Program-made: the position numbers and the translations under genes
The notes under the pieces: generated by a model
What the model was told of the DNA's origin: nothing
The model's input: the letters and a program-made list of their open reading frames with translations, nothing else
Database searches by the model: none
Origin: Sipunculus nudus
Taxonomy: Eukaryota; Annelida; Sipuncula; Golfingiida; Sipunculidae
Assembly: GCA_026874595.1 (NCBI GenBank)
Contig: CM049309.1
Span: 75,066,426 to 75,130,425, forward strand
Direction: 5' to 3'
DNA: 64,000 nt
Part shown: positions 1 through 64,000 of the stretch, piece after piece
How the letters are laid out: every line of letters starts with the position of its first letter
Position numbering within the stretch: position 1 is the first letter of the stretch

Positions 1-537
1 ACACAACTGAAGTGTTAGGTCTTTTTCTGCTAATAAAGCTTTGCGTGTAGTGTGGTCCCTGATGCCAACTACTATCCTATCTCTAATCAGTTCTTCCTCC
101 AAGGGCCCATATTTACAAGACTTAGCAAGAGTACGTAGTATAGTTATGTTAGTGTCAATAGTTTCGTGGGGCTCTTGATCACTTTTGTTAAAGACATAAC
201 GTTCATAAATCACATTGGGCTCACCCACACAGAAGTTTTCCATCTTCTCGAGGATCACATCTATATCATCACGTTCGTCAGTATTGTGTTCCGGATCAAT
301 TTCAAAGGGTAATCCATCTATAATATCCATGGCATCAGAGCCGATACAAGTTAACAGAGTTGCCGCTCTTACTTGTTTTGGTTGGTCACTGAGCCCGGTT
401 GCCACTTCGTAATTTGTCCACATTCGCCGAAAGCGCTTCCAATGGGAGGCTATGTCACCTCTAGTTTCCATCTTGGGAGGAGGCGGTAGATTGCTGAATC
501 TCGGACGCACTGTGCCGCCGTGGCCTCCGTCCGCCAT
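1..537 (-). CDS. Partial gag polyprotein start of a Ty3/gypsy-like LTR retrotransposon
   Basis: An open frame of 179 codons reads leftward from an ATG at 537-535 and is still open at the window edge, so the element continues outside. The protein opens with a glycine-rich then proline-rich leader (PPPP at residues 18-21). It then shows SHWKRFRRMWTNYE (31-44), LLTCIGSDAMDI, an E..D.ILEKMENFC block, YERYVFN, ILRTLAKSCKYG and IRDRIVVGIRDHTTRKALL. This order is typical of the gag capsid region of animal Ty3/gypsy (Mag-like) retrotransposons, the kind often annotated as K02A2.6-like in molluscs. In such elements gag forms the particle that packages element RNA. The start is supported by the primer-binding site and LTR immediately to the right. 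No frameshift is visible in this part. Zinc knuckle, protease, reverse transcriptase and integrase would lie to the left. Family assignment is from recognition and was not searched. Confidence 0.8.
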   Translation of the reverse strand, partial: MADGGHGGTVRPRFSNLPPPPKMETRGDIASHWKRFRRMWTNYEVATGLSDQPKQVRAATLLTCIGSDAMDIIDGLPFEIDPEHNTDERDDIDVILEKMENFCVGEPNVIYERYVFNKSDQEPHETIDTNITILRTLAKSCKYGPLEEELIRDRIVVGIRDHTTRKALLAEKDLTLQLC

Positions 538-657
538 TTATCAGCTGATTTTTTGTCCACGCACAACAGTTAGTCTGAGTCTCTATGTAAATAACAGACG
601 TCCAGGACACTCCTGGGCTTGTATGCTGACGATAGCAACACGTGGGCCGATTTCCTT

Positions 658-670
658 ACTTCTGACACCA
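658..670 (-). other. Primer-binding site complementary to the 3' end of tRNA-Leu
   Basis: On the - strand the 13 bases TGGTGTCAGAAGT directly follow the presumed LTR end. They complement the CCA-terminated acceptor end of animal tRNA-Leu (..ACTTCTGACACCA). The position, between LTR and gag leader, is where reverse transcription of an LTR element is primed. About 120 nt of leader (538-657) separate it from the gag ATG. Confidence 0.7.
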
Positions 671-956
671 TGTGTCGGACGGCATCGTGTGATTACCACC
701 AACAAAACAGACGTGCATGACTTCAGATTGGTTTGTTTAATCCAGCCACAGACTGGTAGCCTATTGTACAGCCAGGTTACAACAGTAACATTACGGACCG
801 GGTTGATACAGCACAAACTGGTTATGTTTAAATAGATAAACCGCATATCGTATATATCGTTACAAACTACATGATTTCCCAGGCAATCCCATCTACTGTG
901 AAAATGAGGTAAGGGAGCCATTTTGAAATTTGGAATGATCACTGTACAGAGTAACA
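671..956 (-). repeat. 5' LTR of the retrotransposon
   Basis: Read on the - strand, this 286-bp segment begins TGTTACTCTG and ends ..CCGACACA, giving the usual TG..CA LTR ends. It abuts the tRNA-Leu primer site. The right boundary is inferred from the TGTTAC start only, because the partner LTR and the target duplication lie outside the window. The reading frames that cross it on either strand are not credible genes. Confidence 0.6.
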
Positions 957-3613
957 TAAAAAAAATGTTACCTAATATTACCTGCACAGCTGCTAATTCA
1001 TTCAAATTCCACGAACAAATGTGAACTGCTGGGCACTATGTGAGTAATTCTGCTACTGTTTATGTAGTTTATAACAGATAAATCCAGGGATGGACCCAGG
1101 CTTTAGGAAAAGAAGTGGTCCAGCCCAGGAGGACTAACGACTGACCCTAAAAAAAGTCCACAGGTCCTATATCTCTTCTGGAACCTTAAAGTTATAAGAG
1201 TATTTATAGTGGTTTTATATCTGTCTGCCCATAGACCTGCAAAGTCCAGTAGTTTTTTGTAGTCCAAAATATGTTTGCATCATATTATGTGAATTTCAGA
1301 AGATTGTATAAAAAATGTGTATTAAAATCATGCATCAACGGGTAATATGTTTCCATCATCATTTTTGCTTGCCAGATTACAAACTACCAAGGCTTAAGAT
1401 TGTTGATTTTATATGTTGGAGAGGATGAAGGAACTGAGTTACAAACAGGAGATGTATTATGAATAATTGAACAGTTCACTTTGCAGATAGCTATCTCTAT
1501 TTGCTCTTCTGTAGAAAAACCGGTATATTAATTCCAAGTCCCTCCAATACTTGATATAGCACAGATGGTTATAGCTATCCATTAATTTGTCATACAAAGT
1601 CAGGTTTATGTTCCTGATCTGCTTCAAAGGATAATAGGAATATTTTTCCCCCCTCAGTAGATCACTGTTTGTGGTTCCCCTAGGCCTGCGGGTCATGTTA
1701 ACTCCAGCACCCCCTGTAGGTTCTCCTGATGTAGCGATCATTAAAGGAAGGAGGAGTGAGTGATATCTAAGTCAGATGCTGTTCCATTTAGCCTGCATCC
1801 GATTACTACAGAGACCACAAGACACTGTACCTTGATCTTGCAATTAGGGACCATATTATTTACAGGTATCGGTGGGAAGTGTATTTATAGCAACATGAAA
1901 CCTCATGTTAGGACAACTTTCAGTTGTACCATCTCTCATCCTCAGACCAGCACCTTTGCTAAATTCACTTTATTTTTTAAATTGTTTTCATTTTAAAATT
2001 GTTTTTATTTTAAAATTAACTTTATTTGATATTGATTTTATTTTATTCTGAAATTTATTTTATTCAGAAATTAATTTTATTTTAAAGTTGTAATCATTTT
2101 GAAATTGATTTAATTTTGAAATAAATTTTATCATCATTTTGATTTTGAGACCTGCTAACATTTGAAATCTAGAAATCTTACTCAGTGTGAGGGCTTTGGT
2201 GCTCGCCATTCATGAGTAGAGTCCAGGGACCCTGAACCTAAGGTTAAAGGTTTTGAATTACCCGAAATCAGCAATTTGTGGCATATTTTTAACCAACTGA
2301 GATTTCAAGATAATCCATTGAGTCAGGTTATAGTAATGACAAGAAATATATTGATTAACAGAATAATTTTCTTTTTAAATCTTCAGAAATCTTATCAGTC
2401 AGATTTTTTGTTTCAAAATATTAAAAAAAAATCAGGCTTTGTAATATTTAATCTGACTAGTTGGCAGGTCTGGTTTTTTTAAACTGATTTTATTTTAAAA
2501 TTTATTTCATTTGGATAATTATTTTATTTTGAAATGAATTTTAGTTGTAGTTTCAAATCTACCTGCGGGATCAGTGCAATAAAAGTTAAGTCAGTAGAGG
2601 GATACAATTTCCATGACTTGACTCTTTTTAGTTGTTCATTTTAAATTTCCTGGTAGTTTCTTTCCTTTGAAAAATATAAGGAGTTAAACTGTGCATAGAA
2701 AATAATAGAAGAATGCAAAATAGAAATTTGTTTAACCTTTCTTTCACATATGCCATTTTTATATAAATATTTTCTAAGATGTGCCATTTTTGCTCAGGTA
2801 CTGTTTGACTGGCTTCTGATTACACTGTACATATGGGACAAACACTGCCTATGCAGAAAGCTTACCCTTACAATTCATGTTCACCTGCCATTTCTCTATT
2901 TAATCATTTTGTGTATAAAGATTTCTGAGGACCAGACATCAGATGAGCATTTAATCTGTCATGGACCAGGTGATATGCTTAACAGGACAGTGAGGAGATA
3001 TCAGTCTGTGTTAACAGGGTTGCCATGGTTACAAGTTAGTCAGCGAAATGTCCAGAAACAGTTGAATTGACCAACCATGGTTGAAGTTCTGTGAAAGGCT
3101 AGGTATATATATTCAGAAACTCTTATCCTTTATTATGCCAATTTCCTTACCATCTGATGTCACTAGAATAATAAACTTTTTGTCTGAACTGTTCTGACAG
3201 ATCTGGGTAAGTCTTAGTGGAACTGTTTATTCAAAGGAGTGACATATTCTAAACTCAATACAGTGCACATTGAACCCCTCGGTTTCCGTGACCATATCCT
3301 TAAAATACAGTATTATAAGTGTACAATGTAAGATATATACAATATGTTGTGCAGAATAGATTTACAGTTCTAATACAATGTAATATGTTAGTAATTTTCA
3401 AGAATCAGGCTCAGAAGTGGTATTGGCTGCCAAGTAATTTCCTTCAGGCCCCCATACAGAATATAGACACACAGAATCTTGAACTTCCTGATGGGTGCCT
3501 GGGAACTTTAATGGTACAGGAAGTCAGGAAGTAGTGACAAGACACAGGGTACTATTTCAAAGCTGGCCCAGACACTCTCAGGCAAAATGACTGAATTAAC
3601 ACAGGTAGCAAAA
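957..3613. other. AT-rich non-coding stretch
   Basis: No gene recognised. The part at about 1960-2130 is a quasi-repeat of TTTTATTTTAAAATT-like words. A short related patch at 2480-2540 suggests decayed simple sequence. Short open frames here lack recognisable domains. The stretch could be intergenic or a TMEM65 intron, since the 5' exons of that gene are not placed. Confidence 0.6.
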
Positions 3614-3900
3614 GGGCTTCTCTGACTCAGGGGTAGAGTACAAGATTCAAAGCCGGGAGATTATGAGTTTGAATCTCAGCTGAGGTGGTGAGATTTTTCA
3701 CAGTTGGCCTCAACCCTGGGTGAGTGCTCTGCAGGCTCAATGGGAAGGTTGTCCCCAATGGCCAGGCTTCACTCACACATGAGTGCACCTTTCAGGGGTC
3801 CCTCAGTGGTATAACCAAGCAAAGAGGAGTGATTACACACCCAGGGCTCACAGGTGTGATGGTCACCGGGCCAAGTTGACACCAGGATAATAAATGAGAG
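3614..3900 (+). repeat. tRNA-derived SINE
   Basis: The head resembles a tRNA gene. A box-A-like CTCAGGGGTAGAGT lies at about 3626-3639 and a box-B-like GAGTTTGAATCTC at about 3665-3677, at normal tRNA spacing. These are the two internal RNA polymerase III promoter elements. Mismatches to box B and the lack of a clean cloverleaf argue against a functional tRNA. A non-tRNA body follows to about 3900, and an A-rich tract at 4026-4042 could be the original tail. The body was not assigned to a named SINE domain. Confidence 0.6.
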
Positions 3901-5840
3901 GAAGCATATGATACTGCCCTGTCACATAGCCTGAAATCAGAATGAAATTCTGCAATTGTACATATACACAGTTAAGCTAGCATTAGAAATGTTTCTGATC
4001 ACCTCCAGCAAAAAGAAAATCAAAATATTAATTAAAAAAAAAACAGGAGTAGCAGAACAATAAATCTCATAAAGAACTGATTTAGAAGTACATGTATACC
4101 TTCAGGTGGCTTATGTTCTTTCACGTGTAATTAATATATAAATCAATAAAAGAAGTTTTACAAGGAAATATGTTAATAGTCAAATTATACAGATTATTTC
4201 TATGATGGTAAGCTGTGACATGATACAAAAAATTTTCCATTTAAACCTAAGTTCAGGGATGTTTGATACGATTAATAGGAGCACATGTATACAGTTTCAT
4301 TGATTTATCTTAAGAAGCAATTCTTAACTGAGTTGACTGGGAACTGTCTCACTTTTTTGTTTTCACATCTGTGTTTCTAAATGGACTGCATCACTATATA
4401 AACCAGAAACTTAATTTGTTTAGTAGGTCAGCATTATATGACAGGACTGTGCCACTGATATTTGTTTAGTATGTGATATATATTTTCTATTTTTTTGTTT
4501 TAACTTCCATATAAAGTATAAGAGACCTTGGTGGACATAATTTCAGGCAGTCATCTTTACAAAGACGATCTAAACTATATCAGTGTAAAGATTTAGTCTC
4601 TTAATAATAATTTAGTTTACGGTAACATATGGTCCTTTGGTATTTACTTTTACAATATTCACATATGGGAATTTTCTTGCAAAATCAAAACCTTCATGAA
4701 TAAGACCCTCATCATCGAAGGCATGTAGAAAGAAAAAAACTGTCTGCCCTTTTTTTAACATAGTTACCTTATACATGGGCTTTAGTATTTGGTATCATTT
4801 CCTGACAAATTTTAACTCTGTTCCCATACTGGTCTATACTATAACAAAACTGCTGTTGACTTCTCATTTTGATGGAAATCTATATCTCTAATTTTATTTA
4901 CGAAATGATGTAGTCAGGTAAATAGAAGAACTAGCATGAAGTTGATTACATGTATTATATAGTAATTATTCCAGCAAATTGGGTGGGGCAAAAGTCTGTC
5001 AGCCGCTAGCTTACCTTACTTCCAGGTACAAGTCTATATTGAATTGAGTGTGATATTGATCAGCCAGTTCAGGCCCTGTCATCATAGCCAGCAGGAAATT
5101 AATTCCTGGTAGGGGATCTGAAATGTGGGAATAGCTTGTCCAGCAAATTTCATGCTTGGATTCTTGTGGAAGGGGCATTCAGGTTGAAATGGTCTGTCCA
5201 GAGTAATGAATTATTTTATACCTTACAGATACACAGTGAAATCTTGCATGATGACCACCCCCAATCACGACAACCCTGCTAAGACAACTCCTTCTTTTTC
5301 CTTGGGGACAAATGGAAATCAAAAAGAACTCCTGCTAACACAACTACTGGTACTATGGCTAGTACTACAGGTTGTTGTGTTAACGAGATCCCACTGTAGC
5401 TATTGTTTTCTATAAGAATTTGATGATTTACTTTAGTTTAAAGGCATTCCAGGAATTGTGGCTGTTATTTAATAAATTATTGGCATAGTATTTTTCCTGA
5501 CAGCTTTATGATAATATTTCCTTACTAATTAATATATCCCTGTATTTTCCTGGTACATGTATGATATTTTCCCAGTTTAATTTATACTATTCCCTGACTG
5601 GAATGGAATACATTTACATTTAAATATTAATCAAAATCTTTTCTGAATTGGCCCCTGTATTAACATAAGCTTTGTATCAAATTTGTTCAAATTAACTCTT
5701 AACCTTGCAGATTGGTCTGCATTGCATGTGAATTTTATGAGGAACCAGTCATTTACAGTGATAACAACATGGGTATTTGAATAATTTCAATGAAACTATA
5801 TGACACACAAAAAAAAGGTTTTCCAAGGTCCCATTTAGCT
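3901..5840. other. AT-rich non-coding stretch
   Basis: Nothing recognisable except the A-rich tract at 4026-4042. A segment at 5220-5350 follows a fair acceptor (TTTTATACCTTACAG) and stays open for about 65 codons. Its peptide matches no part of TMEM65 and no family I know. Confidence 0.5.
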
Positions 5841-5957
5841 GAGTTGATTGATAAATTTCAGTGAATTAATTGATAAATTTCAGTGAATTAATCAATAAAT
5901 TTCAGTGAATTAATAGATAAATTTCAATGAATAATAGATAAATTTCAGTGAATTAAA
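5841..5957. repeat. 22-bp AT-rich tandem repeat
   Basis: About five copies of TTGATAAATTTCAGTGAATTAA run in tandem, with single-base changes and one shortened copy. Each unit carries TTTCAG, resembling a splice acceptor, but no exon follows. Confidence 0.8.
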
Positions 5958-6524
5958 TCTGCCTATCATCCTTCTTCATCCTTCATTAGAGAGGCAGCTA
6001 CTGCAACATCATATGTAATCCTTTTTAATCCTTAAGTAGTGGAAAACTTATTTTTCTAAATAAAGTCTAAAATCCATGAGTCAGAAGAAATATTGATGCC
6101 TTTGCCCACATTTTAATATATATATTATTAGAATGCGTGTTGTTTAGTCTGGGCGGGGTTCAATTTGGACTGTAGAATTCTTATTGCTTGTGTCTTCGGC
6201 ATTTAATAAGCTGTAATGATTACAAGTTATAATGCTAGGTATACAATGAGCAGGATGTTGCCATGGAGCCCTATCTAATATTAGAACCAGTCCACAACTA
6301 TTTAAGCAACAATTAAGCTATAAATCTGGTTTTGTTGCTGGAAATTACCTAGCTGCAGATAAGATTAGGATTTTAGTGTCCATAAAGAATTACTTCTCTT
6401 TACATGACTACTTATTTTTTAAATGCTGCTTGTTTAGGAAGGCCAATTTTTCACCAATATCAGCTGGATAATAGGGTCTTTCCTTGTAAATTTTCTTGTA
6501 AACAATTTTACATGGCTTTTCTAT
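5958..6524. other. AT-rich non-coding stretch before the minisatellite
   Basis: No gene or clear repeat seen between the 22-bp array and the first header of the large minisatellite. Confidence 0.5.
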
Positions 6525-9500
6525 GTGAATAACTATATAAATGATCATGAATATAATGATATAAGTAACTATATAGTCAGTTATTTGCGATTACCATCCA
6601 TGCCATTCATGTTTGAGATTACTATTTATGTAGTTTAAGATTTAAAATCAAGATGGTTTAAGATTTGCCATCCAGGTGGTGTTTGAAATTTATCATCAAG
6701 AGAATCATTTTAGATTAACTATCTAGATGGTGATTTGAGATTTACCACTCAGATGGTCAGGTTTGAGAAAACCATCCTAATGTTGGTCTGACATTGGTGG
6801 TTTGAGATTTACCATCCAGATGGTGGTTTGAGATTGGTGGTTTGGGATTTACCATCCAGAAAGTGGTTTAATATTTACCATCCAGATGGTGGTTTGAGAT
6901 TTACCATCCAGAGAGTGGTTTGAGATTTACCATCCAGAGGTTGGTTTAATATTTACCATCCAGATTGTGGTTTGAGATTTACCGTCCAGAGAGTGGTTTG
7001 AGATTTACCATCCAGAGGTTTGTTTAATATTTACCATCCAGAGAGTGGTTTGAGATTTACCATCCAGAGAGTGGTTTGAGATTTACCATCCAGAGAGTGG
7101 TTTGAGATTTACCATCCAGAGGTTTGTTTAATATTTACCATCCAGATGGTGGTTTGAGATTTACCATCCAGAGAGTGGTTTGAGATTTACCATCAAGAAG
7201 ATGGTTTGAGATTGATGGTTTTAGATTTACCATCCAGATGATGGTTTAATATTTACCATCCAGATGGTGGTTTGAGATTGCTGGTTTGAGATTAACCATC
7301 CAGAAAGTGGTGTGAGATTTACCATCCTGTGACGGTGGTTTGAGATTGACCATCCAGACGGTGGTCCGAGATTTACCATCCAGAGAGTGGTTTGAGATTT
7401 ACCATCAAGAAGATGGTTTGAGATTGATGGTTTTAGATTTACCATCCAGATGATGGGTTTTAGATTTACCATCCTGTTGGTGGTTTGAGATTTACCATCC
7501 AGCGAGTGGTTTGAGATTTACCATCCAGAGAGTGGTTTGAGATTTACCATCAAGAAGGTGGTTTGGGATTTACCATCCAGACAGTGGTTTGAGATTAACC
7601 ATCAAGAAGGTGGTTTGAGATTGATGGTTTGAGATTTACCATCCAGACAGTGGTTTGAGATTTACCATCAAGAAGGTGGTTTGAGATTGATGGTTTGAGA
7701 TTTACCATCCAGACGGTGGTTTTAGATTTACCATCCTGTTTGTGGTTTTAGATTTACCATCCAGATGATGGTTTGAGATTGGTAAGGGATTTACCATCCA
7801 TCCGATGGTTTGAGATTAATTACCAGGTGGTGTAACACCTGATCACCTCTAATATTTCAGTACAAAGGAAGCACAGCAAAGCATGCTGTGAATAACTATA
7901 TAAATGATCATGAATATAATGATATAAGTAACTATATAGTCAGTTATTTGCGATTACCATCCATGCCATTCATGTTTGAGGTTACTATTCATGTAGTTTA
8001 AGATTTAAAATCAAGATGGTTTAAGATTTGCCATCCAGGTGGTGTTTGAAATTTATCATCAAGAGGATCATTTTAGATTAACTATTTAGATGGTGATTTG
8101 AGATTTACCACCCAGATGGTCAGGTTTGAGAAAACCATCCTAATGTTGGTCTGACATTGGTGGTTTGAGATTTACCATCCAGATAGTGGTTTGAGATTGA
8201 CCATCCAGACGGTGGTCCGAGATTTACCATCCAGACGGTCGTTTGAGATTTACCATCCAGATGGTGGTTTGAGATTGGTGGTTTGGGATTTACCATCCAG
8301 AAAGTGGTGTGAGATTTACCATCCAGATGGTGGTTTGAGATTGGTGGTTTGGGATTTACCATCCAGATAGTGGTTTGAGATTTACCATCCAGATGGTGGT
8401 TTGAGATTTACCATCCAGATGGTGGTTTGAGATTGGTGGTTTGAGATTTACCATCCAGATAGTGGTTTGAGATTTACCATTCAGATAGTGGTTTGAGATT
8501 TACCATCCAGACGGTGGTTTGAGATTTACCATCCAGACGGTGGTTTGAGATTTACCATCCAGACAGTGGTTTGAGATTGGTGGTTTGAGATTTACCATCC
8601 AGAGGTTGGTTTAATATTTACCATCCAGATGGTGGTTTGAAATTTACCATCCAGATGGTGGTTTGAGTTTGCTGGTTTGAGATTAACCATCCAGAAAGTG
8701 GTGTGAGATTTACCATCCTGTGACGGTGGTTTGAGATTGACCATCCGGACGGTGGTCCGAGATTTACCATCCAGAGAGTGGTTTGAGATTTACCATCAAG
8801 AAGGTGGTTTGAGATTGATGGTTTTAGATTTACCATCCAGATGATGGGTTTTAGATTTACCATCCTGTTGGTGGTTTGAGATTAACCATCCTGTGACGGT
8901 GGTTTGAGATTGACCATCCAGACGGTGGTCCGAGATTTACCATCCAGAGAGTGGTTTGAGATTTACCATCAAGAAGGTGGTTTGAGATTGATGGTTTTAG
9001 ATTTACCATCCAGACGGTGGTTTTAGATTTACCATCCAGATGATGGTTTGAGATTGGTAAGGGATTTACCATCCATCCGATGGTTTGAGATTGATAGTTT
9101 GAGATTTACCATCCAGACGATGGTTTTAGATTTACCATCCCGTTGGTGGTTTGAGATTTACCATCCAGAGAGTGGTTTGAGATTTACCATCCAGAGAATG
9201 GTTTGAGATTTACATTCAAGAAGGTGGTTTGAGATTTACCATCCAGACAGTAATTTGAGATTTACCATCAAGAAGGTGGTTTGAGATTGATGGTTTGAGA
9301 TTTACCATCCAGACAGTGGCTTGAGATTTACCATCAAGAAGGTGGTTTGAGATTGATGGTTTGAGATTTACCATCCAGAGGGTGGTTTTAGATTTACCAT
9401 CCTGTTTGTGGTTTTAGATTTACCATCCAGATGATGGTTTGAGATTGGTAAGGGATTTACCATCCATCCGATGGTGTGAGATTGATGGTTTGAGATTTAC

Positions 9501-11500
9501 CATCCAGACGATGGTTTTAGATTTACCATCCTGTAGGTGGTTTGAGATTTACCATCGAGAGAGTGGTTTGAGATTTACCATCCAGAGAGTGGTTTGAGAT
9601 TTACCATCAAGAAGGTGGTTTGAGATTTACCATCCAGACAGTGGTTTGAGATTTACCATCAAGAAGGTGGTTTGAGATTGATGGTTTGAGATTTACCATC
9701 CAGACAGTGGTTTGAGATTTACCATCAAGAAGGTGGTTTGAGATTGATGGTTTGAGATTTACCATCCAGATGGTGGTTTTAGATTTACCATCCTGTTTGT
9801 CGTTTTAGATTTACCATCCAGATGATGGTTTGAGATTGGTAAGGGATTTACTATCCATCCGATGGTTTGAGATTAATTACCAGGTGGTGTAACACCTGAT
9901 CACCTCTAATATTTCAGTACAAAGGAAGCACAGCAAAGCATGCTGTGAATAACTATATAAATGATTATGAATATAATGATATAAGTAACTAAATAGTCAG
10001 TTATTTGCGATTACCATCCATGCCATTCATGTTTGAGGTTACTATTCATGTAGTTTAAGATTTAAAATCAAGATGGTTTAAGCTTTACCATCCAGGTGGT
10101 GTTTGAAATTTATCATCAAGAGAATCATTTTAGATTAACTATCTAGATGGTGATTTGAGATTTACCACCCAGATGGTCAGGTTTGAGAAAACCATCCTAA
10201 TGTTGGTCTGACATTGGTGGTTTGGGATTTACCATCCAGATAGTGGTTTGAGATTTACCATCCAGATAGTGGTTTGAGATTTACCATCCAGATGGTGGTT
10301 TGAGATTTACCATCCAGACGGTCGTTTGAGATATACCATCCAGATGGTGGTTTGAGATTGGTGGTTTGGGATTTACCATCCAGATTGTGGTTTGAGATTT
10401 ACCATCCAGACGTTGGTTTGAGATTTACCATCCAGATGGTGGTTTGAGATTTACCATCCAGATGGTGGTTTGAGATTTACCATCCAGACAGTGGTTTGAG
10501 ATTGGTGGTTTGAGATTTACCATCCAGAGGTTGGTTTAATATTTACCATCCAGATTGTGGTTTGAGATTTACCATCCAGAGAGTGGTTTGAGATTTACCA
10601 TCCAGAGGTTGGTTTAATATTTACCATCCAGATGGTGGTTTGAGATTTACCATCCAGATGGTGGTTTGAGATTGCTGGTTTGAGATTTACCATCCAGAAA
10701 GTAGTGTGAGATTCATCATCCTGTGACGGTGGTTCGAGATTGACCATCCAGACGGTGGTCCGAGATTTACCATCCAGAGAGTGGTTTGAGATTTACTATC
10801 AAGAAGGTGGTTTGAGATTGATGGTTTGAGATTTACCATCCAGACGATGGTTTTAGATTTACCATCCTGTTGGTGGTTTGAGATTTACCATCGAGAGAGT
10901 GGTTTGAGATTTACCATCCAGAGAGTGGTTTGAGATTTACCATCAAGAAGGTGGTTTGAGATTGATGGTTTGAGATTTACCATCCAGACGATGGTTTTAG
11001 ATTTACCATCCTGTTGGTGGTTTGAGATTTACCATCCAGAGAGTGTTTTGAGATTTACCATCCAGACAGTGGTTTGAGATTTACCATCAAGAAGGTGGTT
11101 TGAGATTTATCATCCAGACAGTGGTTTGAGATTTACCATCAAGAAGGTGGTTTGAGATTGATGGTTTGAGATTTACCGTCCAGACAGTGGTTTGAGATTT
11201 ACCATCCAGACGGTGGTTTTAGATTTACCATCCTGTTTGTGGTTTCAGATTTACCATCCAGATGATGGTTTGAGATTAATTACCAGGTGGTATAACACCT
11301 GATCACCTCTAATATTTCAGTACAAAGGAAGCACAGCAAAGCATGCTGTGAATAACTATATAAATGATCATGAATATAATGATATAAGTAACTATATAGT
11401 CAGTTATTTGCTATTACCATTCTCTACTCTAATATTTCAGTACAAAGGAAGCACAGCAAAGCATGCTGCTAGTCTATAATAATTGCTGTGACCAGCCATT
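6525..11500. repeat. Higher-order minisatellite, unit about 26 bp
   Basis: Hundreds of bases of the unit GAGATTTACCATCCAGANNG followed by TGGTTT repeat in tandem. They are mixed with a 14-base short form (GAGATTGATGGTTT). Three large blocks each open with the same unique header of about 280 bp (starts at 6525, 7888 and 9944) and close with the same tail (starts at about 7815, 9868 and 11272; TTAATTACCAGGTGGTRTAACACC). A fourth, truncated header at 11347 is fused to a partial tail ending at about 11472. Block lengths are about 1363, 2056 and 1403 bp. Each unit holds the palindrome ACCATC-CA-GATGGT. Short open frames on the - strand (7227-7472, 8120-8362, 8618-8863, 8857-9072) only reflect the repeat and are not genes. 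Confidence 0.92.
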
Positions 11501-13880
11501 TCAATGCACATAATGAAGCAAGGAATGAAGCTGAAAATGAAGCCACTCTGGCATGCCTGGTACTTTATGTGAAGTGAAGAAAGGTCCTGGGACATTAGTT
11601 CATCCTTGTGGACAACCTATTTTGTAACCTGAGTCACCTCCCACTCTGCCTTCATTCAACGTAATCATCAGACTTCCTCTAATGGCTTAGTAGTGTCTAA
11701 ATCAGATGGGATATTCCCGGCCTGGCTTGGTTGATTCTGGCTGCTGTGCTAATATTGACGGGTCAACTCTGTACTGTCTCAGTGATAGGTTTCATATTCA
11801 GACAAGGTCTAATACTACAGATAAACAGTGCTGATGGTAGAATTTTTCATCAAGACATGATCTCTTTTCACTTATTTTCCTGCTTTTCGGGAAATTTCAA
11901 ATCAAGTCATCAGTCATTGATCATCAGATTATGTCTTAACTGTCCTTACAGAGAACCATGAATCCTACTGTTATTAACTAAAAATTGAAGTCAAAATTAA
12001 ATAAAAAAAAGTATTTATGACTGGTTATATCATACATCAGAAATGTGGGAGAGCATCCCATTGGGAGAGGATCTGTTTTTGAATGATTATTTCCTATTTT
12101 GCGTCATCATTTTCTGATATAATGGTCATATATTGTATCATTAAATGATAATCTATAGTAATATGTAAGGGGCAGTTTGCTAGTTGACAGTGTAGTGTTT
12201 ACACAACTGAGTTTGTCAGGGATTACCTCAAGAGCCAGCTTCCTTGTCCTTATGGCCTAAATTTTGTACATCTGATGGGACGCTCTGACCCCTAGATTAG
12301 CATGTCCAAAAGAGCTTTCATATGTAAGAGATGCTTATTCCCACATTCCTGAAAACCCTGCATATTAATGAAAATCTTGAATGGTAGGTAGAACTATACT
12401 TGGTACATATTTGGACATCAGAGTGGGATGTACTACTACACGCGAGGTTCGTTACATCATACAAACATCTTCCCTTCAGTATCATAAGGAGGACATGTAT
12501 TGCCACTTCAAATGACAGCTCATCATTTCTGCAGCTCTTCAAAGCTAGTCAGCATCTTCACATAGTAAATAAATTAAAAAGAAAAGTATCATTAAAAATG
12601 AGGACGTGTTGGATAAAGGTATAAACCTGAGCATGCTGAATTTATATAATTAAATCAACACTTGTAGATTGTGTAATGGTGTTAGGAATTGGTTGTTAAA
12701 TCAAGATGAATGATTTAAAGAAAAAAGTCAACAAATGATAGATTATTATTAATAATAGGAGAAATTACTTCTTCAGTACTTGAAGTAGCCATGAATAGAC
12801 AACTCAGTAAGCATTTTTATTGGGCTAGTAAGCCTAACTTAGTTGTGATACAAGCCATCTGGGAGAATGTACTGCAGAGTTCATCCATCCTGTTGCAGTG
12901 ATATTTTGATAAACAGCTGATAGTCTTTATATTTGGCTACGAATGATGAATGAACACAAAAGAATATTTTGGAACTCAGAAACTAAACTGAAAATACATC
13001 TCTCTATGGTAACAAGTCATTCCCTGTTTTGCGTACAAGTTGACTGCTGTCCAGTGACCCATGACAGCCATGCTTGTATTCATGTGGTCAGAAATTCAAC
13101 AAACATGCAGGGGGATTTACCAAAATGCTAATTTGATTACAGAATTTTTCTCTTGTTGGGAAATTATACTAAAAAATGTAATGTACTTATAGGCAATGAT
13201 GAAAATATTTGCATCCTCATAGAGCCTTAAAGTGGGGTCCTTGATGTAAGATATAAGAGACACACTGACACAAATACACTGGTTGTAGATTCTCTAATGT
13301 CAGAGAAGACCTTTCACTATTCTGACAGCAATGAAACACTAGCTGTGGTATTTGTATTAATTCCAGGGTCTGCAACAGCTGTTACATGTTGATCAGCAAA
13401 TGACAGTGATCATTGTCAGTATATCCATGTAAAAACTCCATCAGTGCTGTTATAGTATTGTATACTGTAATCAGACTCATCAAAAGAATTGTTATTCTAT
13501 TGTGTGTCACAACCATTATGAACTGGGTTACATTTTAGAATTAACAGAAACAACAAACTATATTTGCATTCACAATTAAATTTCAACAATATGGTTGCTG
13601 ACCATCATTTGTTAGCTGTTCAGATTTAATTGTAACATTGGTTGCTTCTTCATGCCACATTGTCCTTGTGTTTCTGACAAGGTCCTGTGGCCTGTATGTG
13701 TCACAGAGCTAACAGATTTTTTTAGATAATATGACTTGTTTGCATATGCATAAACCATCATTTGGGATTACACAAGCATACTGGTGCAGTATAACTTATT
13801 TACATGTTTTACAGGAAAACAACCAGTCATTAATATAATTAGTTGATTGGTACAATACAGACAATTATGGGTTGATAGCT
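11501..13880. other. Non-coding stretch, nothing recognised
   Basis: No coding exon, RNA gene or clear repeat identified. Short open frames at 11731-11961 and 12400-12624 show no family motif. Confidence 0.5.
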
Positions 13881-13955
13881 TCAGGATAAATTAAATACAT
13901 GTACATAAGAAAAATTGCAGGATAAATTAAATACATGTACATAAGAAAAATTGCA
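13881..13955. repeat. Two-copy tandem repeat of about 36 bp
   Basis: The words AGGATAAATTAAATACATG and TACATAAGAAAAATTGC occur twice back to back with no differences, so the duplication is recent. A three-copy decayed repeat of about 29 bp (CTGTTCA..TCAG..TGTGGCTG) follows at 14018-14100. Confidence 0.85.
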
Positions 13956-14100
13956 GAGTTCCTCTGATAGATTTAGTTTTTTTTTGTCAGAATTATTGAA
14001 TAATTTTTTGCCCATCTGTTCAATATCAGCGTGTGGCTGTTTACCTGTTCAGTCTCAGGCTGTGGCTGTTCACCTGTTCAGGCTCAGCCTGTAGCTCTAA

Positions 14101-17100
14101 GGTAGCATGGATAAAAATATGTCACAACAGTTGTTAGGGGGCCACAGTGAGTGCCAAGAGAAAATGTCAAGCATGCCATCCTACAGAGGCGGGCCCTGAC
14201 AGAGGGTTATTGATTGTTGTAGCATCTAAGTGAAAAAAAAAGTTTCTGGAAGCAAGAGGATCAGTCAGTGAAAGCAAGAGTATTGATGTAGTGTTGGGAT
14301 TGCCAGAGAACGTAGACGGAGAGATCCAATTCCTGAGCAGATATGATGAATGGGATTTGTAAAGACAGGCTTTGAGAATATTAGATTCATTGCTCCCTGT
14401 GATCATTCCTTAACCCTACAAATATTACCTGACTTTTCCTCAAGGGTCATATTCAAGTGTACTTTAACTGCATCAAATTGTTATCTGATATTGACTAATC
14501 ATGTGGCACTTTAAGCCTGTATGTCTGGAGAGTGAGAGGTTACTTCAATATGAGTAAACAATACAGCTGTACAGGGACCATCACTCCACAGTGAAAGGAT
14601 TCATAGCAGGATTACTAAAGGAAAAATTCAATTAATTATTGCTTCAATAATCATACTATTGTTAGAGGATATTAAATAAAGATGATAAAAATACTGTTTT
14701 GGAGGAAAGGAATGGGAGTGTAATTATGAAAGGATACAGAGTAAAAAATATGAAAGTGGTTTATTATTAAGAATATTTTTCAAGTTGGTATAATGAATGT
14801 AAAATGAAATATTGGTACAACATTAAAAAAAATGGGGGAATTGTATGATGTATTCATGAGGTTTATGGTTTTAACCTGTTTGTCTTGTTGAGATGGATCC
14901 ATTTCCACTTGCGAGAGTGACTCTCTGAGGTTCAGATCCCTTTTCAAGTATCTTGTTAGCTCATAGATGCCCATAGGCCAAATGACCTTATGTCCAACTG
15001 TCTGACATCTGTTCACAGCTCACAAAAAGCTGCTTCTTTTCCTTTATTTCTCGACTTTAAACATTTAAATTATTTTAATTTATCTGAAAGGCAAGGTTTT
15101 GGCTTTTAAATTTTTTTAGAATTTATTAATTATGCAAATTTATGAAATTTTTTTCAGAATTTAAAAAAACTTCTTCTTCCTTATTTCTAAACCGATTTTT
15201 GGTCTGTTGATTTGATCAGATATGGCTTGGAGCAGCCTTCTAATCTGTAACACAGAATTTTGAACCTGCAGGTGGGGACTATCTTAGATATCTTAAAATT
15301 TCATTACATGCACTTGATGAAAATTTCATAATTTTATGTTGCAGGGCAGCCAGCTGAACACTACAACATGGATGTTCTGGTTTAGGATATCAAGAGTATT
15401 ACCTAAAAACGTTATTACCAAAAAAAAATAGTGTTGAAAGGCTAGAATAAGCTCTAGGCTCTAGGATTATTTCATTCACTTCATTATTAATCTGCATTGT
15501 TCTGTACATTGGACAGGGTACGGTTGGGTTTTATCTGGATAAAACTTGTTTAATCCAGGATAATGGATAAAACTGGGTTTAATTATTCTGGTTTTATTCA
15601 GTTTTATCTGGATTGAACTGGATCAAACTGGTATTTAATTATATTAACATAAAAGCAACTTAGGATGAAGGTTTATAACATCAGAAGGTTTATTAATACT
15701 ATGTGAAACCTTATTACTGAAACACAAACTACATAAGATATTTACATTTAGAACTGAAGAGTGATTCATTTGTATGATCTTGGCAGAGGCATCTTCTTGA
15801 CTGAGATCACATTTTACATTTCTCATCCTGAAGTATGTTCCGTTCCAGGACTCATGTGAGCATGTTTTTATGTGATAATTGTTGAAAGAATATTGTTAAC
15901 AAATAAATTTCTTCCTAAAGGATACATGCAGATGTTCTGCCAGATGTTTTGTATAGAGTCATATAAAGTTAAAATATTTACTTGGGACTCTCTTTGGTTG
16001 AATATGTCCCCACGGACTGGCAATGGCTTATTTTCTGTATTGATGGATAGTATGTTCCTACATAGAAGAATTTCTATGTCTATGGTTCTGAGAGCTGTTT
16101 ATAAGAAAATAGTGACCTCATAAAGGTTGGTCACTACTACTTTGCATTGACTGACATTATCAACACAGATCAGGTTTATTTCTCAGTTCCCCTGTGATGA
16201 AAATGTTGCAATCAATATGAACTGTTTTGGCAAATTTTAGATTATTTGACTCAAACAAATTCAGTTCAAGCTAAAACTATTTTTCCCTTAGGCAATTCAG
16301 CACTGATTCAGCAGAATAGCATCATCAAACTTTGGGTTAGAAATTTTTTTACTTGCTCACACATATAATAAGTTAGATTGTAAAAACTTGTGGTCATGGG
16401 TACTTGCACAGACTATAAGAAGTAAAAGTAACCTAGAGATAGGGATTGATAGTAGAAACAGGGAATAAAGCTTTCATGACCACACAGGAACATAATGTAG
16501 ACACATTTAGGTGAGATGTTTTGTTTCCAGTGTTGGGGCCAAAATTAAGGACAACAGCTCAGTTTGTGTCCATACAAGTCTTATTTTAATGGTGGCAATG
16601 ATGGTCTGATGGCTTAATGCTTCTTGTACAATAATTGCGATAAAATAATTCAGGTGACCTGATTTCAGTGATAGTTTTATATCTCCCTTGACACGTTAAA
16701 AGAGGCAGAGCGAGTAAAGGGACAGAGAGGTATGAGACACTAGTGAATCACCAGGTTGTGAAAATGGTACCTCTGTTTATTTTGGTCTCAGGTTGAAGTT
16801 TTTACTCCTGTTGTGTATCAGCATGCTTTCCTCATGTTATCAAGTAGGGGTATATAACAGTGCATTGAATAATCGATGCATTGATCAAATTCCAACCCTC
16901 AGTTATATTGTAATCAATCCATAACCTCCAAATCAATTCTTTTTGATTATTTTATGCACTTCTCCAAAACCCTCTGTGAGCCATCAACTTAGTAGTTTAA
17001 GTGCACTGTGATGTCAAGACTGTTTGGTGTGTATTCAAGTTCCATATATAAAATCACTGCTTGCCTGTAAAGCACTCCTGTAGCATAGAAACAAAATGGC

Positions 17101-19457
17101 GATTTAAATGAGGGCAAGTCATGTTTTTTCTACACTTAATTAAATTAAAGGACAAATCGTTGTAAAATATTTATATTTTCTATATAAAGTTCAGAATATA
17201 CTTCTAAAGAAATAATTTAATTGAGTATCGAATTGAAATTAAAGAATTGATTAATACAGTCGATTTAAAGGCCCCGCACAATTAACAGGTCTATTATCAA
17301 GGCTTACCCACCTTACAATCTCTGATAAAAGTGCCCAGACTTCCACTAGTCATATTGATATACATGGTATACATTGGTATACATGAAATACCATGTTTTC
17401 CAATATTCTTGTTACATTTAAAATACTCAACATGAAAAAAATAGATAGATATTTCCCTACAATACTTTTTCCTAACATCTGGAAATTTATCCTCAAAATT
17501 ACTTTCAATAATAATATCTTGATGGGGGTGGGGGGGGGGGGGGGCGTGCCCCTATGCAGCATCCCTCTGGCTGATCCCCTGTGATTCCATCATGATTCAT
17601 GTCCTGTTTCATAATTGACATGTATTAACTACCTCCTTGTTGTATTGATCAGCACGACTACAAGAGCCAGGTGAATTGGTCATCCAGTGACATGTCATAT
17701 TATGATTATATTATTTGCCTTTCATGTTTTTCTTCTTTGGCATTGTTTATATGCTGTTGCTATGGGGATTAAGAATAATGATCTGGTGGATGTGCAACAG
17801 GGATTATTATTAAGGGGAACATTAATGTTTTTAATTAGAAATCTGATGTGAAACAATGACTGTCATGTGATCACAACAGTATTTTACAATGTATTACCAG
17901 TAGCAAATTGGTTGAAGGGTACATTCCTGCACTATTAAATGAAACTGCTTACTGGTGCAAAATATATTCATGGAAACATTTTGTTTTTGTAATGATTTGA
18001 TAATAGGGTTATTGATATATAATAGCATGTGGGTTTTAAATTCACACACCATTTACTGTCTTTGAATTTTTGTTTGCGAGGCTTTCACATTCATAATTTT
18101 TGCAAAAGGGAAGTTGTTGCGAAAATGAAACATTTTTCTTACAGCCTCATTGCCATCTTGTTCGTAATCCATCCGTATACCATAATACACTGAAATGCAA
18201 AAGATTTATAATAAAAATATTGACATAGATCAAACACTAGTTTTGTGAACAATAACAGATCTTTTTTAAATTATCAGCCAACAATGAAGAAGAACTTCCA
18301 TTTGTTTGATATTCACTTCTGACCTTGGCAGACTGTTAAGATTATGCCAGATGTAAAACAGATTGTATTATAATTTATATCATATACTCAGTGAAGTTAA
18401 TGTTAGGTAAGATCACAAAAATGGAACCCTTTGCTAAACAATGGAGGTTTATGTGAAAATAACAAAAATATGAAGCCAACCGCATGCTGTAACAGGAATG
18501 GTATTCAGTAGAGAATATTCCATAGCTGGAGGTAAGCAGTCATACTTGGTCTGTCCCTTTATCAAGAGCAGCACCAAAATTTAATGGCAGTCACTGTATT
18601 CAAATCAGCACTACAATAAGACAACATTCACAAGGTTTTTACCCATATTTGAATGCTGTGAACCCCGCCCCCCCCCTTCCTATTGTATGGTATCAGTTTG
18701 AGTTAAAGCCAAGGATAATGGTATTCCTTTTCATATAGAATATTCAGATTCACTGATATTTATATTATATATATTGATATATTAATAAATTGTACCCATC
18801 AGTTACTTCATTTTGACTGATCCCATGGCAGCCATATCTGTTATTCTCTGATATTAATATATAGAAGATGTTAACTCCTTTCCCCATGTGGCATCATCAT
18901 ATTGGGCTGTTTTTCTTGTGATTTCCTGTGACGCAGTAAACCATCACAGCATAAAAATAGATATTGCCAAGCTTCATCAGGAAGGCAACGTGTTTTTTTA
19001 CATGATAATTACATATTGATTATTGCCTAATCCAGTGTTTCTGGTACTTCTGGTAATTTGAAAACTGTTTGGCTGACAGTCATGTACACATGTTTATTTT
19101 TACATCTTTAGCAGTATATGGAATATCTTGGTTGTATGCAAGAAATAGAGTGGTAGAAGCACTTTCTACTAATCATTCATGGAAGGTAAATATTCATTAA
19201 TTTGACACCATTTGTGACTTATCAACAGTCAACATATTCATGGCTTCAACAACCCATTTTAAAATCCAATTACACATAGCCTATGTAAAATACATTGATC
19301 TTGATGTTCAGCAGTAGCCAATTTATTTTACTGCACTTAATAATGACTTATTACATTTTATATTACTTTTGTGAAAAGAAAATGAAACACTAGTCAATGA
19401 CCATAAAAAAACTGACTTAATAATGAATATTTTTTACATTTAAGTTTTTGATCCTGA
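14101..19457. other. Non-coding stretch with small low-complexity patches
   Basis: No exon identified. At 15520-15630 there is a palindromic run of TTTATCTGGATAAAAC-like words. At 17525-17543 a run of G follows GATGGGGGT. No tRNA cloverleaf or conserved protein segment was seen. Confidence 0.5.
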
Positions 19458-19458
19458 A

Positions 19459-19793
19459 GCTGTGTTTCCATGTGTGTGTATATGCATATATGCGTGCAAA
19501 AATGGCTCATATGATTTTTTAATGTTGTGTTTCCTTGTGTCCATTAGCGTATATGCTTATGTGCATATATGCATGAAAAAATTGCCACAGGAGTGATTTC
19601 TAAGCTTAGGGTAAAAGTGAACTTTGAGATTCAGGCTAAAATGACGTCACTCAACCATCATTTTGAGGAAGACCTGTTAGATCCACTGAAATACTAAATA
19701 CATCTGCCATGCATATATATATATATGTGTACATGGAAACGCATCAATTTTTTTAACACATATAGTCATATACACACATGTGGAAACACAGCT
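19459..19793. repeat. Fold-back element with TGTTTCCATGTGTGTGTAT ends (copy 1)
   Basis: The left end AGCTGTGTTTCCATGTGTG is answered on the right by CACACATGTGGAAACACAGCT, an inverted repeat spanning about 335 bp. A second left-end-like motif at about 19526 suggests an internal partial duplication. The interior (TTGCCACAGGAG, AAAATGACGTCA) also occurs in the copy at 27911-28165. There is no coding capacity, so it is probably a MITE-like element. Confidence 0.65.
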
Positions 19794-20344
19794 TTCCTTG
19801 ACTCTCAGACTGTAGTCCACTCCTGCTGTTTTGACAGTGGCCACCTCAGCCTCAGGTAGAGCAATATAAACACACCTGAACATGTGGCTGTAACCCGGCA
19901 AAGACAGCAGGCTCACTCCCACGAGGAAGAGTATTGTATGGTTTGTATATTGTGGAAACATATCTAGGATGCTGCCAAGATTAGTTCAATTAAAGGGGGA
20001 TGGTAGGGGTGACTCACTCTGGCAATAACATGGAAAATGAACATTTCAGGTTGATCTTAGGTAAAAATAGATGTCTACATCAAATGCCAAGTATCATTGT
20101 CCTTGTATCTGACATTAAAGTAGGGACATCTTAGCATCTGTCATGTTTCATTTCTAGGAAATTACTTTCCTAAATGTTACCCTGTCTTGTTTAAATTTGA
20201 CATAATGGTACCAACTATGAATAGCCTTGATGAGATTGGTTTTAAACTGTATGTCTATCTGTCTAGCAGCCAGTCAGTCAAAATAAACCACACATTAGTG
20301 TTCTGATTTTAAACTAAAAACCTTAAGAAATATATTCTTATTTA
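19794..20344. other. Non-coding stretch between repeats
   Basis: Nothing recognised between the fold-back element and the start of the nested repeat block. Confidence 0.5.
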
Positions 20345-20784
20345 CTTCTTATTTAATAGAAATTTTCATGACAAATACACATGTACAGCCTTTTTATCGC
20401 AATGCCTGCAGATATTGGCCTGATTTTTGGTGTGTCGGCAGATATTGACCAGTTACAGATGGAGTTTGCGTTTCGTCCCAGTTGATTTACTTTTGACTGT
20501 TTTACCGCTCCTGGACATAGAAAAATTTCATGAAAATTTATATTTTCATGACAAGTGCACATGTATGGACTTTTTTTCGCAATGCCTGCAGATATTGGCC
20601 TGATTTTTGGTGTGTGGGCAGATAATGACCAGTTACAGATCCAGTTCTTGTTTTGACCCAGTTGACCTACTTTTGACCATTTGACTGCTCCTAAACAGAT
20701 ATTTCATGAAAAATAGAAATTTTCATAACAAATGCATATGTACGGACTTTTTTTCCGCAATGCCTGCAGATACCGCCCTGATTT
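20345..20784 (+). repeat. Family B repeat, left fragment
   Basis: Three monomers of about 180 bp carry the family B words GCAATGCCTGCAGATATTGG, TGACCAGTTACAGAT and TTGACCTACTTTTGACC. The array is cut in the middle of CCTGATTTTT by a family A element and resumes at 24548. The left terminus ATGCCCCCGCC of the full-length element at 37933 is absent here, so this copy is truncated or decayed on its left. Confidence 0.8.
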
Positions 20785-23700
20785 TTAGCTCAGCTGACTA
20801 TAAGTCATCTGAGCTATAGTCATGGTCCATTGTCCGTCGTCCGTCCGTCTGTCTGTCCGTCCGTCTGGATGTCCGTCCGTAAGACTGGCACGTTTCGACA
20901 CCGTTGGACCTACGAATCTGAATTTCGGCATACAGTTAGATGTCCCCATATTCTCCTACCATGCCAAAAATTGGGTCAATAGGACCTTGTTCTACTGAGA
21001 TATTAAGGAAAAACCTCAATTTTTATTAAAAATCTATTTTCACACTTCAGGACTGCCTAATATCAAAACCACTCATCTGGTTTTCTTCATATTTACCATA
21101 AATATTCCTCTATATAGTTCCTATGTACATGCCAGATATTAAGTCAGTATTTTATAATTTAAAAAAGTTATGGGCCCAAACATAATGGACTTTGTAAAAA
21201 AATCAGGAAGATATTTGGTCACTTAAGACCAAAAGTGTTAAAGGTAGGGACTTTTTTCCAGTAATACAACTTTAATTAATCAAAATTTAATTGTATACCA
21301 AAAATTGGATCAAAATTTTTTAAATTTTTTTAAATATTGGCAAAAATATAAAATTGGTACCTTAAATTTTGCCCAACTTTGGCCATGGCACGTTTTTTTC
21401 CTGTAAGTACTGTGGATTTAATTTTCACCCCATGTATACATAAGGATAATAAAAGCTGTAAAATTAGGCTAGTTATTGATTTTTTTTTGGAGGCTCTTGT
21501 TGTATTCCCTTACATTGTCAAGCAGTCCACTTTGATGACTGTAGGTCATTCAGTGCACATCTCTATGCTCCCCAGGCTGTTGACATAATTTTAGATGTCC
21601 CCAAAATCTCATACCATACCAAAAATTGGGTCATTAGGACTTTGTTCCTTCGAGATATTAAGAAAAAAAACTCTGTTTTCCATGAAAAAAGCCATTGTTA
21701 CACTTCAAGGCTGCCTAATATCAAAACCACTGATCTGTTTTTGATCGTATTTAGTATTCACATTCTTTTATATATTTTCTATGAACATACCAAAAATTAG
21801 GTTAGTATTAAGTATTATTTTGAAGCTAAGGGCCAAAACATAATGCAATTTTTTAAAAAATCAGGAAATATATTTACTCACATGAGAATTGCTGAACCTA
21901 GAGACTTTTTTTCAGGAATATAACTTTACTTAATCAAGATTCAATTGTTTACCCAAAATTAGATCTGAATTTTGCAAATTTTTCAAGTTATTAGCATAAA
22001 TAAAAAATCAATACCTTAAATTTTGTCCAACTTTGGCACTGTTGATTTAATTTTCACACCATATATACATAAGGATTTAATCTTTTAAAATCTGAAATTT
22101 CAAAGAAATTGATTGGAAAGAATACCTTTCATTCATGTTTTCATACACCATGTCAAGTGTTGTTTACATCTAGCCCACCTAGTAGTACAGCCTTCACTTG
22201 CATTATGTAACCCACCCCAGGCAGCTTGCCTAGGGTCAGCTTGGCCACTACCAGCAGGCTTCCCCTCGCCCTGCACTCATCCCCCCCCCCCCCCCCCCCC
22301 CCCCCCGATGGTGCATAAACTAGATGAATGTTATTATTTTCTGTATGTGATTCATTCTTATTCTAGGCTATGCTAAATTTTAGATTTTGTATTGTACTAC
22401 CAGGGTTACAATGATTAAAGTGTACATTTAATTGTGTCCACAAAGTGGTGTATTGCTATAAAAGTATGGATGTTCATGAGATAAGTAATTCCTTACTTCA
22501 GAGGAGTAAAAACTTCACCAGGTGTGAAATTGACTATTAATTTCAGAAAAAAAATAAAACTGGGATAGTAATTAGCACAATGATATTGTTTGTTTCTCAT
22601 TCAACCAACAGTGTGTATACTTTATTTGAAAAGATGTTTTATTTTATCAAATTTACTGAATCTTTTATTTTATTTTGGTGAATAAAATTAAGCAGGTACT
22701 GAAAACTCCAATGTGCAAAACTTTTTAATAGTGATTCAAGGAATATTCTTGTAGATGCCATGTTGTGGCATTATTTTCTTTTAAGTTCAGTTTAAACATT
22801 TATGATTTAAAAATAATAAAATATATGTGTATGCATAATATGACCCAATATGAGCTACACTCTGGATATATAATGATTGCAACTTTTGCAACAATTCTAA
22901 TATTTTAACTTATAGTTTCAGTTTTTTACTCTGTATATATAATGATTGCAACTTTTGCAAGAATTCTAATATTTTAACTTATATTTTCAGGTTTTTTTAT
23001 TAAAAATTTATAAAACCTTTAAATAAAAAAAAATGATTCAGATAAAAACTTCTTAATGGAAAAAGTGGATATGCTTAAAAAAAATAGGCTTATATATAAA
23101 CTTAAATGCATTATTCCCTTGAAAGTAAAATAAAGGTATTAGTCCATTCTGTCCACTTGCCTGTCCATCTGTAAATTTTCATATGCATTACAGTATCTCA
23201 AAACTTTTACTGTTTTTCTTCATGACAGTCTTGTCAGAGTATTAGTTTGCAATCATATATTTAGAACTTTACTATAACCAAGCAGGAGGGCCCCTTTCCT
23301 CTTAGCTTTTCATATTCTTATATAAATGAAAAACATTACAATAGAATATTTCTTCATCCACCTTTGTGCTGCCCTCACTTTTCCCTTCTCCGAACCCTAT
23401 CCCAAAGTCAGCCTCAGTAAGCAAGAACAAGATGAATCAGATATATTCATACTTTAATATTTTGTATAACTATTCGTCCATAGGTACCTATGTACATGCC
23501 AAAAATTATGTCAATATTGTGTAATATGTAGACATAATGGGCATCACAATAATGTACCTTGTCAAGACTAAAGAGATATTGTGTCATACAGTCACAAATT
23601 CATAAATCACTTCATCAGCATAGTTAATCATAACATCATATCTGTCAAATTGAAAGCTTGCAGAATACCATACACTTTATATCCTTCAACAAATAGCCTT

Positions 23701-24547
23701 ATCATCATTCTACTACTGCTTATTACTGCTGTCATTGCAATTATACTTGCTCAAATATATCACAATTTTTAACCCCTCCTAAATAAATAAAAATAAACCA
23801 CTATATTTGACTCTATTAATCCATCAATCAGGTTATTTCATTTATCATTTACTCACATATTACATTACATTCCTTTATAATAGCCCAACATGTCCATGAT
23901 ATTCATAAGCTTTAACGACTTGATATAGTATCACAGTGGAGAAACATTTATGGTCCAATCACGATCAGCTGAGCGCCGTGACCCATGGGTCCCTTGTTTT
24001 CTTTTACATTCAGTTTATACATTTGATTTAAAAATAATAAAATATATGTGTATGCATAATATGACCCAATGTGAGCTACACTCTGGATATATAATGATTG
24101 CAACTTAGAATTCTAATATTTTAACTTATAATTTCAGTTTTTTATTACAAATTTATAAAACTTGTAAATAAAAAAATGAATCAGATAAAAACTATTAATG
24201 GAAATAGTAGTTATGCTAAAAAAATGGGCTTATTTATAAACTTAAAGGCATTATTCCCTTGAAAGTGAAATAAAGGTATTAGTCCATTCTGTCCTCTTGC
24301 CTGTCCATCTGTAAATTTTTCATATGCTTCACAGTATCTCAAAACTTTTACTGTTTTCCTTCATGACAGTCTTGTCAGAGTATTAGTTTGCAATCATATA
24401 TTTAGAACTTTACTATAACCAAGTAGGAGGGCCCCTTTCCTCTTAGCTTCTCATACGCTTATATAAATGAAAAACATTACAATAGAATATTTTGCATTTG
24501 CAATTTCAAACTTCAGCTGAGCGCCGTGACCCATGGGTCCCTTGTTT
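20785..24547 (+). mobile_element. Family A element, copy 1, nested in family B
   Basis: It starts with the family A hairpin (TTAGCTCAGCTGACTATAAG, paired to CTGAGCT downstream), followed by a CCGTC-rich tract. It ends with CAGCTGAGCGCCGTGACCC, ATGGGT and CCCTTGTTT. The end sequence occurs twice (about 23966-23999 and 24513-24547), because a 3' segment of about 500 bp has been duplicated: 22790-23340 resembles 24000-24500. A poly-C run lies at 22279-22306. A 72-bp tandem duplication lies at about 22853-22995. No transposase or other long open frame is present, so this is a non-autonomous element of unassigned class. Confidence 0.75.
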
Positions 24548-24690
24548 ATGTGTTGGCAGATAATGAACAGTTATTGATGGAGTTCACGTTTTGTCTCGGT
24601 TGACCTACTTTTGATTGTTTTACGGCTCCTAAACATAGAAAATTTCATGAAAAATATAAATTTTCATGACAATGTACATGTACAGCCGTT
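24548..24690 (+). repeat. Family B repeat, middle fragment
   Basis: It resumes with TGTGTTGGCAGATAATGA exactly where the left fragment stopped, and carries on to ATGTACAGCCGTTTTT before a second insertion. It is the same monomer as at 20640-20785. Confidence 0.75.
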
Positions 24691-25625
24691 TTTAGCCCTC
24701 AGCTCATAGGCTGATGTGCTATTGTTGTCACCCAAGCTGTCCATCTGTCCGTCCGGTGTCCGTCCGTCCCGCGTCTGTTAACTTTTACCTTGTGAGCGGG
24801 ATATCTCTGAAAGGATTCACCGTTGGAATTTGATTTCATCGATAAAATCTCGGCCAAGTTCGAAGATGGGTGACCTTGACCCATATTTCTACATTTTAGA
24901 GCTGATTATAGAAAAACACTCAGAAGCTTATATCTCAGGAACCATAATCTGTGGATTTTCACAAAACTACTATGTTCATTGGGACTGATGGTCTGTACGT
25001 GCTGCACAATTATGGTGGTGCCACCTGCAATTTCTGATTTTTAAACAATTTTTATCAGATTTTTCAATTTAGGCCTTGTGAGCGGTATATCTCTAAAAAG
25101 ATTCACCGTTGGAATTTAATTTCATCAGGGAAGATGTATATCAACAAAATCTTGGTCATGTGCAAAGATGGGTGACCTTGACTTATTTTTCTTTGTTTTA
25201 GAGCTGATTATACAAAAACACTCAGAAGCTTGTATCTCAGGAACCATTGTGTGGATTTTCACAAAATTTACTATGATTGTTTGGAATATTGGTCTGTGCG
25301 TGTTGCACAATTTTGGTGTCACCACCTAAAATTTCTGAATTTTTAATGAATTTTTATCGGATTTTCCATTTTGGCCTTTTGTGCAGGATATCTCCAAAGG
25401 TATTGAACACAGGAACTTCATTTCTTCAGTGCTATTGCATGATATTTACAAAATCTTGGTCAAGATCAAAGAATGGTGATCTTGACCTACTTTTCAAGGT
25501 AACAGAGCTTAGTATAGGAAAAAACTTAGGAGCTTATTTCTCAGGAAGCATTTGGTGGATTGTTATGAAACATGGTACATACCTCTCCAATTTAAATTAT
25601 CAGCTTTTGCTAATATTCTAGTTTC
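24691..25625 (+). mobile_element. Family C element of about 290-bp modules, nested in family B
   Basis: It opens with CCTCAGCTCATAGGCTGATG and a CCGTCCGT tract. Three diverged modules follow, starting near 24789, 25073 and 25372. Each contains GTGAGCGGGATATCTCT-like, TTCACCGTTGGAATTT and CTCAGGAACCAT words. It interrupts a family B copy that resumes at 25626. Open frames at 25277-25621 (+) and on the - strand are repeat translation, not genes. Confidence 0.65.
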
Positions 25626-26008
25626 GCAATGCAATGCTTACAGATACTGGCCTAATGTTTGGTCTGTGGGCACATAATGACCACTTACAGATGTTAGCGT
25701 TTCGTCCCAGTTGACCCATTTTTGACCATATGACAGATCCTGAACATAGAAAATTTCATGAAAGACAGAAATTTTTATGAAAAATGCACTTGTATGGACT
25801 TTTTTTCACAATGCCTGCACTGCAGGTACTGGCCTGATTTTTGGCTTGTTGCTTGATAATGACCAATTACAGATCAAGTTTGCATTTTGCCCTTGTTGAC
25901 CTACTTTTGACCATACGATACCTCCTGAACTTAAAAAATTTTACAAAATTTAACAAATGTTTCTAATTTGCCCCAGGCGGGGGCATTTGTGTCGTTCGGA
26001 CACATCTA
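25626..26008 (+). repeat. Family B repeat, right fragment with intact end
   Basis: Monomer words resume (CGCAATGC, CAGATACTGGCCTAATGTTT). The copy ends with the family B terminus CAGGCGGGGGCAT, GTGTCGTTCGGACACATCTA, as in the copy ending at 39270. Confidence 0.75.
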
Positions 26009-27910
26009 ATTTACTTTTAATTAAAATCAGTGACATGAATAAAATAAATCTATGTGAAAGTCTTTGTTCGAAAACCAATATTGAAATTAGCACTGATACT
26101 GAATGTTGTTTGTATTGTTGATTCTTCTTACTGTTCTTTAGCACAGGAGCCGTCAGAGTGAAACTGATTTATTTGATAATAAGCTGACTGCTACATATAT
26201 GGAGTAACTGCCTTTCTGTTCATTGATAAGGTACATATATAGCAGAATCTTTTATTTCAAAAGCTTAAAACTGTCTTGGTCATGTATCCAGGCTGGAAGC
26301 ATGTAAACTGAAATCAGACAGAAAAGTCCGTATAACAACTCTATGATGGACATAAGTGCTAGTTCATCTACAAACTGTTAGAAACATTTTACATATCCAC
26401 CATTTCCGACAAACAGAAAAAAACATGTAACCTGAGGGAGTGTTTGTGTGCTTGCGAAAGTTGACAGGGTCCATAGTTGCAAAACGCCCTTTGCAGAACT
26501 GTGGTTTGTCTGACTTACCACCAGTTGTTAAATGGTAATATAAAATAAACATATAATAAAAATGGGTATAAACAAAATGATCAGCTTGTGAGGGGATGGG
26601 TATGCATTTTCTGGCCTATTTTTATAAAGGGAATTATCTTTAGTTAATCAGATTTCGGAATAGAGTGCCACTCTTTTTCCTTTTCCTGACATGCCATTTG
26701 CTGCAACCATAAATATCTATATAAAGAAACTCCCATGTGTTAAAATCATTACAATATTACCAGATGTTCCACATGCTTAAATAACAGATTGCCACCATGA
26801 GAACTCCAGCTGGGGCAGATACGTCAGACACATCTTTTGAGCAATTAAAAAAAAATGATTTCAGTATTAATTTTGCAGTAATTTTCTGATATTTTTTGGC
26901 TGGTTGTTTGTTTTGGTTCAAACACAAGGTTCAACATCCTACTTTCAGAATAAGGGGAATACACTTTTCAATGAGGAAAAAACTATGGTGACGGGCAAGC
27001 TGTAAAACATTGTCCTCCCCCCCCCCCCCAATATGACTGAATATGAATCCTAAATTCACACTCTGCATATAAGAACATTAATAACAGAATATGGGACCAT
27101 AGCCAAATTTATGCCAGTCTGTTCAATGCTTTTATGGTAGAGCTCAGAGTTTAATGAAAATAGACTGGTTTACTGGCCATTTTCAGGAAACCATGCAGAC
27201 ATATAGGTGATACATAAGTCTGGTTTCCTGCCTACACTTCGATTTAATGTCTGAAAATGACATGACTTACCGGTACTGATACATCTGACATTTAAGTTAC
27301 ATAGCAGCTGCCAAAATGTTACCAAAAGTCACCTGCTTGTGGCATTTTTGGGCTATTATTAATGATTTTAATTTAATAGTCCCTAACACCTATATAGTTT
27401 ACAGTTTTTCTTTAATTGTGTTGGTTGTTTATTTTGTGCATATTTTCTTAAAAATCATGTTTCCACGATTTACTTTTTAAATAGACAAGCTCTATATATC
27501 AGCAATGTCAGTAGACTTCTATGGCGATTCTGAACAGCCAGACTTTGCTTTCCCAATTATGACAAGAATAAAGATGTTGAATTTAATGAAGTCAATAATA
27601 AGTAATTTTTTTTTAGCTTTGAAAATTCGTAGGTATGAATAATTAGATTTTGAATTATGACTTAGTCATTCAAATAACTGCAGCAGCTGTCCATTCTAGA
27701 TCTATTTGTAAAATATTGCTGGACAAAGCCAGAAATCTTAAAATTAGGCTGGTGGTAGGGAATAACTACAAAAGAAATGTTTATGTTCAAATAGTAGCAA
27801 AATTTCCAAATAAATGGTGACAACCATCATTTCCCAGTAAAAATTTTATGATAATATTCATTTTTTCATCACAATTTTTCAGCGCTGTCTTAAATACGGC
27901 ATGCACTGTT
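26009..27910. other. Non-coding stretch, nothing recognised
   Basis: No exon or repeat assigned. A poly-C tract lies at 27017-27029. Confidence 0.5.
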
Positions 27911-28165
27911 ATGCAGCATTTCCATGTGCGCGTATATGTGTATGTGCCTGAAAATTGCCACAGGAGCGATTTTCATGCATAGGGTCTGCGTGAACTCAGG
28001 GATTTGGGGTAAAATGACATCATTTCACCATCTTTTTGTGGAAGGCCTGCTTGATCCACTGTACAAATATATTAGTCGGCCAGTTCATGCATATACTCAT
28101 ATACACACACATGGAAACACACCTATTTGTCACACATATACATGGAAACAGACCTTTACGCTAAC
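27911..28165. repeat. Fold-back element with TTTCCATGTG ends (copy 2)
   Basis: The left end CATTTCCATGTGCGCGTATA is matched in reverse by TATACACACACATGGAAACA near 28095-28115, with a second such end at 28136-28151. The interior words TTGCCACAGGAG, AAAATGACATCA and CTTGATCCACTG are shared with copy 1 at 19459. This supports a dispersed family. Confidence 0.65.
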
Positions 28166-28214
28166 ATCTTAATGGACTACCTTTATGTCAGAGGGGGAAA
28201 ACTGCTTCTAACTT

Positions 28215-28690
28215 TTTATACACCTGTCTAAGACGGGTGTATTGTGGTATGGACAGCATCTGTCTGTACATCTGTCACTGCAATAACTTAATGGGAATGT
28301 GGTGGATTTTCATGAAATCGCTATAAATATTTAATGAGGTCAAAGGTGAACATGTGTCTTTGTGATATTGCCATGATTACTGACCAGGAATATGATAGAC
28401 ATTGATGAAACTCACTTAAAAAATAAACCTATCTTGTATCTTGTCTATATTGGATTTTAACAAAAATCTGTGCATAATCAGTGAGGTTAAATGTCACCAG
28501 GTTTCTTTGTGGTATTGCTGTGATCAAAAGGAATTTGATGGGTTTTGATGAAATTTAGTTTGAATGTTTAACCAAGAAAATAACTCACCTGGGTTCATTT
28601 CTCTGCAAGACCTGTGCATATTTAATTAGGTCAAAGGTTATACAATGGGCATATTATGCACTCTTGTGGTGCTTTTTTTTTTTACTATAT
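28215..28690 (+). repeat. Family D repeat with ACACCTGTCT hairpin start
   Basis: It starts with ATACACCTGTCTAAGACGGGTGTAT, a short hairpin (ACACC..GGTGT), followed by diverged internal modules with GATGAAATTTAGTTTGA-like words and 'AGGTCAAAGGT' motifs. This resembles dispersed repeats I associate with bivalve genomes. The right end is uncertain. No coding capacity. Confidence 0.45.
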
Positions 28691-31195
28691 TCTTTTCAGC
28701 ATGCGCTGATTACTTCTACTTCTTAGAAAAAAATATTTTTGTTTACTTGACCTGTTAGACTGATTATCTTGGGACAAAAATATTGCTGACACCAGTGACA
28801 CTGACACCTTCAAATATTTTGCACATGTTCAGTAGATCAAGACCATGCGATTGACTGTGCTGAAACCAACCCCAGAGCCTTCACTTTGGTGTTTCTCTTC
28901 AATTATTCAATCTCTACATGAAGTCGTGCTGATGAGTGTTTCGTTGATGTACGCCTTGCTTCTTCCTTTGAAGTAAGGCCACACCAAAAGAACAATTGTT
29001 TCATCTTAATGGAGCTCCCAGACTTGTGAATTGTGAGGAGCCTTTAAAACGATTCAGTTAATCAATTCTTTAGCTTTGATTTGATACTTTATAAAATAAT
29101 TACTTGAGAAGTAACTTTCATACTTTATTTTAAATAAAAATAAATATTTCACCATAGTGGATGTTAAGTAAAATGTAAAATTTAGCAAGTAAAGGCAAAA
29201 TGTAGATTATCTCGGTCAATTTTGTTTATATGTGAGTGGATGGAACACTTTGTTGGCTAGAGTTGTTCTCTTGTAGTAGTTTTAACATTGCAGTGTGCTG
29301 TGTCAAAGTTGCTAGCTCACTGAGGGTTTTGGGGTGGTGCATGCATAAAATAATAAACTAAACAAACTGATTTGGAGGTTATGAATCGATTACAATTTAA
29401 TTGAGGGGTTGCAGTTCAATGCTTCGATTATTTTTATATTTGATACATTGTTATACCTTAAGCAGCTCCTGTTTTACACAGATCCTTATTTGTTGTTCTC
29501 TGGAATAAAACTACTGATTCCTGTGCTTACCTCAGTCTCGATCATCAGAGAAATCATTGTGTGAATTAATCATGGAAATTTTTCATTCATAAAAGTATCA
29601 ATGGAAATGGATGAAATTTTAGTTGTTAAAATGCATCATTTTTGTATCCTCCCTGCAAGATGGCAAAATTTAAGCTATTTTTTCAAGCAAAGTACTTAAA
29701 TTAAAAGAAAAATTAGCCCTCTCACTACTTACTTTTTGTTTAAACAGTCTGTAAATCAGTATATCTTTTTGATGTGGCCATAAAATATTCCCAGATCTTC
29801 TAGTCTGTCCATGGTTATGCCAACATTGCTTTCAAACACTGATGGCCTTGTGTGACTTGTGCCCGTACCTGAGTAAGATTAATTGGGCTTATATGGATAT
29901 TACGGAACATCAGTGTGATTTAAGAGCCTGTTTGTTAGAAAGGCATCTTCCAAGTAGTATCTTGTTATGTGACAAAAATTACATGAGCAGTGGCATAAAT
30001 CAGCTTTCAGTCACAGCTGAAGTACTTTTCTTGAGCTTGATGTATGACTCGCAGGAAGTTTGCTCGTGATAAATATTTAGCAGTAAGAGACAACCAAGGA
30101 CAAGCAAGGACACATGCAGTTTTGGATCCAGGTAGCTTCAATGAATAGTCCTTATCTGCTGTTTTCAGGGCCCCATGGTTGTTCTGTGTGGAAAACACAA
30201 GACCAGATAGAAAACACAAGACCAGGCCATGTTGCCTTTTAGTTGGTATATAAATAAACCAAGACTACATGATTATTATTTCATCAGAGGTATGGAAATT
30301 GCTTTGCTAGGGAAAACGGGTTATCATGTGTAATTGACAAGTGCTTTTGATCATATTACATACAGATAGACCAATAAGTTTATCTGGCTTTTTACAAATA
30401 AGGTATAATTTACAGAATGAATATCAATAGCACCCCTGTGTCTAATATTATGCAGTCTAGTTAATTTGATGGCACATATTGACCAATGGTGCCTACTCCC
30501 AGTAAAAAAACACAATAAGCAAAAAATTTATTCCCAGATTTAAAAAGAAGGAAACTTAAAGTAAAAAAAAAAATTAAATAATACCAGTTAACTAATGACA
30601 ACATTCCATGTGATACAAAAATATTGTAGATAATTATAATAGATTATTATATATGGGTGTTCTTTATGTTGACAGTTTATTTCAGATGATAATTTACCAT
30701 TAAAACTCCTTACCCCCAGTGTCCTTTCCAGGATCATAAATTATCGTCATACTTTTTCTTCATCTTCATTCACTATACAATGTCATCTACAGGCAGGTAG
30801 CTTAACAGTAAAACAAACACAAACTCATAGATAATGTAATACTAGCACATTAGCCATTCATTATTTTGCACTTGAAAACCAGCTTAGTTCAAAATATGAT
30901 AAATGGTAATGCATCGGATAAACTCATGGTATGGTTTCTAATAAGTTGTGCTGTGATAGACCCCTTTGCAAAATAATGTCAAATTTATGGGATTTATAGG
31001 AAAATATGGGACACATCTGGCATCATTCCTGACAATCTAAAACCAAAAAGGAGCTTATCCCAGGCATGGCCACAAAGAATTTACTTGACAGCAGTTGATT
31101 ACCACCATGGAGAATAATAATATAGATTACAATGCAGGATTTGTGTTCAGCTTGAAGTGATGTAATATGACTGATGAATTTCTCTTTTGTTGCAG
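28691..31195. other. Non-coding stretch upstream of the first placed TMEM65 exon
   Basis: Presumably intron of TMEM65 if the missing 5' exons lie to the left. The segment just before 31196 supplies a usable acceptor (TTTCTCTTTTGTTGCAG). No exon encoding the expected pre-TM1 region was recognised. Confidence 0.5.
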
Positions 31196-31263
31196 TGTTT
31201 GTATACAATGGACTGCCTTTCATTGGTTTTGGTCTCCTTGACAACGTTATTATGATAATTGCG
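31196..31263 (+). CDS. TMEM65: TMEM65 exon: transmembrane helix 1
   Basis: The exon begins after TTTTGTTGCAG with two bases (TG) that finish a split codon, then encodes FVYNGLPFIGFGLLDNVIMI and IA. It ends in phase 0 before GTAAGTG, a near-perfect donor. The LPFIGFG-LDN-IMI pattern is the hallmark of TM1 in TMEM65 proteins; the vertebrate version reads IPFIGFGFLDNAIMI. The entry phase requires an upstream exon ending one base into a codon. The helix is glycine-rich with one buried Asp-Asn pair. This exon is common to both isoforms and joins either 37642 or 44220, which both start in phase 0. Confidence 0.93.
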
Positions 31264-34232
31264 GTAAGTGAACAGATAATATATAATATAATCATTTATA
31301 GTGGTGAACCATGATACCATTATGATTTGAGGCTAGATGTTTTAACTGATGCAGACTTAACCTCTTGAGAAGTCCTTCAAACTCCTGTCATATTGAACAC
31401 ATGCACTGTTCTTATCAGTATCATTTTCCAGTTCATATTTTAGTTAAATTACATTAATTATTAATGACTTAGGCACTGAGAACTTATCACAATATCTGAC
31501 AGCTTTAATAATAACATTTATTAACTTCACTGACATCCTGATATCATGATATACCTTGTTTCCACAGTTTTGGTACACCAGCATGCCCTTTTATAATTAA
31601 CATATTACCTAAAGATAATGGCATCACCAGGTCTTCCTGTGTTAAGAAAATCATTTATTTTCAAGGATAACATTTATATTAATAAATCAGAAAAGAAGTA
31701 TTCATTATCATATAAAAAATATATGGGTATTGGTATGTTCAAAATAATGTGTTTGACAAATTGACAAAATCACCTTCCCTGAAAACTTTTGGGTTCTGCC
31801 GGCTTAGTCACGGAAACATGACAGAAAGTACTAACAAGTGTGGTATCATGACAAGTGCTGGTGGTCATGCGACAGATACTGATATTAAAATCTTATGATT
31901 TACCGTGATAAATTTTATATCATTATCATGATATAAAAAAATTGCCGTCTCAGACTTATATATGTATAATGGCAGTGTACAGAAAATTCAGAGAATACAC
32001 CCAGTCAAGTTTGAGTGGTCATCAGATGCTTCAGTAAGAAATTTCCCTGGTATTCCTTGTTGACAGGAAGGACTGAAATACAGGCAGGATCTGTGATCCT
32101 TAGGGATCTTGCAGATGGTAAAATGTAGAGCAAGATCTCTCATGTGGGGGGCTCAACGTAAAACACCTGCATCCTCTTGTTATTGTCTATATTCCACAGT
32201 GGTGTACCGATTGAAATATGGGAAAATTTTCATCAATTGACAGATCATTTCCAAAAAGTAAGCTGCAATTTAGGAATTAGGCACAGGCCTAATTAACTAT
32301 AGTGAAATCAAAACCATATACCTATCAGTATGTTTGAGTTATTCAATAACATCAATTTATGAGAAAACATAATTTTTACATCTCAACCCTTTTAATGAAG
32401 GCCAAGGTCACTGGTCATATGCTCTAACAACTACATTTAAAAACTGTTGATTGGTTATTAAATGCCATAAATATCCTGACAAATGTAACAATGAAAATGA
32501 GGCAGACAACTCATGAGAGATGCCATGTCATTAAGCCACAAGATTAAGAATAAACTGAAAGTTGCAAAATATAAATGTTGGTTTTTGTTATGAAACTTAA
32601 CATTTCAATTATCATTATGAAGCTTTTTCATATTAGGCCTTTAGTCCCTCATCAGCTTGAGTGTAAAACTGTGAAATAATTAATGTACAAGTTTAAGAGA
32701 CTTATTGCCAAAATTCAATGTGTACCTACTGGTGTAACAGAATCAACAGACTACAGACTATGTAAAATAAAAATTCACCCTGAGAGTTAAATTACTGCTT
32801 GTGAATTTCATCTGTAATACACAGGGCCCACCAGAACTGGATATAATGTTCTGGTGGTTTTCCCTCTAGGTCAGTGTGGCTTGTAGTCTGGTGAAGTGAC
32901 AGCTTAAATTGTTCCCACAAGGAAATAAATCAGCTTTTATATTTTCTGCTGCACAGAAAACCATGTTAAGAATGAGTCATGTAAATATTTCTGTGACATT
33001 CTTGATGTTTGTTGTAATATTTTGTTTCCAGAAAAATTAGTATGGCTGTACTGTCACATTATCTTACAATGATATCATACTTTTCTCATGACTGTACAGA
33101 ATCTAAAATATATTAGGCCATACAAAAAAAATTGTTTTACAGAATCCATTCCTGTTTTTCATGGATCACTTTTTTTGCAAATAAATACCAGGTCCTTGGT
33201 AATGTTGCTAATTTTTGCTTGTTATTACACATACTCTTTGAAATGAAATTTTCCTTGATCTTTAGGCAACATGTGTAAAGTAAAAATAATATATATATAT
33301 AGGTAGATCTATATTATCTTATCATTAGAAAATTTTCCTTTGTCATAATATCCCAGTTTTCATTTTTACTAATAGCAAGAAAAATGATATTATCAAAACT
33401 TTAAAAAAATCCATAAGAAAAAATTTCATTACCATAACAAGAAACATTTTCTTGCCCCAAGTCCTTGAAAACTTTCTTGCCATGAGATATTTTTTCTGAT
33501 AGTAAGAAATTATTGGGAGTGGAGGAAGAAAATTATTCTTTTCAAGAAAATTATTTGGCAGTGTAAATTTTAAGGCAGGAGAGGAATGGATCCCTAGGGA
33601 TTGGAGAAGTCAGTAAAATGTAGAGCTGCTTCCTTCATGGAGTTCACATACAGCCAGACAGTGATAGAAAAACTTACCCCCAAGGGTTATTTAATTCCTG
33701 TGATTGATAGCCATTGTACACAGGAACACCATCAGAATTATGGAATGTATTCGTAATTTATCCCTCCAGGCCAGTTTAGCTCGTGGTCTCATAGTAACAA
33801 CAGCCATTTTTGTTCCCACAACCATAAAAATGGCCAAAATGTCTTTTCCAGGGCAACACATATTCATTTGTCTGAATAAATTATTTGAAATTGCTTTCTG
33901 TCTGTCATTATGGTGTGTATAAATATTCACTTCAGGTTTAACAGGAAAGTAAATGGATGTACATATATTGTTATGAGTGTATGGTGTTACATATATAACA
34001 TGAAAAACACAGTTTTGTTAGCTTAAAAAATTATCTAATAATAAAATGTCAGAATTCCATCCTTGCATGTCAGAGTCCATATGACATAGATCTGCCATAT
34101 CTGCTATAATTACAAATAATGAATAGATATTGATAATAATTATTGTTCATAAAGAATGGAAAGGCGAACTGTATGTTTTGAAAATAAACATGTTATATTT
34201 CTTGGTTTTGCATATCTTATATTAGATTTAAC

Positions 34233-34289
<57 letters not shown>

Positions 34290-34937
34290 TCTTTTATTAC
34301 TAGATTCTTTGTGTTTTATATTTTAATGGCCAAACACTCATGAAAGCTCTTTAAAATTTTATTTATAAGACAAATCAATATAAGAAACATTCTGTAAAGG
34401 TTTGATGTCACAGCATTGTCAGCATCACAAGAGACTGATCATCAAGATGAGGATATCTTTCAGGGAGCCATGTTTTAGGCTATGAAAAAAAAGGTGCTAT
34501 AGAACGCTAACTATAAATAGTAAAAAGTAAACAGTTAGGATGTGCCTAACAGTATTATATAGTTACATTGTACAGTTTTGAACATGATATGTATTTTGAC
34601 ATATACATTACATTATCACTTCAAACATAACACATGGTCTTTTATTACATTAATTTGCATAACAGTCTGCACACAGGTTTATCTTTTAATCTGCTTTAAT
34701 TCCTGATATGTATCAGAAATTAAATATGTATCAAACTATATTCCTCATCCAGTGCTCTGTGGTAGAGTCATTAACTTTTATTGGACACCTATTATATTTT
34801 GAGGACCAGTTACTTTTGATTTGTTCATGTCTAGTGGGCGAGAATATTTTTTTAAAGCTCAGATATCGTATATTTTATGATGATGATATATCAGTGTATT
34901 AATACATTTTACCCCACAGTTGTGCTGCTGTATTTTA
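31264..34937. other. TMEM65 intron DNA without other assigned features
   Basis: Starts with the helix-1 exon donor. Apart from the TA microsatellite nothing is assigned. Stretches around 32040-32190/32820-32990 and 33570-33900 look faintly alike (GTAAAATGTAGAGC; TTGTTCCCACAA) and may be decayed copies of an old repeat. Confidence 0.5.
34235..34287. repeat. (TA)n microsatellite
   Basis: About 26 uninterrupted TA units within the intron between helix-1 exon and alternative exon A. A shorter (TA)9 occurs at 57342-57360. Confidence 0.95.
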
Positions 34938-37579
34938 TTAGCTCAGCTGACTATAAGTCATCTGAGCTATAGTCGTGGTCCATTGTCCGTCGTCCGTCCG
35001 TCTGTCCGTCCGTCCGTCCGTCCGTCCGTCCGTCCGTCCGTAGATGTGGCACGTTTTGAAACCGTAAGACCTAGGAATCCAAAATTCGGCATAATGTTAG
35101 ATGTCCCCAAGATCTCCTACCAAGCCGAAAACTGGGTCTTTGCAACTTTGTTCCTTTGAGAAATTAAGGAAAAACCTCAATTTTTTATTAAAAATCTATT
35201 TTCACACTTTAGGACTGCCTAATATCAAAACCACTCATCTGTTTTTCCTCATATTTACCATAAATATTCCCCTATATAGTTCCTATGTACATGCCAGAAA
35301 TTATGTCTGTATTATTTAATTTAAAAAAGTTCTGGGCCCAAACATAATGCATTTTGAAAAAAATAAGGAAAGATATTTGATCACTTAACACAAAAAATGT
35401 TAAAGCTGTGGACCTTTTTTCCAGTAATATAACTTTAATTAATCAAAATTAAATTGTATACCCAAAATTAGATGAAAATCTTTTAAATTTTTTGAAATAT
35501 TGATAAAAATAAAAAATTGGTACCTTAAATTTTGCCCAACTTTGACCATGGCACGTTTTTTTCCTGTAAGTACTGTGGATTTAATTTTTACAGCATGTTT
35601 TTGTCAGCATTTCAACTGTTAACACCAAAAATTTGAAACCAGTTGATCAAAAACTGTAGATTTTAATCAAGTTTTCAAGCACCTTGTAACATATTGTTTA
35701 CATCAAGCTAGTGTTTGCAAAAGCTCAAAAGCTCAGCTCCCCAGCTTCAGCTCTAAGTTCCTTAAATTCAGCATACAGTTAGATGTCTCCAAAATCCCCT
35801 ACCATGCCAAGAATTTGGTCACTAGGACTTAATACCTTCGAGATATTAATGAAAAACTTCATTTTTCCATTAAAAAACCCATTGTTACACTTCAAGACTG
35901 TCTAATATCAAAACCACTGATCTGACTTTAATCATAAACAATATACATATTTTTCATTCTCTATGCACATCCCAGAATGATGTCAGTATTGCGTAATTGT
36001 TTTAAGTTATGGGCCCAAACATAATGCACTTTGTAAAAAATCAAGAAATATATTTACTCCCTTAACAAGGGCATTGCTAGAGATTTTTTTGTCAGGGATG
36101 TAACATTATTTAATCAAGATTCAATTGAATACCCAAAATTAGTTCTGAATTTTTCAAATTTTATAAGTTATTAGTATAAATATAAAATTAGTACCTTAAA
36201 TTTTGCCCAACTGTGACCATGGCACGTTTGTTTCCCATGAGCACTGTTGATATAATTTTCATATCATGCACACATAAGGATTTCAGCTTTTTAGTTTAGA
36301 AAGCTGAAAGATATTGGCCAAAAATTGTAGCTTTTATTAATGTTTTTTATGAGACCCTGTCAGACTTTGGCTCTTTCCAGCCCCTCTTGAGTCACCTGTA
36401 TGTTGACCTTGTTGACCTTTCATCAAATTATGCACGCTTGAGGCGAGGCATACAGGAATCCAGGCAGCTTATGGCCAGCCACAGTTGATCCAGGTGTCCA
36501 ACCCAACTCATCTAGTAGTTTTAACCAACAACATAACAATAAACAACAAATTAATAAATTTTTATTGGTTTTTAATAACAAATTAAAGAAAAATAGAAAA
36601 GGAATTTGTTAGTTTATAATAACAGGAAATTAACTTGCAGTTACTGATGATATAAGAATCTTGTATCAATGGGTAGAATGTCACATATTCCAAATAACAC
36701 CATGCAGTCACCTATGGCATTTTTCAGTTCAATTTTAATGATAAAGAAGTAAATCATATTATTCATTACTAATCATTAGGGATAATATGAAGGAAATTAA
36801 TGATAGACAAAGATGCAGTTGATAATATTAATCTAGATTCCTACTGTGTCTAGTGTGTACATTGATGTGAAATTAGTCCAAAATGAATTTTTTACAGTTA
36901 TTTTTTAATATAAATAAAAACCATAAAACCAGGTACTTATGATCATTATTTAAATGTGTGAATTTTGTATATTCTGGATTCTCAACATCATTGTTTGGTG
37001 AAAATTGAATAAATACCAGACATGGTGCGAATACTTTGTAATTGTATTTAAATACGAATATGATTATGTACTCCATTATAAAATTTCTTGCATAAAGAAT
37101 GGGAATTCAGGTAAAAATGAAAGTATATGAATACTCGTGCAAATACTTTCAAAATGTATTCATGAATGCATTCATGAATATATTCTTTAATATTATTTTA
37201 ATAATCATATCAGTTATATTTCATTTTAAAAAATCATATGATTCTCTCATTATTTTTAATAAAAATTATATTTGGGACAATATTTGTAATTTTTTTAAAT
37301 AAATAGTTAAACTCTTATATTATATGTTCTGCTTATAAGTTATATGGCCAAGTCAAAATCTGTGTGACAATAGTACTCCAATTGTTAATAAAATAAATGA
37401 AATCAATCCTCTTCCCTGTCTCCAAAGGTACTATCAAAATCATACATAAGCTAAACAACAACAACTCATAATACAGCTTATATTTATTACCACACAAAAC
37501 CAGCATGTGCCTCATTTCTAAATAATATTTTTTTATCATATATAACAGCTGAGCGTCGTGACCCATAGGTCCCTTGTTT
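34938..37579 (+). mobile_element. Family A element, copy 2 (long subfamily)
   Basis: Starts TTAGCTCAGCTGACTATAAG with the terminal hairpin and a (CCGT)n tract at about 34990-35040. It ends CAGCTGAGCGTCGTGACCC, ATAGGTCCCTTGTTT. The body holds two diverged modules starting ATACAGTTAGATGTC-like (about 35088 and 35770), so the element grew by internal duplication. It is collinear with copy 4 at 47725 over its full 2.64 kb. There is no long open frame. It ends about 62 bp before alternative exon A. Confidence 0.85.
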
Positions 37580-37641
37580 TTGTTTTGCTGCATGATCTGT
37601 AGCTTGTGTACCCCGTCAGTAATGAAACTGTTGTCTTGTAG

Positions 37642-37696
37642 GGCGAATATATAGACGCAACAATAGGTGCAATGCTTGGAATCTCAACGATGGCAG
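37642..37696 (+). CDS. TMEM65: TMEM65 alternative exon A (mutually exclusive)
   Basis: Acceptor CTGTTGTCTTGTAG and donor GCAG-GTAGGG bound 55 nt encoding GEYIDATIGAMLGISTMA plus the first base of an alanine codon. This aligns with the vertebrate G-x-x-I-E-x-S-I-G-I-I-L-G-I-S-T-M-A segment: the loop after helix 1 and the start of helix 2. Start phase 0 and end phase 1 are the same as in exon B at 44220. At nucleotide level it matches exon B at 40 of 55 positions. Five of 18 residues differ: Tyr/Gln 3, Ala/Ser 6, Ala/Val 10, Met/Val 11, Leu/Phe 12. A family A element ends only about 62 bp upstream and a family B element begins 236 bp downstream. Confidence 0.88.
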
Positions 37697-37932
37697 GTAG
37701 GGGGCGCTAGCAGTACAGTTGCCACACCAGCTTGCTTTTTGTTTGTGTTTTCACTGTGTGCAGTGCTGCCTTGCTTTCATTTTCAGATCTTTATTGCTGT
37801 ATACTGCTGTCTTCCAGCATACGGCTTAATTTCAGCTGACTTTATTGTCGCTGCCTGACCCATTATGTATGACCTTTGACCTTTTCCATCAGGCAGTCAA
37901 TGTAGCTGACATATAACTTTGAACTTCTTTTT

Positions 37933-39270
37933 ATGCCCCCGCCACAAAGTGGCCGGGTCATATAGTTTTACCCATGTCCGTCATTCCGTCCTTCCGTCAT
38001 TCCGAAATCAAACAGTTGTACGGACTTTTTTTCGCAATGCCTGCAGATATTGGCCTAATTTTTGGTGTGTGGGCAGATATAGACCAGTTACAGATCGAGT
38101 TCGCGTTTCATCCCGATTGACCTACTTTTGACCGTTTTACGGCTCCTAAACTTAGAAAATTTCATGAAAAATAGAAATATTCATGACAGATACACATGTA
38201 CGGACTTTTTTTCGCAATGCCTGCAGATATTGGCCTGATTTTTGGTGTGTGAGCAGATATAGACCAGTTACAGATAGAGTTCGCGTTTCCTCCTGGTTGA
38301 CCTACTTTTGACCGTTTTACGGCTCCTGAACATACAAAATTTCATGAAAAATATGAAATTTCATGACAAATACACATGTACGGACTTTTTTTCGCAATGC
38401 CTGCAGATATTGGCCTGATTTTTGGTGTGTGGGCAAATATAGACCAGTTACAGATCAAGTTCACGTTTCGTCCCGGTTGACCTACTTTTGACCATTGTAC
38501 AAACATAGAAAATTTCATGAAAAATAGAAATATTCATGAAAGATACACATGTACAGACTTTTTTTCGCAATGCCTGCAGATATTGGCCTGATTTTTGGGG
38601 TGTGGGCAGATATAGACCTGTTACAGATCGAGTTCGCGTTTCGTCCTGGTTGACCTACTTTTGACCGTTTTACGGCTCCTGAACATAGAGAATTTCAGGA
38701 AAAATATGAAATATCATGACAAATACACATGTACGGACTTTTCTTCACAATACCTGCAGATATTGGCCTGATTTTTGGTGTGTGGGCAGATAATGACCAG
38801 TTACAGATCAAGTTCAGGTTTTGTCCCAGTTGACCTATTTTTGACCGTTTGACGGTGCTCTAACAAAGAAAATTTCATAAAAAGGTGCATATGTATGGAC
38901 TTTTTTTCGCAGTGCCTGCAGATACGGGCCTGATTTTTGGTGTGTAGGCAGATAATGACCAGTTACAGATCGAGTTCTTTTTTTCTCTCAGTTGACCTAC
39001 TTTTGACCATTTGACTGCTCCTGAACATAGAAAGTTTCATGAAAAATATAAATTTTCATAACAAATGCACATGTATGGACTTTTTTTCAAAATGCCTGCA
39101 TATACTGGCATGATTTTTGGTGTGTTGCTTGATAATGACCCGTTACAGATCGAGTTTGCATTTTGCCCTTATTGACCTACTTTTGACCATACGACACCTC
39201 CTGAACTTAAAAAAAATTTTCTAATTTGCCCAAGGCGGGGGCATTCGTGTCGTTCCGACACATCTAGTTT
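37933..39270 (+). mobile_element. Family B element, full length, seven 180-bp monomers
   Basis: The left end ATGCCCCCGCC is the exact inverse of GGCGGGGGCAT near the right end (about 39234-39244). A small hairpin GCCACAAAGTGGC lies inside the left end. Between them about seven monomers begin near 38020, 38200, 38380, 38554, 38734, 38897 and 39077 with CGGACTTTTTTTCGCAATGC. The first three are spaced exactly 180 bp apart. The element ends GTCGTTCCGACACATCTAG. It carries no coding frame, so it is non-autonomous or satellite-like. It sits between the two alternative exons. Confidence 0.85.
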
Positions 39271-39316
39271 TAAATGCAATAGTGTATAATTTTTTATAAA
39301 TTTCTCTGTCAGCTTT

Positions 39317-40855
39317 TTAGCTCAGCTGACTATAAGTCATCTGAGTTATAGTCGTGGTCCATTGTCCGTCGTTCGTCCGTCTGTCTTGCCATCCGTCCGT
39401 CCAGATGTCCGTCCGTAAGACTGGCATGTTTCGACACCATTGGACCTACTAATCTGAAATATGGCATACAGTTAGATGTCCCCAAAATCTCCTACCATGC
39501 CAAAAATTGGGTCAAAAAGACTGTTCATTTGAGATATTCAGGAAAAACCTTAATTTTTTATTAGAAATCTATTTTCACACTTCAGGACTGCCTAATATCA
39601 AAACCACTCATCTGGTTTTCTTCTTATTTACCATAAATATTCTTCTATATAGTTCCTATGTACATGCCAGAAATTAAGTCGGTATTATTTAATTTAAAAA
39701 AGTAATAGGCCCAAACATAATGGACTTTGTAAAAAAATCAGGAAAGATATTTGGTCACTTAAGACCAAAAGTGTTAAAGGTAGGGACTTTTTTTCAGTAA
39801 TACAACTTTAATTGATCAAAATTTAATTGTATACCAAAAATTAGATCAAAATCTGTTAAATTTTTTAAATATTGGCAAAAATATAAAATTGGTACCTTTA
39901 ATTTTGCCCAACTTTGGCCATGGCACGTTTTTTTCCTGTAAGTACTGTGGATTTAATTTTCACAGCATGTACAATTAAGGATTTAATCTGTTAAAATCTG
40001 AAATTTGAAAATAAAAGCTGCAAAATTAGGCTAGGTATTGAATTTTTTTGGAGGCTCTTGTTGTATTCCCCTTACATTGTCAAGCAGTCCACTTAGGTGA
40101 CTGGAGATCATTCAGTGCAGCTCTCTCCACTGAGTTGAGCTTACTCAGGCTGTCTGCAGTTAATACCATACCATAGGGAGCCTTTTTCTCTGGCACCCCT
40201 TCCCCCCCCCCCCCCCCCCCTTCTGTTGACGGCCTGTACTATGAACTAGATGAATCTTAAAATTAACTTATTTTCAGCTACGAGCAGTAACAATGGAGAC
40301 CCCTCCCCCCCACCCACCCCTTCAATACACAGGACTATTAAACAAGATGAATCTTATAATTTTAATTATAATAAATTCTTTTTTTTATGAGACTTGGACA
40401 ATTTTGATTGTTTAAAGAAAAAAAAAAACTGGAATTTAATCCTAATATTCAAATGTGATAAAATATTAGGATCTAATGTAAGTGCTAACTGACAAGATTT
40501 AAGAAGATATAAATACTTTGTAGCATTTCATTCATATCTCTTAAAGTTGGTGGGGCCAAGGTGTGAATAACACTGAACTTTTGAAAACTTAATTACCTTC
40601 ACACATTATTTGTTTCTGAAATGTTACTTTTATATAACACTTACCGTAGGCCTATTTGTTCCCTTGGTGCATCACTGAATGGTTTAGCTCATGTCCATTA
40701 TTCTATAATTTACAGAGTTTCTTTTAGCAGGGCCATTTTCTCATAGCTTTTCTAAAGATAATATACATGAAAAACCAAAAGAAATAAAAATATTTTGCAG
40801 TTACTAATATTTTCCAAAATTCAGCTGAGCGATGTGACCCATGGGTCCCTTGTTT
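39317..40855 (+). mobile_element. Family A element, copy 3 (short subfamily)
   Basis: It has the same terminal hairpin start and CAGCTGAGCGATGTGACCC, ATGGGTCCCTTGTTT end. It is only about 1.54 kb and shares with copy 1 a poly-C run (40203-40220) followed by ACTAGATGAATCTTA-like sequence, which copies 2 and 4 lack. It lies between alternative exons A and B. Confidence 0.85.
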
Positions 40856-41871
40856 ACTTTGATTAAATCATATTTATAAATAGAAAAATAATAAATTAAG
40901 TTAAATATACTGTATATTTCTCTATAAAAACATTTTTAATTTTTCTAATTGAGTGAACAAACTTCAAAGAGAAATTTATTTCTTCAAATATTAAGCAAAT
41001 TAAAGATAGCAAAATAAATTAAATGGAAAAATTAAACCAAATGCACTAAGATAATGGCATTTAATTTTAAAACAGTTGAACAAATAAACATGCATATTAA
41101 CACAAAAAGGATAATTGACCAGAAAAAAATCATATTTAAGTAGTGGGAAGGCAATATACTAGAATGACGTAAATGCAGCTCTTTAGTCAGCTCTTAAGTT
41201 AGCTCTTTTAAATATATAGAGATCTGTGCCAAAGAGCTCAAGTAAGAGTAACATTCAACAGCTCCAGCATGTTCAGAGGACTCACTGGATTAATTAGAAC
41301 ATACAATCATTTCATGGAAGAAAGCTAGGGAGGACCAGGAGAGCTAGACTATTTATATTACAACCATCATGCAGTAAGTTTGAACTACACAGCTTATAGT
41401 TCTGTAAGCTCGCATAGATAGAAAATATGTTAATATCAGAAACACTGCAATTTTTTTAACCATAAATGATATCTCCTTGCTCATTTGGTTTATATCATGA
41501 ATAAAATCAAGTTGAACAGTTTGTTTTTTCAAAAGCTGCCTCAAATTGTTATATTTTATATTTATTTAAATAATTTTAAATATTCCATCGGACAATGCAT
41601 TTTCTTTATTTGTTATTTAAAAACTTGTTTATTTTATAACCTTGTTTAGTATTTCATCATACTGACTTTTTATAATGGCATGCATTCTGAAAGTATTTAA
41701 ATTGTATGTAAGTACATCATACAAACCCATTTTGATATTAATCATGATATAGGATATATTCCTTGAATTTTATAACTAGATAGAGTTATTTCTACTATCA
41801 AAATACTGCAAATATACATTTCCTGTGGAATATTTACAATTTTCATTAATAAATAAAAGAATGTGCATAAC
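40856..41871. other. TMEM65 intron DNA, nothing recognised
   Basis: AT-rich, with repeated AGCTCTTTAGTCAGCTCTTA-like words near 41178-41215. No exon seen. Confidence 0.5.
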
Positions 41872-42279
41872 CTTTAAAGTGAATGTGAAAACTTCAACAG
41901 AGATAATTGATATTTGACTTCCAGTTTAGAGAGACCCCCTTCATATGAGTAAAAAGCTTGCGCATACGCTGCGGGAATGTTCCCACAACATACCAGCAGC
42001 CTCTGTCTGGTATCCCATTGTCCGATCAAAAAGCTAATATACAGCCTCATGAATACTGTCAGAACGTTCACGCTACTTTAAAGTGAATGTGAAAACTTCA
42101 ACAGAGATAATTGATATTTGACTTCCAGTTTAGAGAGACCCCCTTCATATGAGTAAAAAGCTTGCGCATACGCTGCGGGAACGTTTCCACAACATACCAG
42201 CAGCCTCTGTCTGGTATCCCATTGTCCAATCAAAAAGCTAATACACAGCCTCATGAATACTGTCAGAACGTTCAGGCTA
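41872..42279. repeat. Tandem duplication, period 204 bp
   Basis: Two copies start CTTTAAAGTGAATGTGAAAA at 41872 and 42076 and differ by only a few bases. The duplication is therefore recent. Open frames of 65 and 70 codons on the - strand are the same frame in each copy and show no known domain. Confidence 0.9.
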
Positions 42280-42465
42280 CACACAAGCATTCCTGGGGGT
42301 ACGTTGTGGGAACTTTCCCTCTAGGTACCAGCATTCCTGTTCGTAGATTGCGGGTATGTTCCCACTACGTACTAGCATTCCTGTTGGTACATTGTGGTTA
42401 TGTCCTGCTACATACCAGCATTCCTGTTGGTACATTGAGGATAACGTTCCCACTTCATGTTGTCA
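42280..42465. repeat. Decayed tandem array of about 50 bp
   Basis: Three to four units of GTACATTGTGG..ATGTTCCCACTAC followed by TACCAGCATTCCTGTTG. Related words (GGGAATGTTCCCACAACATA, CCAGCAG) occur inside the preceding 204-bp units, so the two arrays share an origin. Confidence 0.75.
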
Positions 42466-44219
42466 CAGGCCTGATTTTTCTGTATGGGCTGCTTTAGAAA
42501 TTGGACCTGGGAAATTGTACCATTGCACACATTGTGCATAAGTTATTTGTCACCATCAGTTGGCATTTCGTGTTGACTGTATTGCAGTTCGGACCAAAAT
42601 TGGACAAATTTATTCAGTGATTCTTTACTTACATTCCCTGTACTGCTTAAGAATTTGGACCAGATATATTGTACAGTTGCAAACATTGTATGTATATATG
42701 TCTAATATATACCAGTCTGACATGGATTTATTGAAGGGGTTGAGAATTGCACAAAAATTATAATCCTTCATATAAAGAAATGCTAACAGATAAAAATAAG
42801 TGACATTTTAATTATCATAAAAAGTCTGCAAAGTGCCTGACCATTGTGTTTATGAAAATTAATTAAATATTAATAATGAATGATAACATTGCAAAAAAGT
42901 GAATGTTGCCTGGGAATTAGGTTGAAATAAATTAGTGAAAGGGTAAAGGAAGAAATCAATGAGGCAGTGACAGCTTAATTAATTTAGAAGAGTGAGAGAA
43001 TGACTTTGGAATTGTGTTAAGTTCAGTGGGGGTTAATGGAGAGAGCTCTGTGGAGTTGTTCATTATCTTTTCTTACATTTTAACAATTAACCTCCCCAAG
43101 AGGAGAGGTTCTTTGAAGTGGAGGCTCAGCGTTCTCTTATTAATGGCCACATCTTAGAGGAAACTGCCAGGTTTAATGATGCTCAAGGACCACAAAGGTA
43201 ACACAATCACTACTTAAACATTGGTCTAGACTTTACACAGGTCCAAGCTGAGGTGCCATTTTGTCTTGGACTGCATTGAAGTTCAGGAGCAAAATTTTAA
43301 AAATTTCACCAATTTATTCAGTGCAGCTGTAGTATAATCTGCTTTAATATTTTATCACCGTAATTCTATTTCATGATTACATCTGTAAATATAAGCATCA
43401 ATGGTTACTTTACAAAGTTACACAGTTTTAATTTGGCCAATTTCATTTTCACCAAAATTTACATATATTTCCTATTTCTAGGTTCAAGAACTGGGTATAA
43501 AAGTTATCCACTTTTAAATAAGTAAAACAAATATTTACTGACAAGTCTGTGGCCATCTACAGTGTTAATGTTACATAAAATTTTCATGAATGGAGCACCT
43601 GATTCTGTGCTATAGATTTCAGAAAAAGTAATAGCTTAGCTGATTAGCTTAATTCATCCATAATACATGTTTATTCTACATTCTCTGTAATTAACTAAAT
43701 AAATGTTTGATACTTACCTACTTATGTCATCACACAGATAAAATCATATTTATTAGCAATAGAATATCAGTGGCTACAATCAACTGGTCATGAATTTCTA
43801 ATATTCATCTGTCAGATTTGACTTGTCCAGTAAATGGAATGATTTTGCCAAGATAAGAACTAAATCAATAACAGAGAAAAACAAAACTTTGCCTGTGGCA
43901 GGTTCTACAAACCAACTATTTATTAATATTCCCTTAAAAATTCCCAAGGGAAATCATCTGTGAATATTTTGTCTGTTGAAATTATTTGTGGGTCTGACTC
44001 AGTGTCATGAGATCATTTGCATGTCTGGGTCAAGGTCATTAAATCATTTGCCTGTGTGGATAAAGGTCATAAGGTCATGTTCATATATGAGTCAAGGTCA
44101 TTTTGTTAGCTGCTTGAACCTTGGTGACCGAGCTGTCCTGTTTCTGTTTTACTGTTTTCAAATCTCTGTTTCTACTTACATGACTGGCTCTCTATTTCTC
44201 TGCTGTATATACCTTACAG
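42466..44219. other. TMEM65 intron DNA up to exon B
   Basis: Nothing recognised. At 43980-44110 there are several AGGTCAT words (ATGTCTGGGTCAAGGTCATT and variants), a degenerate short tandem. Confidence 0.5.
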
Positions 44220-44274
44220 GGCGAGCAGATAGACAGCACCATTGGTGTTGTGTTTGGTATCTCTACTATGGCAG
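44220..44274 (+). CDS. TMEM65: TMEM65 alternative exon B (mutually exclusive)
   Basis: Acceptor CTGCTGTATATACCTTACAG and donor GCAG-GTACAG bound 55 nt encoding GEQIDSTIGVVFGISTMA plus one base. It occupies the same place in the protein as exon A and has identical length and phases. Using both exons would place 110 nt between phase-0 and phase-1 neighbours and shift the frame; skipping both would also shift it. Therefore one and only one can be used. Both copies keep GISTMA and the Gly-Glu-x-Ile-Asp loop, so both look under purifying selection rather than one being a pseudo-exon. Which exon is used in which tissue cannot be seen from the sequence. Confidence 0.9.
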
Positions 44275-44804
44275 GTACAGTATAGACAAATGAGGTACCG
44301 TGTTACCCCATGCATTTGCCAACAGTTCACCCACCAAATTTAGGCAGTACTGCCATGCTATACTTTTTTAAACATATTTTTTTATCAGGAAAGACTATGC
44401 TTTTTCATAATTTTCAAATGGTTTATATTTTTTAAATTTTTTCTCAAATTATCATCTTCAAGATGTGATTTTAGTCTGTTTACATGAACATAGCCTTATT
44501 TCAATTTTTCATTCCTTGGCCCACACTTTCAACATATTTGATATTTAATGACTTTTTCATGACCTTCAACATAAATGCATGACCTTTTCACCACAACTTT
44601 GACAAGAAGCAGTTCAGTTCATCCATTACAGTTTACAAGTGACAGGGTTTCCACACTCCCAAAAGATTGATTTTTCATTACATTTTTGAAAATTTCCAAA
44701 CAATCATGGCTTTTAAAGGGCATTTAAACCCTGCTTTTGCTAAGTGTTCACTCTCTAATGTTGGCATCTACCATCAATCAGTGCTGAAGTTCCAATTCCT
44801 TCTC

Positions 44805-45215
44805 CAGGGCTCCACACTGACAGTTAACCTCTTGCCCGGGGCAAGTTAAAGTTCCAAAACATGGTTGTAGGGCAACCAAACTGACTAGCAAGTGGATCCA
44901 ACATAAACTTTAACAAAATGGCCTGAATCTTAGCCATTTTCCTTCTTGGAGAAATGAAATCATATTGTTATACCTCTATCTTAAATCACCTGCATGTTTA
45001 TCTGTGCATGCAAATGCTGAAAAGAAATATTTTCAACAACAAACAATTGAATATGTTCATTGTTGCAAATTAATTATGTGGAACACACTATTTGAGTTTC
45101 AAGCTGTGATCACTGATTTTGTAAGACAAGTAAAAACTCATGGAGGGCAAGTAAAAGCTGTCCAAGACTATACTTGTCCTACTCAAGTACTTTAAAAAGT
45201 TCATGTCGAGCCCTG
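44805..45215. mobile_element. Possible hAT-like MITE
   Basis: Ends CAGGGCTCCACA.. and ..TGTCGAGCCCTG are inverted copies with one mismatch in the first 12 bases, of the CAGGG type common in hAT elements. The flanking 8-mers do not form a clean duplication. There is no coding capacity. Confidence 0.4.
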
Positions 45216-46267
45216 CTCTCTGTTTCTTTTAATTAGGTCAAAATCTCACTCAAGTGTTAATTTGCATCATGCTTTCATGTTGCCATTTTTGGTGTATACT
45301 GTACGTATAGGATTTGTTACATGTCAAACACATACAATGTACATAGAAATTTGCTTATTATATATTATTCCATTATTACATTTTTCATAAATTTATATCT
45401 TCAATAATCGACCACCCTGGCCTACTGTTAATATTTCCTGTAGTCATAGTTTTGTAACATAAAGGGGTTTCACTTTTCTTTGAATATGTGATTAAAAAGT
45501 AATACCTTTATTTGCTTATGATTAATCTTCCATCATAAATTTTCCTGCATGAAAAAGACAGGGATTTCTTTGTTACCCTAAAGGAACACTAGGTGGTGCT
45601 GATTAACAAAAGAGGTACTACTGTTTATATTTATTATAATTTCAAAGTACCCTGTTACTTTGGTTTGTGCTTTAGAAAAGACATGTTCACACTCACAGAG
45701 ATGCAAAAATTTCATTCTTTACTGTTCTATATTATTTAGAAAATTTCAGTTTTGTATCTTTTTAACAGTCTTGTGTAATTCAGTAATCTTGTATATTGCA
45801 AATCTTCTAATAGACTTGTAATTTCATTGTGCCATATTTAAATGAGAATTGATTTGCTTTAACAAGATATTGTAAAATAATACGATATTATTTTAACTGC
45901 AACAACTGTTTAATAATGGATGTATTGATAGTTATCGTACCATAATTAATAAGCCTTGATATTGCTTTAAGTGGTTTCATGAATTAGTGCATATCCTTAG
46001 GCAAGAATACAAAAGATAATCCAGTTTTAAGGCCTGTAGGAATAACATTCTAGTCATTATGAAGTTGTATGTTTTACTTAAATATCACTGGATGTATTGT
46101 TCAGTTATTAATTTAATGGGAGCTCCTGGACTCGGTGATAACTTTGTTGGTATGTGCTGCCCCCTATTAACAAGTTGTGAAAGTAATTTGCTTTATAGTT
46201 GAGCTAATTTGAGGCATAAAAATACCATTACTTCCTGCCTTATCATAATGTTTTATCTCTTTTTCAG
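45216..46267. other. TMEM65 intron DNA, nothing recognised
   Basis: Unannotatable AT-rich intron sequence ending in the polypyrimidine tract of the helix-2 exon. Confidence 0.5.
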
Positions 46268-46310
46268 CTGCTGCTTTAGGTAATCTGATATCAGATGTGG
46301 CAGGCGTGGG
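46268..46310 (+). CDS. TMEM65: TMEM65 exon: helix 2 core
   Basis: After TCTCTTTTTCAG, 43 nt finish the alanine codon and encode AALGNLISDVAGVG, then two bases of a glycine codon before GTGAGT. The (A)AALGN-SD-AG pattern matches vertebrate AAAALGNLVSDLAGLG, the conserved second half of helix 2 with polar Asn, Ser and Asp. It enters in phase 1 and leaves in phase 2, consistent with both alternative exons upstream and with the 52090 exon. Its small size makes it easy for gene predictors to miss. Confidence 0.93.
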
Positions 46311-46588
46311 GTGAGTTATCATCGAAAAATTATAGTTCAGTTTATTAGCATTATAACCTTATGACTAAAAGTAATGATAAACCTTGATTGATATATAATT
46401 TTTTTACTGCAGAAAATTTAGTCCATATTTAATATTTATAGACAGTCAATATTGATGTCAATATTTATGCAGATTTGTTGCAATTAGCGAATGTATAAAT
46501 GAATCGAAATTCAGAGCACTACAAAAAAAACGATTTTATTGGTTTACATTCTTACATATGCCAGTAGTAACTGGGCTGGCCCAATATA

Positions 46589-47559
46589 CAGTGAAACTCC
46601 TACTTGCTGACAACTCAGTAAATTGGACAGCTCACTAATGCAGACACTTAATCTCAGTCCCTTCAAATTTGCCTCTATATTATGTTTAACGTAAACTCAG
46701 TAGAGCGGACAACTCACTATCCCAGACAACGGACAAACTTTTCCCGTCCCGCCTACGTTAACAGTACATATTACGACCCTATAAAGCGGACAGACATCGG
46801 GAGTTTCATTTTTGTTCTTATATCTGTCGGGAGATGGCACCCTGAGGTCGTGACCTCATATGACCTGTTTTGGTCAAAGCTACAGCCAAAGAATAGTGTA
46901 ATTTGTTAAACCATCATGATGTAACATGTGAATATACAGTCATAATTGTTGTTTATTTCTATAATGTGTAGATATCACAATCATTACTTTATAAAGTTTG
47001 GCTGGTCAATCAGAAAAAAACTTAGCTTTCAAACAGCTTTTCATTTGACAAGACCTTCATTAAAGACTAAAGTTTGTGCATTGTGTTTGGCATCCGGCCC
47101 GGGGAGCCTGAACTAGTTCGCAACAGTTTGCACTTTGTAATGGTAAATGCATTGTGAAGACTATGTTTTAACAAATAATCATGCTGTTCGGATGCTGTCA
47201 GTAATCATACCTAGTGCAACCATCCATCAACTATGCTTACTAAGAATATGAAGCATGGTATGTTGAAGTGAAACTGCCTAGATCAGTGTGTGAGGCCTTG
47301 CTGATTAAGTTGAAAGTGAGAAAATGTTTGTCTTACCTTTTTTTTAATTATATTTTATAAATTACAAATGACTATTTATGCTATTGAAAATGATTCAAAG
47401 AAAATTTATGTATTTCAAATTAAGCGTAAACTAAATCAAAACAGAGTATATCAGTCAATGAAGAATTGATGCAATATGCCAAACTCCTCTAAACAGGAAA
47501 ACTTACTAATACAGACAAAATCCTCCAGTCCCTTGAGTGTCCGGCTTAGAGTGTTACTG
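46589..47559. mobile_element. Pogo/Tigger-like non-autonomous transposon with TA duplication
   Basis: The ends CAGTGAAACTCCTAC and (inverse) CAGTAACACTCTAAGC share the CAGTRAMACTC start typical of pogo/Tigger elements. Just inside come GCGGACAACTC-like words in the manner of that superfamily. TA is present on both sides (46587-46588 and 47560-47561). The length of 971 bp and lack of a transposase frame make it non-autonomous. Confidence 0.7.
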
Positions 47560-47724
47560 TATATCAAATTTATTGATCAGTGCAAGAAGAGTGACACAAT
47601 TATCAGTGGGTCAAAAAAGAAAATAACAGAATTAGTAATGCCTCTAAAATACTTTTGAAAAACAAGAATTGATATAAAAATAATTGCAGCCTCCGTAAAC
47701 TTGCACAATTAACCAAACAATTTT

Positions 47725-50366
47725 TTAGCTCAGCTGACTATAAGTCATCTGAGCTATAGTCGTGGTCCATTGTCCGTCCGGATGTCTGTCCGTAAGACTG
47801 GCACGTTTCGACACCATTGGACCTACGAATCTGAAATTTGCCATACAGTTAGATGTCCCCAAAATCTCCTACCATGCCGAAAATTGGGTCAATAGGACTT
47901 CGTTCCTTCGAGATATTGAGGAAAAACCTCAATTTTTTATTAGAAATCTATTTTCACACTTCAGGACTGCCTAATATCAAAACCACTCATCTGGTTTTCT
48001 TCATTTTTACCATAAATATTCCTCTATATAGTTCCTATTTACATGCCAGAAATTAAGTCAGTATTATTTAATTTTAAAAAGTTATGGGCCCAAACATAAT
48101 GGACTTTGTAAAAAAATCAGGAAAGATATTTGGTCACTTAAGACCAAAAGTGTTAAAGGTAGGGACTTTTTTTCGGTAATACAACTTTAATTGATCAAAA
48201 TTTAATTGTATACCAAAAATTAGATCAAAATCTGTTAAATTTTTTTTAAATATTGGCAAAAATATAAAATTGGTACCTTAAATTTTGCCCAAGTCTGACC
48301 ATGGCACGTTTTTTTCCTGTAAGTACTGTGGATTTAATTTTCACAGCAGGTTTTTGTTAGCATTTTGTCTGTTAACACCAAAAATTTGAAACCAGTTGAT
48401 CAAAAACTGTAGATTTTATTCAAGTTTTCAAGCACCATGTCACATCAAGTTTACATCAAGCTAGTGTTATGCAGTTTGCTAGAGCTCAGCTCCCCAGCTT
48501 CAGCTCTAAGATCCTTAAATTTAGCATACAGTTAGATGTCTCCAAAATCCCCTACCATGCCAAGAATTTTATCACTAGGACTTTAATTCCTTCGAAATAT
48601 TAATGAAAAACTTCATTTTTCCATTAAAAACCCATTGTTACACTATAAGATTGCCTAATATCAAAACCACTGATCTGACTTTGATCATATATAATATGCA
48701 TATTTTTCTATACATTCGCTATGCACATGCCAGAAATGATGTCAGTATTGTGTAATTGTTTTAAGTTATGGGCCCAAACATAATGCACTTTTTAAAAAAT
48801 CAAGAAATATATTTACTCCCTTAACAAGAGGATTGCTGAAGCTAGAGATTTTTTGTCAGGGATGTAACATTATTTAATCAAGATTCAATTGAATACCAAA
48901 AATTAGTTCTGAATTTTTCAAATTTTATAAGTTATTAGTATAAATATAAAATTAGTACCTTAAATTTTGCCCAACTTTGACCATGGCACGTTTGTTTCCT
49001 GAGAGCACTGTTGATATAATTTTCATATCATGCACACATAAGGATTTCATCTTTGTAGTTTAGAAAGCTGAAAGAAATTGGCCAAATATTGTAGCTTTTA
49101 TCAATTTTTATATGAGACCATGTCAGACCCAGGCTTAATCCAGCCCCTCTTTAGTCACCTCTATGTTGACCTTGTTGACCTTTCATCAGATAATGCATGC
49201 TTGAGCGAAGCATACACTGGGGCAGCCAGGCAGCTAATGCCCAGCCACAGTTGATCCAGGTGTCCAACCCAACTCATCTAGTAGTTGTTTCAAAAAACAA
49301 CATAACAATAAACAATAAATTAATAATTTTGTATTGTTTTTTTTATAACAAATTAAAGAAAAATTAATAGAAAAGGAATTTGTTAGTTGATGAGTAACAG
49401 AAAATTAACTTGCAGTTACTGATGATGTAAGAATCTTGTATGGATGGATAGAATGTCAATGTCAATGTTATTCCAAATAACACCATGCAGTCACCTATGG
49501 TATTTTTCAGTGAAATTTTAATGATAAAAAAATAAATCATATTATTCATTACTAATCATTAGGGATCATATGAAGGAAATTAATGATAGACAAAGATGCA
49601 GTTGATAATATTAATCTAGATTCCTACTGTGTCTAGTGTGTAGATTGATGTGAAAGTAGTCCAAAGTGAATATATTACATTTATTTTTTTGAATATAAAT
49701 AAAAGCCATAAAACCAGGTACTTATGATCATTATTTAAATTTGTGAATTTTGTATATTCTGGATTCTCAATATCTTTGTTTGGCTAAAACTGAATAAATA
49801 CTAGACATGGTGCGAATGCTTTGCAAATGTATTTGAATATGAATATGAATATGTACTGCATTAAAAAATTTTATTGCATAAGAATGGGAATTCAGGTAAA
49901 AATGAAAGTATTTGAATACCAGTGCAGATACTTTCAAAATGTATTCATGATTGCATTCATGAATATATTCTATAATATTATTTCAATAATCATTTCAGTC
50001 ATATTTTATTTTTAAAAATCATATGATTTTCTTATTATTTTTTTAAATAAAAATTATATTGGCACAATATTTGTTATTAAATTTTAATAAATAGTTACTC
50101 TTTTATAATATGTGCTGCTTATAAGTTATATGGCCAAGTCAAAATCTGTGTGACAATAGTACTCCATTTGTTAATAAAATAAATGAAATCAATCCTCTTC
50201 CCCGTCTCCAAAGATACTATCAAAATCATACATAAGCTAAACACCAACAACTCATAATATAGCTTATATTTTTTTTACCACACAAAACAAGCAAGTGCCT
50301 GTTTCCCAAATCATATTTTTTATCATATATAACAGCTGAGCGCCATGACCCATGGGTCCCTTGTTT
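47725..50366 (+). mobile_element. Family A element, copy 4 (long subfamily)
   Basis: Same start hairpin (TTAGCTCAGCTGACTATAAG) and end (CAGCTGAGCGCCATGACCC, ATGGGTCCCTTGTTT). Collinear with copy 2 throughout, including the 3' third with CCTCTTCCCYGTCTCCAAAG, but with a shorter CCGT tract. Same orientation as all other copies in the window. Confidence 0.85.
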
Positions 50367-52089
50367 GTCATTCTTAACGTGTAACACATAGAACATTCTA
50401 TCAAAATTTCTTGGTTAATTCAGTACATACCAGTCATCTCTACCAATTAGCCATTCATTTAACAGATATTTTTTTTTATTATACAAACATTAGGAGGTGA
50501 TGGTGTTAAATGTTCCACTTGGTTTGTTGTTTTGTTTGTCTGTTAGCCGCTTTGCACGAAAGGTATAATGTAAATATTTTTAATGAAATTTTCAAGGGTT
50601 AGAGTAACACCCAAGGAGTAATTTATTAAGCTTTTGAGGTAATCTGGATCATGATGATCTGTTTTTTTTTTCATTCAGGAGCTTCATTTCCACTGTGTAA
50701 AAACTATTCCTTTGTCCCAGGTTCATGCCACCCATTAATAGGAAGGTTCATGCCACCCATTAATAGGAAATAGGGCCAGTGCTTGCTCTAATATTTCCTA
50801 GGAACACCTGTGTCTGATTCTGGTGAGGGTTTGTAGGCTCCTGACTACACATTCTGTTTTGCAATAAACCATTATAATATATCCTTGAATACTACTAAAA
50901 TATTCCGGCAATCGTAATATATATGTTGAGGGAAGAATGAGAATCTGGGAAGATTCGGAATCCTCCCGGGAAAAATGAGAATTCTGATTTTTCCCGGGAA
51001 AACCAGAATTCTTATTTTTCCCAGCCAGCTCCAATTTGATAAATGATATCCTTTTAATAGTTAAGGTGGGTTAAGTTTGCAAATTTTACTATGGTATTAT
51101 AACCAAAGTTAATGTTATTAAATGACCATTGCTAAAAGAACAGTAACATTTTTTTGTCATGAAAAAAAAGTAGAAAACACATTTCTGTTAAAATAAGTTT
51201 TATTCACACCTGATATTTACACATTAGTTCTTAGCACACATGATTCAATTATAAAGATTTCTAGAGGTGAATATTTTTAATCTACAATTCATCTATGTTA
51301 GATTGACTAACACATCTGACAAGTTGTCAGTGAGCTTCTGACATCTATACATGTTAAGTTCAACCATGAAAACCTTTCAACAATACAAGTGCTTCTATAA
51401 TATATATATTACATTCTCTCTTATCATTCTAATATTATATTATTGTCAAACATGTACTGTATTGATAATCTGTTGTTATTGACGATGGTGTCACTCAACT
51501 TTTGTCACACAACTCCTCCTTGGACATGCTTGGGTGTCTCTGTTTTTGGTCTTGAACTGTCAGGAACGATGCCAAGTGTGTCCTAGTAGGGGTAATACAA
51601 TAACTGATCAGAGCACCTGAGCAGAAAATAGGTACTAACATTTCTTCTGTCAGATATTTCACCCTACTTTAAGAATAGACCATGCTTCCTACAATAAAGG
51701 AAGGGATGGAGAAGACTTATTTTATGAATAACATGGCAAATGAAATTCAAGTATGCACTACATTTATTTCTTTTATTAAATTATAGGTCATATGACGCTC
51801 CCACTTTATTCCTGCTCCATTGCCCTTTTAAGTTTTATCATAGCAATGTTCTGCCTCCAAACTTGAATTGGTCACCCATGAGCTGCTGCATGGCAGAGCT
51901 TCCCAAAGCTAGTGTTGTTACATATTGTTTACAACTTGCCGATATACAGGCCCATGCATACAGAATGCCAGGCCAGTATGCCAGATAGGTTTGGTCTTTT
52001 AATTAAAAAAACTTTTTAGCCAACATGTGAAACAGAACTTAAACAGAATTTGACCAAAAATACTAATAATGTATTTGATCTTTGTACAG
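50367..52089. other. TMEM65 intron DNA with small palindromic block
   Basis: Mostly unassigned. A 24-bp direct duplication (GGTTCATGCCACCCATTAAT) lies at 50720-50768. An inverted repeat at 50965-51020 is listed separately. Confidence 0.5.
50965..51020. repeat. Palindromic hairpin block
   Basis: CCCGGGAAAAAT and ATTTTTCCCGGG form a perfect 12-bp stem around GAGAATTCTG. A second, overlapping partner (AACCAGAATTCTTATTTTTC) follows. This could be the core of a fold-back element. The open frame across it on the - strand is not a gene. Confidence 0.6.
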
Positions 52090-52195
52090 GACGGCAGGGT
52101 ATGTGGAAGCACTGGCAAGTAGAGCGGGTGTCCAGACTCCAGACATAACCACCGCTCAGGGCAACATGTGGCAGACAAGATGGATGGTGGCTCTT
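52090..52195 (+). CDS. TMEM65: TMEM65 exon: inter-helix loop with VEALASR and MWQTR motifs
   Basis: After ATCTTTGTACAG the exon completes a glycine and encodes TAGYVEALASRAGVQTPDIT, then TAQGNMWQTRWMVAL. It ends in phase 0 at GTAAGTC. GYVEALASR, PD-T and MWQTR are near-identical to vertebrate TMEM65, where they form the amphipathic loop between helices 2 and 3. An element with TA duplications begins 142 bp into the next intron. Confidence 0.94.
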
Positions 52196-52337
52196 GTAAG
52201 TCAGGTCAATCTAATATTGTTGTAGGCTTAAAATTCGAGAGGTTAAATATTTGTCATTTTCATTTCATAAGTGTTTTGTGAGGGTTTTATTTTCACAGTT
52301 TACCATACAGTAACTTACACAATGTACAAAACCAATA

Positions 52338-53574
52338 CAGCAGTACCTGCCGTGAGCGAACCCGAGCACGAGCGGACACCTTCAATGTACGAACACTAAG
52401 CCATTGTCCGGACGCGTTTCCCATTAAAATTGACCTATCATGAGCGGACACCTGCTAATCGCGGACAGAGGACAGTAATATTTGGTTGAAAACCCTATCA
52501 TGAGCGGACACCCGAGTCAGAAATCCGGACGGACACCGACTCACGGAGATCGTTTTCAGTACATGACCAGATGACCGAGGGGTTTCCCATGCTGACCAAC
52601 CTAACACGCTTCAATGCGTAATACCAGAGAGCTTCGTCCGATAAGCTCTCTGGTAATACGCCACTCGCAGTCAATGCCAACAGCCAATAAAATGACGTTG
52701 TTTGATCACATGGCCCATCAACTGCTTGTAAACACGCGGTCCTGAGGGGTTTCCCCGAACTGACACGCTTCCCTTGTTCAATTTAACAATAACATCATTT
52801 CATAATACCCCTCTCTGAGTCAATGCTGACAACCAATAAAGTGAGACTTTTTGATCACATGAGCCATCAACCGCTTGTAACACGTGATACCATGGGACAG
52901 GCTCTAATTATAAATACATGTTTCGGGGCCGATACTTGTTTTGACGGGGCCCTGAAACAAGCATCAGTGTAATGGAACAGCTGGTGCAAACTGGTTGATG
53001 CCGACTCCCGCGAAGAATACTTTTCCTTGAAAAATCACAACCATGACCCAGTTTAACATGAATATTTAGATAATTTATCATTTAACATATCCTGAAATGT
53101 GTTTAACACCCTATCTCCGTGACTTATGTGCTTGGCTGGGCCTTGGTTTGTTGGAGTTTTCGCATGACCGATCACGTGAAAACGGGGCACGGCAATTCAT
53201 GCCTTTGATAACATCAAAGCTTACATCCCGTTTTAATCACCACTAAATTGAGATTGTTTGTTAATCAAACACTGATCAAGGTAAGCACAAGGAGTAATAA
53301 ACTGAGTAACTCAATCAGTCAACGTACATGCTAATTAACAGTTGTCTTATAATGTAAATATGTTAATATCATGTTTTCTTCTGGAATAAATCAATTTTCT
53401 ATATTTGAGGTTTTTTTATTTCAACTGTTGAACCAATATCAGTACAATAATCACCCCCCCCTCGCCCAACCTACATCCACGCCCATATGTCCCTCCCTCT
53501 CACGAAGGGACACCTGCAATGTAGGAACACTTTGGCGAAATCCCGAAGGTGTCCCCTCACGACAGGTACTAGTG
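52338..53574. mobile_element. Second TA-flanked, pogo-like non-autonomous transposon
   Basis: The left end CAGCAGTACCTGCCGTGAG and the inverse of the right end (CACTAGTACCTGTCGTGAG) match at most positions. TA lies outside each end (52336-52337 and 53575-53576). The interior is much richer in CpG than the surroundings and repeats GAGCGGACACC words. A segment (TTTTGATCACATG, CATCAACYGCTTGTAA) occurs twice. No transposase frame. It sits in the last coding intron of TMEM65. Confidence 0.65.
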
Positions 53575-54255
53575 TATTGTATCAGTTACGTTATACCTTA
53601 GCAAAATCTGAACAGTTGTAGAACAGGTTGAAATTCTCCATGCAATAGTGGCAGATATACAAAAGAATTTATATTATTTAAATTATCAATCTTTTTATTA
53701 TGGGTAACAAAATGTATGTTAATATTGAGGCTTCTGGCACAATATACATGACATGCATGCGAGACTTCAGAATAAATTACTGTTCACCTGTGCAGCTGTG
53801 GCATCTTATCCACAAAGATTTTATTTTCACTAAAAATTTCCCATTCATTAATATCCAAATTTGGTACCCTCACAAACAAAAAGCCAACCACAATAACAAT
53901 GCCAGCCAGTCATTCATGATGTGTGGGCTGGTGAAGCAGTCACACACAGGATTTAATTCGGCACAATTGGCAAAAATTCCTAAAACTTAAAACAACCAAA
54001 AGTTGTTTTAAATTCATATAGGTCCCAAAAAAGCATACATTATTTTAAACCTTGTACAATGTTCTTAATGATGGTATACATATTTTTAAAATTTTCATAC
54101 AATTTCACATGATATTATAATATTTTGAAAAAAAAAATATAGATACATAAACATGGATCATTAGTGTCCCATGCAAACCATCCAGTGTTACAAGGTCAGA
54201 TACCAAGTGTCTTTTGAAAGTCTGTGTTTTAGAATTTCTTTTATTTCTTTTACAG

Positions 54256-54432
54256 GGTCGGGCAATAGGTGTGTCTTTAGGGTGCTTGCTTGGGATGTTT
54301 CCCTTACTGTTCTACGATAATGACAAGGAAGAAAAAGAAGAAATGGAGGCCTTGAAAATCCTCGAGGTAAAAGGTGCTACAACGATAGAAAAAGCCTCTC
54401 AGCAAGGAAAGGTGACTTCATCACAATCATAG
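54256..54432 (+). CDS. TMEM65: TMEM65 last coding exon: helix 3 and C-terminal tail
   Basis: After TTTTATTTCTTTTACAG, 59 codons including TAG encode GRAIGVSLGCLLGMFPLLFY (helix 3; vertebrate GKAVGVTIGCILGMFPLIFF). A charged tail of 38 residues follows, starting DNDKEEKEEMEALK and ending SSQS. The tail is acidic and lysine-rich at first, then Ser/Thr/Gln-rich, and is longer than the roughly 13-residue tail after helix 3 in mammals. An in-exon CTCGAG-GTAAAAGG at 54361-54374 resembles a donor, so a shorter tail by further splicing is possible but not needed. The 3' UTR follows directly. Confidence 0.93.
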   Translation, partial: GRAIGVSLGCLLGMFPLLFYDNDKEEKEEMEALKILEVKGATTIEKASQQGKVTSSQS

Positions 54433-56734
54433 TTTCTACTGGAGAAAGTGCTTTAGGAAATCGTGTGAAAGGGGTGATCCAGGCACAATGCTGTGGATTT
54501 TGTTCTTTTTTATAATTCTTCTGCTCAGGAGTATCTATGGTAAAATATTGTTTTGCGTATTTTTATGTCTTACAGAGTATCATGTATATATATTGATAAT
54601 AGTATTGGTTCATTAAAATGTAATATCACTTCAATATGCATGCGTTCACCATTTGTCAGCATTGTTGAACATGTTAAAATATGCAGGGAAAGTGGGGCTA
54701 AATGATATGCATGTTTTACTAAGTGATACAGATTATTTGTGGCAGGTATTTATATAACATGGTTTGGCAAATACAGATTTTTTTTTATCATTAGAGGTGA
54801 CTTATCATTAATAGGAAAGGCTAAATAGCCACTTCCAGATATAAATTTGAATCTGTTCTATGGGCGTACTATGCCTGTCCACCGTCTGTGTGCTTGAACA
54901 AAAATAATAAATTTGTTAAAATTATTCATAATACCCTTAAAAAATGTGTCTGACACTCTATAATGTTAAAGTCTTCAGGACCTGTGGTACCTGGAAATGT
55001 GGAAAATATTTAAATGTATGTCCTGACTTAGTATTTTCTCACTGCCTAACAGTACGTTTCACAGCACAAAAAACTGGAATAATGGTGATCGATAAGCCAA
55101 GTGGCCATTGCAAGGTCACAAAAGCTGTCACTGGTCACCCTTTATTCTTATTCTTTTGTTCCAAGCTAAAATCACAATTTATAACACACTGTCAAGTTAT
55201 CTCTTGATTCTCTGTCAGTGCACTCCAATAAAGGTCAAGACTACATCTTGTTTTATTTTCATCATACCCTCCATGTCTTGATCATGTGACATTTTTCATC
55301 ACAAGCAGGAGCCTTTTTAAAAATTTATTGGATTTGTCATTGCATTCAGGATTCCTTTATATACTCTTTTACACCTGTCACTGATACCAAATTTTACACC
55401 ACACAACCTCAGCACAGCAGTGGTTCTATTTTTATGCTACAGGTGGCTGTATGTCATATTTCTGTATGTTTGTTAAAACTTTATAATTTGTCAATGAATG
55501 GCTCACTCATGTACGCTTATAAAAGTTTGTCTGCAAGATTCAACCCCAACCTTTCACAAATTCACAATGTTCATCAGAAAGTAGAAATTTGTTGTACATG
55601 TGTTTATTAAAATTTGTTTTTAATGTATAAAATCATAGTTTAAATAATGCAGAGTTTTACAGAGTGGTTTTGATTCTTATGGAACTCTTTCCTCTAATGT
55701 ATGAATTATGACAATTTACTTGATGTTAGGACATTTTATCATGTTCAGCATTGCAGTAATAGAATTGTATAATAAGAACAATACTCATGTAATATGATAG
55801 TATTTATATTGTTATGGACTAGGCCTATAAGGTTTGCACAAAAGTAAAATAAAAGCTACCATTGAGCAGCTGCTAAGGTCTTCATTCCATTTTATGATAC
55901 AATTTGCATTTTTTTAAGTATTGACTATAAAGTGCAGTTTATATTTTAGGCCTATAGCTGAAGGATTTGTTTAAGGGATTATAGGTCTGACGGCAATTGA
56001 AAATCTTGGTATAAACAAAATTAGTTTTAAGAATGGGGTCCTGTTAGATTTTTCTGTTTTTATAGTGAAAGTATGTCATCATCAGCATATACTACATGTT
56101 TCTGCACCATGTACATGTATTTTTTAAGTACTTTTTGTCTGGGCATGGATTTCTAGGTTTGGCCACAAGAGAGAAATATGAAATAATGAGCCAATGGCCA
56201 CATGCTTTTATGACTGTGACTGCCCAGTATGCTGACCCAGACAGACTCACTTGTTTGTGTGTCTCTGGGAAAAACTACCAAGGCAGTTTAACAAGCCTCT
56301 CGGCTGGAAAGTTTGCATGTTTGAATGTTGCATGTTTTGACTCATCTTATGAGGAGCCAATTCCAGATGCACCATACGCATGATGTATTTTTCAAGTATG
56401 TAATAAATTCCTGTGACTTATATTCATATTTATTTCATTGAATATTGAATGTGGGCATAAATATGTTGGAAGATTTTGTTTAAAGTTTTTATGTTATGAG
56501 AGCAGTTTGTTTTTATAAGTTTGTTATGTCTTATAGCACAATACCCTGAGTGTTTTATATTTGTTGCTTTACTGTTATCATTTTAAATATGTATACATCT
56601 ACAGAGGTATGCAATTATGTACAAGTGCAAGCACTCTGGAATGATAAAAGGACTACCAGTACAAAGGCATTAATCAATTGGATTCATCAGTCTCTATGAA
56701 TTGTTCCAATGTGGTATGTGAAAAATATAATATA

Positions 56735-56908
56735 CAGTAAAATTTTGAAATAATGCAAACAGCAGGACATCGATAACTTGGTTGCATTTTGTGGTGTTCG
56801 TCTAAGCAAGGTCTTATATAAAGAGCAAAGAAGAACTGAGACTGAAAAAGTGGTCATTATTTTTAAGTGGTCACTAAACTGAGGGGGCCATAAGGTGAGG
56901 TTTTACTG
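56735..56908. mobile_element. Short TA-flanked MITE
   Basis: 174 bp with ends CAGTAAAATTTTG and inverse CAGTAAAACCTCACC and TA on both sides (56733-56734, 56909-56910). The internal AAGTGGTCACTAAACTGAGG is typical of pogo/Tigger-type MITEs. If the long 3' UTR is real, it is transcribed. Confidence 0.65.
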
Positions 56909-57476
56909 TATGTTTGTTTTCCACTGTGGCTGAAATGGGTTACAGAACTGAACTCAAACACTAGATTAAGCAACTTGGACTCTAGCACTCATTACCATGA
57001 CTACAGCCTGCATGCCTGTATTTACAGTGAAAATATCAGAAAAAGGAGGTCTGAGGTCTCTCTTCTCTGTTATTTGTTGTGTGCTGCTCATATAAACAAG
57101 GTATAATGGTTTACATTTAAACTGGTATTGTATGTGAAAGTGTGCTGTGACACTTTAATGGGAAGAACACCATATTTATATTTGTAAAAAAAAAGAGATT
57201 TACAGGCATAATTGATATAAGTACATGATTAACTACTTAAATAGGACAAAATGGATGCCATTCCTAATTTTGGATTCAAGTATTAGGTCAGACATACATT
57301 GAGTTGAGTACTTCTTTCACCACTTATATTAACACATTCATATATATATATATATATATACTTTGTATATTTTAAATATGGGAACAGGGGTTAATCATCA
57401 CCAAAGTGTTAATACTTTAGGGCTCAGACTCTGATGACACCTTGTGTTTCATGTAAATGTATATAAAACTACCTCA

Positions 57477-57900
57477 GGAAGCGCTGTCATAATCATTAAG
57501 AGAACAAAATGCAAGAAGGACAATCTCACGTCTGTCCACTTGTACCCCCCTCACGCAGGGGTTATACACTGCAGTCATCCCAGACATGGTTTTGTGTAAC
57601 CGCTGCTTTTTATGGCAAGGTTCTCTGGGCAATAACACAAGGGTGCACCCAGAGCAAAGAATTGTAATCAGATAATGCCCATTCTGGCATAAGCCAAGAA
57701 TCAGACCATTGAGAGCTTGTGTCAACCATGTAATCAAACCAAACAGAACGCGTGTCGCATGTTTAAAATTTGGGCCTGATGCACAATGCAATATCAGTGG
57801 TCCTATTTCAGTTCTGGGACGAAAACAGTGCTGAACAGCTGCGTGAAGAGCGTAGTCTGCTAGCCACCCATGAATATCGGCACTGTGTAGGATTTCAGAA
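57477..57900. other. CpG-richer unassigned block
   Basis: The composition changes abruptly from AT-rich flank to a balanced, CpG-containing block. It has an open frame of 105 codons on the - strand (57791-57474). The peptide has Cys and hydrophobic runs but no domain I recognise. It may be a dispersed repeat or a UTR segment rather than a gene. Confidence 0.35.
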
Positions 57901-58312
57901 ACAAATGCTCATGAGACATATTTTATTGCCAGTTTATGATTAATACTGTGTCATTTGACAGATGCTCATAACAGTAACATGTTAGTGTGTGTGAGAGAGC
58001 CTTGGTTTATATGTATATATTACTTTATAGCCTTAATGCCAAATTAATTTGTTAAAGGTTATTTCTTTTTTTCCCTATTATTGAGACATTAACTCAGTTA
58101 TCTATGTATAGGTTAAAATTTTTGTTGATTCTTTTGTGTTACTGATAATTATGGAGCGTTTCAACTTGAAGAGCAGTCTGTAGCCATAGTTTATAGTGGT
58201 ATTCTGTCAGTGCCTATAGTCTTGTAGTACGTATGTGTTATGAAATAATGGAACTGATATTGCAAATGGAACTTATATTGGTTTTGTTATTCACATTTAG
58301 AAATAAAGAATG

Positions 58313-60479
58313 GTAAGATATAAAACAATTTAAATTACTCAGCACATTTTATTTTTTTGCAAAAAATAGGACACTTGTTTTTTTTGGGGGGCACATAAAT
58401 AATAGTATATATTGGGAATAATCTCTGCCATTGTACTTATGAATATTCAAAGGAAGTTTCTTTGGAAAATATGCATAGTATCAGCGTTGTGGTGTCAGTT
58501 TTGTCATCATGTTAAGAGACCACTAGCTGTTTATTTTTGACATGTGATATCACTTGTGTATTTACAACCAATCTTAGAAACCCAAGTGATGATTTGTGAC
58601 TCTGTTATTTATGCGCAGTTTTTAAATCACTTCAATCATGAAATACCATTTGTGTTAGTACATTGTGAGTTGATTAATCATTGAAAATTACCTGAAAGTC
58701 TGCTTTTCTAACTTTCAGGTAACTAAATTTTGTCATCTTATTTTAAGAAATTTAATTATAATTTTAAAATCCATGATTAAAAGTAGTCTTTAAATTTTCT
58801 TTGATAAAAATATTAGAGAAACAATGTATTTGTTTCCGGTAAGTCATTCTTGGGAATCTAGAATAATTCAAGTGTACAAATACAGGGTTCCAAAGACATA
58901 CACTCTTGACATTGATGGTAGTGTACGTAGGCCACTGAAGATTTGACATATATGTACAATGTTAGTTACGTACTAATCCCCTGATGAGTGTACACCACAT
59001 ACCTAAATTTTTAACGTTACTATGATGCTTTAAAAAAATTGAAATAATAGAGTTGATCCTTCCTGTTAGGGCTTTCATAAAGAGACATCTGCGAGTGCCC
59101 TCCACCTTTATAGTTCATTGATTTCCTGCAGAGGGAGCTACACACATAAGTGCGCAATACAACGCATGTACGCAACGCTGATTCGGTCGGTACCTTTTAT
59201 CACAGAAACCATGAGTGCTGTTATGTACGTGTACAAGTATTGTCCAGCAATGGAAGAGTGCAGTATCGCTGTATTTTAGTCATAGGGGTTTTTACAAACT
59301 AATGATTATTTGTATCGTACTAGTGTATGGGTATAGTAGACAACTGTGATGGTACATATCATATTTATGTAGAATTTGTTTGAACCAGTAGTGTTTTTTT
59401 AACGATGATTAAAGAATAAATTGGATCATATAACATGTTGGCTTGTTATTGTTTGTTCTGAATGAAATAGCCTTTGCCAGTATCAGCTCGCTGCCTTCAG
59501 TCGATAAGTCCCATGACCTAAGATGGGTCGACTGTCGCCTTACCTTATATATTGAGTTAAGAGGCATTACAACGCGATACGATCGGTTGCTCATTAATGA
59601 CGCGCTTTTTGTCATTGGTACGGCCATTGTTGCATTATAACTTTTTTTCACCAGTGTATCTTATTTAGAACTATCTGCAACCCACTGGTAACAGGAGCTG
59701 CTTTTTACCACGGTTATGTAGTGTGTTGGTCAAGGAAGACCGGCCAGATGATGAGAGCTGCCATCACATCAGCAGGGGGAACGTTTTGTTGCCACATGGC
59801 TTTGTATACTTTTCCGTTATTATAACAGATTTACACGTGTTTAAACAGAACATGCATTTTAGCCTACCATAAATTGACTCTGTTTACATAAAATGGGATG
59901 CCAAGATAATTGAGGATTTTCTGAGAAAATGTACTGGGCAAAATCCACAAGGATGACCCCCCCCCCCCCCCCAGATCGTGTGATTATGTCCTTCTGAAAA
60001 GCATATGTGGGATTGCAGGTAAAATGTAATATCAGTTGTATCTTACCATATGGACGCCGGAGATTGGAAGGGTAAGGCGGTAGATTCACAAATGTCTGCT
60101 TATATAAAAAGAATGATGTGTATTGATAGGTTTATTGACTTTTCCTCAACGTTTAACTCTGGACTTTCATTGACACGGTATGTCAAAATTTAAATATCAG
60201 TTATTGGGGGGGGGGGGGGGGGGGGGGTGGTTGCGGATGCTAGTCCAGCGCCATTTCGTTCCTCTGACATTAGAAGGCCCACGACCAGCCTATTGACTGT
60301 CAAACTGTCGTTACACCCTTCAGCGAAAAACACACTCGAGGTTCTATGAGGATGCAAATATTTCCGTAATTTCTGACAACGCCTCATGGACTACAAGTAC
60401 GCTGTCATCTGACATTAACCAGACCAATCGTTAGCCTGTTTAGCGACACTGTAAGCTTATGTTATGGTGTGGCGTCGTC
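58313..60479. other. Intergenic DNA with CpG-rich patch and C/G homopolymers
   Basis: At 59409-59651 both strands are open (65 and 80 codons) in a CpG-containing patch. I suspect a dispersed repeat and assign no product. A poly-C run lies at 59957-59972 and a poly-G run at 60206-60227. No promoter or exon could be supported. Confidence 0.45.
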
Positions 60480-62475
60480 CGCACGTTAACCCATACTATC
60501 CCAAAAACGACAGGAGCTAGCGTAACGAGTTTTATGCAAAACATCAGTCACCAAACTTTGTCGGATTTTGCTTATTTTTTTGTCCATCTACATTTATTAG
60601 ATTTTAGAGGGGAAAACGTTAAAATAACAAAACCTTAAAAATCTTCTTCTCCGAACTGTTCAGCCAAATTGTCCAATATTTTACAGAAATGATCTCAGGA
60701 ACTATCTCAAGTTTGTTTGAATGGTTCCATTTTGGTGATTTTTGACCGAGTTTCAGGAAGCTGAACATAAGTTATTTGGCCAAAAAAGCATACTAAAATT
60801 ACAATATCACCAAATTTTATGCGCATGTTGGTCGCATTAGTCATATTTGAAATTGAGGTACAGGGGGTCCCTGCATCGACCTTTTTTGAACAAGGGTCCT
60901 CAGTCATATGTATTTTAACCCCATAATTTCTCAGGAATAGCAGGAGCTAGCATCCCCTAATTTAAGGCAAAAATCAGTCGCATATCAAATATTGTGGAAT
61001 TGAGCTTTTTGTGGCGCAATATATACAAACTTACATTTTACGGGGAAACAGCTTGAAAATATTCTTCTCCGAAATCATTCAGCCAAATTTCAATATTTCA
61101 CAGAAATGATCCCAGAGACGAACTCTCTCAAGTTTGTTTAAATAGTTTGGGTTGTTAAGTTTTTTTACAGGAATTTGAACTGGCCAAGTAAGCATACTTA
61201 CATAACAATCTAAGAAATGACAGGAAGTAGGATCACCAAGTTTGTGCAATTTTTTTAATGGAGGTTTTTGTGGCGCCACCTACATCGACCTGTTTTTTAC
61301 GAGCAAAATTTTATGCGTAATTTTAGCCTTTTTAAGCTTGTACATGAAAATGTTTTATGATGAAACTGTCAAGCCAAATGGTTTTATTTTTTTCACAAGA
61401 ATTATCCTAGAGTAGGGTTCTTTTTATAGTATAAGAACAGATTGGGTTCATTGATTTTGGTAGAGTCAGTTTGTCTTGTGGCCGTAAGTAAGCCTGTAGA
61501 GCTACAATAGCCTTCTTCTGCAAATTTGTTGTTTCAACTTATGTAACACTGCACAAAAAATATTCTTAGGTAGCCTTTGTTCAAGTTTACTTGTATGATT
61601 TTTTTGCAGAATTATTGGACCTTTCTGTGGGATACTTTTGTTAACAAAACTAGTAGATTTATTGTATTAACAAACAGCATTTTTGTGTATTTAAGCAGAG
61701 CTGTACAGACAACATAAACAATTGGTTCCATATCCAGCTTATGTGTAAGATAAATCCATTAATAAAATATTTCTATATACTGATTATGCTTTGAATAGGC
61801 ATCTGTTATTATTCTAAACATTTTGATAAAAAAAATCTTATGAATATGAAGCTAGACAAAAGCACTGTAGCCAAAGTCTTTCGGTATGTATAAACAGATT
61901 TGGCAAAATGCCAAACTTTGTATCTATAAATAGCTTGGCAGACTATCAGATTTTGCAACAGGTCAAGAGTAAGTGCAGCCAGGTACAGGTCAAATGTTCA
62001 CCCAGTCCAGCAGCTGCAGCTTTCAATTAGCTTCGCTTGACTTGGGGCAACTGCTTGCCTCAGCTGAGCTTGGTCAGCCTAGTGCATCTGACTCGAGAGA
62101 AGTTTGCTGTATCTTCATTAAATTTTGGCCTGTCCATTTATCTGTTATGTCTTTCTCGTACACAAGACTGGTGGCGTCACCTTCAATTTTACACATGTAT
62201 GCTCCTGCTTATTTCTCAGGAGTTATTATACATATCAGCCTGAAATAATGCATGTCCGTACATCTCGGATTGTTTTGTTGTGTACAAGACTTTTGGCACA
62301 ACCAACAATTGGTTTTGGGTTTCATGTACTTTTCACATAGTCCAAGAGTGATTTGAAGTATCTGCCTGAAATATTACATGTCCATACATCATCGATAGAT
62401 TTCTCTTACACAAGACTGGTGGCGCTACCTACAATCATTTTGTGTTATGTACATCTATGCCAGTATTTCAGGCGT
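60480..62475. repeat. Family E: diverged tandem modules
   Basis: Two modules about 420 bp apart share TTCTTCTCCGAA (60646 and 61066), TTCAGCCAAATT, ACAGAAATGATC and CTCAAGTTTGTTT, each preceded by AGGAGCTAGC. A third, weaker module follows from 61200 (GACAGGAAGTAGGATCACC, GTGGCGCCACCTACATCGAC). At 62160-62430 a related array of about 125 bp repeats ACAAGACTGGTGGCG three times. No coding capacity. Boundaries are approximate. Confidence 0.55.
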
Positions 62476-62975
62476 GAAGCTTGTGTAATTAGTGCTTATA
62501 CTCGGGTTCAAAATGTTTAGTACTTGCCAAGCACATGCATGTCTCACGTGTACTTGAAAAGTAATGGTCCAGCATGGAAACATCATACCTGAAGTATATC
62601 CCATTGCATAGGTTCGCATTAGGACTGTAGCCCTTGTTTAGTATACCTCCTTACAAAACCCAACATAAGTGAGAAAAATTCCGATTTAACTCAGCATATT
62701 GACAAATCCCTCGGCATGCTTGTCGACTTTCTGACCGCATGGATACAAGCATGCCTCGCCCGGGTTACTAGACGCAGCCAACTTGTACTCGATACAAAAA
62801 GATGGCTCGTTACCATAGAGACAAGTTTCAGTTTGGGTAATGAGCTCATATGTATTCATTTGTTCTAATTAATCATTCGTAGCCTTGTTATGTTAAGATT
62901 ATGGGCTTTTTACCCATGAACGGATATGAACGGAACATTATGGAAGACACTGTGATGCATTCCTCCACATGGCTT
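62476..62975. other. Unassigned stretch before the satellite
   Basis: Nothing recognised. Somewhat richer in GC than the flanks. Confidence 0.4.
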
Positions 62976-64000
62976 GTATCACGACTCAAGTTAGGCTTAC
63001 CAGCGAAATATAAGTGCCTATACTGAGTCGTGGTGTCAGGCTTACCAGTCCAATATAAGGGCCTATACTGAGTCGTGGTGTCAGGCTTACCAGCGAAATA
63101 TAAGTGCCTATACTGAGTCGTGTTGTCAGGCTTACCAGTCCAATATAAGTGCCTATACTGAGTCGTGGTGTCAGGCTTACCAGTCCAATATAAGTGCCTA
63201 TACTGAGTCGTGGTGTCAGGCTTACCAGCGAAATATAAGTGCCTATACTGAATCGTGGTGTCAGGCTTACCAGTCCAATATAAGTGCCTATACTGAGTCG
63301 TGTTGTCAGGCTTACCAGTCCAATATAAGTGCCTATACTGAGTCGTGGTGTCAGGCTTACCAGTCCATTATAAGTGCCTATACTGAGTCGTGGTGTCAGG
63401 CTTACCAGTCCATTATAAGTGCCTATACTGAGTCGTGGAGTCAGGCTTACCAGCGAAATATAAGTGCCTATACTGAGTCGTGGTGTCAGGCTTACCAGTC
63501 CATTATAAGTGCCTATACTGAGTCGTGTTGTCAGGCTAACCAATCCATTATAAGTGCCTATACTGAGTCGTGGTGTCAGGCTTACCAGTCCAATATAAGT
63601 GCCTATACTGAGTCGTGGTGTCAGGCTTACCAGTCCATTACAAGTGCCTATACTGAGTCGTGGTGTCAGGCTTGCAAGTCCAATATAAGTGCCTATACTG
63701 AGTTGTGTTGTCAGGCTTATCAGTCCAATATAAGTGCCTATACTGAGTCGTGGTGTCAGGCTTACCAGTCCATTATAAGTGCCTATACTGAGTCGTGGTG
63801 TCAGGCTTACCAGTCCATTATAAGTGCCTATACTGAGTCGTGTTGGCAGGCTTACCAGTCCAATATAAGTGCCTATACTGAGTCGTGGTGTCAGGCTTAC
63901 CAGTCCATTATAAGTGCCTATACTGAGTTGTGTTGTCAGGCTTACCAGTCCATTGTAAGTGCCTATACTGAGTCGTGGAGTCAGGCTTACCAGTCCAATA
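62976..64000. repeat. 45-bp satellite array, open at the right edge
   Basis: About 22 copies of a 45-bp unit (TAAGTGCCTATACTGAGTCG, TGGTGTCAGGCTTACCAGTC, then CAATA or CATTA) run to the end of the window. Units are very alike; variants include GCGAAA for GTCCAA and TGTTG for TGGTG. Because 45 is divisible by 3, one - strand frame stays open for 185 codons (63543-62986) as a 15-residue repeat, LVSLTPRLSIGTYIG. That frame is best explained by the period and not by a gene. Confidence 0.93.

Follow-up and report, generated by a model that had tools for sequence, protein, structure and literature searches.

Results

The stretch of DNA analysed here, called the window in what follows, covers 64,000 nt of the Sipunculus nudus genome (assembly GCA_026874595.1, contig CM049309.1) and carries a TMEM65 gene in which a 55-nt internal exon is present in two homologous copies, A and B, placed between exons e2 and e4 (Table 1). 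A preliminary description had reported these two exons with an intron of about 6.5 kb between them, intact splice sites, equal phases, and identities of 13 of 18 residues and 40 of 55 bases, and direct reading of the window confirmed the positions and returned the same counts. Both exons are free of stops, enter in phase 0, leave in phase 1 and are bounded by AG and GT. The intron that separates them contains a 180-bp tandem array at 38017-39190 as well as repeats that are present elsewhere in the window.

Table 1. Coding exons of the S. nudus TMEM65 gene and the intron between the two exon copies, numbered from the first nucleotide of the window
Feature	Position	Strand	Description
Exon e2, upstream	31196..31263	+	VFVYNGLPFIGFGLLDNVIMIIA, predicted TM1; donor GCG/GTAAGT
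Exon A, first copy	37642..37696	+	55 nt; GEYIDATIGAMLGISTMA + 1 nt; acceptor ...TTGTCTTGTAG, donor CAG/GTAGGG
Intron between A and B	37697..44219	+	6523 nt
Exon B, second copy	44220..44274	+	55 nt; GEQIDSTIGVVFGISTMA + 1 nt; acceptor ...ATACCTTACAG, donor CAG/GTACAG
Exon e4, downstream	46268..46310	+	A-AALGNLISDVAGVG
Exon e5	52090..52195	+	(G)TAGYVEALASRAGVQTPDITTAQGNMWQTRWMVAL
Exon e6, last coding	54256..54432	+	GRAIGVSLGCLLGMFPLLFYDN...SSQS, including the stop codon

The assignment to TMEM65 rests on the Pfam family PF10507, against which the A form scored 154.9 bits and the B form 155.6 bits (curated cut-off 25 bits) over positions 2-109 of the 109-position profile, and an artificial in-frame deletion of the swapped segment lowered the score to 103.7 bits. 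Compared with human TMEM65, the A form shows 63% identity, and e2 shows 70% to human residues 117-139. The first residue of e2 depends on an assumed G from a 5′ exon, none of which was located: a stretch of human TMEM65 gave two matches, e2 and a weak place with two stops, and did not find the 5′ exons that are expected to hold the N-terminal mitochondrial targeting sequence.

No second TMEM65 gene was found in the 1.43 Gb genome when the A-form protein was used for the search, and all four candidates that were scored lie inside the same TMEM65 gene; as this search itself missed e4 and B, a divergent paralogue could escape it. The PF10507 profile gave no match in the whole genome or in 14 control genomes, for which reason no absence is inferred from it and the gene was sought with protein and pattern searches. 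Among 132 pattern-matching stretches from prokaryotes a single relative was found, on a Verrucomicrobiaceae MAG contig, and a sample of its phylum returned the same MAG as the only one of 387 genomes with a relative. Possibly a stray piece of eukaryotic sequence, it served only for distant comparison. No relative was found on viral contigs among 90 pattern matches, and sequence matching to human TMEM65 found no solved structure in the PDB. Four open reading frames of at least 120 aa in the window gave no match to any Pfam family, and a search of the assembly for RuBisCO gave no match.

In a six-frame BLOSUM62 scan of the window, exon A scored 88 against itself, 65 against B and 27 against the next best place, which lies in the gene's own last exon (e6), while B scored 87 against itself, 65 against A and 22 against the next; the scan revealed no third copy in the window. 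A degenerate pattern that spells G-I-S-T-M-A, a single further base and the GT of a donor occurs twice in the 1.43 Gb assembly, at A and at B (the reversed pattern, used as a control, has none on the forward and one on the reverse strand). The scan and the genome-wide counts together exclude that the two exons resemble each other by chance.

Transcripts spliced in silico with A only or with B only have an open frame through to the stop codon. With both exons the frame meets a premature stop 133 nt before the last junction, and with neither exon 137 nt before it; in either case the first premature stop sits in e4, upstream of two junctions. Because single inclusion alone leaves the frame open, either-or use is the sole arrangement that keeps it. 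This much of the earlier description of the pair as mutually exclusive stands, and exclusivity among the transcripts is what we infer from it. In human, 377 (60%) of the clusters of mutually exclusive exons contain exons that are not divisible by three, and frameshift on double inclusion is a described route to unproductive transcripts; RNA reads there mark exons as mutually exclusive when their junctions skip over the partner exon and none, or only frameshifting ones, connect the pair (PMC5740500). The S. nudus exons are neighbouring, homologous and internal, of equal length and phase, and would be unproductive if included together, as sequence-based definitions of such exons ask.

The splice sites of the two copies are of unequal quality. 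In a matrix score, the donor of B (0.93) falls short of the other four donors scored, which range from 3.40 to 5.48; among 1344 GT sites it nonetheless ranks at the 93rd percentile. In the acceptor of A only 9 of 16 bases are pyrimidines and a yUnAy is missing from the nearest 100 nt, and the acceptor of B is preceded by an AG-free zone of 85 nt. Given the weak donor of B and the poor acceptor of A, either exon could be a minor one. The combination of a strong donor with a poor polypyrimidine tract in A, and of a better acceptor with a weak donor in B, suggests a choice made by splicing factors. Steric exclusion by a branch point less than about 50 nt from the donor is implausible with an intron of 6523 nt and an AG-free zone of 85 nt, and incompatibility between U2 and U12 sites is not suggested by the GT-AG sites, which, judged by eye, resemble the ordinary U2 type. 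We also scanned for docking/selector RNA pairing, in four scans with 10 shuffles each. In two of them the best shared site narrowly beat all shuffles (-34.5 vs -33.8 and -35.6 vs -34.5) and in the other two it did not (-37.8 vs -38.7 and -30.6 vs -35.2), all within the S. nudus sequence.

The swapped segment aligns to human TMEM65 residues 140-157, and the predicted TM2 of the human protein spans 145-161 (PMC3994636), so that the segment takes in 13 of the 17 residues of predicted TM2 plus the end of the loop. It had been described as the loop and the entry of helix 2; the end of the loop is indeed included, but most of the segment is TM2, with a G-xxx-G motif. Three of the five residue changes between A and B are the x residues of this motif, AML in A and VVF in B. 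Eight positions are identical between human TMEM65 and L001, and both copies keep six of these. At position 144 both copies have D where human TMEM65 and L001 have E, and at position 151 B has F where A, human TMEM65 and L001 have L. Four of the five positions that differ between A and B differ between human TMEM65 and L001 as well.

The near-saturated synonymous divergence of the two copies (dS 1.19, dN 0.20, dN/dS about 0.17, on as few as 12.8 synonymous sites) bears out that the duplication is old. Third codon positions differ in 9 of 18 cases against 6 of 36 at the other positions (Fisher p=0.02). When one copy was left to decay neutrally at 0.54 substitutions per site, slightly below half of dS, at most five residue changes and no stop were seen in 82 (start from A) and 79 (start from B) of 100,000 simulations, and in 12 and 13 of 100,000 when the splice sites also had to be kept. 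If the true neutral divergence per copy were no more than 0.2, the share of neutral copies that look equally good would be 28-31%, or 13-14% with AG and GT kept. That both copies have been maintained, as had been proposed, is thus probable, at the limited power that 18 codons give, and purifying selection likely acts on both peptides.

The same figures bear on whether one copy is rarely or never spliced in and has stayed intact by luck. The donor of B as the weakest of the five, the poor polypyrimidine tract of A, the loss of L at position 151 in B alone and the small selection test would fit such a relic, but an intact frame without indels, kept splice sites and 13 of 18 conserved residues are improbable under neutrality, and both copies retain most of the positions shared by human TMEM65 and L001; we regard this explanation as very improbable. 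Somewhat easier to accept, yet still improbable in our judgement, is that the pair is an unproductive-splicing switch that lowers the dose of TMEM65 via nonsense-mediated decay, with near-equivalent peptides. The stop in e4 after both double inclusion and skipping, the near-equal Pfam scores of the two forms and the variation of four of the five changed positions between human TMEM65 and L001 agree with it, but a non-coding poison exon would suffice for this purpose without a second full coding copy, and the conservation of 13 of 18 residues at such synonymous divergence suggests that both peptides are used.

The likeness between the copies ends at the splice sites, with 40 of 55 identical bases inside the exons against 29 of 100 in the nearest 50-nt flanks, aligned without gaps (15/50 upstream and 14/50 downstream; Fisher p=2e-7). 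Alignment scores of the 100-nt flanks were reached by 1 of 200 shuffles on each side, those of the 300-nt flanks by 8 of 200 upstream and 61 of 200 downstream, and those of the 600-nt flanks by 112 and 72 of 200, respectively. Among 3000 random intron pieces of TMEM65, 61 attained the 100-nt upstream score when compared with the A flank and 13 when compared with the B flank; for the downstream score the numbers were 10 and 18 of 3000. The upstream match falls in a repeat present elsewhere in the window. Mostly dissimilar flanks, together with 15 differences in 55 bases, a 6.5-kb spacer and a position about 75.1 Mb into the contig, make it hardly credible that allelic or collapsed copies were placed in tandem by the assembly, as it would be extraordinary for haplotypes to diverge by 27% in a coding exon. 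The assembly does contain bacterial contigs and is not perfectly clean, and no evidence for an artefact was found at the TMEM65 locus itself.

Discussion

We consider it probable that A and B are a frame-locked pair of mutually exclusive exons, which arose by an old tandem duplication of an internal TMEM65 exon. The spliceosome would pick one of the two for each transcript, splicing factors would choose between them, as the unequal splice sites suggest, and transcripts with both or neither exon would be cleared by nonsense-mediated decay. We found no earlier report of a TMEM65 exon pair in the open-access literature. To our knowledge, no such pair is present in vertebrate TMEM65. The excerpts of PMC13254257 and PMC3994636 make no mention of a duplicated exon in the vertebrate gene.

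The closest comparison is coq-2, whose exons 6a and 6e are mutually exclusive in helminths, annelids and molluscs, and where the swap changes the substrate choice of the enzyme, as RNA data and the deletion of exons in C. elegans support (PMC7434440). As in TMEM65 the exons are tandem, internal and not divisible by three (134 nt each in C. elegans), whereas coq-2 encodes an enzyme of the respiratory-quinone pathway and the TMEM65 exons are shorter (55 nt) and would lie in a transmembrane helix of an ion-exchange protein. In the S. nudus genome itself, coq-2 carries an a-like exon of 134 nt and, in tandem with it, an e-like one of 131 nt, each with a remainder of 2 when divided by three. The mutually exclusive exons 4a and 4b of OGDH, which give Ca2+-insensitive and Ca2+-sensitive isoforms, also belong to a protein of Ca2+-linked mitochondrial metabolism; there, distant branch points impose exclusivity, the intron being short (118-131 nt in birds and mammals) and closed to transposons (PMC7969005), and such a mechanism is implausible for a 6523-nt intron with repeats. 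In oysters, exon 10 of the mitochondrial inner-membrane protein AOX is duplicated, with a similarity between the copies of 63.5% in one oyster and 65.9% in another, and isoform use shifts with air exposure. The AOX gene thus shares with TMEM65 a duplicated exon in a mitochondrial protein, but its exon 10 is terminal, carries its own stop and is selected through use of an alternative 3′ splice site (PMC5589949). In S. nudus, the 5 kb examined at AOX showed no duplicate of the terminal exon. Among membrane proteins of ion transport, the channel NALCN also swaps homologous exons, its pairs altering Ca2+/Na+ selectivity, and substitutions of tandem duplicated exons are enriched in ion transport (PMC9741552, whose main text does not mention TMEM65).

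The two TMEM65 proteins would differ in TM2, chiefly within the G-xxx-G motif, and this change may alter helix packing or homodimerisation and, through it, mitochondrial Na+/Ca2+ exchange in its rate, affinity or regulation. The exchange has recently been tied to TMEM65, with differing views on the relation to NCLX (PMC13254257). That the A and B forms differ in function we put forward tentatively. Our best guess on their use is a tissue- or oxygen-dependent switch, as with coq-2 exons 6a/6e. We have also considered that in anoxia-surviving lineages with the coq-2 a/e pair TMEM65 could be a two-state exchanger, with TM2 swapped in its G-xxx-G motif in step with coq-2 for aerobic and anaerobic matrix Ca2+ extrusion, a broader idea that we think rather unlikely.

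The exchange of the loop end and most of TM2, with 13 residues the same and five changed, amounts to a natural structure-function experiment on TMEM65. If both forms are used, an ion-exchange protein would join COQ-2 and AOX among the mitochondrial proteins of marine invertebrates for which switching through duplicated exons has been reported.

Results

Read from the sequence, the coding exons place the TMEM65 gene on the + strand of the window; its 5′ exons (the mitochondrial targeting part) were looked for and not found. Two of the exons, A and B, are each 55 nt long, start in codon phase 0, end in phase 1 and have an AG acceptor and a GT donor. Their peptides, GEYIDATIGAMLGISTMA for A and GEQIDSTIGVVFGISTMA for B, agree at 13 of 18 residues and the exons at 40 of 55 bases; re-reading thus bore out the preliminary description in lengths, intact splice sites, identical phases and identities. 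The 15 base differences are distributed 4/2/9 over codon positions 1/2/3. A degenerate pattern for G-I-S-T-M-A followed by one base and GT finds just two exact matches assembly-wide, A and B, and its reversal, used as a control, has 0 and 1. When the window was scanned with A, B scored 65 and the next-best stretch 27. A chance origin of the likeness is excluded, and on their sequence A and B are a real, old, frame-locked pair of duplicated exons.

TMEM65 coding exons in the window and the coq-2 exon pair on assembly contig C10
Feature	Position	Strand	Description
e2	31196-31263	+	TMEM65 coding exon
A	37642-37696	+	TMEM65 coding exon, first copy
B	44220-44274	+	TMEM65 coding exon, second copy
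e4	46268-46310	+	TMEM65 coding exon
e5	52090-52195	+	TMEM65 coding exon
e6	54256-54432	+	TMEM65 coding exon with stop codon
coq-2 a-like exon	C10:12257067-12257200 (L003/L004 pair)	-	134 nt
coq-2 e-like exon	C10:12260552-12260682 (L003/L004 pair)	-	131 nt

The genome (1,426,538,692 bases, 153 contigs) was searched with the spliced form holding exon A only (149 residues), for which all four scored candidates were this gene (e6, e5, e2 and A), and with the form holding exon B only, which gave three of three: B at E 3.4e-4, the e4 stretch at 0.24 and A at 0.37. The searches, not exhaustive in that the A form itself missed e4 and B, showed no second TMEM65 gene.

With A alone or B alone, the frame stays open across e4 and e5 to the stop codon in e6. 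Inclusion of both in order, or of neither, shifts the frame to a stop in e4, 133 and 137 nt, respectively, upstream of the last exon junction. Under the usual nonsense-mediated decay rule, double-inclusion and double-skipping transcripts would be decay targets. A and B are most likely used in a mutually exclusive manner.

Such a frame lock is a route to exclusivity known from human clusters of mutually exclusive exons, for which PMC5740500 counts 377 (60%) that contain exons whose length is not a multiple of three, against 57 (9%) where steric interference is possible and five (0.79%) where U2 and U12 sites are incompatible. The A-B intron, 6523 nt long with a tandem array and repeats, makes steric interference implausible in this gene; judged by eye, the splice sites look U2-type.

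With a donor matrix, the sites score 5.48 (e2), 5.10 (A), 0.93 (B), 5.03 (e4) and 3.40 (e5), which puts the B donor at the 93rd percentile among the 1344 GT sites in 30-55 kb. The A acceptor has 9/16 pyrimidines and an AG-free zone of 20 nt, that of B 11/16 and 85 nt. These unequal, suboptimal sites would suit a regulated choice, and would also suit one exon being minor.

Two 24-nt stretches (37760-37783 and 44344-44367; GCAGTnCTGCCnTGCT...), beginning 64 nt past the end of A and 70 nt past that of B, are alike at 19/24 bases. They may be an intronic splicing element common to both exons or what is left of the duplication; the likeness is borderline against controls. A repeat at 37545-37592, 50-97 nt upstream of exon A, has copies at 24513, 23965, 50332 and 40821 (39, 39, 36 and 33 of 48 bases) and may have shaped the weak A acceptor. 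Elsewhere in the window, 6835-11277 (4.4 kb) is a minisatellite built of a 26-bp unit, its higher-order periods being 40, 66, 92 and 144 bp, and a 45-bp tandem array (62993-64000, 92% matches), partly open on the - strand for a repeated WTGKPDTTTQYRHLY-like peptide, runs off the window end.

The Nei-Gojobori comparison of A and B (12.8 synonymous and 41.2 non-synonymous sites) gives dS 1.19, dN 0.20 and a ratio of 0.17; gapless identity of the flanking introns is 15/50 and 14/50. We simulated one copy free of selection (100,000 runs) and counted outcomes with at most five residue changes and no stop. At 0.54 substitutions per site these numbered 82 starting from A and 79 from B (12 and 13 with AG and GT also intact), at 0.4 about 1% (0.2%) and at 0.2 28-31% (13-14%). 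The preliminary description had the duplication as old with both copies maintained; its age stands. As so short an exon leaves the divergence estimate uncertain, selection acting on the two copies is likely but unproven. Against the Pfam TMEM65 profile the A form scores 154.9 bits and the B form 155.6, almost equal, and an artificial in-frame deletion of the segment 103.7, so the segment accounts for about 51 bits.

Discussion

In alignment, the exchanged segment corresponds to human TMEM65 residues 140-157; for the human protein PMC3994636 predicts helices TM1 122-138, TM2 145-161 and TM3 211-227. Because of this overlap, the swap comprises five loop residues and 13/17 residues of TM2, more than the loop and TM2 entry first described. 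No solved structure matched the human sequence at E <= 0.001 in a PDB sequence search. The A/B differences are Y/Q, A/S, A/V, M/V and L/F, the last three forming the middle of a G-xxx-G.

A distant homologue, L001:501-860, is 49% identical and lies on a contig labelled Verrucomicrobiaceae MAG; among 387 genomes drawn from its phylum, its own is the one with a match. Either the homologue was transferred horizontally or the contig is a stray eukaryotic one. The G-xxx-G middle is AML for A, VVF for B, IIL for human TMEM65 and VAL for L001, with summed side-chain volumes of 418, 470, 500 and 395 cubic angstroms. All four share positions 140, 143, 148, 152, 154 and 155 (G, I, G, G, S, T). Eight positions are identical between human TMEM65 and L001, and at these D replaces E at 144 in both A and B, and F replaces L at 151 in B alone. 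A agrees with the human segment at 11/18 residues and B at 10/18, while for L001 the figures are 8/18 and 9/18; with such near-equal values, neither is clearly the older type.

Passages of PMC13254257 give TMEM65 a glycine zipper motif, cite a report of a homodimer and describe Na+-dependent mitochondrial Ca2+ efflux as lost in the knock-out. We infer that this zipper is the G-xxx-G of the segment. The two forms may differ in helix packing or dimerisation, and hence in exchange.

The same genome carries a pair of the same architecture in another mitochondrial-metabolism gene, coq-2, both pairs being read from the genome sequence. Its a-like and e-like exons stand in tandem, both leave remainder 2 on division by three, and they match the a/e pair in the relevant passage of PMC7434440, where COQ-2 exons 6a and 6e are mutually exclusive and occur in rhodoquinone-making helminths, annelids and molluscs. 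We assigned the labels from the likeness of the exons to part of human COQ2 and from two residues: where the a-like exon has F and A, the e-like one carries L and S, 38 residues apart. The invariant e-form residues of that passage, L204 and S243, are 39 apart, and the e-like exon is one codon shorter than the a-like exon. The pair fits a rhodoquinone-making lineage. For AOX, no second terminal exon was found in the 5 kb examined, whereas one is present in the oysters of PMC5589949, as a passage there has it.

The assembly also holds contigs of bacterial appearance, up to 3.3 Mb long (C61, C89, C138 and others; loci L006, L005 and L007, respectively) with single-ORF prenyltransferase genes. The heme o synthase of L006 is above the NCBIfam cut-off, the partial gene of L007 is just below that for 4-hydroxybenzoate octaprenyltransferase, and one UbiA score is common to 12 places. 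We take these contigs for several copies of a bacterial associate or contaminant. A search of the assembly for RuBisCO gave 0 matches.

Among the open-access matches listed, judged by title or abstract start, none reported mutually exclusive or duplicated TMEM65 exons, and no title on mollusc or bivalve mutually exclusive exons named TMEM65. In the same literature, TMEM65 with mollusc gave no match, and 'transmembrane protein 65' with splice nothing relevant by title. Neither the human atlas (PMC5740500) nor a tandem-exon paper (PMC9741552) names TMEM65 in its main text. Mouse Tmem65 forms of 25 and 17 kDa are mentioned in a passage of PMC9579145 that gives no exon origin. With the A/B pair, a mitochondrial Na+/Ca2+ exchange protein most likely joins the known class of those with mutually exclusive exons.
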